Assembly (NCBI GenBank): GCA_017634675.1 | Contig: JAGBMX010000020.1 | Coordinates: 1 to 49,269 of the forward strand | Reading direction: 5' to 3' | Length of the DNA stretch: 49,269 nt | Origin: Selenomonadaceae bacterium | Lineage (GTDB): Bacteria > Bacillota > Negativicutes > Selenomonadales > Selenomonadaceae | Part shown: piece by piece, positions 1 to 49,269 of the stretch | How the letters are laid out: each line of letters begins with the position of its first letter | How positions within the stretch are numbered: the first letter of the stretch is position 1 | The notes under the pieces: model-generated | Database searches by the model: none | Seen by the model: only the letters and a program-made list of their open reading frames with translations | Told to the model about the DNA's origin: nothing | Program-made: the position numbers and the translations under genes

Positions 1-161
1 CTCCCCTTTCAGGGGAGGCAACGTGAAGGTGACTTTTCTATTATATATTCACAAAATGAGAAATCAGAGAGCCTCCCCTGAAAGGGGAGGTGCCCGAAGG
101 GCAGAGGGGTTGACCATGAAGAGCAATATTTTTCTTTTTTTTACTACCCGTGAATAGTAAC
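1..161 (+). repeat. Intergenic palindromic repeat, left copy (inverted copy at 49059-49219)
   Basis: This 161-bp stretch recurs in inverted orientation at 49059-49219 with about 8 mismatches (about 95% identity by eye). It holds a CCTCCCCT/AGGGGAGG palindrome (72-90), a GC hairpin with a GAA loop (92-102) and ends in CGTGAATAGTAAC. It begins at base 1, so it is probably cut by the window edge. It resembles REP-like, non-autonomous intergenic repeats; no gene lies in it. Confidence 0.85.
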
Positions 162-193
162 CATGTATTAAATGTACAAATTTTTTAATTTGA

Positions 194-222
194 TTGACAA
201 TTTTAAAAAATCATGCTAACAT
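194..222 (+). promoter_or_regulatory. Promoter of the TRAP solute-binding gene
   Basis: TTGACA at 194-199, a 17-base spacer and TAACAT at 217-222 form a good vegetative-type promoter. The expected transcript start near 229 leaves almost no leader for the ATG at 239, which favours the TTG start at 272. Confidence 0.65.
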
Positions 223-271
223 ACAAATGGAATAGATTATGTCATCATCTTCAAAGAAAGAAGGGGTTTCA

Positions 272-1297
272 TTGTTTACCAAGACGAAAAAGCTGATTGC
301 CGCGCTCTCTTTGGCGGTGATGGGCGCAATATCCTTTACGGGTTGCGGTAACGAACGCGCTGTGCAGGATGAAGATACGAAGAGCGACACTATTGTGCTC
401 CGTTATTCGGAAATCCAGGTGCAGGATTATCCTACCACCATTGCGGCGAAAAAGTTTGCGGAACTTGTAAACGATGGTACGCAAGGCAGAGTTGTTATTG
501 ATATTTATGATAACGCTAAGATTGCAACCGAGGACCAGGTCGCAAAAGACGTTAAGTTCGGGCGCGTAGACTTAACTCGCGTCAGCCTCTCCGCTCTTTC
601 GGAAGTTACTAAGGAGCTTGAGGTTTTGCAGCTTCCTTATCTCTATCGTGACTCCGAGCATATGTGGAAAGTTTTGGACGGGGATATCGGCAAGGAATTT
701 TTGACCAAGATGGATAAAGACGGCATTATAGGTCTTGCATGGAATGATGGCGGTTCCCGTAATTTTTACAATAGTAAACATGAAATTAAGAGTCTTGAGG
801 ACATGAAAGGCTTAAAGATTCGCGTCCAAGAATCCCTTCTTATGGAAGATCTCGTAAAGGCATTAGGCGCAGATCCTATCCCTATGCCCTACGGCGAAAT
901 TCCCGAAGCTTTGAAAGCCGGAAAGCTTGATGGCGCAGAAAACAGCTGGCCTTCTTACGAATCTCAGAATCACTACAAATATGCAAAATACTACACTCTT
1001 GACGAACATTCCAGAATCCCTGAGATTATGATTATCTCCAAGCGTACCCTTGACAGACTTTCTCCTACAGATCAGCAAGTTATTCGTATGTGCGCAATTG
1101 AGGCTGCCAAGTATGAACGTCAGCTTTGGGCGGAACGCGAAACTGCGTCCAAGAAAAAGGTTGTCGACGCCGGTACAGTTGTAACAGAACTTTCCGAGGC
1201 GGAAAAAGCGAAATTTGTCGAAGCCGTACAGCCCATTTATCAGAAATACGCAGCAGGTCAGATGGAACTTGTAAAACGCATCCGCGATGTGAAGTAA
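272..1297 (+). CDS. TRAP transporter solute-binding lipoprotein, DctP family
   Basis: This is a substrate-capturing protein of a tripartite ATP-independent (TRAP) transporter, a family that imports organic acids and related compounds using ion gradients. The TTG at 272 is preferred over the ATG at 239: it has AAGGGG at 261-266, and the ATG lies only about 10 bases after the predicted transcript start with no Shine-Dalgarno. From TTG the protein begins with a lysine-rich n-region, a hydrophobic core and the lipobox FTGC, so it should be lipid-anchored outside the inner membrane. The segment GLKIRVQ carries the conserved carboxylate-binding arginine of the family. Length (341 aa) is normal. No DctQ/DctM permease genes adjoin it; the only permease-like gene in the window is a truncated one at 47163-48338. 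The substrate cannot be read from the sequence. Confidence 0.85.
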   Translation: MFTKTKKLIAALSLAVMGAISFTGCGNERAVQDEDTKSDTIVLRYSEIQVQDYPTTIAAKKFAELVNDGTQGRVVIDIYDNAKIATEDQVAKDVKFGRVDLTRVSLSALSEVTKELEVLQLPYLYRDSEHMWKVLDGDIGKEFLTKMDKDGIIGLAWNDGGSRNFYNSKHEIKSLEDMKGLKIRVQESLLMEDLVKALGADPIPMPYGEIPEALKAGKLDGAENSWPSYESQNHYKYAKYYTLDEHSRIPEIMIISKRTLDRLSPTDQQVIRMCAIEAAKYERQLWAERETASKKKVVDAGTVVTELSEAEKAKFVEAVQPIYQKYAAGQMELVKRIRDVK

Positions 1298-1306
1298 AAA
1301 ATCAAG

Positions 1307-1352
1307 AAGGATTGTGAGAAGCTAATTTTTAGTTTTTCACAATCCTTTTTTA
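1307..1352 (+). terminator. Intrinsic terminator after the TRAP solute-binding gene
   Basis: AAGGATTGTGA pairs with TCACAATCCTT, followed by a T run, 10 bases after the stop codon. Confidence 0.85.
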
Positions 1353-1385
1353 TGTATACATAATGTGTATACATATCCCAATATA

Positions 1386-1415
1386 TTGACAATTTTAACG
1401 AAATTATGGTATAGT
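1386..1415 (+). promoter_or_regulatory. Promoter of the glutamine synthetase leader
   Basis: TTGACA (1386-1391), 18-base spacer, TATAGT (1410-1415). The predicted transcript starts near 1422, inside the 5' arm of the first leader hairpin. The same -35/-10 pair and spacing recurs at 11963-11992. Confidence 0.7.
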
Positions 1416-1418
1416 GAA

Positions 1419-1530
1419 ATCGTCAACAACGGCGTTGACGATTGACGGTTTATCAATTTAAAACTAAATACTAAGGCAATGGCGCCACATGAACGTGATT
1501 TTTCTGCGTTCGTGTGGCTTTTTGTTTTAT
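1419..1530 (+). promoter_or_regulatory. Putative ANTAR-responsive antitermination leader with intrinsic terminator
   Basis: Hairpin P1 (1419-1442) has a perfect 9-bp stem, about 6 bp of it inside the predicted transcript, and the hexaloop AACGGC. A second short hairpin P2 (1475-1486) has a GGC/GCC stem and hexaloop AATGGC. Both loops carry A at position 1 and G at position 4, the known ANTAR-protein RNA signature. The 3' arm of P2 (1484-1486) is also the beginning of the terminator arm GCCACATGAACG (1484-1495), which pairs with 1507-1518 and is followed by T5GT4. P2 and terminator are thus mutually exclusive, as in ANTAR antitermination. The weak point is the 3-bp stem of P2 and a linker of about 30 bases. 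An ANTAR protein is encoded at 5142-6167. Confidence 0.6.
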
Positions 1531-1552
1531 TGTTTACGAAAGGATGGTCAAT

Positions 1553-3439
1553 ATGTCAAACATTGTTTACAAAATTCCCGCCAATTCCTCTAAAGAGGAG
1601 ATAAAAAATATTTTAGCCTCGCATCCCGAGATAAAGTTTGTGTCTTTAATGGGCATTGATATGGCGGGCAACGATACGGACGAAAAAATTCCCGCGCGGA
1701 TTTTCGTTAAAGATATGGACGATTTCTTTTCAGGCAGAGCCGTGCAGACAGACGGTTCCTCCGTTGTGCTTACGGGTATAGCCACTCTTAACAACGCAAA
1801 AGTCGATATGCCTATAGACGGCAGCGTAAACTGGTTCGTTGACTACAACGACGAGCATATAGACGCTGAAACAGGGCTTCCCGTAGGCACTCTCCGTATC
1901 CCCGCTTTTCTTATCCACGAGGGAAAACGAGTGGATTCAAGGGCTGTGCTAGCAGACACATTGGAATATGTGAAAAAAGAACTTTTGGATATATTCGGCA
2001 AAACTCCTTCAATATCTGGTTTATCCCGCATAAACGGCAGAAAGATTACGGATATTAACTTCACTTCCGCAACTGAGTTGGAATTTTGGGTAAAAACTCC
2101 TTTGGAAGAAGCCAACATCAAAGAAATGTCCGCTTCTCAGGTTATGCAGGAGCAATACTGGGAGCGCACTCACGGCGTTGTAAGAACCGCCCTTGAAAAA
2201 TGCGTGTTGGAACTTGAAAAATACGATTTGCAGGTTGAAATGGGTCATAAGGAAGTCGGCGGTCTGAAAGCGCAGATAGACGAAAGCGGGCGTATGCAGC
2301 ACGTTTGCGAGCAGATAGAAATTGACTGGAAATATGCGGACGCGCTGCAAGCCGCTGACAACGAACTTTTGGTTCGTACTCTTGTAAGGGAAATTTTCCG
2401 CCGCGAAGGGCTTGAGGTCAGTTTTAAAGCGAAACCCATGATAGGGCTTGCGGGCAACGGCGAACACACCCATATCGGAATGACGGCAGTTTTGGACGAC
2501 GGCTCTGCAATCAATCTTTTCTCCCCGGACGATTCTCATAAGGATTTTATGAGCGCGATAGGTTACGGCGCAATCATGGGACTTTTGAAGAATTACGAGG
2601 TAATAAATCCATTCGTCTCCGCCACGAACGATTCTCTTAATCGCTTAAAACCCGGCTTTGAAGCTCCCGTATGTATAGTCACTTCTTTAGGTCATACCCC
2701 CGAAATTCCCTCTCGTAACCGCACAATCTTAGCGGGACTTATCCGCGATCTCAACAACCCCTATGCAACGCGTTTCGAGCTTCGCGCGCCCAACCCATAC
2801 ACCAACACATATCTAGTCCTTGCGGCAATCTATTCCGCTGTTCTCGACGGCGTGAAAATAGCCGTACACCACACCACGGACGAACTTTTAGGCGAGCTTT
2901 CCAAAAAAGCCGGCGACGATGGCTTCTATCTTGAAAAGAACCGCGCCTACAGAAGCGAAGAAGACGTATTTGAAGATTATTCCGACGAGGAACGCAACCG
3001 TCTTTTCGGCACTCCTCCCGCGACCGTATGGGAAAACATGGAAAGTTTCGAGCTCTTCCCCGAAAAAACTTCCGTTATAACCGCAAGCGGCGCTATCCGC
3101 GAACAAATAATAAACGCTTTCAAAGCGGGCGCTCTCCTTCGTTGGAAAACCGAGCTAATCTCCCGCATTATCCCAGAAAACCGCGACGTCACCCGCAAGG
3201 CAAAAGAAATAGTTTCTTCCCACATGACGGATCAAGATGCCTACAACTGGAACAAAATCGCCGAACTCAAAGACTACCTCGCCAAAGACAGCATCGACCG
3301 CAAATCTCTCTTTACCCTCCTTACCTCCGCCCTTGAATCCGGCGACTACGCCGCCGCCTCCGGGATGCAGGTCGAAATGTACGAAAAAATGGAAGAACTA
3401 AAGGCGCTTTATGATTCTTATGTTAAAAATATGATTTAG
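1553..3439 (+). CDS. Large divergent glutamine synthetase
   Basis: Glutamine synthetase condenses glutamate and ammonia using ATP. The start at 1553 follows AAAGGA at the right spacing; an upstream in-frame ATG at 1514 lies inside the terminator and is not credible. The 628-residue product has an N-terminal beta-grasp region ending near VDYND, then the catalytic barrel with ELEFWVKTP, the HKEVGG segment, GNGEHTHIG (substrate and ATP site) and an RFELRAPNP strand holding the C-terminal catalytic Arg/Glu. It is longer than the classical GSI enzymes (about 440-470 aa), with roughly 150 extra residues at the C-terminus that are predicted helical and hydrophilic. I see no typical adenylylation-tyrosine loop. 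It sits next to nitrogen genes and behind a probable ANTAR leader. Substrate could in principle be a glutamine-synthetase-like alternative, but context favours true ammonia assimilation. Confidence 0.85.
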   Translation: MSNIVYKIPANSSKEEIKNILASHPEIKFVSLMGIDMAGNDTDEKIPARIFVKDMDDFFSGRAVQTDGSSVVLTGIATLNNAKVDMPIDGSVNWFVDYNDEHIDAETGLPVGTLRIPAFLIHEGKRVDSRAVLADTLEYVKKELLDIFGKTPSISGLSRINGRKITDINFTSATELEFWVKTPLEEANIKEMSASQVMQEQYWERTHGVVRTALEKCVLELEKYDLQVEMGHKEVGGLKAQIDESGRMQHVCEQIEIDWKYADALQAADNELLVRTLVREIFRREGLEVSFKAKPMIGLAGNGEHTHIGMTAVLDDGSAINLFSPDDSHKDFMSAIGYGAIMGLLKNYEVINPFVSATNDSLNRLKPGFEAPVCIVTSLGHTPEIPSRNRTILAGLIRDLNNPYATRFELRAPNPYTNTYLVLAAIYSAVLDGVKIAVHHTTDELLGELSKKAGDDGFYLEKNRAYRSEEDVFEDYSDEERNRLFGTPPATVWENMESFELFPEKTSVITASGAIREQIINAFKAGALLRWKTELISRIIPENRDVTRKAKEIVSSHMTDQDAYNWNKIAELKDYLAKDSIDRKSLFTLLTSALESGDYAAASGMQVEMYEKMEELKALYDSYVKNMI

Positions 3440-3445
3440 AGGTGA

Positions 3446-3530
3446 GTTCTTTCTTTTCTTTCTTCTCTTTTTTTGTAAAAAAAGAGAAGAAAGAAAAGAA
3501 ACAAAAGAAAGAAGAGAAAAAAACTTTAAT
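3446..3530 (-). repeat. Triplex-type Y1-Y2-R element, copy A
   Basis: Read on the minus strand: ATTAAAG, pyrimidine tract Y1, spacer GTTTC, mirror tract Y2, a short TAC turn, purine tract R, then GAAC. Y1 is an exact mirror of the distal part of Y2. Y1 matches R in parallel at 21 of 21 positions. It starts 7 bases after the glutamine synthetase stop codon and faces copy B head to head. Confidence 0.8.
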
Positions 3531-3582
3531 AAGGGGTTTAGTGAAAATTTAAAATTTGAGTAAAAACTTGAAATCCGAGTTT

Positions 3583-3676
3583 GTTAAAGTTTTTTCTCTC
3601 TCTCTTTTTCTTTGCTTCTTTCTTTTTCTCTCTCTCTTTTTTACAAAAAAGAGAGAGAGAAAAAGAAAGAAGGAAC
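3583..3676 (+). repeat. Triplex-type Y1-Y2-R element, copy B
   Basis: GTTAAAG, Y1 (3590-3613), spacer beginning GCTTC, Y2 to 3642, AC turn, R from 3645, ending AAGGAAC. Y2/R form an uninterrupted 28-bp hairpin stem. Y1 matches R in parallel at 24 of 24 positions, including seven C/G. It ends 24 bases before the dapL start. There is no T run after the hairpin on either strand, so it is not a standard terminator. Confidence 0.85.
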
Positions 3677-3700
3677 TAACAATAAAAAGGAAAAACAAAC

Positions 3701-4927
3701 ATGGCAAAAATAAATGAGAATTATTTGAAGCTGCCGGGGAGTTATCTTTTTTCGGAGATAGCTAAGAGAGTGGCGGCTTATAAGGAGGAGAATCCCGAGG
3801 CTGAAGTTATCAGTTTGGGGATAGGGGACGTTACGAGACCGTTGCCGAAAGTTTGCGTTGAGGCTATGACTCAGGCGGCGGATGAGATGGGGAATGTTAA
3901 GACATTTCGAGGTTACGGGCCTGAACAGGGTTATGATTTCTTGAGAGAAGTTATAGCGGAGCATAATTATAAAGCAAAGGGAATAGATATAAAGGCGGAA
4001 GAAATTTTCGTCAGCGACGGATCTAAGAGCGATTGCGGCAATATACAGGAGATTTTTAGCAAGGATTCAAAGGTTGCGTTGCCGGATCCCGTTTATCCCG
4101 TGTACCTTGATACGAACGTGATGGCGGGACGCACCGGGGCGCTTATGGGCGACGGGTATTTTGAAGGGGTGGAGTACCTTTCGGCAACGGAAAAGAATAA
4201 TTTTTCGCCGGATTTGCCGAGTGAAAAGATGGATTTAATCTATCTCTGTTCTCCGAATAATCCCACGGGTACGGCGCTATCGAGGGCAGCGCTTACAAAA
4301 TGGGTGGAATATGCAAGGGAAAACGACGCCGTTATCTTGTTTGACGCAGCGTATGCGGCTTATATTACGTCCGATGATGTGCCTAGGTCTGTTTATGAAA
4401 TACCCGGAGCAAAGGACGTTGCGATAGAGTTTCGTTCTTTTTCCAAAACGGCGGGTTTTACGGGTACAAGGTGCGGTTATGCCGTAATTCCGAAAAATCT
4501 TATGGGAACGGCTTCGGACGGAACAAAAGTTTCGCTTGCAAAGCTGTGGAATCGCCGACAAACCACAAAATTCAACGGCACGGCTTATATCGTGCAACGG
4601 GCGGCGGCGGCTGTTTATACCGAAGAAGGGCAAAAGCAGGTAAAGGAAAATATTGACTACTATATGGAAAACGCTCGCATTATAAGAGAAGGTTTGAAAA
4701 AAACCGGACTAAAAGCTTACGGAGGCGTTGACGCGCCTTATATTTGGGTGAAAACCGCAGAACCCTCGTGGGAATTTTTCGATAAACTTCTCACCAAGGC
4801 TCAGGTGGTAGGCACACCCGGCGCAGGTTTCGGACCGTGCGGCGAAAATTATTTTCGCTTGACGGCGTTTGGAGACCGTCAAAAAACTATCGAAGCTATA
4901 CGTCGCATTGTGTACAAACTGCATTAG
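3701..4927 (+). CDS. dapL: LL-diaminopimelate aminotransferase
   Basis: DapL is a PLP enzyme that makes LL-2,6-diaminopimelate from tetrahydrodipicolinate and glutamate in one step, feeding lysine and peptidoglycan synthesis. The 408-residue protein starts [14 protein letters not shown] and contains [31 protein letters not shown] and the PLP-lysine motif [15 protein letters not shown], all characteristic of the DapL branch of class I aminotransferases. The ATG at 3701 follows AAAAAGGA. Upstream lies triplex-type element B with no clear promoter between, so expression may come from further upstream or from a promoter I could not see. It uses glutamate, the product of the synthase encoded downstream. 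Confidence 0.93.
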
Positions 4928-4940
4928 TCGAATTAATACT

Positions 4941-4981
4941 GTACCCAAACTTTCGCTCTGTTGGGTACGCTATTTGTTGTT
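4941..4981 (+). terminator. Probable terminator after dapL
   Basis: GTACCCAA (4941-4948) pairs with TTGGGTAC (4961-4968), followed by a T-rich but interrupted tail. It sits 14 bases after the dapL stop. Confidence 0.55.
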
Positions 4982-4998
4982 TTAGCATTGAACCGATT

Positions 4999-5090
4999 AT
5001 TAAAGTTTTTTCTTTATCTTTTTTCTTTGTTACTTTCTTTTTTCTCTTTCTTTTTTACAAAAAAGAAAGAGAAAAAAGAAAGTAAGAAAC
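4999..5090 (+). repeat. Triplex-type Y1-Y2-R element, copy C
   Basis: ATTAAAG, Y1 (5006-5028), spacer GTTAC, Y2, AC turn, R from 5059, ending GAAAGTAAGAAAC. Y2/R pair over 27 bp without mismatch. Y1 matches R in parallel at 22 of 23 positions. The TTAC/GTAA pair here replaces TTC/GAA of other copies, a compensatory change. It lies between the dapL terminator and the promoter of the ANTAR gene. Confidence 0.83.
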
Positions 5091-5092
5091 TA

Positions 5093-5121
5093 TATACAAT
5101 CACAAAATTTACATTTATAAT
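5093..5121 (+). promoter_or_regulatory. Promoter of the ANTAR regulator gene
   Basis: TATACA (5093-5098), 17-base spacer, TATAAT (5116-5121). It is immediately 3' of element C, so that element lies upstream of, not within, this transcript. Confidence 0.55.
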
Positions 5122-5141
5122 ATCAATAGGGAGGTATGATT

Positions 5142-6167
5142 ATGACAACAAATGCAAAATTGGAAAAAAGCGAATTTGCCGTAATGTGTAAGCGGGAAAC
5201 CTCCCTAACTCCCGTGCAGGTCGAGCTTTTGGGGGAAATTTTGCGAAGTTTGCCTTTTGCTGCCGATTTGACTCTTGCGGAGATTGCTTGTTTTGCGCCG
5301 CAGAAAAAGGCGGGGGAATATAAAAATGTGTTTGAAGTAAGCCCGAATATTTCGCCGCTTGCTTCTTCCGATGGGGCGATAGGGAATAAAGCGACGCAGA
5401 TTGCGCTGTTAAACGAAACTTTCCGAACGGGAAATTCCCTTAATCAATGGGAAGAATCGGAAGACGGTTCTGTTGGGATAAGAAGTTTTTGCATTAAGGA
5501 CGGCGCATCTCCCATAGCCGTTATTTTGCTGTCTTATCGCTTAATGCTCTCAATGACGGATTTTACGCATCTGATACACGCAGTTCAAGCGGTTATTTCC
5601 GAAGGGCGGAAGTTTAATGCGGGTATGTTCGAAAGATTGACTAAGGAAGACGGGGTGATGATAGCGGATAATTTTCATCGCATCGTCTTTGCGGATGAAA
5701 TCACGCGGCATATCTATCGCAAGATGGGAACGCTTAATCTTTTGGGGCGGCTGTTAAACGAAAATTTGACGGATTCGGTGGAACGGGAGGTTTTATCGAA
5801 AAAAGCTCCTTGGGAAAAGGAAATGTACGCGGGAGAATATATTTTTCGTGAAAGACGCTTGGATTTTTCGCCGAAATCTCGTATCGGACACATTATCATA
5901 ACGAGGGATATTACGGAGGAAAAACGCCACCAGCAGGATTTAAAGGTGCAAGCCGCTTTAGAAAAACGCATAGCGGAGCTTGAGGAAGAATTGGCGGGCA
6001 TAAAAGATTCCCTGGAGTCCCGCAAACTAATCGACCGCGCCAAGGGAATTTTAATGGATAAGGAAAACCTGACGGAAGACGAAAGTTATCGCCGAATCAG
6101 AACGATGGCGATGATGAACAGATTGACAATAAAAGAGGTTGCGTCACAAATTATAAAAAACAAATAA
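5142..6167 (+). CDS. ANTAR-domain antitermination regulator with GAF/PAS-like sensor region
   Basis: ANTAR proteins bind paired hexaloop hairpins in nascent mRNA and stop terminator formation. The start at 5142 is chosen over 5136 because AGGGAGG (5128-5134) is 7 bases from it but only 1 base from the other. The 341-residue protein has an N-terminal region of about 150 residues resembling the GAF-like sensor of PdtaS-type proteins, a PAS-like region around residues 160-255 (ending IIITRDITEEKR), a coiled coil and a C-terminal ANTAR domain (RKLIDRAKGILMDKENLTED... ASQII). No phospho-acceptor receiver domain or kinase domain is present, so it would sense a ligand directly. Its likely target is the glutamine synthetase leader at 1419-1530. 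Signal unknown; nitrogen status is inferred from neighbours. Confidence 0.85.
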   Translation: MTTNAKLEKSEFAVMCKRETSLTPVQVELLGEILRSLPFAADLTLAEIACFAPQKKAGEYKNVFEVSPNISPLASSDGAIGNKATQIALLNETFRTGNSLNQWEESEDGSVGIRSFCIKDGASPIAVILLSYRLMLSMTDFTHLIHAVQAVISEGRKFNAGMFERLTKEDGVMIADNFHRIVFADEITRHIYRKMGTLNLLGRLLNENLTDSVEREVLSKKAPWEKEMYAGEYIFRERRLDFSPKSRIGHIIITRDITEEKRHQQDLKVQAALEKRIAELEEELAGIKDSLESRKLIDRAKGILMDKENLTEDESYRRIRTMAMMNRLTIKEVASQIIKNK

Positions 6168-6175
6168 AAATTTTT

Positions 6176-6268
6176 AAAAGGGAGTCCAGAGGGGCGAAGC
6201 TCCTTTGGCAGGGTCAAGGGGCAGCGCCCCTTGTGGGGTTTGGGGCGAAGCCCCAATAAAAGAAGGGG
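6176..6268. repeat. GC-rich palindromic intergenic repeat
   Basis: Three short GC palindromes in a row: AGGGGCGAAGCTCCTTT, GGGGCAGCGCCCC and GGGGCGAAGCCCC. They fill the gap between the ANTAR gene and the ASCH-like gene. They share the C-GAA-G loop seen in the palindromes at 92-102, 11879-11890, 40688-40720 and 49225-49236. Confidence 0.6.
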
Positions 6269-6279
6269 GATGAGGCGTA

Positions 6280-6630
6280 ATGATGGCGCTTAATTTTGTG
6301 GAAGAGAAGCATAAGAAGATGCTTATAGCGAGGACGAAGAAGTGTACGGTAAGGTTGGGGGACGTTAGCGGAGAGTTTCCCGAAAATTCTATTGTATGGA
6401 TAACGGCGGGGGAGAAGGGACAGCAGAAACAGAAATTGTTTACCGCTTTTTTGGATAAGGTGAGGGTAAAGACGATGGGGACGCTGACTTCCAAGGATTT
6501 GGCGGATCAGAACCCGGAGATAAGCACGAGGGAAGAACTTATCGCAGATTTTGAGAGGATTTATAAACGGCGTATTCTTATGGAGGATACGGTTACGGTG
6601 ATATATTTTACGGAAGTTATCGGATTGTGA
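6280..6630 (+). CDS. Small ASCH/PUA-like protein preceding glutamate synthase
   Basis: A 116-residue protein of no certain function. The segment around KKCTVRLGDVSGEF and the beta-rich layout ending TVTVIYFTEVIG resemble ASCH/PUA-like RNA-binding folds; this is a fold-level impression, not a firm assignment. The start could be ATG 6280 or 6283; a GGGGG tract lies just upstream. It is 16 bases ahead of the glutaminase subunit gene and on the same strand, so it is probably the first gene of the glutamate synthase operon. Given the position it might modulate the enzyme or its mRNA, but nothing in the sequence shows this. Confidence 0.6.
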   Translation: MMALNFVEEKHKKMLIARTKKCTVRLGDVSGEFPENSIVWITAGEKGQQKQKLFTAFLDKVRVKTMGTLTSKDLADQNPEISTREELIADFERIYKRRILMEDTVTVIYFTEVIGL

Positions 6631-6646
6631 TAAGGATGGTGGAGGA

Positions 6647-7753
6647 ATGTGCAGGATAGGCTCGATTAAGAGTAAGAAACCCGTAGCGCCTTCCATGGCG
6701 TTAAGGCTTATGCTTCCTCAGCAGGAGGGGCATGACAATTCGGGGTTCGCTATGGTTATGCAGGATCTTTACGGCATTTTTTCGGCGCATAAGGATAAGC
6801 CGTTGCTTTCGATGGCGTGTACCCAAAAGGGTTCGCGACTGGTGGAAGATTATATGGACGCCCATAACTTTTCGCCGGTGATGGAACTTATACCCGTGCC
6901 GAATAAAAAGCCGAATTTGGATATAAAGGCTATGCCTTATTATATTTTTAGAGTGTACGATTATCCCGAGGACGTGACTTTTCAAACGGAAAAGCAAAGG
7001 GAAGATTTATTGTTAGATACAAGGCTTGCGATTAGAAAGATTTTGTCGGAGAGCGGGCAGGGTTATGTCTATTCCTTTTGGCCGGATGTGTTGACGCTGA
7101 AAGAAATCGGCGATCCGAGGGATATTGCCACTTATTTCAGGCTTTGGGAGGACGATGGGACGTTAACTGCCAAGTCAATCGTAGCGCAGTGCCGTCAAAA
7201 TACGAATTACGACATTGTGCGCTATGCGGCGCATCCTTTTTTCTTGCAGGGATATACCCTTTGCGCCAACGGCGAGAATACTTTTTACACGAAGAATAAG
7301 GAATTTCAAAAATCCTTGCATAGAGGCTATATCGGTTTTGAATCGGATTCGCAGTGTTTTTTGAATACGCTTCACTACGTCCATCACGAACTAAAATGGC
7401 CGCTTCCTTATTATAAGCACGTTATTACGCCGCTACCATTTGAAGAAATGGAGGAGAGAGAGGATAAAGATGTGTTGACCGCCATAAGGGAGTCTTTGGC
7501 GCATTTGGAGATTAACGGGCCGAATACGATAATCGGCGTGTTGCCTGACGGGAATATGATAACCTGTTGCGATTCAAAGAAACTTCGCCCTGTTGTGGTG
7601 GGCAAGGACGAAAATATGGTGGTTATTTCTTCGGAGGTATGCGGTATCAACGAGATTTTGCCGGATAGGGACGAAACGAAGGACATTTACCCCAACGAAA
7701 GAGAGATAGTGGTTATCGACGGGGATTTGGAGGTGAAAAGATGGAAGCAGTAA
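6647..7753 (+). CDS. Glutamate synthase, glutaminase (class II amidotransferase) subunit
   Basis: This subunit hydrolyses glutamine to supply ammonia to the synthase. It begins MCRIGS, so removal of Met exposes the N-terminal nucleophile Cys typical of class II glutamine amidotransferases, followed by the QEGHDNSGFA segment around residues 26-35. At 368 aa it corresponds to the separate amidotransferase polypeptide of the split, archaeal-type glutamate synthase rather than the large fused bacterial alpha chain. The RBS is GGTGGAGG just upstream. Its end overlaps the start of the FMN subunit gene by 13 bases, which suggests translational coupling and 1:1 assembly. Confidence 0.88.
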   Translation: MCRIGSIKSKKPVAPSMALRLMLPQQEGHDNSGFAMVMQDLYGIFSAHKDKPLLSMACTQKGSRLVEDYMDAHNFSPVMELIPVPNKKPNLDIKAMPYYIFRVYDYPEDVTFQTEKQREDLLLDTRLAIRKILSESGQGYVYSFWPDVLTLKEIGDPRDIATYFRLWEDDGTLTAKSIVAQCRQNTNYDIVRYAAHPFFLQGYTLCANGENTFYTKNKEFQKSLHRGYIGFESDSQCFLNTLHYVHHELKWPLPYYKHVITPLPFEEMEEREDKDVLTAIRESLAHLEINGPNTIIGVLPDGNMITCCDSKKLRPVVVGKDENMVVISSEVCGINEILPDRDETKDIYPNEREIVVIDGDLEVKRWKQ

Positions 7754-9372
7754 AGACGCAGGACGTTGGCGTAAACGATCTACCTTGGAAAATCGAATAC
7801 CACGCCGAACGCTGTACCATGTGCGGCAGTTGCGTCGCAGGTTGCACATTTAAGGCGATAAAAGTGGAAGTTCAGAAAAAATCCATGACTCATTCCGAAG
7901 GCAGCGTTCCTACTCCCGTTCATACACATATCGCAATTCCCATAATTAAACAAGTGGCGAGTTTGACGGATTTTTGCAGAGGTTGCGGAATGTGCGAAAA
8001 AGTTTGTCCCAACAACGCCATTCACCCCGTCAGAAATCCCGACAGTAGGAAAACTCTGCTGTCAAGGGACGCAGGGCCAATTAAGCGGGGCGGGCGCACG
8101 AATTTAAATGCGCAGAGAACTCTTGACAGCATAATCGTTGGGCGCATTTCGCAGATGACAGACCCGTCTTTGGATTCGGCAAGACACACTTTCGATATTC
8201 GTTCGCCTTTTGGCAGGGTGCTTTCGTCTAAGGAACTTCCCTTTGAAGTTGTGGATGGGAAATTGGTGCAAAAAGGCAAAACTCCGCCCGTACATTTTAT
8301 CTATCCCTTAATTTTTTCCGATATGTCCATAGGCGCGCTTTCAACTAGGGCGTGGGAGGCGGTTGCCCTTGCGGTCGGGTATTTGAACGAAAAATGCAAT
8401 ATTCCCATAAGAATGAGTTCCGGCGAAGGCGGTATGCCCGGCAATCTCTTAAAAAGCGATTATCTTAAATATTTTATAATCCAGATTGCTTCGGGGCATT
8501 TCGGTTGGAACCGCATAATAAAAGCTATCCCCCACATGGTGACTGATCCTGCGGGAATTTTGATAAAAATAGGTCAGGGCGCAAAGCCCGGCGACGGGGG
8601 ACTTCTCCCAAGCGCGAAGGTTGCGGAACACATTCAGGCGATTCGCGGAGTTCCTAAGGCTACGTTATCTTCGCCGCCCAATCATCAGGGATTGTATTCC
8701 ATAGAGGAAAGCGTGCAGAAAATGCACCTTTCCATGAACGCCGCCTTTGGTTTTAGGGTACCCGTAGCGATAAAATGCGCGGCGTCTTCGACTTCGGTTT
8801 CCGTGTATAATAATCTCTTAAGAGATCCCTATAAAATCTGCGGCGGCTTTTTCATCGACGGCATACAGGGCGGCACGGGAGCGGCTAACGAAGTTTCGTT
8901 GGATCATACGGGGCATCCCGTTGTGTCAAAGATAAGGGATTGTTACTTAGCGGCGGTGAATCAGGGTTTGCAGGGGCAAATTCCGCTTTACGGCGGCGGC
9001 GGTATCGGCATGACGGGCAACGCTGCGGCGGACGCTTTTAAGATGATGTGCCTCGGCGCTAACGGCGTGTTTGTGGGAAAGATTTTAATTCAGCTTTTGG
9101 GTTGCGTAGGCAACGAACAGGGACGTTGCAACGCTTGCAATACGGGCAAATGTCCGACGGGTATCTGTACTCAAGACCCGAGACTCGTAAAGCGTCTTGA
9201 TATAGATAAAGGGGCGCAGAAAATCGTTGATTATGTCTTAGCTTTCGATTCGGAGTTAAAGAAATTGATGGCGCCCATCGGCAACAGTTCGCTACCAATC
9301 GGCAGAAGCGATGCGCTTGTTACCACGGACAAGGCAATATCGGATAAACTTGGGATTCAATATGCGTGTTAG
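7741..9372 (+). CDS. Glutamate synthase, FMN-binding subunit with N-terminal ferredoxin domain
   Basis: This is the catalytic core that reductively transfers ammonia to 2-oxoglutarate, making glutamate. The first 100 residues hold two [4Fe-4S] motifs (CTMCGSCVAGC and CRGCGMCEKVCP). The rest is the FMN barrel of glutamate synthases, with MSSGEGGMPGN, the GQGAKPGDGG loop, GFFIDGIQGGTGAA and a cysteine cluster (GRCNACNTGKCPTGIC) suited to the [3Fe-4S] centre. At 543 aa it is the stand-alone archaeal-type subunit. RBS GGAGGTG lies at the expected distance. It overlaps the glutaminase gene and is followed after 13 bases by the third subunit gene. Confidence 0.92.
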   Translation: MEAVKTQDVGVNDLPWKIEYHAERCTMCGSCVAGCTFKAIKVEVQKKSMTHSEGSVPTPVHTHIAIPIIKQVASLTDFCRGCGMCEKVCPNNAIHPVRNPDSRKTLLSRDAGPIKRGGRTNLNAQRTLDSIIVGRISQMTDPSLDSARHTFDIRSPFGRVLSSKELPFEVVDGKLVQKGKTPPVHFIYPLIFSDMSIGALSTRAWEAVALAVGYLNEKCNIPIRMSSGEGGMPGNLLKSDYLKYFIIQIASGHFGWNRIIKAIPHMVTDPAGILIKIGQGAKPGDGGLLPSAKVAEHIQAIRGVPKATLSSPPNHQGLYSIEESVQKMHLSMNAAFGFRVPVAIKCAASSTSVSVYNNLLRDPYKICGGFFIDGIQGGTGAANEVSLDHTGHPVVSKIRDCYLAAVNQGLQGQIPLYGGGGIGMTGNAAADAFKMMCLGANGVFVGKILIQLLGCVGNEQGRCNACNTGKCPTGICTQDPRLVKRLDIDKGAQKIVDYVLAFDSELKKLMAPIGNSSLPIGRSDALVTTDKAISDKLGIQYAC

Positions 9373-9385
9373 GGGGTGAAGGCAA

Positions 9386-11722
9386 ATGTTAAAGATAGAA
9401 ACGATGAAAGACAACGAGCGTATGTCTACGCAGGATTTGTTGTTAAAGATAGAAGACGCAGTAAAAAACGGCGAAACTGAATTTGATATAGCGGCGTCCG
9501 GTCAGCACGATATCGGCGGCCCGTTATGGAACGCAGAGGGGAAAAAATTATTTTTTCATGTGACTAACGCAGGTCAAAGAGTCGGCTCCATGTGTTTGCC
9601 GGGAACGGAAATCGTGGTTGACGAATCCGCGTCCGCCGACGTGGGTTGGCTTAATTCCGGCGGCGTTATAACCGTGCGTGGTGATGCGGGGGATACGGCG
9701 GGGCATTGTTCTTCCGGCGGAAAAATTTTCATCGGCGGCAGAGCGGGGACTCGCACGGGTTCGCTTATGAAACACGATCCCCTTTACGAAGAACCCGAAC
9801 TTTGGGTACTAAAGAACGTCGGTTCATTCTCCTTTGAATTTATGGGCGGCGGCAAGGCGGTTGTCTGCGGCGAGGATGCGGAAGAATTTGCTTCAGTTTT
9901 GGGCGAACGCGCCTGCGTCGGTATGGTGGGCGGCGTGGTCTATGTTCGCGGAAAAATCGGCTCTTATCCGAAAAATATCGCTTGCTCGGAGCTTGACGAA
10001 AACGATATAAACTTTTTATCCGGCGGCATGGGCGAATTTTTGGAAAAGATAGGCAGAACGGAACTTAGAGAAAAACTTTCCCGCTGGCAGGAATGGCGTA
10101 AATTACAACCCGCTCAACAAAATGCCGCGGGAAAAACCGACGACGTTAAATCTTTTCACCAAAAGGAATGGGTCAAGGGAGGAATTTTCGCCGACGTAGC
10201 CAAGGATGATTTTGAGGTACACAATACAATCAGCACGGGACTTTATCGCTTGCGTGTGCCTACATGGGAAAACGCAAAATATGCCGCGCCCTGCGAATTT
10301 AGTTGCCCTACGGGAATACCGACGGAACAGCGTTACGCGCTTTTGCGGGCGGGAAAAGACGAGGAAGCGTTCCAGCTGGAACTTGATTACACCCCGTTCC
10401 CCGGTTCGGTATGCGGTTCCGTTTGTCCCAACCCCTGCATGGAAGGCTGCACCAGAGGAACGATTGACGAACCTATTCAAATAGGAGAGTTGGGATTTAA
10501 GAGTTCCTTCCTACCGGTGAAACCTCCATCCGTAAAAACCGGCAAAAAAATATCCGTTATAGGCGGCGGCGTGGCGGGATTATCCGCGGCGTGGCAGCTT
10601 GCCCGCAAGGGACACGACGTCACGGTTTACGACGAGGACGAGCATATCGGCGGCAAATTGGAACAGGTCATACCAAGAGGTCGTCTTTCCCACGAACTTT
10701 TGAAGGCTGAGTTAAAACGCATCGAAAGCGTGGGAGTAAAATTCGTTTCCTCGTATAAAGTCGATAAGGAAAAATTCGCTTCAATCAGAGAAACGAGCGA
10801 TGCGGTTATAGTTGCGACGGGCGGCACGAAGTCCCGCTTCTTCCCGTGGGAAGGCAAAGAACATCTCACCATGGGGCTTCAATATCTAAAAGCCATAAAC
10901 CGAGGCGAAAAACCGAAAACAGGCAAACGGGTAGTAGTCATAGGCGCGGGCAACAGCGGCATGGACACCTGCCGAGGGGCTTACGAGATGGGCGCCCAAA
11001 CCGTAATAGCGGTGGACGTGCAAAAGCCTGCGGCGTTTCAACATGAAATTGATTATATCGAAAGTTTGGGCGGTAAAATAGTTTGGCCGTTCTTTACGCA
11101 GAAAATCACACCCGAAGGGATTTACGGCAACGACGGCAGGTTTATTCCCGCCGATCAGGTGATTGTTTCCATTGGCGAAGAACCTGTTTTGGATTTCCTG
11201 CCCGACGACGAGAACATTCAAAAATTCAGGGGAAGCTGGCTTGTTCCCAACAAGGACAAGAGCGTAACCTCCAAAGTATTTGCGGCGGGCGACGTAATAA
11301 AGCCGGGTCGCCTCACCGACGCTATAGGCGACGGACGCAGAACGGCTTGGTATGTGGATTTGTTCGTTATGGGCAAAAGCATAGAGCCTTTCCCCGAAAA
11401 GCAAAAAATCCCCGCCGAAAGAATCGGCAAGGCGTATTTTGACAAATGCCACCATTGCAATTTGGGCGACGCCGCAGACGACAAAGTTCGTTGCGTGAGC
11501 TGCGGCACTTGCAGAGATTGCAAAATGTGTCTTGAATCCTGCCCCGAAAAAGCAATCAGCCGCATAGAAAAAGCGGACGGTTCATGGGAATATGTATCCG
11601 ATCCCAACCGCTGCATAGGCTGCGGTATGTGCGCCGGGGTTTGTCCCTGCGGCGTGTGGAGCATTGACGATAATCCGGAAGAGATAAAGATGTATACTAC
11701 GGGCGAAAAAGTTGCGGGATAG
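9386..11722 (+). CDS. Fused GXGXG domain / NAD(P)H-dependent oxidoreductase / ferredoxin subunit of glutamate synthase
   Basis: A 778-residue fusion. Residues about 1-250 are the GXGXG beta-helix normally at the C-terminus of the glutamate synthase alpha chain. Residues about 295-700 match the GltD-type small subunit: N-terminal cysteine clusters (CEFSCPTGIP, CGSVCPNPCMEGC), a first dinucleotide fold VIGGGVAGLSAAWQL and a second VVIGAGNSGMDTC. The C-terminus adds two ferredoxin motifs (CVSCGTCRDCKMCLESCP, CIGCGMCAGVCPCG). The chain thus links electron input, several Fe-S centres and the structural domain that completes the synthase. RBS GGGGGTGAAGG precedes the ATG. It is the last gene of the operon, followed by a strong terminator. 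Electron donor (NADPH, NADH or ferredoxin) cannot be decided from sequence alone. Confidence 0.88.
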   Translation: MLKIETMKDNERMSTQDLLLKIEDAVKNGETEFDIAASGQHDIGGPLWNAEGKKLFFHVTNAGQRVGSMCLPGTEIVVDESASADVGWLNSGGVITVRGDAGDTAGHCSSGGKIFIGGRAGTRTGSLMKHDPLYEEPELWVLKNVGSFSFEFMGGGKAVVCGEDAEEFASVLGERACVGMVGGVVYVRGKIGSYPKNIACSELDENDINFLSGGMGEFLEKIGRTELREKLSRWQEWRKLQPAQQNAAGKTDDVKSFHQKEWVKGGIFADVAKDDFEVHNTISTGLYRLRVPTWENAKYAAPCEFSCPTGIPTEQRYALLRAGKDEEAFQLELDYTPFPGSVCGSVCPNPCMEGCTRGTIDEPIQIGELGFKSSFLPVKPPSVKTGKKISVIGGGVAGLSAAWQLARKGHDVTVYDEDEHIGGKLEQVIPRGRLSHELLKAELKRIESVGVKFVSSYKVDKEKFASIRETSDAVIVATGGTKSRFFPWEGKEHLTMGLQYLKAINRGEKPKTGKRVVVIGAGNSGMDTCRGAYEMGAQTVIAVDVQKPAAFQHEIDYIESLGGKIVWPFFTQKITPEGIYGNDGRFIPADQVIVSIGEEPVLDFLPDDENIQKFRGSWLVPNKDKSVTSKVFAAGDVIKPGRLTDAIGDGRRTAWYVDLFVMGKSIEPFPEKQKIPAERIGKAYFDKCHHCNLGDAADDKVRCVSCGTCRDCKMCLESCPEKAISRIEKADGSWEYVSDPNRCIGCGMCAGVCPCGVWSIDDNPEEIKMYTTGEKVAG

Positions 11723-11730
11723 TTTTACAG

Positions 11731-11794
11731 AAAAAAGGGGCTGTGAAAAAAGTCGTGTTTACATTAAACACTGACTTTCACAGCCCTTTTTTTA
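11731..11794 (+). terminator. Strong terminator of the glutamate synthase operon
   Basis: AGGGGCTGTGAAA pairs with TTTCACAGCCCTT, with a further inner stem (AAGTCGTGTTTA with TAAACACTGACTT) and a T run at the end. Confidence 0.88.
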
Positions 11795-11809
11795 TGCCAT
11801 ATTGGAACA

Positions 11810-11922
11810 CATTCCTCCCTTCGGACACCTTCGTCTCTCAAGAGGGAGGAAAAAGTCCTCATCTAAGAGGAGGGATAGCCGCGAAGCGGCAGGGAGGAGA
11901 TTCAGATTTCGTGAATAGTAAC
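11810..11922. repeat. Palindromic intergenic repeat related to the window-end repeats
   Basis: Contains CCTCCCTT...GAGGGAGG and the hairpin GCCGCGAAGCGGC, and ends in CGTGAATAGTAAC at 11910-11922, the same 13-mer that bounds the repeats at 1-161 and 49059-49219. It looks like a diverged member of the same family. Confidence 0.6.
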
Positions 11923-11962
11923 ATCTCAGTCACACAGGGTCGTAACATCGAGCAAAAAATTA

Positions 11963-11992
11963 TTGACATTTATTTATACCTTATGATATAGT
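11963..11992 (+). promoter_or_regulatory. Promoter of the leader ahead of the dynamin-like cluster
   Basis: TTGACA (11963-11968), 18-base spacer, TATAGT (11987-11992). It is nearly the same as the glutamine synthetase promoter. The transcript would start near 11999 and run through the short ORF and terminator at 12045-12211. Confidence 0.7.
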
Positions 11993-12027
11993 TTGCTTGG
12001 AACAAGGTTAGTTTTAACACGCTATGC

Positions 12028-12130
12028 GTTGCGGAGGGGTAGTTATGAAAAACATTGACAAAAACTCATTCACAATCGCCGCAACCTCTGATTTTCCTTG
12101 GGGGGGGTAACTCTCTCCGCTGTTTTTTTG
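12028..12130 (+). promoter_or_regulatory. Possible attenuator-like leader around a short ORF
   Basis: GTTGCGG (12028-12034) can pair with CCGCAAC (12079-12085) inside the short ORF. Overlapping GCGGAG (12031-12036), which is also the Shine-Dalgarno, can instead pair with CTCCGC (12115-12120), just before TGTTTTTTT. The two pairings exclude one another, like antiterminator and terminator. The loop of the second pairing is long (about 78 bases), which weakens the case. Confidence 0.35.
12045..12110 (+). CDS. Candidate leader peptide or small peptide, 21 aa
   Basis: An ATG preceded by GCGGAGGGG opens a 21-codon frame ending in SDFPWGG and a TAA after a run of eight G. It lies between a clear promoter (11963-11992) and a strong terminator (12161-12211), so it is likely on a short independent transcript or an attenuated leader of the GTPase cluster. 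I do not recognise the peptide. It has no obvious signal sequence. The G run makes the reading frame sensitive to a sequencing slip. It may be a leader peptide, a small toxin-like or modified peptide, or non-coding. Confidence 0.4.
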   Translation: MKNIDKNSFTIAATSDFPWGG

Positions 12131-12160
12131 CGATTAAAATTGCATATGTTAAGTGATTTT

Positions 12161-12211
12161 ACCACACAAGAAAAACTGTCATGACGATGGTTTTTCTTGT
12201 GTGGTTTTTTT
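12161..12211 (+). terminator. Strong intrinsic terminator between leader and first GTPase gene
   Basis: ACCACACAAGAAAAAC (12161-12176) pairs perfectly over 16 bp with 12190-12205, followed by seven T. It lies 63 bases upstream of the first GTPase start and would stop transcription from the 11963 promoter unless bypassed. Confidence 0.88.
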
Positions 12212-12274
12212 GTGTCGCAAAATTGGTTAACGATATTCAAATTATATTTTTTCGTGTGGAATGGTGAAGTATGA

Positions 12275-14443
12275 ATGGATATAAATAACTGCTATCAAAA
12301 ATTATGTTTCATGGAAAACATAGCATCACAATATGTTTATGGTAGGAATTCTGCGGATATTTTGCGAAAAATGCGCGAAGATATCTTTGATAAAGTTTAT
12401 CGAGTTGCTTTTATAGGGGAATTTAATCGCGGAAAATCCAGTTTAATTAATGCTCTGTTGGGTTCAGATGTTTTGCCTATGGACATTTTGCCCAGTACCG
12501 CCACTGTTATCCGCATGATTTACGGAAATGAGAGAAAGATTCATCTGTATTATACGGATGGAAGCGAAGCTGAAATTGAAAACCCGGAAAAATTACAGAA
12601 AGTCGCAACTAAACGGGACGATATTAGCGAACAAATCGCTGCAACCATTAGGGAGATAGTCATAGAATATCCTTCCCAACTATGCAGAGAAAATATTCAG
12701 ATTCTAGATACTCCGGGGTTAAACGAAAACACAAATATGACGGAAATCACAAAAAAAGTGCTTAAAGATATAGACGCCGCCGTTATCGTAGTTTCGGTCG
12801 AATTACTTTTAAGTCAGACGGAACGTGATTTAATTTTGGATATGATTGCGGAGGACGGAATTCGTCATCTGATTTTTGCCGTAACTTTTATTGATACGTT
12901 AGATGGTGAAACTGAAAAAGATCAAATGATATCCTTTATTGCCAAACAATTACGTGAAAATACATTAGAAGATGCAAAACGACGTTTTGCGGGGAAAGAT
13001 GTTTTGATAGAAAAAGCCGAAAAATTGTTAAGTTCTCCAAGTGTTTTTGGCGTTTCGGCGTTAGAGGCAAGACGCGCTTTTCAAAAGGGCGATAGGAATC
13101 TCTTAGAACGCTCGCGACTGCCGAAATTTAAAGAAAATCTTCTCGCTTTTTTGACAAGCTCTCAAACGGCGGATTTACCGATAAAAACACTCAAATATTT
13201 AGAGTGGATGATAGAGGAACTTCCCAAGTGGCACAAAGAGGAAAAACAAATTCTTAAAGAAAGCCTGAGAACAAAAGCAACTGATAAACGACTAAACGTT
13301 TTTAGCGAAAGCGAGCTAAAAAACAACGTAGATTCGGCTCTTAAAATATTTGACCAATTATTGACCTTGAGTTTGGGACTGACTCAAAAATATGTCAATA
13401 TTTTCTGCAAAACACACATACTAAATTCGTATTTGTCGCATATCGGAGAAGTAAACGCTACGGATCATTTGGACTTTAAAATATCTAACGCAATGCAAAA
13501 AGCGGAGAAAGAGTTCTTAGATGAAATCAATCAAAAAAGAGATGTTTGGGAAAAGACGTTGCGCCGATATATGAACAATGTGGAAATAGGCTTTCAAGAT
13601 TGTCGTCAAGCGGCTAAGCTTGATACTAAATCTCTTGCCGATAAGCTTCTTACTTTTCATGAGAAAAACAGCTTGCCGATGTTTTCATGGAAACAAGATC
13701 CAACGCCGCCCAAAGGCTGTGACGACCACTTGTCACATATATACGCCGCAATTAACTCATCTACGGATTATTTTTGGGAAAATATAAAAAATTGTATAGA
13801 AAATTGGAAAGAAGAACTAAATACTCAACTTGGAGAAGATACAAAAAAAATACGCTCAAGAAATTCCAAAGATTTAAACTCTAAATTGGAGGCTTTACCG
13901 TTCCTTTATAAACAACAACTAGGAACTCTTTGGGCCATACAAGACGAGCTTGATCCCAATGCTTACAAACAAAGAAAAACGGATATTCAAGATGAGTATG
14001 AAGAAGATATTCCCCAAAAAATCACTAGAATCATAAGTGAATTGCAAGGTGAATATGGCAGTCTTCCCAATATTTTTTTCAGGAATGGAACAGATAGGTC
14101 AAGGAATAAAATAATGGGTGCTATCAAAGGCTATGCGAACGACGTGAAATATGACGACGTGATTTTTTGCTATGACGATACGTTCTTTGGTTCAAGCGAC
14201 AACGGATTTTTGATGACTTGCGAAAAACTTTGCAGCATGAATTATTTAGAATCTTCAAAATCTATACCGTTAACGGATATCGAAACCATAGATCCCGCGG
14301 AGAATAAATTTAACACACTCTTCATTAACGCTTCAAGCGATAAAAACATTTATATAAATGTGTCTAGTTATGCCGGCAACAAAAATACCTGTGACAAGTT
14401 AATAGAACTTATGTTCACGGTAATTGGAGAATTTGCCATATAA
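12275..14443 (+). CDS. Dynamin-like GTPase 1
   Basis: A 722-residue bacterial dynamin-like protein. The GTPase domain is N-terminal: P-loop GEFNRGKSS (48-56), switch I threonine in LPSTATV (about 72-78), DTPGL (145-149). The G4 position reads TFID (204-207) rather than N/TKxD, keeping the Asp but not the Asn/Lys, so nucleotide specificity may be altered. The remainder is long, charged and mostly helical, without an obvious membrane paddle. Dynamin-family proteins couple GTP hydrolysis to membrane binding or remodelling and in bacteria often occur as adjacent pairs that act together (for example LeoA with LeoBC). It is the first of three such genes here. The RBS is weak (GGTGAAG). Function in this organism is unknown. 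Confidence 0.8.
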   Translation: MDINNCYQKLCFMENIASQYVYGRNSADILRKMREDIFDKVYRVAFIGEFNRGKSSLINALLGSDVLPMDILPSTATVIRMIYGNERKIHLYYTDGSEAEIENPEKLQKVATKRDDISEQIAATIREIVIEYPSQLCRENIQILDTPGLNENTNMTEITKKVLKDIDAAVIVVSVELLLSQTERDLILDMIAEDGIRHLIFAVTFIDTLDGETEKDQMISFIAKQLRENTLEDAKRRFAGKDVLIEKAEKLLSSPSVFGVSALEARRAFQKGDRNLLERSRLPKFKENLLAFLTSSQTADLPIKTLKYLEWMIEELPKWHKEEKQILKESLRTKATDKRLNVFSESELKNNVDSALKIFDQLLTLSLGLTQKYVNIFCKTHILNSYLSHIGEVNATDHLDFKISNAMQKAEKEFLDEINQKRDVWEKTLRRYMNNVEIGFQDCRQAAKLDTKSLADKLLTFHEKNSLPMFSWKQDPTPPKGCDDHLSHIYAAINSSTDYFWENIKNCIENWKEELNTQLGEDTKKIRSRNSKDLNSKLEALPFLYKQQLGTLWAIQDELDPNAYKQRKTDIQDEYEEDIPQKITRIISELQGEYGSLPNIFFRNGTDRSRNKIMGAIKGYANDVKYDDVIFCYDDTFFGSSDNGFLMTCEKLCSMNYLESSKSIPLTDIETIDPAENKFNTLFINASSDKNIYINVSSYAGNKNTCDKLIELMFTVIGEFAI

Positions 14444-14480
14444 TTGCGGCAATATTATTTTTATAAAGGAGAGGATATTT

Positions 14481-16556
14481 ATGTCGGAGGAATACAGAAG
14501 TTATCAGGCAATGGCTCGTCAAACCTTGCAGGGGATAGCGGATATTTCAAAAATTTGCGAGAAGTTAGGGCTTGAAAAGTCGAATGAAAATCTTTCCCGC
14601 GCTAAAGAAAGACTACAATCCAAAGAATTTACCGTAGGTATTTTGGGCGAATTTAAACGCGGAAAAAGCGCCGTTATCAATTCTTTGTTGGGTAAAAAAA
14701 TTGTGCCGGAAGATCCTCTCCCTTGTTCCGCCACGCTTAACTATATACGCTATGACTCAACTCCCGGCGCAGTGGTTAATTACAAAGACGGACGTAAAGA
14801 AACCGTAAGTGTTGACAATTTAAAAGATTACGTTACCAAGCTTACAGACGAGTCCGCCGCTGTTGCAGAAAACATACAAGATGTGGTTGTGCAATATCCC
14901 TGCAAGTTCTGTAAAGACGGCGCGCAAATAGTAGATACTCCCGGTCTTAACGATGAAGAAACAATGACCAATGTGACGGAAAGCGTCGTCCCGTATTTAG
15001 ACGCAATACTTTTAGTGGTGGTGCCGGGAAGTCCTTTCAGCGAATCGGAGGCTAATTTTGTCCGTACAAAAATCATGACCAGCGATATTGGCAGAATGGT
15101 GGTTGTGATAAACAAGATGGATCAAATTGACGAAGAAGATCGCGCAAGAGTAATAGAAGGCATAAGAAAAAAATTTGGCGCAAGCGTATTAGAAAAAATA
15201 GCGGATACATATGGTAAAGATTCAAACGAATATCTAGACGCCAAAAGTAAGGTAGGGGAGCTAAAGGTAATCGGAGTTTCTGCCAAACAAGCTTTTAAAG
15301 CTAAACAGGAAGCTTCCGCAGAAAAACTTGCCGAAAGCAACTGGCAAGAGTTGGAAGATTCTCTGTCCTGGATATTAAATGAAGAACGCGGCAGTATAGA
15401 GCTTATATCGCCCGTGAATACTTTACTATCCACGGCAAAAGAAGCGCACTCTACCATAGAAATGCGGCTTTCTGCTTCAAATATGGAAGAGGAAAAGCTA
15501 AATGAGCTTACCGAGAAGGGTATTGTAGAAGCTCAGCATAGCCGCGAAATGATGGAAGAGGAGATACAAAAACTCAAAAAGGGATCGGAAAATATTTATA
15601 ACGAGCTTCTTCCCGAAGTGCAATCTATTTATTCTTCTACCCAACAAGAATTGCTGGAATATGTGAATAACGTTGTCATCAATCCGGCTGATATTAGCAA
15701 TAATTCGGGCATCAAAAGAACATCCGATAAAATTGCCAAGGAGCTAAACGATGAATTGAATAAAAAACTTTCTGCCGGCGTCGAAGTTTTGGGTATGAAA
15801 GTCCAACAGAGAGTAAATGAGGATTTAAGCAAATTCAGCGACAAGGTTGATGAAATATTCGGCGGCATGGTAGATGTTCAAAAGGAGATTAGTGCGGGAG
15901 AAACGGGTTCATCTTTTACTTGGGGAATAGCGGCCTTTGATACGCTCACCAACATCAGCGGTCTTTTGGGTATGGGATTCTTTGGTTTAGGCGGGCTTAT
16001 TTCAGGGTTCCGCGCAAACGGCGTAAAAGGCGCTTTGGTCGGAGGCTTCACCGGATTCGTATCGGGATATGCGGCCTCTTACGCTGTAGTTGCCGCAGGG
16101 GCAAGCGTGATTGGTCTTCCCATTCTCATTCCCGCTCTTGCCGTAGGCGGGGTAATCTCCACTTTTGGCGGAAAATATTTTGTAAATAAGATATTTGGCG
16201 AATCCATAGGGCAAAGGAATATGGACAAAGTGCGCAATCAGTTGAAAGATTCCGTGATAAGTTCCATGAACCAAGTGCAAAAGGAAATGGTAATAGAAAA
16301 ATGGTTGCGCCAAACCGCCCGCGACGCATATAATCATGTAGTGCAAAAGCTAGATACAGAGACTAAAAACGCTATCACCGATTTTGAACATACCATGACT
16401 CAGTTGCGTTTGGATAAGCAAAAGAAGCAGTCCGAGATAGACGCTATTCGTGAAGATTTAAAAGACTGGAGTCAACAACTGCAACTTATAAATGAGAATA
16501 TTGCGCCTGTTAAAGCAAAATTAATTAAGGCTATGGGAGGTGAACAAGGCGAATGA
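14481..16556 (+). CDS. Dynamin-like GTPase 2 with hydrophobic membrane region
   Basis: A 691-residue dynamin-like protein. The ATG at 14481 with AAAGGAGAGG upstream is preferred over 14424, which overlaps the previous gene. The GTPase motifs are complete: GEFKRGKS (56-63), PCSAT (about 81-85), DTPGL (152-156) and a canonical G4 NKMD (211-214). Residues about 340-480 are helical and charged. Residues about 481-565 are glycine-rich and strongly hydrophobic with two or three possible membrane-inserting hairpins, the position where bacterial dynamins carry a membrane paddle. The C-terminus (about 600-690) is again coiled-coil-like. It is the most canonical of the three GTPases and the likely membrane anchor of the set. 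Its stop overlaps the next start (ATGA). Confidence 0.85.
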   Translation: MSEEYRSYQAMARQTLQGIADISKICEKLGLEKSNENLSRAKERLQSKEFTVGILGEFKRGKSAVINSLLGKKIVPEDPLPCSATLNYIRYDSTPGAVVNYKDGRKETVSVDNLKDYVTKLTDESAAVAENIQDVVVQYPCKFCKDGAQIVDTPGLNDEETMTNVTESVVPYLDAILLVVVPGSPFSESEANFVRTKIMTSDIGRMVVVINKMDQIDEEDRARVIEGIRKKFGASVLEKIADTYGKDSNEYLDAKSKVGELKVIGVSAKQAFKAKQEASAEKLAESNWQELEDSLSWILNEERGSIELISPVNTLLSTAKEAHSTIEMRLSASNMEEEKLNELTEKGIVEAQHSREMMEEEIQKLKKGSENIYNELLPEVQSIYSSTQQELLEYVNNVVINPADISNNSGIKRTSDKIAKELNDELNKKLSAGVEVLGMKVQQRVNEDLSKFSDKVDEIFGGMVDVQKEISAGETGSSFTWGIAAFDTLTNISGLLGMGFFGLGGLISGFRANGVKGALVGGFTGFVSGYAASYAVVAAGASVIGLPILIPALAVGGVISTFGGKYFVNKIFGESIGQRNMDKVRNQLKDSVISSMNQVQKEMVIEKWLRQTARDAYNHVVQKLDTETKNAITDFEHTMTQLRLDKQKKQSEIDAIREDLKDWSQQLQLINENIAPVKAKLIKAMGGEQGE

Positions 16557-17545
16557 TTATGACAAACGAAAAAAATTATAAATCGCCCTTAGACTCTATT
16601 GATGTCAGCTTTTCTAATTACGTTGCAATGCGCAAGCGAGAAGAGAGTCTTCACATGGAAGACGGCGTGCCTGATTATGCCTTTGATCTTGACTATGAAT
16701 TGCGACGGCGTATGGAGCAAATTCCGCATTTTACGGGACTTTGCAAGAAGATAAGCGCCACCATAGAAACGAGAGCTATACAAATTTACAATCAGCAAGC
16801 TGTTGCAGTCAGTCCGGAACAGTATGGAGAAATTTATAGCATGGGGACGGATTGCGCCAAACGGCTTGGCATTGGTACGCCAAATATTTTTGTTTACCCC
16901 AGTCCACAGATCAACGCATTTACCTGCGCCTCCGACACAATCAGCCCAATGATTGTTCTATACAGCGGTATCGTTGACCGTTTGAAGCCCGCAGAACTTA
17001 AATGCGTAATCGCCCACGAGTGCGGACACATTCATAATGAACACACTATATATCAAAATGTTGTAGGAGAAATTCTAAACAGTGGTTCGGGTATTTTAGG
17101 CTTTTTTCTCTCTGTCGCAAATATGGCTTTGATGCAGTTTTGGACTAGAGCATGTGAAATCACCGCCGACAGGGCGGCGGTGATTTGCGCGGATAATGTG
17201 GAGGATGCCGTTAACGTGCAAAAAAAGCTTTTTTCAGGTGCCACGTTTAACGCAGAATTTCAAGAAAATCTAAACCTTGATGCGCTTAAAGCTCAACTTG
17301 ACGTCACTCTCAATAATCCTTCGCGACTTTACGAAATAATGAGCGACCATCCATCGGGTCTGCGTCGCATATTTTGTATGAAAGAATTTGAAGAATGCGA
17401 GATTTATTATAAGTGGCGCACGGAAAAAAAGAAGCCGGGAAGCATAGGTCGCAACAAGGAAGAGACGGACGAACGTTGTCGAAAACTGGTAAATATTTGG
17501 AATAACGCTCAAGCCAAAAACTATCGATATGAAGAAAAATCGTAA
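16553..17545 (+). CDS. M48-family zinc metallopeptidase inside the dynamin cluster
   Basis: A 330-residue peptidase. HECGH (155-159) is the zinc-binding and catalytic motif, and E202 in CEITADRAA is the likely third zinc ligand, both as in M48 enzymes (HtpX/Oma1/Ste24 group). There is no N-terminal signal and at most one short hydrophobic stretch near residues 178-196, so the protein is probably cytoplasmic or peripherally membrane-bound, unlike HtpX. RBS GGAGGTG lies inside the end of GTPase 2, and the ATGA overlap implies coupled translation, so peptidase and GTPase 2 are probably made together. It lies between two GTPase genes; processing of a GTPase or of a membrane substrate is a guess. 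Confidence 0.85.
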   Translation: MIMTNEKNYKSPLDSIDVSFSNYVAMRKREESLHMEDGVPDYAFDLDYELRRRMEQIPHFTGLCKKISATIETRAIQIYNQQAVAVSPEQYGEIYSMGTDCAKRLGIGTPNIFVYPSPQINAFTCASDTISPMIVLYSGIVDRLKPAELKCVIAHECGHIHNEHTIYQNVVGEILNSGSGILGFFLSVANMALMQFWTRACEITADRAAVICADNVEDAVNVQKKLFSGATFNAEFQENLNLDALKAQLDVTLNNPSRLYEIMSDHPSGLRRIFCMKEFEECEIYYKWRTEKKKPGSIGRNKEETDERCRKLVNIWNNAQAKNYRYEEKS

Positions 17546-17572
17546 CAATGTCATAAAAAGGAGTAGTATGCT

Positions 17573-19351
17573 ATGGATATAGAAGATCGCATCACTTATT
17601 CGCAAGAAGAAATGCTCCGCAAATTGGATTCCGCCTTGGAGGAAATGCGTGTTTTTCGCTATGATGTTAGATACAGGCGTTTAGGGGATGCCTTTATGGA
17701 TAAATGTCGTCAATCTTTGGAAAACATAGAAAAACGCAGAGCCAATCCATTCACGTTGGTTGTGGTGGGAGAGTTTAAAAGGGGCAAGTCTTCCCTTATT
17801 AACGCTCTCTTACAAGAGAACGTAGTCACTACCGATGTAACCCCCGAAACCGTGACAATAAATCGCGTTTCATACGGTTTGCCCGCTAACGAAGCAATTC
17901 TATCCGGGGGTAGACGGGTAAAGCTTGCCAACGAAGAATTAAAGCGAGATATGTTGGAAAAAGTGTTGTCAAATTTTGACGAACCTATCACAGAACTTGA
18001 AATAAGACGAGAAAACGAATTTTTACAAAAAGTTACCATCATAGACACGCCCGGTCTTGACGATGCTTTAAAGGATTTTTCGGATCATGTGGCGGAGGCT
18101 CTCATGCAGGCTGATGCCGTAATTTATGTGTTTAACTCTTCATACCCTATATCCATGACCGAGCAATTTTTTTTGCGCTCCGCTATTATCCCCGGTCAAT
18201 TCACCGATTTGTTTCTGATTGGAAATTTTGCCGACAATTTAGAGACTACGGAAACAGTAAAACGTATGCGGGAAACCGTACAAAAACGATTGCAGGGGCT
18301 TTTACCTAATGCAAAAATCTACATGGTTAGTGCTCTTGATGAGCTTTCGCGTATTCAAAATCTGAAGCGTCCTCTACCGGATATGGCTTCTGCTTTGGAA
18401 GAAGAATTTTCTTCATTGCGGCAAGATTTGGAAAAAACAGTGGAGGAAAAGGCCGAGACATGCGTATTAGATAGGGTACAGAGGCTTTCGCTATCTATGA
18501 TCGACGAATTGGAACAAGAACTTGACAGCATAAGTCAAGGTCTTGTCATGGACGCAAAGAAACGAGAAGAAGTTTTAAGTAAACTGCAAAAAGAAAAAGA
18601 ATCCGAGCTTAATAAACAAAAAGCAACGTTAGAGGAAGTTAAAAATCGAATAAAAAGCATGGAAGAAGAAGGGTTTTGTTGGATGCGTGATTTTTTAGAT
18701 CGCATCGCCAACGAAACAGAAAACCTTTTTGCGGAAAGTGGAGATGTTTTGCGCAAATATTACGAATATTATTGCGTAGACCTTATAGAGCGGGCAATTA
18801 CCGCTTGCGTTGATTATCATAGGGAACAACTCTACGATTTTTTGGATGAAATTAATTCCTCTCATACAGAGAAAATTGTGGATTTAACTTTCGGCAAACC
18901 AAATTATCAAATTCGTTTTAAGTTGGATAATAAGGTTTGGACAAAAGGCGATAACGTTGGTTTTGTAGTTTCCTATTTTAAAGGAGGCGGCGGCAGTTTT
19001 TTGGGAGCAGTCGCAACTATGGCGGTAGACGCAGTATCCGGCTATCTAAGAGAACGCGAAACCGTAACAAAAACGCCGGATCTCATTGAAGAAATCAGAC
19101 GCAAATTGTACACCGTCTACGATTCTGTGGAAAAGAATCTGCGAAAAATGTACCATTCTTTAGGAAACAAACTTGAAATTGCCTTAACGGAATATTATGA
19201 AACGGAAATTACAAATAAGGAACATTATGTAGAACAGGCTGTCAGCGTGTCAAACAAAGAAGACGCAGTTAAGAAAGAAATTGCGTTACTGGTGGACGAG
19301 GCAAGGAGTACTCTACAAAAAGTGCGTTCGGCAGCTGAAATGCAGCAATAA
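17573..19351 (+). CDS. Dynamin-like GTPase 3
   Basis: A 592-residue dynamin-like protein. P-loop GEFKRGKSS (66-74), VTPETVT switch I region (about 89-95), DTPGL (158-162), and a G4 of NFAD (218-221), which keeps Asn and Asp but has Phe in place of Lys. A long charged coiled coil follows (about residues 275-370). A short glycine-rich hydrophobic segment (KGGGGSFLGAVATMAVDAV) near residue 465-483 could dip into a membrane. The RBS AAAAAGGAG fits the ATG at 17573. It is shorter than GTPases 1 and 2 and about equally distant from both by eye. A three-GTPase set is unusual, since bacterial dynamins normally come singly or in pairs. Confidence 0.83.
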   Translation: MDIEDRITYSQEEMLRKLDSALEEMRVFRYDVRYRRLGDAFMDKCRQSLENIEKRRANPFTLVVVGEFKRGKSSLINALLQENVVTTDVTPETVTINRVSYGLPANEAILSGGRRVKLANEELKRDMLEKVLSNFDEPITELEIRRENEFLQKVTIIDTPGLDDALKDFSDHVAEALMQADAVIYVFNSSYPISMTEQFFLRSAIIPGQFTDLFLIGNFADNLETTETVKRMRETVQKRLQGLLPNAKIYMVSALDELSRIQNLKRPLPDMASALEEEFSSLRQDLEKTVEEKAETCVLDRVQRLSLSMIDELEQELDSISQGLVMDAKKREEVLSKLQKEKESELNKQKATLEEVKNRIKSMEEEGFCWMRDFLDRIANETENLFAESGDVLRKYYEYYCVDLIERAITACVDYHREQLYDFLDEINSSHTEKIVDLTFGKPNYQIRFKLDNKVWTKGDNVGFVVSYFKGGGGSFLGAVATMAVDAVSGYLRERETVTKTPDLIEEIRRKLYTVYDSVEKNLRKMYHSLGNKLEIALTEYYETEITNKEHYVEQAVSVSNKEDAVKKEIALLVDEARSTLQKVRSAAEMQQ

Positions 19352-19438
19352 GCCAAAGTTAGCAGTTTCGTTGAAACTATGTTTACGAATGATACGAGAC
19401 AATCGAATGATGAGTAATTTTACAAGGAGGAGATAATA

Positions 19439-19954
19439 TTGAAAAAATTTGCGATTATATTTTGCGTGACATTTTTCGTTTCCAATATATTCGGTATATG
19501 TCACGCAAAATTTATAAAGGCAATCCGTTGCCCCAGACTTTATACATATGTTTTAGAGACCGAACAAGGCGCTAACAATAATCATGAGATTTATCTTTAT
19601 ACAGATTCTAAGGGGCGTAATTTTCTGCTTATTCGAGCAAATTGCGGTTATGTAAAAGGTCGGGGTTATCTTGTAGCTGCTCCCGGAAAATTAGAATCTG
19701 CAAAAGAAGCTGTTTCGGATATATTGGCGTATCATGTGCGACGCGGAACTTTTGGAAAAAACAAGATAGATTATATCAATTTATATATTCCATTTAGTAA
19801 ACATTTTAGTGAAAAAATGTTTGAAGTATATGGAGTTCGTACAATAATTATAGACTTACCGGATATCATTTATCATGGGTACATAGACGGACGTTTTTTT
19901 GTGGCGGACAGTCATTTTACAGTTGATGACGCTAGGAGGTATGTAAATAAATGA
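19439..19954 (+). CDS. Small exported protein, likely inactive paralogue of the next gene
   Basis: A TTG start preceded by AAGGAGG (19424-19430) gives a 171-residue protein with a clear signal peptide (MKKFAIIFCVTFF...) probably cut after CHA, residue 23. I do not recognise a family. It shares layout with the following gene: an ...EIYLYTD...G motif, a beta strand ending FLLIRANCG, a helix, then DYINLYIPFS. Aligned to the neighbour, the positions that there hold His67 and Cys117 are here Cys69 and Pro118 (approximate), so if the neighbour is a His/Cys enzyme this one would be inactive. It is co-oriented with the GTPase cluster, 87 bases after GTPase 3, and overlaps the next gene by ATGA. Confidence 0.6.
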   Translation: MKKFAIIFCVTFFVSNIFGICHAKFIKAIRCPRLYTYVLETEQGANNNHEIYLYTDSKGRNFLLIRANCGYVKGRGYLVAAPGKLESAKEAVSDILAYHVRRGTFGKNKIDYINLYIPFSKHFSEKMFEVYGVRTIIIDLPDIIYHGYIDGRFFVADSHFTVDDARRYVNK

Positions 19955-20457
19955 TGATGAAAAAAATTGTGTTATTAACAGCGGTTGTATTTTTCATGTT
20001 TTCGGTTAGTTTTGTCAATTCAGCTCCCAGTTTGCATTTAAAAGGCAAAGCAATTGTGGATGATAAACTTGTGGAAACGGGACGGGATAATTATCAAATA
20101 TATTGTTGTAGAGACGTATACGGCAATAAAAGTTTAATTTTTATCTGTCATGGAAAGGTATCAAACGGCAAGTTATCCATCCAAGTAGACGATTATCTTT
20201 ATCAAGATTACATTGGTATAACAGAGCAAACGATTATGAAACGCGCGCTTAGAGGCGATTTAAAGGGCTTTTCTTTTGATGCCATTTATCTTTACTGTTG
20301 TTATGTTGGATTTGCCGACATGAAAGAATTTTCTACAAAATTTGGTTGTCCTTTTTCTACACTAAGTCTTAATAAAGGTGAGGTTGCTGTAAAAGAGATT
20401 TATAGACAGGACGGTTCGGGTAGAGTGGCTCAACTTGAATTATACGATTGGTACTGA
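19951..20457 (+). CDS. Small exported protein with possible caspase-like His/Cys dyad
   Basis: A 168-residue protein with a signal peptide (MMMKKIVLLTAVVFFMF..., cut near residue 24). No family recognised. Two motifs stand out: SLIFICHGK (His67-Gly68 at the end of a hydrophobic strand) and AIYLYCCYVG (Cys117 at the end of the next hydrophobic strand, about 50 residues later). This spacing and context resemble the His-Gly ... Cys-x-x-Gly arrangement of caspase/CHAT-type cysteine peptidases. That is an inference from a short motif. Several extra cysteines suggest disulfides outside the cytoplasm. Translationally coupled (ATGA) to its paralogue. Confidence 0.6.
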   Translation: MMMKKIVLLTAVVFFMFSVSFVNSAPSLHLKGKAIVDDKLVETGRDNYQIYCCRDVYGNKSLIFICHGKVSNGKLSIQVDDYLYQDYIGITEQTIMKRALRGDLKGFSFDAIYLYCCYVGFADMKEFSTKFGCPFSTLSLNKGEVAVKEIYRQDGSGRVAQLELYDWY

Positions 20458-20509
20458 TTGACAATGAATTTTATTTTCGTCAACAAAACTAACTATGGAG
20501 GCAAAACAA

Positions 20510-21433
20510 ATGTTTGACGCCATAAAAAATTGGTTTTCCCCCAAAAAAACCGCCAATAACGGCGGTTTGCCTTTGACCAACGCCGAACTTGCATCTATTA
20601 AAGATGATAAGCCTTATTTTAACAGGCTATATTCATATGGTATAAGAGGCAGTCAAGACGAAATCGTTATTTATCTTATCGACCCCGTTAAAAAGATAAA
20701 ATATCTTATAGTTGATGAAGAGGGAAACTTTGTCAATTTTCCCGGTATTGAAAACGAATTTCTTTTAAAGCCTTATTATAAAGGAAACTCTATTGCTCCC
20801 ACCATAGGTTTTCGCTCGGAATTTCAAAGGGACAGTGAAAACGGAAAACTGATAGCGCGCTGGCAGTTGCAGCCGGATGGTTGGTATTGGGCGGATGAAG
20901 ACGGTTACGGGGCGGAAGACGATCTGGAAATTGTGTTGTATACTTACATTACCGAGGACGGAAAATTTGAAGCGCCGTTTCGGATATATGAAATCGGTAG
21001 GGTTACATATTACGGCACAGATTTAGAGGAACGGGAAAAACAAGAATACGAAGAAAGGCAAGAAGTAGAGCGAAAACGCATTGAATCCGGCGAAAGCGTT
21101 GACGATGCCATACGTCGCTTTATAAATATGACCGCTGATGAGTTTATAAAAATTGCAGGCGAGTTAGACAAAGAATTTTTCGTATGCTTTGACCTGCCCG
21201 CCTCCGATTATGAAGCAATGCTGCGCATGGTAGGCAGAGAACCGGAATGGTCGCTTTACGTTGACGTTAAAATACGAGGCACAGATCGCCTTTTTTCCAA
21301 TATATACTCAAAAAAAGACGATGGCGGCAGACATTCGAGAGAATGGATTATTGAGGAACTAAAAAAGCCAGAAACAAGGGATTTTATTTTCAATTCGATA
21401 AAACACTTAAGCGAGAGAATTGATAGGGATTAG
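20510..21433 (+). CDS. Unknown protein at the end of the dynamin cluster
   Basis: 307 residues from the ATG at 20510, which follows GGAGG; the in-frame ATG at 20495 overlaps that RBS and is rejected. I do not recognise a family. There is no signal peptide or transmembrane segment. The N-terminal 160 residues are beta-rich and aromatic (WYWADEDGYG, LYTYITEDG), the middle (about 175-200) is a charged helix rich in Glu and Arg, and the C-terminal part is mixed. The neighbouring exported pair and the GTPases are all on the same strand with short gaps, so it may be the last member of the same operon, but the 52-base gap leaves room for separate control. Confidence 0.55.
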   Translation: MFDAIKNWFSPKKTANNGGLPLTNAELASIKDDKPYFNRLYSYGIRGSQDEIVIYLIDPVKKIKYLIVDEEGNFVNFPGIENEFLLKPYYKGNSIAPTIGFRSEFQRDSENGKLIARWQLQPDGWYWADEDGYGAEDDLEIVLYTYITEDGKFEAPFRIYEIGRVTYYGTDLEEREKQEYEERQEVERKRIESGESVDDAIRRFINMTADEFIKIAGELDKEFFVCFDLPASDYEAMLRMVGREPEWSLYVDVKIRGTDRLFSNIYSKKDDGGRHSREWIIEELKKPETRDFIFNSIKHLSERIDRD

Positions 21434-21496
21434 GGCGTGTTGATTAATTCCGTTTGCTCTTTTCCGACATTACTTCATAAGAAAAAGTTTTTAACT

Positions 21497-21660
21497 GTTA
21501 AAGTTTTTTCTTTCTCTTTCTCTTTTCTTTGCTTCTTTCTTTTCTCTTTCTCTTAGCTTCGCTTTGCTACGCATACAAGATTCGCTAAGTGCTAAAGCAC
21601 TAAGCGAATCTTGTATCTTTTTTTCAAAAAAGAAGGAGAAAGAGAAAAGAAAGAAGGAAC
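21497..21660 (+). repeat. Triplex-type Y1-Y2-R element, copy D, with inserted hairpin
   Basis: GTTAAAG, Y1 (21504-21530), spacer GCTTC, Y2 (broken off near 21553), a 70-base insertion, then R from 21626 to AAGGAAC at 21660. Y1 still matches R in parallel at 26 of 27 positions. The insertion includes a 20-bp hairpin (21573-21592 with 21597-21616, one mismatch, loop TAAA). It lies between convergent genes. Confidence 0.8.
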
Positions 21661-21678
21661 TTTATGATAAGTCTATAC

Positions 21679-21711
21679 AAAAAAGTCGGTCACGGTAGTG
21701 GCCGACTTTTT
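21679..21711. terminator. Bidirectional terminator between convergent genes
   Basis: AAAAAAGTCGGTCAC / GTGGCCGACTTTTT with loop GGTA; A run on one side and T run on the other serve both strands. It touches the end of the activase gene. Confidence 0.85.
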
Positions 21712-21712
21712 G

Positions 21713-24700
21713 TTAACTTACGTTTCTTATAATTTCGTCATTCTGGGATTTCTTCTTTATGTTTTCTTTTGCGACGGAAAGCATAAGCTTTAATCGGTTG
21801 AGCTGATTAACCTCGCTCGCCCCCGCATCACAGTCAATCGCCACAAGATTTGTGCCTTCGTAATACTCTCTTAAAGAATGCATGACGCCTTTTCCCGTAA
21901 TATGGTTTGGCAGACAGCCGAAAGGTTGAAGACACACTACGTTCTTTACCCCTTCTTCTATTAGCTTCACCATCTCTCCCGTCAAGAACCAACCTTCGCC
22001 CGCCATGTTTCCCAAGCTCACATGACGAGAGGCTAATTTTGCGATGGAGTCGATGGAATAAGGCGCGCGAAAATGTTTGCTGCTTTTAAGCGCTCTTACC
22101 ATAGGACGGCGCAAAAATTCCATCATGCCTATAAACATACGGGCAAAGAATTTATCTTTGAAACTTCCCGACAACAGCTTGTGATTGACGACGGCGTCAT
22201 AGGCGGCGTACATGAAAAAGTCCAGAAAATCCGGCATAACCACTTCTGCGCCTTCTTCCATAAGAGTTCGTTCTATATGGTTGTTGGCAATGGGGTGGTA
22301 TTTTACCAAAATCTCCCCTACAATGCCGACTTTGGGTTTTACCTCGTCGGTAATGGGAATTGAGTCAAATTCGCCTACGATTTCACGCATATTTCTTCTG
22401 AATTTAAAGAATCCGCCTTTCGTAATCTCCTTTTTGGCAAGCTTCATCCACTTATCAAAGAGATTTGCGGTTTCGCCCTTCGTTATCTCGTAAGGTTCCA
22501 TGCGATTTCTTACGTTCATCAGCAAATCGCCGTAAACCCCAGCTTTTATTACGTCGACCAAAATCTTGCGATCAAGGTTAAAAGCGTCCGTTTCCTCAGG
22601 AATTCCGTGGCAAGCAAATACAGGCACATTTTCATATCCGGCGTGCTTTAAAGCTTCTCTCAAAACTCCCAAGTAATTCGTGGCGCGACAAGCTCCGCAA
22701 GTTTGAAACAGCATTATGGAAGTGTTATTCTTGTCGTATTTCCCCGATTTTAGTGCCGATAACAGTTGTCCTATAACCACAATGGCAGGATAACACATGT
22801 CGTTATTCACATAGCGAAGCCCCAAATCTATCGCTGCCTTATCAGGCATTGGCGGCACAACCAAATTGTAATCGTACTTTTGAAGGGCGGTCTGTATAAG
22901 ATTGAAGTGAATGGGCGCCATTTGCGGCGCAAGTATAGTATGGGTCTTTTTGCAGTCCTCGGTAAAATGCGCCCGTTCTGTTACGGGAATCGGTTCAAAC
23001 ACCGGCGTTTCTCGGCGTGAAAGCGCAGCCATTAACGAGCGTAAGCGAATTTTCGCCGCTCCTAAGTTGGATACTTCATCCAGCTTTATCATGGTATAAA
23101 TTCCGCCGTGGCTTTCGATTATATCTTTCACCTGTCCCGTGGTGATAGCGTCCAGTCCGCAGCCGAAGGAACTTAACTGTATGAGCGTCAGATTGGGATG
23201 TTCGGCGGCAAATTCCGCCGCATGGTACAATCTTGCATGATAACTCCATTGGTTGACTATACTCAAATGAGGATTTTTGACCGGAAGGTGATATATAGCG
23301 TCCTCGGATAAAATCGGTATACCATAGGAGGAAATCATTTCGTCCAAGCCGTGATTTATCTCCGGGTCGATATGGTAAGGCCTTCCGACAAGCAAAATTC
23401 CCCTTTTGTCGCCACTTTCAATCCGTTTTAAAAGTTCGTCGCCATATTGGCGCAAATCCTGCCTGTAATTGTCAATTTCATCATAAGCGGCCTTTACCGC
23501 CATGATAATTTCCTTTTTGGGGATATTCTTAAACTCCTCCGCAAGCCGTTTAATCAATCGTTTCTTGTCGTTAATCGGCAAGAAGGGCTGAATAAACTCG
23601 ATATTCTCGTCTTTCAGCATATCCATGTTGCCGCGGATATTTTCCGCGTATGACGCTACTATGGGACAGTTAAAATTATTGTCCGACAAATTGCCGATTT
23701 CCATGTTATACGGCTCGCAAGGATAAAAAATGCGTTTTACTCCTCGCTTTATCAAATTCATAACATGACCGTGAACGAGTTTTGCGGGATAACAGAGGGA
23801 ATCCGAGGGAATTGTTGACATTCCGTCGTAATAAAGTTCCGCTGATGATTTATCGGAGAGCGTCACCGAAAATCCAAGTTTTGTAAAGAATGTAAACCAA
23901 AATGGATAGTCTTCGTACATATTTAATACGCGAAGCAAACCCATTTCGCCTCTGGGGGCATTTTTTAACGGTTCGTAGTTAAATACCCGTTTATATTTAA
24001 AAGCGTATGCGTTGTTTTCGTCTATGCGTCGCTTCTCACCGCCAACGCCGCGCTCGCAACGATTTCCCGTATAATACCGCCCGCCGTCCGGGAATGTTTG
24101 CATCGTGATAAGGCAACCGTTGCCGCAGCCTTTGCAATGATATGATTTGGTTTTAACGGAAAAATCCTGAAGTTCATCGGCGGACAGTATCGAAGATTCT
24201 TTAACGCCGCTTTCAAAAGCCAGAATCGCTGCGCCGTAAGCGCCCATAAGCCCCGCAATATCCGGTCTTATGACCTCTTTGCCGAGAAGTTTTTCTATAG
24301 CCCTTAGAACCGCGTTGTTATAAAATGTTCCTCCCTGCACCACAATATAATCGCCTAATGAGGACACATCCTTTAATTGCATAACCTTAAACAGGGCGTT
24401 CTTTATGACAGACACAGCAATGCCCGCTGAAATATCCCCGACTTCGCTGCCGTCTTTTTGCGCTTGTTTTACTTTAGAATTCATAAAAACAGTACAGCGG
24501 GTGCCAAGATCCACCGGAGCTTTTGCATCCTTTGCAAGCAGAGCAAACTCCGAGGCAGTCATGTGCAAGGAATCCGCGAAATTTTCGATAAAAGAGCCGC
24601 AACCGGCTGAGCAGGCCTCGTTTAACGTAATGTTGCCGATTGAGCCGTCTTTAACGAAGAAGCACTTCATGTCCTGCCCGCCTATATCCATGACGAAGGA

Positions 24701-25942
24701 AACTTCGGGACAAAATTCTTCGGCGGCGCGAAGATGGGCAAAGGTTTCAACTTCGCTGCCGTCAGCGTGAAGCGCCGCTTTTACTATTGATTCGCCGTAA
24801 CCTGTGGTATAAACCCCGCCAATTGAAACGGTTTTGGGAAGAATCGCATATAATTTTTGCAGAAAACTTGAAACGGTTTTTAAAGGCGAACCTTGATTAC
24901 TGCCATAATCGGTATAAAGAATTTCCTTATCGTTGCCTATGGCAACTATCTTGGTGGTGGTAGAACCTGCGTCTATGCCGATGTAAATTTTTCCCGTATA
25001 TTTGGCTAAATCGCCCCGTTTAACCTTATGCTTTGCGTGACGCGCCGCAAATTCTTCATATTCGCGCTCTTTGTTGAAAAGCGGAGGAAGGGCGGCGCTT
25101 TTTTCCTCTTTATTGCCCTTTTTTTCATCAAAAATTTTTGTCAATTCGCTTACGGTCAAAGCCTTTTCAGTTGCGCTTAAAGCTGCGCCGATAGCGACAA
25201 AGTATTCGCCGTTTTCTATGTTTACCATATGCTCGTCGTCAAGAGAAAGAGTTTCTACAAAACGCTTTTTTAATTCCGACAAAAAATGCAAAGGACCGCC
25301 TAAGAACGCAACCCGCCCGCCTATTGGACGACCTTGAGCGAGATTTCCGATGGTTTGGTTTACAACAGCCTGAAAAATAGAAAGGGCGATGTTTTCTTTT
25401 GAAACGCCGTCGTTCATCAGAGCCTGAATATCCGTTTTTGCAAAGACCCCGCAACGAGAAGCGATAGTATAAACGTGAGTCCCTTTTTTTGCAAGTTCGT
25501 TAAGCCCCGCCGCATCCGTTGAAAGAAGCGCCGCCATATGATCGATGAAGGAACCGGTGCCTCCGGCGCAAACTCCATTCATACGCTCTTCCGGCGCAGC
25601 GCCGAAATAAATTATTTTTGCGTCTTCTCCTCCTAATTCCACCACGGTATCGGTATTAGGAATAAGTTCCTTTACGGCGGCGGCTGAAGAGACAACCTCT
25701 TGAATAAAGGGCAAGTTCAAGCGCTCGCCGATGCCCATACCTGCCGAACCTGTTAAAGCAAAATAAAAATCCTTATCCCCAACGATCTCTTTAAGTCCGG
25801 CTAAATTTTCCGCCAAAGCATTATCTATCATGGAAAAATGGCGAGCATATCTTTTATAAACAATTTCTTTTTTTGAGTTTAAGACTATAAGTTTAATCGT
25901 TGTAGAGCCTATATCAACACCAACACGAAACATTTCGGACAT
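21713..25942 (-). CDS. Giant acyl-CoA-dehydratase-activase-type protein (two BcrAD/BadFG domains plus DUF2229-type region)
   Basis: A 1409-residue Fe-S ATPase-type protein. Two tandem ASKHA activase domains start at GVDIGSTTIK and, near residue 320, at YIGIDAGSTTTK; each has the pair of cysteines that hold a bridging [4Fe-4S] cluster (NGVCAGGTG / ASRCGVF and NEACSAGCG / GTRCTVF). A cysteine-rich segment CKGCGNGC follows, then a dehydratase-like C-terminal half with LCYPAKLVHGH, DMCYPAIVV, FQTCGACRATN and LQPFGCLPNH. Activases of this type drive ATP-dependent low-potential electron transfer to 2-hydroxyacyl-CoA dehydratases or double-cubane proteins; here donor and acceptor seem fused. Substrate unknown. 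The start is set at ATG 25942 (AGGTGG upstream) because the promoter at 25976-26004 predicts transcription from about 25969, after the more upstream ATG. No dehydratase genes adjoin it. Confidence 0.85.
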   Translation of the reverse strand: MSEMFRVGVDIGSTTIKLIVLNSKKEIVYKRYARHFSMIDNALAENLAGLKEIVGDKDFYFALTGSAGMGIGERLNLPFIQEVVSSAAAVKELIPNTDTVVELGGEDAKIIYFGAAPEERMNGVCAGGTGSFIDHMAALLSTDAAGLNELAKKGTHVYTIASRCGVFAKTDIQALMNDGVSKENIALSIFQAVVNQTIGNLAQGRPIGGRVAFLGGPLHFLSELKKRFVETLSLDDEHMVNIENGEYFVAIGAALSATEKALTVSELTKIFDEKKGNKEEKSAALPPLFNKEREYEEFAARHAKHKVKRGDLAKYTGKIYIGIDAGSTTTKIVAIGNDKEILYTDYGSNQGSPLKTVSSFLQKLYAILPKTVSIGGVYTTGYGESIVKAALHADGSEVETFAHLRAAEEFCPEVSFVMDIGGQDMKCFFVKDGSIGNITLNEACSAGCGSFIENFADSLHMTASEFALLAKDAKAPVDLGTRCTVFMNSKVKQAQKDGSEVGDISAGIAVSVIKNALFKVMQLKDVSSLGDYIVVQGGTFYNNAVLRAIEKLLGKEVIRPDIAGLMGAYGAAILAFESGVKESSILSADELQDFSVKTKSYHCKGCGNGCLITMQTFPDGGRYYTGNRCERGVGGEKRRIDENNAYAFKYKRVFNYEPLKNAPRGEMGLLRVLNMYEDYPFWFTFFTKLGFSVTLSDKSSAELYYDGMSTIPSDSLCYPAKLVHGHVMNLIKRGVKRIFYPCEPYNMEIGNLSDNNFNCPIVASYAENIRGNMDMLKDENIEFIQPFLPINDKKRLIKRLAEEFKNIPKKEIIMAVKAAYDEIDNYRQDLRQYGDELLKRIESGDKRGILLVGRPYHIDPEINHGLDEMISSYGIPILSEDAIYHLPVKNPHLSIVNQWSYHARLYHAAEFAAEHPNLTLIQLSSFGCGLDAITTGQVKDIIESHGGIYTMIKLDEVSNLGAAKIRLRSLMAALSRRETPVFEPIPVTERAHFTEDCKKTHTILAPQMAPIHFNLIQTALQKYDYNLVVPPMPDKAAIDLGLRYVNNDMCYPAIVVIGQLLSALKSGKYDKNNTSIMLFQTCGACRATNYLGVLREALKHAGYENVPVFACHGIPEETDAFNLDRKILVDVIKAGVYGDLLMNVRNRMEPYEITKGETANLFDKWMKLAKKEITKGGFFKFRRNMREIVGEFDSIPITDEVKPKVGIVGEILVKYHPIANNHIERTLMEEGAEVVMPDFLDFFMYAAYDAVVNHKLLSGSFKDKFFARMFIGMMEFLRRPMVRALKSSKHFRAPYSIDSIAKLASRHVSLGNMAGEGWFLTGEMVKLIEEGVKNVVCLQPFGCLPNHITGKGVMHSLREYYEGTNLVAIDCDAGASEVNQLNRLKLMLSVAKENIKKKSQNDEIIRNVS

Positions 25943-25975
25943 TTGCGCACCACCTGTCATAATCAATTTCCTTCT

Positions 25976-26004
25976 ATTATACATAAGCTTTGATAATTTC
26001 GCAA
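25976..26004 (-). promoter_or_regulatory. Promoter of the giant activase gene
   Basis: On the minus strand TTGCGA (26004-25999), 17-base spacer, perfect TATAAT (25981-25976). Confidence 0.75.
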
Positions 26005-26054
26005 GGTTCTTGTTGAGGATAAAACAAATTCCGCTTTTTTATCCTTTACTCGTT

Positions 26055-26110
26055 AAAATGCCTTAATTCAAGTTTCTTTCCGCCGGAAGAAAACTTGAAT
26101 TAAGGCGTTT
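26055..26110 (-). terminator. Terminator of the tolC-to-ttcA run
   Basis: A 16-bp stem (GCCTTAATTCAAGTTT with AAACTTGAATTAAGGC) around a GC-rich loop, with T/A runs on both sides, right after the ttcA stop. Confidence 0.82.
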
Positions 26111-26886
26111 TATCTGTTCATATATCTAAAATAATCTGCTTTCATCTCGGTCCGCTTCTTTTCCTTAGGCCAAAGTTCGCCTACGGCGGTTGCTCTCATG
26201 GCGCTTTTTAGGTGATCGTAAAAATCCGGAATTTCATCTCCCAGCTTTACAATTATTTCTTTTACCTTTTGCCTTTTCGTATTGCCGTCGTAGGGGCAAA
26301 GAGACGGCGTCGGCAGGCAACCGTGAAGTTTTAAGGTTTCTTTGATTTCGTCTTCTCTGAAATAGACAAGCGGCCTGATAACCGTAACATCCGTTCTGTC
26401 AAGGTAAGTAACGGGGGAAAATGTTGTAAGTTGCCCGGAATAGATAAGGCTCATGAAAAAAGTTTCAACCGCATCGTCGTTATGATGAGCATACGCTACC
26501 TTATTCATGTTGTTTTCCTTCGCCAAACGGTTTATCGCGCCTCTTCGAAAATAGGAACAGGTAAAGCAGGGCGAACCGCCGGAATTTTCAACTGCGCTTT
26601 TAATGTCTATAGCCGCGCTTTGGAACGGAACGTCCAATTTTTTGCAGAATTCTTCCATATTTTTTGACGAAAAATCTGCTTTAAACATAGGGTTGATATT
26701 AAGCGCCATAACGGAAAATTTTACGGCCAGTTTTTCCTGCAAAAACTTTAAGGCGTACAGTAAAAAGAGACTGTCTTTCCCGCCGGAGAGTCCGACTAAA
26801 ATTCTGTCTCCTTCGTCTATCATGCGAAATTCCGTTACGGCTCGCATAAGTTTGCTAAAATAAAGCTTTGGTAAATATATTTTCAT
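26110..26886 (-). CDS. ttcA: TtcA-family tRNA thiolation PP-loop ATPase
   Basis: TtcA-type enzymes adenylate and thiolate a tRNA base (2-thiocytidine 32 in E. coli). The 258-residue protein has the PP-loop SGGKDS (34-39), the paired cysteines CFTC (107-110) and a further Cys197, the set that binds the Fe-S cluster in this family, plus AHHNDDAVET after the central fold. Length agrees with the short TtcA branch. The homologous TtuA/Ncs6 enzymes are possible, but they usually carry extra zinc-finger cysteines that are absent here. It is the last gene of a run with rarA, 6 bases away, so it probably depends on upstream promoters. Confidence 0.85.
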   Translation of the reverse strand: MKIYLPKLYFSKLMRAVTEFRMIDEGDRILVGLSGGKDSLFLLYALKFLQEKLAVKFSVMALNINPMFKADFSSKNMEEFCKKLDVPFQSAAIDIKSAVENSGGSPCFTCSYFRRGAINRLAKENNMNKVAYAHHNDDAVETFFMSLIYSGQLTTFSPVTYLDRTDVTVIRPLVYFREDEIKETLKLHGCLPTPSLCPYDGNTKRQKVKEIIVKLGDEIPDFYDHLKSAMRATAVGELWPKEKKRTEMKADYFRYMNR

Positions 26887-26892
26887 TTGATT

Positions 26893-28227
26893 TCACTTTT
26901 CTCTGTTACGTTTATTTTCTTTCCATCTTATAATTTTTTCCGCTCTGTCTTTAAATTCAGCTTCTAATCCCTTGCCCGCAGGCAAATAATATCTCTTTCC
27001 CTTTAACGATTCGGGCAAACACTCCATGGCGGTTATTTTTTCTTCGGTGTCATGGGCAAATTGATAGCCTTTGCCGTAGCCTTCGTCCCGCATGAGTTTG
27101 GTGACTCCGTTTCTGATATGAAGCGGCACGGGTTCCGCCATTGTTTGAAGCGCGTCTTTTTTCGCCATGATGTAAGCTATGTCCGCCGCGTTGGATTTTG
27201 GAGCGAGCGCCATATATATGGCGGCTTCGGATAAATGCACGTTACATTCTGGCATCCCCAAAAAATGCGCCGCTTGATACGCCGCAACAGCTAATGTTAA
27301 GGCGTTTGGGTCGGCAAGCCCGACGTCTTCCGCGGCAAACCGCACGATTCGCCTTGCAACGTATAACGGGTCTTCTCCGGCTTCAAGCATACGGGACAGC
27401 CAATAAACCGCCGCGTCCGGGTCGGAATTTCGCATGGATTTATGCAGAGCCGAGATTATATTATAGTGTTCTTCCCCGCTTTTATCGTAAAGCAGGGATT
27501 TTTTTTCGGTTACTGCCTCTATGGTTTCCTTTGTGACAATAACGCCGGTTGCGCTTGAATCTCCGTTTAACACGGACATTTCAAGGGTGGATAACGCGCG
27601 TCTTGCGTCCCCGTTGGAAAATACCGCGATACGTTTCAACAAATCATCGTCTATCGTTACGTTTTGTCCGCCGAATCCTCTCGGGTCGGTCAAGGCTCGT
27701 TTTAATAGGGAAAAGATTTCTTCTTCCGTCAAATTTTTCAGCACAAAGACTTTTGCTCGGGAAAGAAGCGCCCCGTTTACTTCAAAGGAAGGGTTTTCCG
27801 TGGTTGCGCCGATTAGGACTATGCTTCCTTTTTCAACGAAAGGCAAAAATGCGTCCTGTTGCGCCTTGTTAAATCTATGAATTTCGTCCACAAAAACTAT
27901 TGTGCGCTCGCCGTAATTTCTCGCGGTTTCCGCTTGCTGCATTACCTCCCTTATTTCCTTTATGCCGCCCGTAACAGCCGAAAAAGGCACGAACTTAGCT
28001 TTTGTAAGTTTGGCTATAACGAGAGCGAGGGTGGTTTTACCCACCCCCGGCGGTCCCCAGAAAATCATTGAGGATATATGGTCTTCTTCTATAAGTCTTC
28101 TTAAAATTTTCCCCTTGCCGATTAAATGTCGCTGTCCCGCCACTTCGTCCAAATTTTCCGGACGAAGCCGCGCCGCCAACGGCTCGGGTACGGTCTTTGC
28201 AAAAAGTGACACGGAATTGTCATTCAT
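26893..28227 (-). CDS. rarA: Replication-associated recombination protein RarA (MgsA)
   Basis: RarA is a clamp-loader-like AAA+ ATPase that acts at stalled replication forks with SSB. The 444-residue protein has PLAARLRPENLDEVAGQ at the N-terminus, Walker A GPPGVGKTT, Walker B VFVDEIHRF, sensor 1 GATTENPSF, arginine-finger LLSRAKVF and the C-terminal tetramerisation region with the GKGYQFAHD segment near the end. Length is typical. Its start overlaps the end of the MacB permease gene by 8 bases and it is separated from ttcA by 6 bases, so a housekeeping gene has become part of an exporter operon. Confidence 0.95.
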   Translation of the reverse strand: MNDNSVSLFAKTVPEPLAARLRPENLDEVAGQRHLIGKGKILRRLIEEDHISSMIFWGPPGVGKTTLALVIAKLTKAKFVPFSAVTGGIKEIREVMQQAETARNYGERTIVFVDEIHRFNKAQQDAFLPFVEKGSIVLIGATTENPSFEVNGALLSRAKVFVLKNLTEEEIFSLLKRALTDPRGFGGQNVTIDDDLLKRIAVFSNGDARRALSTLEMSVLNGDSSATGVIVTKETIEAVTEKKSLLYDKSGEEHYNIISALHKSMRNSDPDAAVYWLSRMLEAGEDPLYVARRIVRFAAEDVGLADPNALTLAVAAYQAAHFLGMPECNVHLSEAAIYMALAPKSNAADIAYIMAKKDALQTMAEPVPLHIRNGVTKLMRDEGYGKGYQFAHDTEEKITAMECLPESLKGKRYYLPAGKGLEAEFKDRAEKIIRWKENKRNREK

Positions 28228-29440
28228 ATCTTAACGCCTCTATAGGATCTAACTTCGCAGCTTTTCTGGCGGGGTAAATCCCAAAAAACAGCCCCACCGC
28301 CATTGAAAACAAAAAGGAAATAATAATGGGCGCGACGGTTATCAAAGTAGCCGCTTGCGGCACTATGTAAGGCACAACTTTCGATATGGCGCAGCCAAGC
28401 ATTATGCCGATAATGCCGCCTATTCCGCTTAACACCATGGATTCAATCAAAAATTGTATCATTATATTTGAAAAAGTCGCGCCCAAGGCTTTTCTGATGC
28501 CGATTTCCCTCGTGCGCTCCGTGACCGACACCATCATTATGTTCATTATGCCTATACCGCCAACTAAGAGGGATATAGCAGCGATTAACGTAACAAAGAG
28601 GGAAAGTTTGCTCATCAAATCTTCCATCTGCTTTAAAATCGCCGACATATCTATGATCCTGAAATCGTCGTTTTGCGTTGCGGTTAAGTGGTGACGACTC
28701 CGCAAAAGGTTTATGATGCTTTGCCCTACCTCTTTTTGAGAATATCCGGGCTCAACGGTGACTTCTATTCTCTGAATGTGGGTAATTCCAAGCATTCTCT
28801 CCTGCATTGTGGTAAAGGGCACTAAAATCACGTCATCCTGATCTTCCCCCATGCCTGAGGCGCCTTTCGTGTCCATTATGCCGATAACTCTAAAGGGCTG
28901 ATTGTTTATGCGAATTTGCTTGCCTACGGGATTATCTTCTCCAAAGAGGTTGACCGCCACGGTATTTCCCAAAACTGCGACTCTGAGACGATTTTCATTG
29001 GCATCGTTCGTAATAAAATATCCGTTTTTTACGGTAATGCTGTTTTTTTGCAAGTAAGCGGGTTTCACGCCCCTTACGTTGGTGTTGACGTTTTCGTTGC
29101 CGTAAACCACTTGATAAGAGGACGAAACCACGGGGGAGACGTATTGAACCCCTTTAACCTTTTTCTCTATCGCTTCTGCGTCCATAGTCTTTAAGCTCTG
29201 CATTGCGCTTCTCGCTTGACGCACTCCTCTGTTTCGCCCGCCTTCGGGCATTATGTTTAAGGTGTTCGCCCCAAGTTCGCCGAAACTGTCCGTGGTCTGC
29301 GCCTTTACTCCGTCGCCTAAAGCCACCATGGCGACAACCGCGCCCACGCCGATTATTATGCCTAGCATGGTGAGAAGCGAGCGCATACCGTTCGCTTTTA
29401 TGGAAGTCAGCGCCATTATGAAACATTCTCTAAACAACAT
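28220..29440 (-). CDS. MacB-type ABC exporter permease subunit
   Basis: A 406-residue permease of the MacB/FtsX type. One N-terminal transmembrane helix (SLLTMLGIIIGVGAVVAMVAL) precedes a large periplasmic domain (about 45-270), followed by three C-terminal helices and the signature RTREIGIRKALGA. It matches the membrane half of E. coli MacB, whose ATPase half is here a separate gene immediately upstream. Together with MacA and TolC it would form a tripartite pump exporting peptides, macrolides or other substrates across both membranes. The substrate is not readable. The start codon lies inside the end of the ATPase gene (11-base overlap). Confidence 0.9.
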   Translation of the reverse strand: MLFRECFIMALTSIKANGMRSLLTMLGIIIGVGAVVAMVALGDGVKAQTTDSFGELGANTLNIMPEGGRNRGVRQARSAMQSLKTMDAEAIEKKVKGVQYVSPVVSSSYQVVYGNENVNTNVRGVKPAYLQKNSITVKNGYFITNDANENRLRVAVLGNTVAVNLFGEDNPVGKQIRINNQPFRVIGIMDTKGASGMGEDQDDVILVPFTTMQERMLGITHIQRIEVTVEPGYSQKEVGQSIINLLRSRHHLTATQNDDFRIIDMSAILKQMEDLMSKLSLFVTLIAAISLLVGGIGIMNIMMVSVTERTREIGIRKALGATFSNIMIQFLIESMVLSGIGGIIGIMLGCAISKVVPYIVPQAATLITVAPIIISFLFSMAVGLFFGIYPARKAAKLDPIEALRYE

Positions 29441-30143
29441 CCATAACCACGCCCCTTCCCGCGTCTTTGGAGATTACGCCGTCCCGCACCAAAATCTGAC
29501 GGCTCGCGCATTGGGCGATTTCAGGCTCGTGGGTGACTAAGATTATCGTTCGCCCTTTTTCGTGCAAGCCTTGAAAAATCTCCATAATTTCCTTTGTAGA
29601 CTTCGTGTCGAGGTTCCCGGTAGGCTCGTCCGCCATTATTATATGAGGGTCGTTCACCAAGGCTCTCGCTATCGCAACCCTTTGCCGCTGACCGCCCGAA
29701 AGTTCGTTCGGCTGATGCGCCGCCCTGTCGCCAAGTCCTACGGCTTCTAAAAAGTGATAAGCCTTTTCCCTGCGCTCCTTTAACCCGACTCCCGCATAGA
29801 GTAGGGGAAGGGCGACATTATCAAGAGCGTCTATTTTTGAGAGCAGGTTAAAATTTTGGAACACGAAGCCGATTTTCTTGTTGCGGGTTCTCGCCAAAGC
29901 GTCGTCGGAGAGATGCGCCACTTCTTCGCCGTCTAATTTGTATGAGCCGACGGTTGGACGGTCTAGGCAACCCAAAATATTCATAAGGGTTGATTTGCCC
30001 GAACCGGACGGCCCCATAAGCGCGGCAAATTCGCCTTCGGTAATGTCTATATCTATGCCGTTAAGCGCCGCCACTTCTTCCGTACCGATTTTGTAGAGTT
30101 TCTTTACGCCCCGAAGCTGTATGGTTGGCGACTTAGTTTGCAT
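29430..30143 (-). CDS. MacB-type ABC exporter ATP-binding subunit
   Basis: A 237-residue ABC ATPase of the LolD/MacB group: Walker A GPSGSGKST, Q-loop FQNFNLL, signature LSGGQRQRVAIARAL, Walker B IIMADEPTGNLD and switch His in VTHEP. It pairs with the permease encoded next. Overlaps of 11 bases at both ends (with macA and the permease gene) indicate strict co-translation. Confidence 0.93.
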   Translation of the reverse strand: MQTKSPTIQLRGVKKLYKIGTEEVAALNGIDIDITEGEFAALMGPSGSGKSTLMNILGCLDRPTVGSYKLDGEEVAHLSDDALARTRNKKIGFVFQNFNLLSKIDALDNVALPLLYAGVGLKERREKAYHFLEAVGLGDRAAHQPNELSGGQRQRVAIARALVNDPHIIMADEPTGNLDTKSTKEIMEIFQGLHEKGRTIILVTHEPEIAQCASRQILVRDGVISKDAGRGVVMDVV

Positions 30144-31290
30144 TTTTCTTCCCCTTTGACGAACTGTCCTTTTTGTTAAGCCGCGCCGCCTCGTCCCTGC
30201 GCTCTGTCTTTATCACTTCCGCGGTTTGATAGGATTGGAAAATCTTATCGCCTTCGGAAAGCCCCGACACCACTTCAACGTAATCGTCGTCGCTGATTCC
30301 GAGTTGCACGGCTCTTCTCGTTATCCTTCCGTTATCTTCTTTAATCATAACGTAAGCGCCTTCGCCGTCAGCCTTTACCGAGGCTATGGGAATTGCCAAG
30401 GCGTTTTTCCTTACGTCTTTAAGTACCGTAACCCTAGCCGTCATAGCGGGAAAGAGTTTGCTTTCGGGGTCTTCCACGTCTAGGGTGACATAATAGTAAA
30501 TAACCGCGTTGGAGCTTGAACTTGAACTAGAGGACGAACCCTTTATATTCCATAAGTTTGCTGTATCCGTTTGGGAAATCTTCGAGACTTTTGCCTTAAA
30601 AGTCTCGTTTTTATATGCGTCAACGGTAAATTCCGCTTCCTGACCCACTTTTATATCGCCGATATCGCTTTCGTCAATCTTCGCCAAAATTTGTTTCTTG
30701 GATAAATCCGCAATTCGCATGATAACGGTAGGATTGTTGGTGCCTTGCGTCGCCATTGCGCCCACGGTTTGAGGTTCGCCCACCACAACGCCGTCCATGG
30801 AGGCGTAAATCAATGTGTCGTTGATATCCGCTTGCGCGCTCGCTAAAGTTGTAACCGCCGTGTCATAGTTAAACTTTGCCGTTTCAAGTTCTTCTTGGCT
30901 TTTTGCGCCTATGGTATAGAGATATTTCACGCGGTTATATTTCGACTCCTTATCACGCACGTCGATAGCGGCTTTTTCCTTCTTTGTTTCAAGTTCTTCG
31001 CTGTCTAGAGTCGCTACAAGCTGTCCTCTATGAACCGCTTCGTTTTCCTTTACCAAGACGGAGGTGATTCGTCCCGTCTTTTTGGGCGCAACGTCAACGT
31101 AATCCACCGGCGCTATGGTGCCGGTAGCTTCAATGATGGTTCTCATGTTGCGCCTTTCTACCGTTACCGTTTTGGCGTTCGCTACCATTTCTTTACTCTT
31201 GTTTTCTCTGTAGCTGCCGTAGGCAAAATAAGATATAACGCCCACAACAACGAGCGCCGCGACGATTTTTAAAATAAATTTCTTATTCAT
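30133..31290 (-). CDS. MacA-type periplasmic adaptor (membrane fusion protein)
   Basis: A 385-residue HlyD/RND-type adaptor that would bridge the inner-membrane MacB complex and TolC. The ATG at 31290 has AGGAGATAAAC directly upstream, better than the upstream in-frame ATG at 31329. One N-terminal helix (ILKIVAALVVVGVISYFAYG) anchors it. A lipoyl half-motif (APKKTGRITSVLVKENEAVHRG) is followed by a helical hairpin and a beta-barrel; an eight-Ser run SSSSSSSS sits near residue 257 in a loop. The lysine-rich C-terminus ends SSKGKKNAN. Confidence 0.9.
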   Translation of the reverse strand: MNKKFILKIVAALVVVGVISYFAYGSYRENKSKEMVANAKTVTVERRNMRTIIEATGTIAPVDYVDVAPKKTGRITSVLVKENEAVHRGQLVATLDSEELETKKEKAAIDVRDKESKYNRVKYLYTIGAKSQEELETAKFNYDTAVTTLASAQADINDTLIYASMDGVVVGEPQTVGAMATQGTNNPTVIMRIADLSKKQILAKIDESDIGDIKVGQEAEFTVDAYKNETFKAKVSKISQTDTANLWNIKGSSSSSSSSSNAVIYYYVTLDVEDPESKLFPAMTARVTVLKDVRKNALAIPIASVKADGEGAYVMIKEDNGRITRRAVQLGISDDDYVEVVSGLSEGDKIFQSYQTAEVIKTERRDEAARLNKKDSSSKGKKNAN

Positions 31291-31303
31291 GTTTATCTCC
31301 TGA

Positions 31304-32653
31304 TTAACGGGTCTTTGAGACTTTTTCATCTTTAGGCACCGCAGAATCCTTTATAGTCATATTCATGTTTCGGGCGGCCATTTGTTCCGCATCGTCAAGC
31401 CCCAAGCCCATGACGTTTTCCACTTCCGCCCTACTGTTGACGTAATCCGTTTCGGCTAAGATATAATTCAGTTTTGCCCTCGTCAAAGCTTCTTCCGCGT
31501 CTACCACTTCAAGCATGGTACCGGCTCCCGCCTTATATTTTTCATATTCGATAAAAGCTTCTTCTTCGGCCTTTTTCACGTTTAAAGAATTGGTTTCAAG
31601 TCTTGCTTCCGCTTCCCTCATATTCATATACGCTTGACGCAAGGCCAAATCTACAGACTCTTCTTGCTTTTCAAGGTTGAGTTTTGCTTCGTCGCGTTCG
31701 GCTATGGCGTTATCTACCTGCGCTTTGATTAACCCGCCGTCGAGCACGCTCCATCTGGCGTTTACCGAAGCGTCCCACGAGGAATTATGCGAAGAATTGG
31801 GTTCGAACGTCGCACTTATTGGATTTACCCCAAAACTGGCGTCGAGAGTTGGTTGATACGCCGCCTTTGCGCTTTTTACCGCAAGTTCCTTCTGCTCCAA
31901 CGAAAGACGCGCCGTCATCAAATCTTTCCTATTCTGAAAAGCGTGAGAAAGGCAGTCCGTCATATTCATTTTAAAGGGAACTATCTGAAAAGCATCAGTT
32001 AATGTCAGCGGTTCGTTTCTGTCGATATTGATGTGATTTCTAAGCGTAGTCAACGCCACTTCATATGAATTTTCCGCTTTTATCAAGTTTTCCTTAGCGT
32101 TGGAAAGCTCCACATCTGCGCGAATCATGTCGATTTTCGCTTTGTTTCCGGCGTTATACAAATCCGTGGTGTTCTTTAAATGCGCCTCGTACTTGTTTAC
32201 GGTTTCTCTTCGCACTTTTTCCGTTTCCTTTGCGGCAACGGCGTTATAATACGCTTTGGTAACGTCAAATTTTAACTTTTCACGTTGACGTTGCGTAGTT
32301 AAAATGGCAGACCTTACCCCTATTTCCCTTGATTCTAAATTGGCGTTATGCTTGCCGCCGTCGTAAATGCTGTATGTTGCGGTAAAGCCAAGCCCTGCGC
32401 TTATGGCTCTCGCGCTGTCCGTGCTTTTGGAAATCCTTGGAGCTGCGCTTGCGGAGACTTTTACACGCTTGTTTGCCTTTTGCTCTCTAAGTAACGCTTC
32501 CGCTTTATCCTCGCCTTTTTGAGTGATGCGAAGTTCGGTGTTTTCGGCAAGCGCCATTTCAACCGCTTCGTTTAATGAAAGAGAACGCGCATCACAAGCG
32601 TTTCCGAGCAATAACAAAGGCACGCATAATGCGCCCAAAAATCTGTATCTCAT
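31304..32653 (-). CDS. tolC: TolC-family outer-membrane efflux protein
   Basis: A 449-residue TolC-type protein with signal peptide MRYRFLGALCVPLLLLGNA, then the two repeated coiled-coil/beta units typical of outer membrane efflux channels (NEAVEMALAEN at the first, QNRKDLMTARLSLEQKELAVKSA at the second). The ATG at 32653 follows AGGGGGAT. Its presence implies an outer membrane. It is the first gene of the run tolC-macA-macB(ATPase)-macB(permease)-rarA-ttcA. No clean promoter was found upstream, only AT-rich sequence (32660-32800). Confidence 0.9.
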   Translation of the reverse strand: MRYRFLGALCVPLLLLGNACDARSLSLNEAVEMALAENTELRITQKGEDKAEALLREQKANKRVKVSASAAPRISKSTDSARAISAGLGFTATYSIYDGGKHNANLESREIGVRSAILTTQRQREKLKFDVTKAYYNAVAAKETEKVRRETVNKYEAHLKNTTDLYNAGNKAKIDMIRADVELSNAKENLIKAENSYEVALTTLRNHINIDRNEPLTLTDAFQIVPFKMNMTDCLSHAFQNRKDLMTARLSLEQKELAVKSAKAAYQPTLDASFGVNPISATFEPNSSHNSSWDASVNARWSVLDGGLIKAQVDNAIAERDEAKLNLEKQEESVDLALRQAYMNMREAEARLETNSLNVKKAEEEAFIEYEKYKAGAGTMLEVVDAEEALTRAKLNYILAETDYVNSRAEVENVMGLGLDDAEQMAARNMNMTIKDSAVPKDEKVSKTR

Positions 32654-32874
32654 AATAATCCCCCTAAAGAGCGAATAAAATCTAAAATAAATCATTGGTC
32701 ATATAATACAACAAACCTTAGAAAGTTTCATTAGAAATAAATGAAAAATAAAAAAATTTTCAATAAATTACACAACATTAACAATTTTTAAAGGATTTTG
32801 AAGGAGATTGTAGAATCTAGTCTTTAAGTGGAGTAGTGGGAAATTTGTAAAACGGGATGGTGGTGAGTTTATAG

Positions 32875-33351
32875 ATGACGGGCAACGACAATTTGTTGAA
32901 ACTGTTTTACAGAGATTTGCTCTCTAAAAATTGGGAGCAGAGATTAAATGCATACACGATAGTGGAAAATGATTTGAGACAGCACGGCTACAAGATGAGC
33001 GAGGAACGGTGGGAAAATCTCACTCTTCTTGTGGGTCAGATACTATCCATATATTTTAAAAAACATCCGCCTCAAAACTTCAAAGATTTTGAAGGGAAAT
33101 TGGCGATACTTTATCAAAGATTGTTAAGTCCTCTCTCGAGAGATAAATCTTTAAATTTTTCCAAAAGTCAAGATCTTCTCATAAGCATTTACGATGACGA
33201 CGACGATGCGGCGAGAGCGGAGATCAAAGAGTTCTTTAAAGAACAGGCAAACGAGAGCGAATCTCTCCTAAAGAATCTGTTTAGGTGTTACGAAACCATG
33301 ATGGAACGCGTGGTGGTGCGTTCAAAGAAAATGTGGCAATGCAGCGCTTAA
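32875..33351 (+). CDS. Unknown soluble helical protein upstream of engB
   Basis: A 158-residue, entirely helical-looking protein with no signal peptide or membrane segment. It has an acidic run DDDDD near residue 104-108. I do not recognise a family. It starts at an ATG preceded by GGTGGTGAG and ends 8 bases before engB, so it is probably co-transcribed with engB and ahbAB. It is divergently arranged with tolC over a 220-base AT-rich gap. Confidence 0.55.
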   Translation: MTGNDNLLKLFYRDLLSKNWEQRLNAYTIVENDLRQHGYKMSEERWENLTLLVGQILSIYFKKHPPQNFKDFEGKLAILYQRLLSPLSRDKSLNFSKSQDLLISIYDDDDDAARAEIKEFFKEQANESESLLKNLFRCYETMMERVVVRSKKMWQCSA

Positions 33352-33359
33352 AGGAAAAT

Positions 33360-33980
33360 ATGGAAAAAATTGTGATAACAAAGGCGACGTATTTAACGTC
33401 CGCCGTAAATAAAAGTCAATACCCCGAAAATTCTTTGTCGGAAGTGGCGTTTTTAGGGCGTTCCAATGTTGGAAAATCTTCTCTTATAAATTCGGTCGCA
33501 AATATGAAATCCTTAGCTAGGGTTTCTGCGGAGCCGGGAAAGACTCGGACCATTAATTTCTATGAATTCGGCTTAAAAAAGGAAGAAGAGAGGAAATCTT
33601 TTTGCATGGTGGATTTGCCGGGTTATGGTTATGCTAAAATAGGACGGGAATCGCGAAAAGTTTGGGCGAAATTTACCGAAGAATATTTGCTGACACAAGA
33701 ACGTTTAGCGTTTTTATGTTTGCTTATAGATATACGTCACGACCCTACGACGCTTGACATTGGGATGTTTAACTTTTTAACGGAGCATAATATTCCTGTT
33801 TTAATAGTCGCCACAAAATCCGATAAATTGAGTAAAAATGCGGCAAAAAAACAGCTCTGCCGTATAAGCGATATATTGAACGTGGATGAAAGTTCCGTTT
33901 TGCCGTTTTCTTCGATGAAAAAAGACGGCAGGGACGAATTGTTGACGGTTATTTGGGAGTCGCTGAACCAAGGAGAATAA
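33360..33980 (+). CDS. engB: Ribosome-biogenesis GTPase EngB (YsxC)
   Basis: EngB/YsxC assists assembly of the large ribosomal subunit. The ATG at 33360 with AAAGGA upstream gives 206 aa, the normal size; the upstream in-frame ATG at 33285 falls inside the previous gene. Motifs: FLGRSNVGKSSLIN (G1), PGKTRTINFYEF (G2), DLPGYGYAK (G3), TKSDK (G4) and the SSMKKDG region (G5). It is followed 2 bases later by the GTG of ahbA. Confidence 0.95.
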   Translation: MEKIVITKATYLTSAVNKSQYPENSLSEVAFLGRSNVGKSSLINSVANMKSLARVSAEPGKTRTINFYEFGLKKEEERKSFCMVDLPGYGYAKIGRESRKVWAKFTEEYLLTQERLAFLCLLIDIRHDPTTLDIGMFNFLTEHNIPVLIVATKSDKLSKNAAKKQLCRISDILNVDESSVLPFSSMKKDGRDELLTVIWESLNQGE

Positions 33981-33982
33981 TA

Positions 33983-34438
33983 GTGGAAGAGCTTTCGCAA
34001 TTTGACAGAGAATTACTGAATATTCTTCAGGAAAACTTGCCCGTATCTCCGCAGCCTTTTAAGGATGTGGCGGAAACATTGGGGACAAGCGAGGAAAGCG
34101 TTTTGGGCGCTTTGCAAAGGTTAAAACGCGAGGGTTACATTAGGCGTATCGGGGCTTTTTTCGATTCTGAAAAGTTGGGATATGTAGGCTCGTTGATTGC
34201 GCTTAAAGTTGAGCCTCAAAAACTGGATGAAGTCGCAAACGCCATAAACAAATATGCGGGGGTCACGCATAACTATGAGAGGGAAGGCAAGTATAATCTT
34301 TGGTTCACGCTGAATTCGCCAAACGAGTCTTTTGAAAAGAAAACAATCGAGGAAATTCGCTCTCTTGACGGAGTGACGGAACTCTTGAATTTAAAGGCGA
34401 CGAAAAAATACAAGGTGAATGTTGCTTTCAATTTGTGA
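33983..34438 (+). CDS. ahbA: Siroheme decarboxylase subunit AhbA
   Basis: AhbA/AhbB form the heterodimer that removes two acetate carboxyls of sirohaem to give 12,18-didecarboxysirohaem, the first committed step of the alternative haem (or haem d1) pathway. The proteins have an Lrp/AsnC-like fold, so naive annotation would call them regulators. This 151-residue subunit starts at GTG 33983 with AAGGAG; it has an N-terminal winged helix and the family hallmark REGYIRRIGAFFDSEKLGY. Its stop overlaps the ahbB start (GTGA). The radical-SAM steps (ahbC/ahbD) are not in this window. Confidence 0.85.
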   Translation: MEELSQFDRELLNILQENLPVSPQPFKDVAETLGTSEESVLGALQRLKREGYIRRIGAFFDSEKLGYVGSLIALKVEPQKLDEVANAINKYAGVTHNYEREGKYNLWFTLNSPNESFEKKTIEEIRSLDGVTELLNLKATKKYKVNVAFNL

Positions 34439-34923
34439 GCGAGGGATTTAGATTGGACGAAGCGGATAAACGGGTTATACGAGCATTGCAGGAAGATTTT
34501 CCGCTTGTCGCCGAGCCTTACAAGGAACTTGCCAAGGTTGCGGATATGACGGAAGCGGAGTTTCTGCGAAGAGTCTTAAAGTTAAAGGAAACGGGCGCAA
34601 TACGAAAGATGGGAGCTGTGTTAAAACACAGGAACGTCGGTTTTACGTCCAATGTTCTTTGCGCGTGGGAAATTTCCGAAGATAAGGCGGATGAGGTTGC
34701 AAAATCCATGAGTGAGGAAAGGCAAGTTTCTCATTGTTACATCAGAAAGGTTGCGCCGGGATGGGATTATAATTTATACACCATGATTCACGGCAAAAGC
34801 CGCGAAGATTGCGAAAATACGGCAAGAAGGTTGCAAGAGGCAAACGGCGTAACAAAACCGCCCGCCATGCTTTTTACCGTTAAGGAATGGAAAAAGACGG
34901 GCATGAAGTATTTTTTGGAGTAG
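34435..34923 (+). CDS. ahbB: Siroheme decarboxylase subunit AhbB
   Basis: Partner of AhbA, 162 residues, GTG start coupled to the ahbA stop. It contains the subunit-specific motifs ETGAIRKMGAVLKHRNVGF and VSHCYIRKVAPGWDYNLYTM followed by IHG, the conserved His/Tyr/Arg/Trp region lining the sirohaem site in the AhbB/NirH-type subunits. Haem made this way could serve the cytochrome b subunit encoded at 42299-42925; that link is an inference. A true Lrp regulator is unlikely because of the paired genes and the HG motif. Confidence 0.87.
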   Translation: MSEGFRLDEADKRVIRALQEDFPLVAEPYKELAKVADMTEAEFLRRVLKLKETGAIRKMGAVLKHRNVGFTSNVLCAWEISEDKADEVAKSMSEERQVSHCYIRKVAPGWDYNLYTMIHGKSREDCENTARRLQEANGVTKPPAMLFTVKEWKKTGMKYFLE

Positions 34924-34964
34924 GCAGTATTTATTTTCATATATAACAAGGAGGAATTATCAAG

Positions 34965-36089
34965 ATGAAAGGAAATTCATTAAGGGCGCTTGTAATATCA
35001 AGTTTGCTTATGGGCGCTCCTCTTGCGGCAAGTTATGAAGTCGCCATGCCGGCGTATGTTGAGGCGGCGGCTGTTACGGCAGAAGTAGACGCGAGCGTAG
35101 GTCAAGCCACCAAGAGAGGCGGCGTCATGGTTTATCCCACGTTGAAATCCGCGCTTGCCGCTCTTAGTCAGCAAAAAGCCACCAGCGCAACGCTTCGCCT
35201 TGCTCCCGGCACTTATCGCGAAAAAGTAACGATAAACGTTCCCAACCTTTTGCTTATCGGCAAAGACGCGGCGACAACCACGATAGTGTGGGACGATGCG
35301 GAGGGAACTCCCGTGCGTCCCGAAGACGCGGCGTTAAAAAAGAAGCAGTACAAAATGGATTGCGCCACGGTGACAATTTCAAAGAAAGCCACGAATTTCC
35401 AAGCGGTAAATATAACTTTTGCAAACGATTTCCCGACGGAAGAAGCCAGAGTCGATAAACGCGTCGGCGGCAGCGTGCAAGCGTTTGCTCTCACCGATGA
35501 AGCGGATATGAGCAGCTTCTACAATTGCAGGTTCTTGGGCAGACAAGATACTCTCTACGCTAACGCAGGTCGTCAATATTATAAAAATTGCTACATTGAA
35601 GGCGACGTTGACTTTATCTTTGGGCAGGCTTCTGCGGCTGTGTTCGACGGTTGCGAAATAAAATCTTTAAGCCGCGCCGTTAAAGAGGACGGCAAGAGTC
35701 ATGGTATGGGATATGTAACCGCGCCCAGCACTCTTGCGCAGGATAAGGGGTATCTTTTCTACAAGTGTCATTTAACCGGCGATATTCCTTCTCCCCATTA
35801 TGTGATGTTGGGTCGTCCTTGGCATCCTTCTTCCGAAAAGAGAGAAGTCAATTCCGCCGCGACTTTCAGAGAGTGTCAAATTGATGTGACCATGAAGGAC
35901 AACGCATGGAACAGCATGAAGAATAAATTTGCGACGTTTAAGCCCGAAGACAACAGATTGTTTGAATATAAGAACACGGGCAAGGGCGCAAAGATAAGCA
36001 AGAACCGCCGTCAACTCACGGACGCTCAAGCAAAGGATTATACCGTTGAAGCGTTCTTGGGCGATTGGAAGCCTACGAAACGCGGATAA
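34965..36089 (+). CDS. Exported pectin methylesterase (CE8)
   Basis: This enzyme hydrolyses methyl esters of homogalacturonan. The 374-residue protein has an N-terminal signal (SLRALVISSLLMGAPLAASYE) and the CE8 beta-helix motifs: GTYREKV, QAFAL, FLGRQDTLY, the catalytic strand GDVDFIFG (both aspartates) and LGRPWHP. It would act outside the inner membrane, in the periplasm or beyond. RBS AAGGAGGAATT is strong. It is followed by element E and the polygalacturonase gene, forming a three-gene pectin unit. Confidence 0.92.
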   Translation: MKGNSLRALVISSLLMGAPLAASYEVAMPAYVEAAAVTAEVDASVGQATKRGGVMVYPTLKSALAALSQQKATSATLRLAPGTYREKVTINVPNLLLIGKDAATTTIVWDDAEGTPVRPEDAALKKKQYKMDCATVTISKKATNFQAVNITFANDFPTEEARVDKRVGGSVQAFALTDEADMSSFYNCRFLGRQDTLYANAGRQYYKNCYIEGDVDFIFGQASAAVFDGCEIKSLSRAVKEDGKSHGMGYVTAPSTLAQDKGYLFYKCHLTGDIPSPHYVMLGRPWHPSSEKREVNSAATFRECQIDVTMKDNAWNSMKNKFATFKPEDNRLFEYKNTGKGAKISKNRRQLTDAQAKDYTVEAFLGDWKPTKRG

Positions 36090-36101
36090 ACAATAAAGTT
36101 T

Positions 36102-36193
36102 GATAAAGTTTTTTCTTTTCTCTTTTTCTTTGTTACTTTCTTTTTCTCTTTCCTTTTTTACAAAAAAGAAAGGAGAAAAAGAAAGTAAAGAAC
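36102..36193 (+). repeat. Triplex-type Y1-Y2-R element, copy E
   Basis: GATAAAG, Y1 (36109-36131), spacer GTTAC, Y2, AC turn, R, ending GAAAGTAAAGAAC. Y1 matches R in parallel at 22 of 23 positions; Y2/R pair with two imperfections. It carries the same compensatory TTAC/GTAA pair as copy C. It lies 26 bases before the polygalacturonase start with no promoter visible between, so it is probably in the transcribed leader. Confidence 0.8.
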
Positions 36194-36219
36194 TTGCCTA
36201 AAATCGGGGAGGAAAAAAT

Positions 36220-37887
36220 ATGTTTGGGAAAAAGAAGATAGCGGCGTTGACGGGCGCAGTATTGATGGCGATTTCGAGCGGCGTTTTTGCGGCGCAGGCT
36301 CCTACGGGGTTGCAGAGTCCGACTCTTTCGACGGATGAAGACAGCACTTGGCTTTGCTGGAATCGTCCCGAAAAAGGCGACGATGCGCAGTATTACAACG
36401 TTTATTGCAACGGCAAGAAGATAGGCTCCACGCAAAAACCTGTTTCCACTTGGGGAACTAACGCAATGGAGAAATTCAAGGCAAAGAATGCGGCGCTTTG
36501 CGGCGATCTAATCATTTACCATAGCTTTGAAGCCAAAGGGTTAAAACCTTCCACCGAGTATTCCTTTACGGTTCGCGCCGTGGGTAAGGACGGCAAAGAG
36601 TCTAAGGACAGTCAGGCTTTGAAGGTTAAGACAACTCCCGTGCCTAAAAGCATAAAATTAACTGATTTCGGCGCGGTGGGCGACGGTAAAACCGTTATCA
36701 CCGATAAACTTCAGAAAGCTATCGACGCTACTCCGAAAAACGGCGTGCTTGTCATTCCCGCAGGAACTTTCGTTTCGGGCGCGGTTCATTTGAAGGGCGA
36801 TATGACGTTGAAACTCGAAAAAGGCGCGACTCTTCTCTCCGTCAACGATTTGAACGGTTTCCAGATGCAGAAAAACAACCGTTATAACGGAATGTTAAAC
36901 GGTCGCAATTTCAAGAACCTCCGCATTGTGGGCGAGGGCGTTATCGACGGCAATGGCTGGAAGAAACATCCGAAAGGTCACTATTATAAAGCCGCTAATG
37001 TAGTTCGCGCAGACGGCAAGAAATCTCGCGAACCGGACGTAAGAAATTACGGTATTTTGGCGAAGACCCAGACCGAGTATTTGCTCGATAAAGAGGGCAG
37101 GAGCTTTAAAGACGCTTACGTTGCAAGAAGCACCACGATTATGCTCGCTCATGTCGACAACCTCTACATCGAAGGCGTTACCATGCAGAACCCGTCCCTC
37201 CATATGTGCATGATTACAGGTAACGACGTTACCGTCAACAACGTTAACTTCCTCACCTACGATGTCAACAACGGCGATGTTATCGACTACACCGGCAGGA
37301 AGTACAAGGTTATGAACTGCTACATGGACAGCGGCGACGACTCCGTAAACTTTAACGCGGGTATCGGCGCGGACGCGAAGAAACGTCCTCCCGTCGGCGA
37401 CGCTTGGGTGTTCAATAATTACACCAAACACGCTCATGGCGGCATTACATTGGGCAGCCATACCGCCGCTTGGATTGAAAATATCTTGGGCGAAGACAAT
37501 ATTTATGAGGATACCGAAGTTCCGTTCCGTTGCAAGACCTCCGAAATCACCGGCGGCGGCGGACATGACGTTATCTTCCGTCATAACGTCATGAAGAACA
37601 TCAAGAACAACGCTTTCCTTTTTACCACCAACTACACAGACGCTTTTGCGGTCGGTAAATTCAAGTCTGCCGATGCGGGCGTGTTCTACAATATGCTTAT
37701 AGAAGATTGCGTAGTGCAGGGTACAAAGAAAGCTACCTTTAAGATTTACGGTATGCCCGGCGCAGAACATCACGACATCACTCTTCGCAACGTGAAGATT
37801 ATCAACGGTAAAAAAGAAGAGTTGAAGGATTATAAGAACGTAAAACAAGAGAACGTGGTTTATGTAACGGATAAAAACGCAAAGTAA
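36220..37887 (+). CDS. Exported GH28 exo-polygalacturonase with N-terminal fibronectin-III-like domain
   Basis: This 555-residue enzyme would cleave de-esterified homogalacturonan, releasing small galacturonides. A signal peptide (KIAALTGAVLMAISSGVFA) precedes an Fn3-like domain (about 28-143). Then comes the GH28 right-handed beta-helix: ITDFGAVGDGKT-type entry (here KLTDFGAVGDGKT), GVIDGNGW, and the catalytic aspartate region YMDSGDDSVNFN, then HAHGGITLGSH and RCKTSEITGGGG. The layout matches PehX-like exo-enzymes. RBS GGGGAGG. It is followed 15 bases later by the esterase gene. Confidence 0.92.
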   Translation: MFGKKKIAALTGAVLMAISSGVFAAQAPTGLQSPTLSTDEDSTWLCWNRPEKGDDAQYYNVYCNGKKIGSTQKPVSTWGTNAMEKFKAKNAALCGDLIIYHSFEAKGLKPSTEYSFTVRAVGKDGKESKDSQALKVKTTPVPKSIKLTDFGAVGDGKTVITDKLQKAIDATPKNGVLVIPAGTFVSGAVHLKGDMTLKLEKGATLLSVNDLNGFQMQKNNRYNGMLNGRNFKNLRIVGEGVIDGNGWKKHPKGHYYKAANVVRADGKKSREPDVRNYGILAKTQTEYLLDKEGRSFKDAYVARSTTIMLAHVDNLYIEGVTMQNPSLHMCMITGNDVTVNNVNFLTYDVNNGDVIDYTGRKYKVMNCYMDSGDDSVNFNAGIGADAKKRPPVGDAWVFNNYTKHAHGGITLGSHTAAWIENILGEDNIYEDTEVPFRCKTSEITGGGGHDVIFRHNVMKNIKNNAFLFTTNYTDAFAVGKFKSADAGVFYNMLIEDCVVQGTKKATFKIYGMPGAEHHDITLRNVKIINGKKEELKDYKNVKQENVVYVTDKNAK

Positions 37888-37902
37888 TTGAAGGGTGACA
37901 AG

Positions 37903-38862
37903 ATGAAGTTTTTGAAAAAATTATTTGTCGCTTTCGCTTTTCTTTTTGCGGTGAGCGGCGTCGCTTCGGCGGCGCCTCTTGCCGACGGGCAGGAGATTAA
38001 CCTCTGGCCGGGGAAAGCTCCCGGCACCGAAAACGTAAGTTTTCACAACGAGGTAATAGAACGCAGCAAAGATCCGGCAAAACACGACCGCGCCATGGTG
38101 CATATTGATAGGCCTCACATGGTTGTCCGTATGCCGAAAAATCCCAACGGCACGGCTGTTGTCGTCGGTCCCGGCGGCGGTTATGCTCGCGTTGTCATTG
38201 ACAAAGAAGGCGACGACATAGCAAATTGGCTTAAATCCGAAGGCGTAACCGTTTTCATTCTGCGTTATCGTTTGCCTGAGGACAAACACAATGCAAACAG
38301 CGAAGACGTTGCGTTGGAGGACGGGCAAAGAGCGGTTCGCATTGTTCGCTCCCATGCGAAGGAATGGGGATTAAACCCAAATAAAATCGGCATTATGGGC
38401 TTTTCCGCCGGCGGTCACATGGCGGCAAGCGTCAGCACTTGCTACGACAGAAAAGTTTACAAGCCTGTGGACAAAATTGACAAAGTAAGCGCGCGTCCCG
38501 ATTTTAGCGTTTTAGGGTATCCCGTTATAAGTATGCTTGAAGAATACGCTCATAAAGGCACGAAAAAACGCCTCTTTAAAACTCCTCCGTCTCAAGCGCA
38601 AATGGAGAAGTATTCGATGGAGCTTCAAATTGACAAGAATACTCCCCCCGCATTCGTTTTCTGCGCTAAAGACGACGACGTAGTACCCGCGGTAAACAGC
38701 GTGCGCTACGTCGAAAAACTTCGCTCCGTAGGCGTTCCCGTTGAGTTTCATATGTATACTTACGGTGCGCACGGTTTCGGTATCGGAGCGGGACTTAAAA
38801 CCGGCGCTCGCGAGTGGTCGAAGGCTTGCAGCGCATGGCTTCGCGATATGAAATTTATTTGA
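37903..38862 (+). CDS. Exported alpha/beta-hydrolase, likely pectin or xylan deacetylating esterase
   Basis: A 319-residue serine esterase. The ATG at 37903 (GAAGGGTG upstream) is preferred to the TTG at 37888. Signal peptide KKLFVAFAFLFAVSGVASA. The oxyanion region GPGGGYARV, nucleophile GFSAGGH, acid in AKDDDVVP and base in YGAHGFG form a complete triad of the BD-FAE/acetyl-xylan-esterase-like group. Its place after a pectin methylesterase and a polygalacturonase suggests removal of acetyl groups from pectin, but the substrate is not proven. Confidence 0.82.
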   Translation: MKFLKKLFVAFAFLFAVSGVASAAPLADGQEINLWPGKAPGTENVSFHNEVIERSKDPAKHDRAMVHIDRPHMVVRMPKNPNGTAVVVGPGGGYARVVIDKEGDDIANWLKSEGVTVFILRYRLPEDKHNANSEDVALEDGQRAVRIVRSHAKEWGLNPNKIGIMGFSAGGHMAASVSTCYDRKVYKPVDKIDKVSARPDFSVLGYPVISMLEEYAHKGTKKRLFKTPPSQAQMEKYSMELQIDKNTPPAFVFCAKDDDVVPAVNSVRYVEKLRSVGVPVEFHMYTYGAHGFGIGAGLKTGAREWSKACSAWLRDMKFI

Positions 38863-38939
38863 TTTCAAAACCTAGCAGGGGCGTTGATCTTGCACATTGC
38901 CAAAGGGATTTGCTCTCCGGACTCCGAGATGATATTAAT

Positions 38940-38972
38940 ATTCCCTCGTCTTTTTAGACGGGGGAATAATTT
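38940..38972 (+). terminator. Terminator-like hairpin after the pectin genes
   Basis: ATTCCCTCGTCT (38940-38951) pairs with AGACGGGGGAAT (38956-38967), loop TTTT, followed by AATTTTAT. The remaining sequence to 39030 shows no convincing gene. Confidence 0.65.
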
Positions 38973-39033
38973 TATGCGGTGTAAATGGTCGAAATTTGAC
39001 ACAACAAAAGGCAAGATATACAAAAAACTTTCC

Positions 39034-39062
39034 TTTCAAGGTGTGAAAGATGAAGATATAAT
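39034..39062 (+). promoter_or_regulatory. Probable promoter of the aminotransferase gene
   Basis: TTTCAA (39034-39039), 17-base spacer, TATAAT (39057-39062). It would place element F in the 5' untranslated leader. Confidence 0.45.
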
Positions 39063-39103
39063 ATCTATTGTTTAAAAAGAGAAGAAGATAAAAAGAAAAA
39101 ATT

Positions 39104-39200
39104 ATTAAAGTTTTTTCTCTCTCTTTCTTTTCTTTGCTTCTTTCTTTTCTTTCTCTCTCTTTTTTACAAAAAAGAGTGAGAAAGAAAAGAAAGAAGGAAT
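39104..39200 (+). repeat. Triplex-type Y1-Y2-R element, copy F
   Basis: ATTAAAG, Y1 (39111-39135), spacer GCTTC, Y2, AC turn, R, ending AAGGAAT. Y1 is an exact mirror of Y2; it matches R in parallel at 24 of 25 positions (one T in R breaks both pairings at the same place). It ends 20 bases before the aminotransferase start. Confidence 0.83.
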
Positions 39201-39220
39201 TTACTTATGGAGGAAAAACT

Positions 39221-40402
39221 ATGGTATCGGAAAGTATGTATGAGCTTGGAACGAAGAAGTCTACTATAAGGACAATATTTGAATTCGGTCGAAAACGCGC
39301 GGCTGAAGTAGGGGAGGAGAATATTTTTGATTTTAGCCTTGGCAACCCCAACGTGCCTACGCCGGAGTTTATCAAGGACGCTGTTATAGATATTTTAAAT
39401 ACGATGGATGTAAACGCTATCCACGGGTATACTGTGGCGCCGGGACATCCCGTAGTGAGGGATGCGCTTGCAAAATCCATAAACAAGAGGTTTGGCACGG
39501 ATGTGACGGCAAACAATCTGTTCCTTACGGCGGGAGCGGCTGCGGCTATAACCATAACTTTTAAGGCGTTAAACGAAAAAGAGGATGAGTTTATAGCTTT
39601 TGCGCCTTTTTTTCCGGAATATCGTTGCTTTGTGGAAAATATCGGCGGAAAACTTGTGGTAGTGCCGCCTAAAATCGAGGATTTCCAGATAGATTTCGAC
39701 GCTTTTAAATCAAAGATTACTCCTTTAACTAAGGCTGTAATAGTGAACTCTCCCAATAACCCCAGCGGCGCTATTTATTCTGAAGAAACACTTAAAACCC
39801 TTGCGGATATTTTACAAGATAAGGAAAAAGAATACGGGCATCCCATATATATTATCTCCGACGAGCCTTACAGAGAGATTGCGTTTGACGGCGTTGTTTC
39901 TTATATACCGAAAATTTACAAGAATACCGTTGTTTGTTATTCTTACAGTAAATCCTTCTCCCTTCCCGGTGAGAGAATCGGGTATATCTTAATTCCAAGC
40001 GAGGTAGAAGGCTTTGAAAAAGTTTACGGAGCAGTGGCGGGAGCCGCCAGGGTGCTTACTCATGTGAATGCGCCGTCGCTTTGGCAATACGTTATCGCCA
40101 GATGCGCCGATAAGCCCTCAAATATTGAAATTTACAGAAAGAACGCGAAACTTTTCTACGACGGCTTGATTGAGGCGGGATTTAAGTGCGTAAAACCTCA
40201 AGGCGCTTTTTATCTTTTCCCCCAATCTCTTGAAAAAGACGATTACGCATTTTGCGAAAGAGCAAAAAAATATGATTTGCTCTTAGTTCCCGGCGCAGAT
40301 TTCGGCGCCCCAGGGCATTTCAGGGCGACTTGCTGCACCAGGACGGAAACTATAGAACGGGCGTTGCCTTTGTTTAAGAAACTTGCGGCGGAATATCAAT
40401 AA
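39221..40402 (+). CDS. PLP-dependent class I aminotransferase
   Basis: A 393-residue fold-type I aminotransferase. Start at ATG 39221 with ATGGAGG just upstream; the longer frame from 39134 reads through element F and is rejected. Motifs: DFSLGNPNVPTP, HGYTVAPGHP, NSPNNPSGAIYS, SDEPYREI and the PLP lysine in YSYSKSFSLPGERIGY. These fit the AspC-like subgroup that uses aspartate or a related amino acid, but amino-acid specificity cannot be set. Neighbouring genes (fumarase, succinate dehydrogenase) make an aspartate/oxaloacetate role plausible. Confidence 0.85.
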   Translation: MVSESMYELGTKKSTIRTIFEFGRKRAAEVGEENIFDFSLGNPNVPTPEFIKDAVIDILNTMDVNAIHGYTVAPGHPVVRDALAKSINKRFGTDVTANNLFLTAGAAAAITITFKALNEKEDEFIAFAPFFPEYRCFVENIGGKLVVVPPKIEDFQIDFDAFKSKITPLTKAVIVNSPNNPSGAIYSEETLKTLADILQDKEKEYGHPIYIISDEPYREIAFDGVVSYIPKIYKNTVVCYSYSKSFSLPGERIGYILIPSEVEGFEKVYGAVAGAARVLTHVNAPSLWQYVIARCADKPSNIEIYRKNAKLFYDGLIEAGFKCVKPQGAFYLFPQSLEKDDYAFCERAKKYDLLLVPGADFGAPGHFRATCCTRTETIERALPLFKKLAAEYQ

Positions 40403-40572
40403 CCCTTAAAGAAATGCTGATTATACTAGAGAGCGTTAGAATTTACGAGCGAAGCGAAGTAAAGCTCTTACGCTCTCTGCATATACTCGCAATTGAGTTT
40501 TGAACCTTTGGTAAATTTTTCTGCTTGCGAGTATAAATGAGTTTTAGTTATTTTTGGGTAAAGAAAATTTTT

Positions 40573-40722
40573 TTGCAGGAATTTTAAATTTTTCGGATAA
40601 TATATATGTATGGCAAAGTTTTCGGCTTTTTTGTACGCCGAAAAAGCCGAAGAAATATTGGCAATCTTTAATGATTTGAATTTCCTGAGGTCTCCCCGCC
40701 CCGAAGGGGCGGGGAGACCTTA
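40573..40722 (+). promoter_or_regulatory. Promoter and structured leader ahead of fumarase
   Basis: TTGCAG (40573-40578), 17-base spacer, GATAAT (40596-40601). The transcript would contain a hairpin TTCGGCTTTTT / AAAAAGCCGAA (40621-40651) and a perfect 15-bp GC hairpin with GAA loop (40688-40720). The gap 40403-40572 holds a weak hairpin (GAGAGCG...CGCTCTC) and no credible gene. Confidence 0.5.
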
Positions 40723-40777
40723 AAAAAGTCTCTAAAGATGCCGTACTGTGTATGATAGAAATTAAGGAGGGATTCTT

Positions 40778-41620
40778 TTGCGTGAGATTGATGTAAAAAC
40801 CATCACGGAAAACGTCGCAGAGATGTGTAAAGAAGCCGCTTATTACTTGCCGGAAGACGTGTATCGCGGGCTAAAAAAAGGTCGCGAATCCGAAAAATCG
40901 CCGGTTGGACAGGTAGTGCTCGATCAGATTATTAAAAACGCAGAGATTGCAAAGAGCGAGGATCGCCCCATTTGCCAGGATACGGGCATGACAATTGTGT
41001 TCTTGAAGGTGGGTCAAGACCTTCACATTACGGGCGGCAATTTGAACGACGCCGTAAACGAAGGCATCGCCAAAGGTTATACCGAAGGTTATTTGCGTAA
41101 ATCCGTCGTGGGCGAGCCGCTTTTCAACAGAGTTAATACCAAAAACAACACGCCGGGCGTTATCTATACCGAAATTGTCCCCGGGGACAAGCTTGACATC
41201 ACAATCGCGCCCAAAGGTTTCGGTTCGGAGAATAAATCGGGGATTAAAATGCTCGTTCCCGCAGATGGCGTTGAAGGCGTCAAGAAAGCCGTTATGGATA
41301 TAATCTTGCACGCCAGCATGAATCCTTGCCCGCCTATCGTTGTGGGCGTGGGTATCGGCGGCACTATGGACAGAGCCGCGCTCATGTCTAAAAAGGCGCT
41401 TACCCGCTCCATTGAAGAGCGCAACCCAATGCCCGAGTACGCAAAACTTGAAGAAGAACTCCTTGAGCTTATAAATAAAACCGGTATAGGTCCGCAGCTT
41501 GGCGGCACCACAACCGCCCTTGGGGTAAACATCGAATGGGGTCCCACTCATATAGCAGGGCTTCCCGTTGCCGTAACAATTTGCTGCCACGCAATGCGTC
41601 ATTCGCATCGCGAGCTTTAA
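40778..41620 (+). CDS. Fumarate hydratase class I, alpha subunit
   Basis: Together with the next gene this forms the oxygen-sensitive two-subunit [4Fe-4S] fumarase that interconverts malate and fumarate. TTG start at 40778 with AAGGAGG at 40764-40770. The 280-residue subunit has the three cluster cysteines in ICQDTGM, MNPCPP and ICCHAMRH, plus GSENKSG. L-tartrate dehydratase (TtdA) is a close relative; the fumarate reductase/succinate dehydrogenase genes directly downstream favour fumarase. Confidence 0.9.
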   Translation: MREIDVKTITENVAEMCKEAAYYLPEDVYRGLKKGRESEKSPVGQVVLDQIIKNAEIAKSEDRPICQDTGMTIVFLKVGQDLHITGGNLNDAVNEGIAKGYTEGYLRKSVVGEPLFNRVNTKNNTPGVIYTEIVPGDKLDITIAPKGFGSENKSGIKMLVPADGVEGVKKAVMDIILHASMNPCPPIVVGVGIGGTMDRAALMSKKALTRSIEERNPMPEYAKLEEELLELINKTGIGPQLGGTTTALGVNIEWGPTHIAGLPVAVTICCHAMRHSHREL

Positions 41621-41635
41621 AAAGGGGGACTTTCG

Positions 41636-42202
41636 ATGGCTGAAACAATAAGAATAAAAACTCCTTTCACCGAGGAGGATTCAAGAAAGCTTAAAGCAGG
41701 CGATTCGGTGCTTATCACGGGAGAGATTATCTCCGCCCGCGACGCCGCCCATAAAGCTATGACGGAAGCCCTTGCGAGAGGCGAAAAACTTCCCGTTGAT
41801 TGGAACAACCAGATGGTTTACTACCTTGGCCCCACTCCCGCAAAACCCGGCGACCCCATCGGCTCCTGCGGTCCCACCACTTCGGGACGCATGGACGCGT
41901 ACACTCCCACCATGCTTGATCAGGGCATCAAGGGCATGATTGGCAAGGGTTCGCGTACCAAAGAAGTAGTTGACGCCATGAAGAAACACGGCGTAACGTA
42001 TTTTGCGGCGGTAGGCGGCGCAGCGGCGTTAATCGCAAAGTCCGTCAAGAAATACGAAGTTTTGGCGTATCCCGAACTTGGTCCCGAGGCCGTCGCTCGT
42101 CTTACGGTTGAGGATTTCCCCGCTATAGTCGTTATCGACTGCGAAGGCAACAGCCTTTACGAGACCAATCAGGAAAAATACAGAACCCTTGAGGGATATT
42201 AA
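41636..42202 (+). CDS. Fumarate hydratase class I, beta subunit
   Basis: The 188-residue C-terminal half of class I fumarase: GEIISARDAAHK, YYLGPTPAKPG, SCGPTTSGRMD, MIGKGSRT and FAAVGGAAALIA. ATG 41636 follows AAAGGGGG, 15 bases after the alpha stop. The alpha and beta halves are fused in E. coli FumA; the split form is common in anaerobes. A GC hairpin with GAAG loop (42234-42249) follows. Confidence 0.92.
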   Translation: MAETIRIKTPFTEEDSRKLKAGDSVLITGEIISARDAAHKAMTEALARGEKLPVDWNNQMVYYLGPTPAKPGDPIGSCGPTTSGRMDAYTPTMLDQGIKGMIGKGSRTKEVVDAMKKHGVTYFAAVGGAAALIAKSVKKYEVLAYPELGPEAVARLTVEDFPAIVVIDCEGNSLYETNQEKYRTLEGY

Positions 42203-42230
42203 GTATAGTAAGCGACGATGAGTTTTACAT

Positions 42231-42252
42231 TTGCCCGCCGAAGGGCGGGTAA
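42231..42252 (+). terminator. Possible weak terminator or RNA hairpin between fumarase and sdhC
   Basis: CCCGCC/GGCGGG stem with GAAG loop, no proper T run. It may be processing or attenuation structure rather than a full terminator, so fumarase and sdh genes may be one operon. Confidence 0.4.
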
Positions 42253-42298
42253 ATCAAGCACAATTATTTTTGTCGTTACTAAAATTTAGGAGGTTCTT

Positions 42299-42925
42299 AT
42301 GAACACAGCATTTTATCTGCGCAGATTGCACTCCTTGGCGGGTCTCGTTTGCCTTGGCGCAGTGCTTTTTGAGCATATCTTTACAAATTCCATGGCGCTT
42401 GGCGGCGCTAAGGCGTTAGACGGCGCGCTTGCCATGATGGAGCTTATTCCCCCGCTCATTTTCCTCGCGCTTGAGATCGGCGCCATTGGCGTTCCCCTTC
42501 TCTTCCACGGGATTTACGGCATTTACATCGCTCTTGAAGCAAACAACAACCCCGGACGTTTCGGTTATACCCGCAACTGGTGCTTTGCCCTTCAGAGATG
42601 GACGGCTTGGTTCCTGGTTTTCTTCCTCATCTGGCACATCGGTTATCTTCGTATTTTTGAAAAGGGAATGAACGGCACCCATATTTCCTATGACCTCTTG
42701 CAGAGTCTCTTTGTGGGCAGCCCAATAACCGCTTGCCTTTACGTCTTGGGTATGTTTGCGGCGATTTTCCATTTCTGCAACGGCATTACCACGTTCTGCA
42801 TGACTTGGGGCATTACGAAAGGCCCGCGTTCGCAGAAAGTGGTCAGCGTTCTTTCCATGCTGCTCTGCGCCGGGCTTTGCCTTGTGACCCTTGCGTTTAT
42901 GTCCAGCTATTTCTTGATGGTTTAA
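42299..42925 (+). CDS. sdhC: Succinate dehydrogenase / fumarate reductase cytochrome b subunit
   Basis: A 208-residue membrane anchor with five hydrophobic helices, as in the B. subtilis SdhC and Wolinella FrdC type. Histidines in the helices (RRLHSLAG, LFEHIFT, LFHGIYG, IWHIGYL, IFHFCNG) are suitable diheme ligands. It links the soluble subunits to menaquinone. RBS TAGGAGG at the right distance. Three-gene order C-A-B with no SdhD is the single-anchor architecture. Needs haem, which the ahbA-ahbB pathway could supply. Confidence 0.9.
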   Translation: MNTAFYLRRLHSLAGLVCLGAVLFEHIFTNSMALGGAKALDGALAMMELIPPLIFLALEIGAIGVPLLFHGIYGIYIALEANNNPGRFGYTRNWCFALQRWTAWFLVFFLIWHIGYLRIFEKGMNGTHISYDLLQSLFVGSPITACLYVLGMFAAIFHFCNGITTFCMTWGITKGPRSQKVVSVLSMLLCAGLCLVTLAFMSSYFLMV

Positions 42926-42938
42926 AGGAGAGTAGAAT

Positions 42939-44765
42939 ATGGCAAAAGCAGAAAAACGCGTTATTGTCGTAGGCGGCGGCTTGTCCGGGCTTATGGCGAC
43001 GATTAAGATAGTTGAAGACGGCGGCGTTGTGGATCTTTTTTCCTACTGCCCCGTGAAACGCTCCCACTCCCTTTGCGCCCAGGGCGGCATCAACGCCTGT
43101 ATGGACACAAAAGGCGAAAAGGACAGCGTGTATGAACATTTTGACGATACCGTTTACGGCGGCGACTTCTTGGCGGATCAGCTTGCGGTTAAAGGCATGG
43201 TCGAGGCTGCGCCTAAAATCATAAAGATGTTTGACCGCATGGGCGTTCCCTTTACCCGCACCCCCGAAGGCACGTTAGACCTCAGAAACTTCGGCGGACA
43301 GAAAAACAAACGCACCGTGTTCGCAGGTTCCACCACGGGACAGCAACTTTTGTACGCCCTTGACGAACAGGTTCGCAAATGGGAAGTCAAAGGCAAAGTT
43401 AAAAAATACGAATTCTGGGAATTTTTGAGAGCGATAAAGAATAAGGACGGCATCGTTCGCGGCATCGTTGCGCAGAACATGAACTCCAACGAAATCGTTT
43501 CCTTCCCCGCAGACGTTGTTATACTCGCAACCGGAGGTCCCGGACAGGTTTACGGTCGTTGCACGGCTTCCACTATCTGCAACGGCTCCGCAGTTTCCGC
43601 TGTTTATCAGCAGGGCGCCGAAATTGGCAACCCCGAATTTTTGCAGATTCATCCCACGGCTATCCCCGGTAGCGACAAGAACCGCTTGATGAGCGAGGCT
43701 TGCCGCGGCGAGGGCGGGCGCGTTTGGGTATGGCGCAAGAATCCCGAAACGGGCGAAAAAGAGCGTTGGTACTTCCTTGAAGATATGTACCCCGCTTATG
43801 GCAACCTCGTTCCCCGCGATGTTGCGTCCCGCGCAATCTATAAAGTCGTCGTTCACATGGGACTCGGTATGCAGAACCCCAACAGGGTTTACCTCGACCT
43901 TTCCCATATCCCCGCCGACTATCTCGAAAGAAAATTGGGCGGCATCCTTGAGATGTACACAGACTTTGTGGGTAAAGACCCACGCGAGGTTCCTATGGAG
44001 ATTTTCCCCTCCATTCACTATTCGATGGGCGGCATCTGGGTTGACAGAATGCACCACACCAACATTCCCGGACTTATGGCTTCCGGCGAATGCGATTATC
44101 AATATCACGGCGCGAACCGTTTAGGCGCAAACTCCCTCCTTTCCGCCGTTTATTCCGGCATGGTATCGGGTCCCGAGGCGCTCCGTTACGCAAGAGCGGG
44201 CGAAACCGGCGAACCTCTCACCAAAGAGGAAATGGAAGCGGCTCGTAAAGAGTGCGTCGCCGAATTTGACAAAATCCGCCAGATGAACGGCACGGAGAAC
44301 GCAAAGCGTCTCCACCACGAACTTGGCGACATCATGTATAAATACGTTTCCGTCGAGCGCGACAACAACGGTCTCGACCAGTGCTTGAAGGAATTGAAAG
44401 ACCTCTTAAAGCGTTGGGACAATATCGGCGTTACCGACCACGGCTCTTGGGCTAATCAGGAAGCTATGTTCACCCGTCAGCTCCGCAACATGATTGTCTA
44501 CGCCATGGCGATAACTAAAGCTGCAAGACTTCGCGACGAGAGCCGCGGCGCTCACGCTAAAATCGTGCTTGACGCTAACGGCGAACGCGTGACCGACGAA
44601 AAGGGCGATCTCGTCTTTATGAACCGCGACGACGAGAAGTTTATGCGCACCACGATCGTTTCTTTCGACAAGGAAAAGGAAGAACCGGTCGTTACATACA
44701 GAGAATTCGAGCACTCGCTGATTAAGCCGCGTCTTAGAAACTACGCCGTTGCGAAGAAAGAGTAA
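42939..44765 (+). CDS. sdhA: Succinate dehydrogenase / fumarate reductase flavoprotein
   Basis: The catalytic subunit that interconverts succinate and fumarate. The 608-residue protein has the FAD fold VVGGGLSGLMATIK, the covalent-FAD histidine region RSHSLCAQGGINAC, active-site HPTAIPGSDKNRLMSEACRG with the catalytic arginine, GGIWVD and the GANRLGANSLLSA segment. The start has AAAGGAGAG 14 bases after sdhC. Direction in vivo (fumarate reduction is likely in a fermenter) cannot be read from sequence. Confidence 0.95.
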   Translation: MAKAEKRVIVVGGGLSGLMATIKIVEDGGVVDLFSYCPVKRSHSLCAQGGINACMDTKGEKDSVYEHFDDTVYGGDFLADQLAVKGMVEAAPKIIKMFDRMGVPFTRTPEGTLDLRNFGGQKNKRTVFAGSTTGQQLLYALDEQVRKWEVKGKVKKYEFWEFLRAIKNKDGIVRGIVAQNMNSNEIVSFPADVVILATGGPGQVYGRCTASTICNGSAVSAVYQQGAEIGNPEFLQIHPTAIPGSDKNRLMSEACRGEGGRVWVWRKNPETGEKERWYFLEDMYPAYGNLVPRDVASRAIYKVVVHMGLGMQNPNRVYLDLSHIPADYLERKLGGILEMYTDFVGKDPREVPMEIFPSIHYSMGGIWVDRMHHTNIPGLMASGECDYQYHGANRLGANSLLSAVYSGMVSGPEALRYARAGETGEPLTKEEMEAARKECVAEFDKIRQMNGTENAKRLHHELGDIMYKYVSVERDNNGLDQCLKELKDLLKRWDNIGVTDHGSWANQEAMFTRQLRNMIVYAMAITKAARLRDESRGAHAKIVLDANGERVTDEKGDLVFMNRDDEKFMRTTIVSFDKEKEEPVVTYREFEHSLIKPRLRNYAVAKKE

Positions 44766-44780
44766 AAGGGAGAGAATGCT

Positions 44781-45533
44781 ATGAGCGATAATCAAAAAGT
44801 AAGATTTATAATCGAGCGGCAGGACAGCCCTGATTCCAAGCCTTACACGGAAGAATTCGACGTGGATTACCGTCCCGGGCTGAACGTTGTTGCGGCTCTT
44901 ATGGAAATTCAGCAGAACCCCGTAACGGTGGACGGCAAAAAGGTCGCCCCCGTTGTTTGGGAGTGCAACTGCCTTGAAAAAGTTTGCGGCGCCTGCATGA
45001 TGGTCATTAACGGCAAAGCGCGTCAGGCCTGTTGCGCTCTTATCGACGAGTTAAAGCAGCCCATCCGCTTGGCTCCCGCCCGTACCTTCCCTGTTGTCCG
45101 CGATCTTATGGTTGACCGTTCCGTTATGTTTGAAAGTCTCAAAAAGATTCAAGGCTGGGTTGAGATTGATGGCAGTTTCGATTCCGTCGATGCGCCGCGT
45201 CAAAATCCCTATACGGCGCAAGTCGCCTACGAGATTTCACACTGCATGACCTGCGGTTGCTGTCTTGAAGCCTGCCCGAACGTCGGACCGCAGAGCGACT
45301 TCATAGGCCCTGCGCCGACCGTACAAGCGTATCTTTTCAATTTGCATCCGATTGGCAAATACGATGCGCCCAAGCGCTTGGAAGCGTTAATGCAAAAAGG
45401 CGGCATCACGAGCTGCGGCAACAGTCAAAACTGCGTGGAGGTTTGCCCCAAGAGCATAAAACTTACCACCTACCTTGCGCAGCTTAACCGCGACGTAAAC
45501 AAACAGGCTTTGAGAAATATATTTAACGTGTAA
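44781..45533 (+). CDS. sdhB: Succinate dehydrogenase / fumarate reductase iron-sulfur protein
   Basis: The 250-residue electron-transfer subunit with [2Fe-2S] motif CNCLEKVCGACMM plus a later Cys, [4Fe-4S] motif CMTCGCCLEACP and [3Fe-4S] motif CGNSQNCVEVCPK. It transfers electrons between FAD and the haem/quinone subunit. RBS AAAGGGAGAG; 15 bases after sdhA. It is the last gene before a clear terminator. Confidence 0.95.
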   Translation: MSDNQKVRFIIERQDSPDSKPYTEEFDVDYRPGLNVVAALMEIQQNPVTVDGKKVAPVVWECNCLEKVCGACMMVINGKARQACCALIDELKQPIRLAPARTFPVVRDLMVDRSVMFESLKKIQGWVEIDGSFDSVDAPRQNPYTAQVAYEISHCMTCGCCLEACPNVGPQSDFIGPAPTVQAYLFNLHPIGKYDAPKRLEALMQKGGITSCGNSQNCVEVCPKSIKLTTYLAQLNRDVNKQALRNIFNV

Positions 45534-45535
45534 CC

Positions 45536-45572
45536 AAAAAACGGCTGTCGCTTTTGCGGCAGCCGTTTTTTA
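45536..45572 (+). terminator. Terminator of the sdh operon
   Basis: AAAAACGGCTG pairs with CAGCCGTTTTTT, a few bases after the sdhB stop. It also separates the operon from the convergent spx-like gene. Confidence 0.9.
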
Positions 45573-45599
45573 TAAGTCAAACCGCCTATTGGCGGCTTC

Positions 45600-45959
45600 T
45601 TATGTCAACCGTTCTTCCCATTCTTTTTCTTTAAATCCCACCAAAACTTTATCATCACTCACCAACAAGGGACGCTTTACAAGCATACCATCGGTAGCGA
45701 GAAGCGCGTATTGCTCGTCTGCGCTCATATTTGAGAGTTTATCCTTTAGTCCTAATTCTTTATACTTCAGTCCGCTTGTATTGAAAAATCGTTTCAGCGG
45801 CAATCCGCTTTTCTCATGCCATAAGCGAAGTTCCTGTTCGTTCGGGTTATTTTCCTTAATATCTCGTACAGTTACGGCTATGTCGTTATCGACGAGCCAT
45901 TTTTCGGCTTTTTTACAAGTGGTGCAACGGGGGTAACATACGAAAATTGGTTTATTCAT
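45600..45959 (-). CDS. ArsC/Spx-family thioredoxin-fold protein
   Basis: A 119-residue protein with CYPRCTTCKKAEKWL at the N-terminus: CTTC resembles the redox CxxC of Spx/MgsR and related YffB-type proteins. It could be an Spx-like RNA-polymerase-binding regulator, an arsenate-reductase-like enzyme or an uncharacterised YffB-type reductase; the sequence does not decide. RBS AAGGAG precedes the ATG at 45959. Its ATG overlaps the stop codon of a truncated HEPN reading frame (ATGA), which suggests that a deletion joined the two. Confidence 0.75.
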   Translation of the reverse strand: MNKPIFVCYPRCTTCKKAEKWLVDNDIAVTVRDIKENNPNEQELRLWHEKSGLPLKRFFNTSGLKYKELGLKDKLSNMSADEQYALLATDGMLVKRPLLVSDDKVLVGFKEKEWEERLT

Positions 45960-46072
45960 GTTTGCTCCTTCTTTCTGTTGACGGTTTTACTATCAAGATG
46001 TTTTGCCACTCCCAAATCATCTTTTGCGTAAATTAGCCATTCCTCCGCATCCTTTAAATAAGCGTTATCCAT
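45956..46072 (-). pseudogene. Truncated HEPN-domain gene (toxin partner of the MNT protein)
   Basis: A 38-codon frame starts MDNAYLKDAEEWLIYAKDDL, the usual N-terminus of HEPN proteins that pair with MNT nucleotidyltransferases. Its ATG overlaps the end of the MNT gene by 8 bases, as in intact pairs. After about residue 27 the similarity ends and the frame stops at TGA in the spx-like start. The catalytic RxxxxH region, normally beyond residue 80, is missing, so no active toxin can be made. Confidence 0.7.
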
Positions 46073-46376
46073 ACAAAATCACTCCATTTTTCACAACTTC
46101 ATTTTCAATACTCAATCTATGTTTTCTGCTCTCAAAGTTGCTTTCTGTGCCAATAACAATATCTACGGCTCGGGTTCTTACGTTACGGATGGATTTATAG
46201 GCTTTTGCGGTCAAATCAACCAAATTTTCCGTATCGTCCTTTACAACTATATAAAAGTCGAAATCGCTATCAACTTTCGCAGTGCCGCTGGCAAAAGAAC
46301 CGAATAGGTATATTCTAAGCGGAGATAAAATATTGATAAAACTTTCTTTAATTTTTTCTATTTCGTCTTTAACCAT
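46065..46376 (-). CDS. MNT-type minimal nucleotidyltransferase (antitoxin-like)
   Basis: A 103-residue polymerase-beta-fold protein with GSFASGTAKVDSDFDF, where the GS and two Asp make the catalytic centre, plus a later Asp in AVDIVIG. MNT proteins act as antitoxins of HEPN RNases, in some cases by adenylylating the toxin. Here the HEPN partner is only a remnant (45956-46072), so the protein is an orphan antitoxin or has another role. RBS AGGAG at the right distance. Confidence 0.85.
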   Translation of the reverse strand: MVKDEIEKIKESFINILSPLRIYLFGSFASGTAKVDSDFDFYIVVKDDTENLVDLTAKAYKSIRNVRTRAVDIVIGTESNFESRKHRLSIENEVVKNGVILYG

Positions 46377-46517
46377 TTTATTTTTCTCCTATCAAAGATG
46401 ATTGTGCACTATTTTTAAATTTTATGAATGACGGCGATATTACGTGTGTCATCTCCTTATACTTCCCTTAATTTTATCATCTTGTAATTGTAAAGTAAAT
46501 CGTAAAATTTCTCGTTC

Positions 46518-46856
46518 TCATTTCTGCGACTGCCTTCTGTTAAAAATTGGAATCACATTTACAAGCGGCTCTTCATAGGGATGAACTTCGTATATCGCGT
46601 TTAACGTCTTGTCCAAATTTTCCGCGTTGATATTGACTTCGACCTTAATTTCCTCCGCTTCGCTTACTTCGCCTTCCGTTCCTATGTATGGACTGCTTCC
46701 TTTAAGCGGTCGCCACGCTCCGGTTACTTTACTGTACGCCAAACATGAATCGTAATTCCCAAGACAACCTGCGCCAACGGATTGAAGCGCTTTGCGTAAA
46801 GGCGGTAAGTGAGATTCGGGAATGAAAATCTCTAGTTTTAGTTGGTTAATTTCCAA
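46518..46856 (-). CDS. Stand-alone NIF3/YqfO-insert-type domain protein
   Basis: A 112-residue protein starting at TTG 46856 with GGAGAG. The segments LEIFIPESHLPPLRKAL, GAGCLGNYDSC, YIGTEGE and VHPYEEPLVNVIP match the PII/CutA-like domain inserted in NIF3-family (YqfO/YbgI) proteins, here without the flanking NIF3 halves. Function unknown. Weakly supported as a functional gene because its neighbours are decayed. Confidence 0.65.
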   Translation of the reverse strand: MEINQLKLEIFIPESHLPPLRKALQSVGAGCLGNYDSCLAYSKVTGAWRPLKGSSPYIGTEGEVSEAEEIKVEVNINAENLDKTLNAIYEVHPYEEPLVNVIPIFNRRQSQK

Positions 46857-46877
46857 ATTGTTCTCTCCAATACAATT

Positions 46878-47081
46878 TTACGTTTCAACTACCCCATACT
46901 TTCTGAAAACCGCCTCGAAATCATCAAGCGTCATAGCGTTATTGACCGCTTCCCTAAGTTCGCTATTTTCAATTTGCGCGATAAGTTCGTAAACGGCAGC
47001 CATAATGTCCCCGCTTTCTTTGATAGTTTTTAAAGGTTGGCAAAAATAATTCTTCAAAGATATTGCTACTTCAGATAGCAA
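46878..47081 (-). CDS. Unknown small protein or gene fragment
   Basis: A 67-codon frame from TTG 47081, or 41 codons from ATG 47003. The C-terminal part (NSELREAVNNAMTLDDFEAV) is helical. No RBS of quality is seen and no family is recognised. It abuts the palindromic repeat that truncates the TRAP permease, so it may be a remnant. Confidence 0.3.
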   Translation of the reverse strand: MLSEVAISLKNYFCQPLKTIKESGDIMAAVYELIAQIENSELREAVNNAMTLDDFEAVFRKYGVVET

Positions 47082-47117
47082 TTCGACATTTTTTCCTTAA
47101 ATCCTGCATAGCTCTTG

Positions 47118-47162
47118 AGCCTTCCCTCTACGGGGAGGGTAGGCTCGAAGCGGCGGGGAGTA
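47118..47162. repeat. Palindromic repeat at the TRAP permease breakpoint
   Basis: CCTTCCCTCTACGGGGAGGG followed by GCTCGAAGCGGCGGGGAG resembles the palindromic family at the window ends. The coding homology of the permease begins at its right edge. Confidence 0.55.
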
Positions 47163-48338
47163 AGTTCCGTAGCTAATGTTGTCGGAACCGGAAGTTTAAC
47201 CATACCCATGATGAAAAAGCTGGGGTACCATAAAAATTTTGCGGGCGCGGTAGAAGCCGCCGCTTCCACCGGCGGACAACTTATGCCGCCCGTCATGGGA
47301 GCCGCCGCATTTTTAATGGCTGAATTTGTGGGGGTGCCTTACGTTGAAATAGTAAAAGCCGCGGCGATACCCGCGTTATTGTATTTTTTGGGCGTATGGC
47401 TGGGCGTGCATTTTGAGGCTAAACGCAATCATTTGAAAGGCATATCGAAGGACAAACTTCCAAAAATCGGCGAAATATTGAAAGAACGCGGGCATTTAGC
47501 CATACCGTTACTCGTTATAGTGTATCTTTTGGTGACGGGTTACACCCCAATGCGAGCGGCATTGGTTGCGCTGTTTCTTTCGATAATTTGCGCGTCGCTC
47601 CGCAAATCCACCAGAATGAAGCCGATAGAAATCGTAAAAGGTTTGGACAAAGGCGCGAGGGGCGCGCTTGGTGTGCTTGTGGCTTGCGCGTCCGCAGGAA
47701 TTATCATAGGCGTGGTTACAAAAACCGGCATGGGGTTAAAACTTGCCTCAAGCCTTATAGACCTTTCGGGCGGCGTATTGCTTCCCAGTTTGTTCTTTAC
47801 TATGATTACGGCGATAGTGTTAGGCATGGGCGTGCCTACGACAGCAAACTACGTCATAACCTCCACCGTGGCTGCGCCGGCGCTTCTGCAAATCGGTATT
47901 CCAGCGCTTGCCGCTCATATGTTCGTATTTTATTTCGGTATAATAGCGGACGTGACGCCGCCTGTTGCGCTTGCGGCGTTTGCCGGCGCGGGAATAAGCG
48001 GAGGCAACGCGCTTAGAACCGGTATAAACGCTTCAAAACTTGCCATAGCCGCTTTTATAATTCCCTATATGTTTGTAATGAGTCCGGAACTGTTGCTGCA
48101 AGGCGGAGATATTTCCATAACGATTATGGCGCTTGTAACCGCTATAATCGGCATGATAGCTTTAAGCGCTTCTCTTATCGGGTATTTTGTAGATTATATG
48201 AAAAAACCCGAAAGATTAATCCTGTTTATGGGCGGGCTTTTAATGGTAAACCCCGGCGTTACCACCGATATAATAGGCATTGCGCTTATCATTACGGTAA
48301 TCTTTTTGCAAAAGCGGCATAAGAGAAAAACGCTTTAA
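47163..48338 (+). pseudogene. TRAP fused permease (TAXI-type), N-terminal part missing
   Basis: The remaining 391 residues match the C-terminal part of the fused 4TM/12TM TRAP permease: SSVANVVGTG, AGAVEAAASTGGQLMPPVMG, AAFLMAEFVGVPY, GMGVPTTANYV and many transmembrane helices. Intact proteins are about 640-680 residues; the first about 240 are absent and replaced by the palindromic repeat. An in-frame TTG at 47115 lies inside the repeat without a usable RBS. Fused permeases work with TAXI-type binding proteins, not with the DctP type at 272-1297, so this is not simply the missing partner. Transport activity is unlikely. Confidence 0.8.
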
Positions 48339-48366
48339 TTCAAGTTTTGCTGAAAAAGTAAAAAAC

Positions 48367-48404
48367 CAAAAATGTCCCTCGCTTAATATGTGGGGGACAT
48401 TTTA
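48367..48404 (+). terminator. Terminator after the TRAP permease remnant
   Basis: AAAATGTCCC pairs with GGGACATTTT around a 14-base loop. A GTG at 48390 lies inside it and is not a credible start. Confidence 0.75.
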
Positions 48405-48425
48405 GCATTAAAGAAGGGTAATATT

Positions 48426-49058
48426 TTGATTGCATATAAACTTATTCGCTCAAACAGAAAAAGCGTCGGCATTAGGATAGAAACTGACGGAAGTCTTGTT
48501 GTCAGGGCTCCAAAGGGAATTGAAAGATTTGAAATTGACAAGATGGTGAAAAAGCAAGAGGCTTGGATAGAAGAAAAAAGAGCGGCGTTCAGGGCTTTTG
48601 ATGCGGCTCATCCTTCAAATACAATACCTTATCTTGGGAAGAACTACATAACGGTAGAACAGGATATCGACGATATTGAGCTAAAAGGGGACAGAATTTT
48701 TATCCCGAAAGGTTACGACACAATCTGTTGGCTTAAATCCGAGGCCTCCCGTATTTTATCCGAACGCATGAAATACTACGCAACCGCCGTAAATTTATTT
48801 CCAAAGAGGGCAAAACTTTCAAATGCAAGGAGCAAATGGGGTTCTTGCAGTTCCAAAAGAAGTATAAACCTATCTTGGCGACTGATTTTCTGTCCCTTAT
48901 CTGTCATAGATTATGTAATTGTTCACGAACTGTGCCACATAGTTCACATGAACCACAGCGCGGCATTTTGGGAAAAAGTAGAAAGCGTATTGCCAAAGTA
49001 TAAGCAAGAACGTGAATGGTTAAAAGAAAACGCCAGATTGCTTGACATGTATTCCTAA
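48426..49058 (+). CDS. YgjP/WLM-type metal-dependent hydrolase (M48-like)
   Basis: A 210-residue protein from TTG 48426 with AGAAGGG 7 bases upstream. The C-terminal domain carries the zinc motif HELCHIVHMNHS, preceded by the conserved SKWGSCSSK and INLSWRLIF segments of the YgjP family (DUF45). The N-terminal part has RSNRKSVGIRIETDG, also typical. Family members are putative cytoplasmic metalloproteases of unknown substrate. It is the last gene before the right-end repeat. Confidence 0.88.
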   Translation: MIAYKLIRSNRKSVGIRIETDGSLVVRAPKGIERFEIDKMVKKQEAWIEEKRAAFRAFDAAHPSNTIPYLGKNYITVEQDIDDIELKGDRIFIPKGYDTICWLKSEASRILSERMKYYATAVNLFPKRAKLSNARSKWGSCSSKRSINLSWRLIFCPLSVIDYVIVHELCHIVHMNHSAAFWEKVESVLPKYKQEREWLKENARLLDMYS

Positions 49059-49219
49059 GTTACTATTCACGGGTAGTACAAAAAGAAAAAACGGTGCTCT
49101 TCATGGTCAACCCCTCTGCCCTTCGGGCACCTCCCCTTTCAGGGGAGGCTCTCTGATTTCTCATTTTGTGGATATATAATAGAAAAGTCACCTTCACGTT
49201 GCCTCCCATGAAAGGGGAG
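49059..49219 (-). repeat. Intergenic palindromic repeat, right copy (inverted relative to 1-161)
   Basis: Reverse complement of 1-161 with about 8 mismatches. It begins with the TTACTATTCACG boundary right after the YgjP gene and continues beyond the matched part into GGGGGACCGCGAAGCGGTGG. An open frame of 65 codons on the minus strand is only the repeat itself. Confidence 0.85.
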
Positions 49220-49269
49220 GGGGACCGCGAAGCGGTGGAGAGGTCATCTGTGAACGGCACTAATTCGCC

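Follow-up and report, generated by a model that had tools for sequence, protein, structure and literature searches.

Textbook ANTAR systems need two RNA hairpins. In the natural targets of EutV, the linker between the hairpins is 5-12 nt; lengthening it to 14 nt drastically reduced induction (PMC3369931), and an extension of 20 nt abolished antitermination (PMC8934654). The 2022 structure paper on EutV and RNA reported that the dimer binds one hexaloop at a time, the minimal binding motif being a single hexaloop; E. faecalis nonetheless requires both hairpins, and the paper left the function of single hexaloops to be determined (PMC8934654).

The window (the whole stretch of 49,269 nt analysed here) belongs to a Selenomonadaceae-type genome (G000) of 2.6 Mb in 157 contigs, which is 85% complete. 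The initial annotation had described two hairpins with the hexaloops AACGGC (P1) and AATGGC (P2) before an intrinsic terminator, the second sharing bases with the terminator arm. The positions of both hairpins were confirmed, as shown in Table 1. The hexaloops are alike in carrying A at position 1 and G at position 4 (A1 and G4), the stems are at least 3 bp long, and the GCC that closes P2 opens the 5' arm of the terminator. The promoter had 11 of 12 consensus matches. At the DNA level, P1 is a 10-bp stem (1418-1427/1434-1443) around its loop (1428-1433), and since the predicted transcription start lies near 1422, the transcribed stem would be trimmed to 6 bp; the trimming that had been proposed thus agrees with the promoter position. 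The leader fold gave a z of -4.3, with none of 200 shuffles equally good, and a P1 whose stem reached 6 bp or more around an ANNG hexaloop arose by chance in 39 of 20,000 shuffles of the window leader and 54 of 20,000 shuffles of the leader from the same genus (G002). One point was absent from the initial annotation: the linker between P1 and P2 is far longer than the 5-12 nt of characterised EutV targets.

Table 1. Features of the leader, the synthetase gene and the linked genes in the window
Feature	Position	Strand	Remark
Sigma-70-type promoter, TTGACA (1386-1391), 18 nt, TATAGT (1410-1415)	1386-1415	+	Short spacing from -10 box to P2 also in relatives
P1 hairpin as transcribed, GTCAAC-AACGGC-GTTGAC	1422-1439	+	Compensatory changes in G002 and G291
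P1-P2 linker, 35 nt (31 nt counted from the full 10-bp stem)	1440-1474	+	
P2 antiterminator hairpin (putative): GGC 1475-1477, loop AATGGC 1478-1483, GCC 1484-1486	1475-1486	+	
Intrinsic terminator: 1484-1518, then T-run 1519-1523	1484-1523	+	
628-aa glutamine synthetase homologue (Gln-synt_C)	1553-3439	+	Predicted controlled gene
LL-diaminopimelate aminotransferase gene	3701-4927	+	Between synthetase and ANTAR genes
One-component regulator: GAF_PdtaS (residues 17-133), PAS-like fold (172-258), helix (260-310) into ANTAR (290-340)	5136-6167	+	
Conserved 116-aa ORF and glutamate synthase-type genes	6280-11722	+	Linked to ANTAR gene in relatives
Amidotransferase-like gene (by position)	6647-7753	+	Glutamate synthase-type group
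FMN domain gene	7741-9372	+	Glutamate synthase-type group
GXGXG/oxidoreductase gene	9380-11722	+	Glutamate synthase-type group

The synthetase homologue scored 130 bits for the catalytic domain, solved structures matched mainly residues 251-440, and the NCBIfam cut-offs for type I and type III were not reached. The protein was classified as divergent because of the missed cut-offs and the restricted structure matches, and a type III label was dropped since its score was below the cut-off.

Sequences preceding the orthologous synthetase gene were gathered, oriented and compared across Negativicutes. P2 followed by the terminator was found in 36 leaders from many families of the class, with G4 in all 36 and A1 in 32 (the other four had G). 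An alignment of 29 sequences (28 synthetase leaders and an amtB leader) showed 96% of the cells in the terminator helix as paired; 8 of the helix's 10 pairs carried double changes, and its covariation was 0.727, against 0.279 for shuffled sequences and 0.08-0.21 for slid controls. P2 was nearly invariant, with a compensatory change from a G-C to a U-A pair in two distant families. No such leader was found at the synthetase paralogues of the same genomes (G000 C54, G001 C273, G002 C58 and G003 C1). The initial annotation would have been refuted by hairpin loops not conserved upstream of the gene in relatives, and this outcome was not seen: P2 and the terminator are conserved across Negativicutes, and P1 is conserved in three genomes with a fused ANTAR protein only, which makes it lineage-specific. 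An ordinary constitutive attenuator, or a terminator of the upstream gene, with hexaloops present by chance, would fit a P2 stem of only 3 bp and the commonness of intrinsic terminators; it is nevertheless a very improbable explanation, as P2 is conserved beyond the needs of a terminator and across many families, the leader has its own promoter, the upstream gene has a separate terminator (1305-1349), and the leader co-occurs with ANTAR genes.

This co-occurrence was surveyed in 380 Negativicutes genomes. Within Selenomonadaceae, the leader (at E <= 0.001) was present in 89 of the 101 genomes with an ANTAR gene and in 5 of the 88 genomes without one; the tables were counted by hand, and some genera are over-represented, so that the p-value overstates the independence of these genomes. 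Of the four genomes without ANTAR in a first set of family relatives, three had no leader and one (G031) kept it. Twenty-three synthetase leaders were used to build a covariance model, R1, and the search of the genome that had been suggested as a check returned only two P2-containing matches in the window genome, the synthetase leader and one further full-length site before amtB (425 bits for PF00909). The amtB leader is P2-only and has the promoter TTGACA-17-TAGAAT. A simple search of the genome with the 12-nt P2 motif was set aside as evidence, since 10 matches against 11 in the reversed control are uninformative alone; only two of the motif matches had a matching terminator. In relatives, R1 found leaders before amtB, amino-acid transporters, a glutamate synthase amidotransferase-like gene and various other genes, and also at the kinase/receiver-ANTAR operons themselves and at ethanolamine (eut)-type loci beside a second ANTAR gene. 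The eut-type loci, where gene names come from the first predicted ORF, were absent from the training of R1 and served as a positive control.

Some leaders carried additional hairpins. Two tandem P2-terminator units lie before a single amtB gene in G048 (C60:6103-6226, L240), and the amtB leader of the window genome (L195 1581-1625) has a second terminator-like hairpin and T-run between the P2 terminator and the start codon. Outside Negativicutes, the leaders of nifH-like genes (L278 and L279, in G462 and G602) seemingly contain two successive hexaloop-terminator units.

The window ANTAR gene was the only one found in its genome, and each g1 genome has one. A second ANTAR gene could be missing because the genome is 85% complete, and the leader is present with no detected ANTAR gene in G031 and G256; both observations would suit a different controller, be it a riboswitch, another RNA-binding protein or a further ANTAR protein encoded in the portion absent from the assembly. 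Such a controller is nonetheless improbable given the single ANTAR gene of each g1 genome, the strong co-occurrence, hexaloop rules that fit ANTAR targets, and the Rfam search of the window and leader, which gave nothing at the gathering cut-off (weak sub-threshold matches were dismissed). The initial annotation had paired the linked sensor with this leader as inference. The single ANTAR gene, the co-occurrence, the R1 matches at eut-type ANTAR loci and the kept EutV contacts strengthened that pairing, and control of the synthetase leader by the linked ANTAR protein is a well supported prediction from sequence comparison.

The one-component GAF/PAS-like ANTAR protein that had been noted lies, as claimed, 1.7 kb downstream of the synthetase gene. 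Pfam analysis showed GAF_PdtaS and ANTAR (PF03861, 66 bits) domains, with neither a kinase nor a receiver in the chain. The AlphaFold model (mean pLDDT 87) contained GAF-like and PAS-like domains and a single helix (260-310) that leads from the PAS-like domain into ANTAR. The sensor region of the PdtaS kinase (2ykf/2ykh) was the closest solved structure and the top match by both fold and sequence; the ANTAR part matched 1s8n, and the RNA-binding LOV receptor 6hmj was also among the fold matches. By alignment, six of seven RNA contacts of EutV are identical, R142, K143, K149, E160, Y164 and M172 corresponding to R296, K297, K303, E314, Y318 and M326, and K147 corresponds to R301.

Two separate proteins correspond to the regulator in most relatives: a kinase of about 480 aa, to which regulator residues 12-280 align, and a receiver-ANTAR protein of about 195 aa, to which residues 276-341 align. 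The two parts of the fusion meet at the expected start of the kinase H-box (kinase SAVIQEI|HHRVKNN; window QAALEKRI|AELEEEL). A separate kinase and receiver-ANTAR protein of the EutVW type was absent from the window genome and present in G292 and most relatives. The fused form was found in 6 of the 380 Negativicutes genomes, in three genera, and genus g27 holds both states, with tandem kinase and receiver-ANTAR genes in G292 and the fused form in G028 and G291. A single deletion of about 1 kb in a kinase/receiver-ANTAR operon would give such a fusion. In the synthetase tree, the fused group was not one clean clade; since this tree resolves the group weakly, a single origin of the fusion is likely rather than established. 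Five other genomes (G003, G004, G027, G032 and G033) have a receiver-ANTAR gene without a detected kinase, and the phospho-acceptor aspartate motif seems lost from the receiver-ANTAR proteins of G004 and G033 (L183 and L184). Viral contigs searched with the ANTAR protein gave no match.

Near-perfect polypyrimidine/polypurine hairpins with arms of 28-51 nt and a 2-nt gap occupy the intergenic positions 3447-3504, 3592-3695 and 5026-5089, and a similar hairpin before the second synthetase gene (G000:C54) suggests a repeated element of the window genome. Co-transcription of the synthetase and ANTAR genes is uncertain because these long hairpins lie between them, and a promoter-like site was found at 5093-5121, upstream of the ANTAR gene. 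The 116-aa protein (6280-6630) had no Pfam or NCBIfam match; it was 100% identical in G001 and 73-88% in other relatives, and its ORF, wherever seen, is flanked by the ANTAR gene on one side and the glutamate synthase genes on the other. Further along the window (12275-19351), three dynamin-family GTPase genes follow one another, an M48 peptidase gene separating the last two.

A strict scan of 77 Negativicutes leaders gave a convincing P1 only in two g1 synthetase leaders, with other matches at chance level; allowing one G-U pair added G291 and brought the count to three leaders. All three genomes (G000, G002 and G291) encode the fused protein, and all six P1 pairs form in all three. Three compensatory pairs were seen across these genomes, a number reached by 12 of 500 shuffles in a comparison of three sequences only. 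The fused-protein genomes G028 and G029 have synthetase leaders without P1. An apparent P1 in G040 was rejected since it overlaps the -10 box, and a weak P1 in G027 was rejected with a 4-bp stem lying 51 nt from P2. The linkers in the three P1 genomes are 31-41 nt long, outside the short range of 5-12 nt. A spacer hairpin that might shorten the linker appeared in the folds of all three genomes and was discarded, since its advantage over shuffled sequence was weak in G002 and absent in G000 and G291.

Promoters could be placed in 57 of the 77 leaders, where the median distance from the end of the -10 box to P2 is 24 nt. By the predicted starts, only about 17 nt of RNA would precede P2, which leaves too little room for a usual P1 and linker. 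Outside Negativicutes in the same phylum, the same scan recovered a classical P1 at 2-7 nt from P2 in G461, G527, G575 and G553, and the scan can therefore find P1; several leaders there also had none. These results point, on balance, to Negativicutes ANTAR proteins controlling nitrogen genes through P2-only leaders, with one small lineage having fused its two-component controller and P1 occurring only there. P1 would then be inessential for antitermination, as P2-only leaders leave no room for a recruitment hairpin.

P1 could instead be a DNA operator or a hairpin that stabilises the 5' end, P2 being the only ANTAR element. The inverted repeat straddles the predicted start, is missing from nearly every other leader in Negativicutes and likewise from that of amtB in the window genome, and is separated from P2 by a linker too long by EutV rules; its central palindrome is also nearly identical between G000 and G002, as an operator would be. 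However, G291 keeps the position, the 6-bp stem and the A1/G4 hexaloop despite a different sequence, through compensatory changes, the loop AACGGC resembles the Clostridia-type P1 loop AACGGT, and the motif occurs exactly once in the window genome. An operator or stabiliser is thus the less likely role for P1, though with a real share of the probability.

Taken together, the leader is likely an ANTAR-controlled attenuator with the fused sensor as its controller. By default, the terminator would fold and the transcript would stop before the synthetase gene. An active fused sensor would bind the P2 hexaloop through its ANTAR dimer, with P1 assisting as a 5' recruitment site; the 5' arm of the terminator would be held in P2, and polymerase could continue into the synthetase gene. 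The P2-only amtB leader elsewhere in the genome is probably another target of this protein. We propose that the regulator retains only the sensor of a PdtaS/EutW-like histidine kinase and the ANTAR domain of its receiver-ANTAR partner, so that the signal would pass by a continuous helix and not by phosphate. The signal is probably nitrogen limitation, in view of the predicted targets, glutamine synthetase and an ammonium transporter. The class-wide single-hexaloop leaders, with their short spacing between promoter and hairpin and their nitrogen-gene theme, would serve as natural test cases for the role of single hexaloops. The fused sensor offers a natural example of a two-component system that has dispensed with the phosphorelay and retained its sensor and RNA output; close relatives include both states, and the leaders outline a nitrogen regulon predicted for Selenomonadaceae of rumen and gut.

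Compared with known systems, the locus shares A1/G4 hexaloops, a P2 overlapping an intrinsic terminator and the ANTAR RNA-contact residues with EutV/EutW of Enterococcus faecalis (PMC3369931, PMC8934654), but has no receiver or kinase, has a linker of 31-41 nt against 5-12 nt, and is predicted to target glutamine synthetase and amtB. NasR of Klebsiella, a one-component NIT-ANTAR antiterminator (PMC7496416), likewise has a sensor joined directly to ANTAR and acts on a nitrogen-assimilation leader, whereas the window sensor is a GAF_PdtaS and PAS module from a histidine kinase, not NIT, and the regulator appears to have been derived from a kinase-regulator pair within one bacterial family. PAL of Nakamurella (PAS-LOV-ANTAR; PMC7496416) is also a PAS-containing one-component ANTAR protein, but it is a light receptor with a different sensor and is not known as a terminator-controlling nitrogen regulator. 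The sensor region and ANTAR part of the window regulator match PdtaS/PdtaR of Mycobacterium tuberculosis; there, unlike in the fusion, kinase and receiver domains are present and the system is split between two proteins. ANTAR-controlled glutamine/glutamate synthase leaders of the same target-gene class were reported in PMC3369931; those searches were built on the dual-hairpin motif, whereas the Negativicutes set described here is almost entirely single-hexaloop.

Follow-up and report, generated by a model that had tools for sequence, protein, structure and literature searches.

Bacterial repeats of the intrastrand-triplex type have already been described as PIT elements/BoxC and ordered into a scheme of classes I-IV (PMC4666352). 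The PIT/BoxC survey searched stems of 6-15 nt, and this 2015 paper makes no mention of covariation, compensatory change or Selenomonas (PMC4666352). For BoxC/TMECO no triplex was seen by in vivo footprinting, which counts against triplexes in cells; the in vivo formation and relevance of DNA triple helices is an old open question, with negative in vivo tests for BoxC, the best-known bacterial case. Among RNAs, the MALAT1 triplex is mentioned in PMC4689454. The repeat reported here resembles PIT/BoxC/TMECO (Hoyne 2000, 2002; Holder 2015) in being dispersed and intergenic, in having three tracts on one strand that could fold into an intrastrand triplex, in a copy number that differs between close relatives and in local insertion/deletion differences. 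It is also similar to the REP/BIME/REPIN units (Bertels and Rainey 2011, PMC3116915), which are high-copy extragenic hairpins with non-autonomous-mobile behaviour, occurring as inverted doublets with a short linker, the doublets being better conserved. The initial annotation knew of no described bacterial repeat of this form; intrastrand-triplex repeats as such are known, so this holds only for a long, covarying family of the pyrimidine motif. No published description of the triplex repeat was found in the open-access literature, subscription papers lying outside the search.

The window, i.e. the whole stretch of 49,269 nucleotides that was analysed, is one contig from the genome of a Selenomonadaceae bacterium of the rumen and contains six copies of a high-copy, intergenic unit of ~85-105 bp. 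On its pyrimidine strand, the unit is composed of an AAAG box, a pyrimidine tract (Y1), a GNNNC turn, a second pyrimidine tract (Y2), a 2-nt loop, a purine tract (R) and GNNN(G)AAC. The copy under study, copy B (3586-3676, plus strand; 24/24 triplets perfect), has its AAAG box at 3586-3589, Y1 at 3590-3613, the turn GCTTC at 3614-3618, Y2 at 3619-3642, the loop AC at 3643-3644, R at 3645-3668 and GAAGGAAC at 3669-3676; the next ORF, for LL-diaminopimelate aminotransferase, starts at 3701. It forms an inverted pair with copy A (3446-3527, minus strand; 21/21 Y1/R triplets perfect), in which the minus-strand reading gives the AAAG box at 3524-3527, Y1 at 3503-3523, the turn GTTTC at 3498-3502, Y2 at 3477-3497, the loop AC at 3475-3476, R at 3454-3474 and GAAAGAAC at 3446-3453. 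The two AAAG boxes are separated by a linker of 58 nt (3528-3585), whose inner flanks are of the TTATTAAAG type on the A side and of the GTTTGTTAAAG type on the B side.

The other four copies are found on the plus strand. Copy C (5002-5090) has its box at 5002-5005, Y1 at 5006-5028, the turn GTTAC, Y2 at 5034-5056, the loop AC and R at 5059-5081, with 22/23 Y1/R matches and one A in Y1. Copy E (36105-36192; 22/23) has the same turn and loop, with the box at 36105-36108, Y1 at 36109-36131, Y2 at 36137-36159 and R at 36162-36184, and its orthologue in a sister species (L072) is itself perfect. In copy F (39107-39199; 24/25, one T in R), the box lies at 39107-39110, Y1 at 39111-39135, Y2 at 39141-39165 and R at 39168-39192, with the turn GCTTC and the loop AC. 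Copy D (21500-21660; 26/27) consists of the box at 21500-21503, Y1 at 21504-21530, the turn GCTTC at 21531-21535, Y2 from 21536, the loop TC at 21624-21625, R at 21626-21652 and GAAGGAAC at 21653-21660, and its Y2 is split by a hairpin repeat of ~64 nt at about 21553-21616. This hairpin repeat, ATACAAGATTCGCTAAGTGCT/AGCACTAAGCGAATCTTGTAT, was also observed inside the Y2 of a triplex copy at L115 (near 12814-12875), and the triplex elements may be targets of another small mobile element of this kind. All six copies were recovered with the match counts first assigned to them.

The same layout, as proposed from the window, is seen genome-wide. The box, AAAG or AAAA, is preceded by TTATT or GTTTGT, the loop is AC, TC or AT, and R is followed by the complement of the turn bases NNNC and then mostly by GAAC(T). 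Tracts are 17-28 nt long and ~80% T; despite this variation in length, 139 of ~154 copies of the genome itself have a turn of exactly 5 nt and a loop of 2 nt. The turn bases NNNC pair and covary with those after R (TTAC/GTAA, CTTC/GAAG, CTAC/GTAG, TTTC/GAAA and GTTC/GAAC), so that the Watson-Crick stem is 4 bp longer than the triplex. The order of Hoogsteen pyrimidine, Watson-Crick pyrimidine and purine tract, with T.A-T and C.G-C triplets, agrees with class IV, as do the sizes (turn 5, loop 2 and stem 17-28 nt, where the class takes loops of 1-6 nt, a stem of at least 6 nt and at most one mismatch). The BoxC/TMECO consensus, CCCTCNCCC-N3-6-GGGNGAGGG-N3-GGGNGAGGG, does not fit these tracts, which are T-rich and almost without CC. 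That the repeat and its geometry are real is practically certain. We also noticed a subfamily in which GTAAGGTTTTT or GAACGGTTTT takes the place of GAACT at the 3' end and whose tract is often the short TTCTTTTTCTTTCTTTT (e.g. L018 5670, L028 16338 and L133 12393); it may be a second lineage that has separate termini.

A pattern of AAAG box, T6 and A6 gave ~200 copies in the genome itself, and ~90 and 102 in those of the other two species of the genus, the MAGs RGIG6591 (sheep) and RGIG9201 (water deer), while a control pattern had zero matches. These counts are based on ~0.96 Mb of the genome itself and on pattern counts, and the three genomes of the genus are draft MAGs, 85-91% complete. Among the other 186 genomes of the family, real copies were identified with this pattern in only one, from another genus, which has at least one further intact copy and some decayed ones. 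A pattern of geometry alone (Y-turn-Y-loop-R, without the box) was run over 380 genomes of the class, and its matches came exclusively from the three belonging to this genus. Matches in Chitinophagales, Clostridiales and one other Selenomonadaceae contig were put down to chance, and a phage origin was rejected, as none of 19 pattern matches in viral contigs had the three-way match. The final set comprises 262 distinct copies, nearly all from the three species of one rumen Selenomonadaceae genus.

All three tracts are perfect in 217 of these 262 copies, which represent 53 different C/T orders (tract types); since the copies are related by descent, the independent triple changes are fewer than the tract types. 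When each of the 54 distinct R tracts is represented by a single copy, Y1 and its own R agree at 10.46 of the 12 positions that lie beyond the invariant T6. Swapping R between copies lowers this value to 7.40 (sd 0.20, maximum of 2000 swaps 8.20), and shuffling Y1 in its C/T order lowers it to 6.73 (sd 0.19); the agreement is well outside chance. This test used stretches of the genome itself and of the two sister species (G001 and G002), and Y1 was placed by the AAAG box, not by match. The comparison with shuffled orders over many copies had been set beforehand as the one that might refute the proposal, which came through it (10.46 vs 6.73), and the first impression that the C/T order differs between copies yet agrees within each was borne out. 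Moreover, of the 50 tract types in the first set, 40 differ from some other type by a single C/T change or a single indel (25 substitution and 27 indel links), indicating that single changes have passed through all three tracts.

Could the hairpin alone account for these tracts? In such a scenario only Y2/R would matter, as a cruciform, mRNA hairpin or terminator, and the likeness of Y1 would come from low complexity or few founders; the tracts are of low complexity, and several types are abundant, the two commonest with 33 and 29 copies. However, the swap control already takes one copy per R type (10.46 vs 7.40), and Y1 is no alternative pairing partner, as its identity to Y2 in the antiparallel sense is only 0.66. 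Taken as a direct repeat of Y2, Y1 fits poorly (11.3/18). An attenuator-type switch was likewise rejected, because Y1 is unable to substitute for Y2 as the partner of R. A hairpin alone also predicts that private changes pile up in Y1, but odd-one-out mismatches number 32 in Y2, 15 in Y1 and 8 in R, the least changed tract being the one that is a partner in both pairings, and Y1 follows R at least as closely as Y2. The common GAAC form, furthermore, has no U-run after the hairpin. Covariation is also seen between the base preceding Y1 and the base preceding R (G-C 213, A-T 15 and A-C 2; Fisher p = 1e-21; in a larger set G-C 226 and A-T 21), and in the larger set the A-T cap is spread over 12 tract types, of which 6 are found with G-C as well. 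In a hairpin these two bases are separated by the whole stem, and no covariation is predicted, whereas they are adjacent if Y1 runs parallel on R. We regard this cap as the cleanest independent support for a triplex; the hairpin by itself is extremely improbable and is, at the level of sequence, effectively ruled out.

The composition of the tracts is also in line with a triplex of the pyrimidine motif. Adjacent Cs are avoided, CC dinucleotides being observed twice where 30.4 are expected (sd 4.1). Adjacent C+.G-C triplets repel one another, so that this avoidance is in keeping with the pyrimidine motif and opposite to what is seen in BoxC, whose purine motif is G-rich. On the other hand, C+.G-C triplets require protonation, which counts against the proposed structure. 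Read on the opposite strand, the element (Y-R-R') would have a purine motif rich in A, and since the stability of purine motifs depends on G-G-C triplets (PMC4666352), the Y1-Y2-R strand is likely to be the acting one. Another proposal assigns the function to double-stranded H-DNA and takes R, although on the same strand, as incidental; the homopyrimidine Y1/Y2 mirror repeat with its 5-nt spacer has the form that this requires. But H-DNA does not require R, and R is the best conserved tract, nor does it agree with the covariation of the loop base with the box; we consider it improbable.

Comparison with the sister species suggests that the three tracts change together. At 14 clear orthologous sites between the genome itself and G001, hand-picked from a lax automatic matching with many false pairs and with aligned flanks of at least 195 nt, the flanks have diverged by about 9% on average (~91% identical) and the tract type has changed at 8 of the 14, but only 8 of ~630 triplets disagree, against a rough estimate of ~85 if neutral. 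Single-step tract differences at these sites may be changes in place, and for the large ones the simplest explanation is that whole elements were replaced by recombining with other copies, because the incoming tract types are common elsewhere. Ordinary DNA copying and repair never write mirror order, and Y1 has no templating relation to Y2 or R; selection for the triplex is then the simplest cause. Taken together, the mirror tracking, the tracking at orthologous sites, the cap covariation and the CC avoidance support the initial annotation in its claim that a pyrimidine-motif triplex explains all three tracts, and on this comparative evidence natural selection for the fold is very probable.

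Presence and absence of the repeat also differ between the species, i.e. insertion polymorphism of the MITE type occurs at orthologous sites. At more distant pairs, for instance, insertions absent in the sister species at the same gene pair leave intergenic lengths of 257 nt in the genome itself vs -4, 227 vs 19 and 123 vs 10, and the reverse is seen in 54 nt vs 245 and 20 vs 252. No target-site duplication is evident in inverted pairs or at empty sites, where the identity is only ~75%.

With respect to genes, as placed by simple ORF calling, the GAAC end faces and abuts one in most copies, with a median of 24 nt upstream of the start when co-oriented and 8 nt after the stop when opposed. This fixed short distance of the 3' end could reflect a host function. 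Such a function at gene edges, as a boundary, supercoil sink or replication/transcription roadblock kept by site-wise purifying selection, is the main rival to a mobile element, and it is in agreement with the abutting GAAC ends and with orthologous copies that remain perfect while their flanks diverged about 9%. Presence at the same gene pair, however, often differs between species, the high copy number is confined to one genus of the class, and tract replacement suggests copy exchange rather than conservation in place alone. We consider a host-beneficial DNA element unlikely.

The orientation of the copies bears on whether they act as RNA. Transcripts of Y1-Y2-R might form a U.A-U/C+.G-C triple helix immediately upstream of the start codon or at a 3' end and affect mRNA stability or translation; sense-oriented singles do end a constant ~24 nt before the start codon, and the order of Hoogsteen pyrimidine, Watson-Crick pyrimidine and purine is the same as in RNA triple helices of the ENE/MALAT1 type. 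Pyrimidine-type intrastrand triplexes do form in RNA (PMC4666352). However, among the 92 co-directional singles 33 run antisense to the preceding gene, and the perfect fraction is not lower against transcription (0.86) than with it (0.78; paired copies 0.86-1.0), although an antisense transcript would read Y-R-R', and RNA is unable to form this purine motif (PMC4666352). Rfam covariance models had zero matches in the window. The RNA triple helix, which the initial annotation had left as an option, is consequently not favoured, and an RNA element seems quite unlikely.

Inverted doublets are over-represented, as in REPINs: we found 29 inverted pairs, all in the same arrangement (-,+) with linkers of 29-65 nt, and 49 of 54 copies in doublets are perfect, compared with 83 of 106 singles. 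A promoter in the linker was considered and rejected for want of a consistent -35 spacing. In 30 further single copies, the 5' partner at ~63 nt is the GC-rich repeat CTGGACTYC. This motif, with 77 copies in 0.96 Mb, belongs to a GC-rich multi-hairpin repeat, GGGGCTTCGCCCC...CTCTGGACTCCCG (e.g. L013 16257-16635 and L113 7202-7413), which is found alone, in inverted pairs or beside triplex units at an almost constant distance of ~63 nt, as would be seen with modular repeat ends. Two other repeats were observed in the window. The family CCTCCCCTTTCAGGGGAGGC, whose inverted arms are separated by 51 nt, lies at 1-89 and 49130-49220, i.e. at both contig ends; its core occurs 111 times in 0.96 Mb with both strands counted, and the assembly probably broke at these repeats. 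A 29-nt near-perfect inverted repeat with a 1-nt loop, TAAAATGCCTTAATTCAAGTTTCTTTCCG, is located at 26054-26112 between two minus-strand genes, and a stretch resembling it, TAAAATGCCTTAATTCAAGTTTTTTCTTCGCC, is present in L109.

The element is, in our reading of these comparisons, rather more probably than otherwise a REPIN-like, mobile intergenic unit whose single strand would fold into a class IV intrastrand triplex, and its functional part would be the shape rather than the sequence. In single-stranded DNA, Y2 and R would pair by Watson-Crick bonds, and Y1 would bend back at the 5-nt turn to lie in the major groove alongside R and parallel to it, the T.A-T and C+.G-C triplets making up the class IV intrastrand triplex; at the top of the helix, the base before Y1 would form a closing G-C or A-T contact with the second base of the loop. 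Every copy may be selected to fold if folding copies are recognised by structure, and an enzyme or a repair/recombination route most likely spreads and exchanges copies through a single-stranded stage, much as RAYTs would spread REPINs. Recognition of the fold would explain why the tracts vary freely with the three strands still matched and why perfection is independent of the direction of transcription, and spread or exchange between copies would explain the replacement of whole tracts at fixed sites. For such structure-read mobility as the cause of the selection, the case is nearly balanced; still more tentatively, the element would be mobile or copy-exchanging, with an enzyme that reads the three-stranded fold regardless of C/T order, and would be the first family with covariation across three strands.

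Spread in the manner of REPINs is our first choice of route, since doublets are better conserved than singles, as in PMC3116915. Several mobilisers were rejected, and none was left as a candidate. RAYT/IS200-type mobilisation was dropped because Pfam Y1_Tnp (PF01797) was detected in 0 of the 3 genus genomes (drafts, 85-91% complete). Tn7 prefers Y-R-Y triplex targets in vitro (PMC2886061), but only one weak TnsA-like match was found, in one genome, and the distribution of reverse transcriptases is patchy. An autonomous long element with triplex ends is not indicated, as the candidate intervals checked contain ordinary host genes. Separately, contig C51 of the genome itself (G000; loci L221 and L224) carries a reverse transcriptase at ~42.8 kb and a match to a TnsA-like endonuclease at ~5.5 kb, perhaps as mobile-element cargo.

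Evolution has in effect repeated the compensatory-mutation experiment dozens of times on three tracts, and the copies provide what seems to be strong sequence evidence for selection maintaining a triple helix in living bacteria. If true, this would be the first natural family with Watson-Crick plus Hoogsteen covariation and would be evidence of triplexes in living bacteria; the family offers natural variants ready for direct tests, with natural one-strand mutants as controls, and suggests that the host has an as yet undescribed activity that reads structure.

Compared with known systems, the tract length, the cap pair, the covariation and a pyrimidine motif whose Cs stand isolated are new. BoxC has a class II purine motif of 9 nt, rich in G/C and in G runs, with one near-fixed consensus (PMC4666352), whereas the triplex repeat has tracts of 17-28 nt, a class IV pyrimidine motif and 53 covarying sequences in a different taxon. 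REPINs differ in the tag next to the hairpin, GTAG or CGTC, where the triplex repeat has AAAG or AAAA, and the latter belongs to a genus without the RAYT/Y1 transposase, would form a triplex rather than a simple hairpin and has a stem of freely variable sequence. Transposons using single-stranded DNA of the lagging strand show an orientation bias, whereas none is seen here against GC skew (52/100), which counts against the proposed mobility. Like MITEs, the triplex repeat is short, multicopy, without an ORF, gained and lost between species and with inverted ends when paired, but only the fold is conserved at its ends, singles are common and no clear target-site duplication was seen. ENE/MALAT1 structures, finally, are short, unique RNA structures that clamp an A-rich 3' end, while the triplex repeat is present as hundreds of DNA copies in both orientations.
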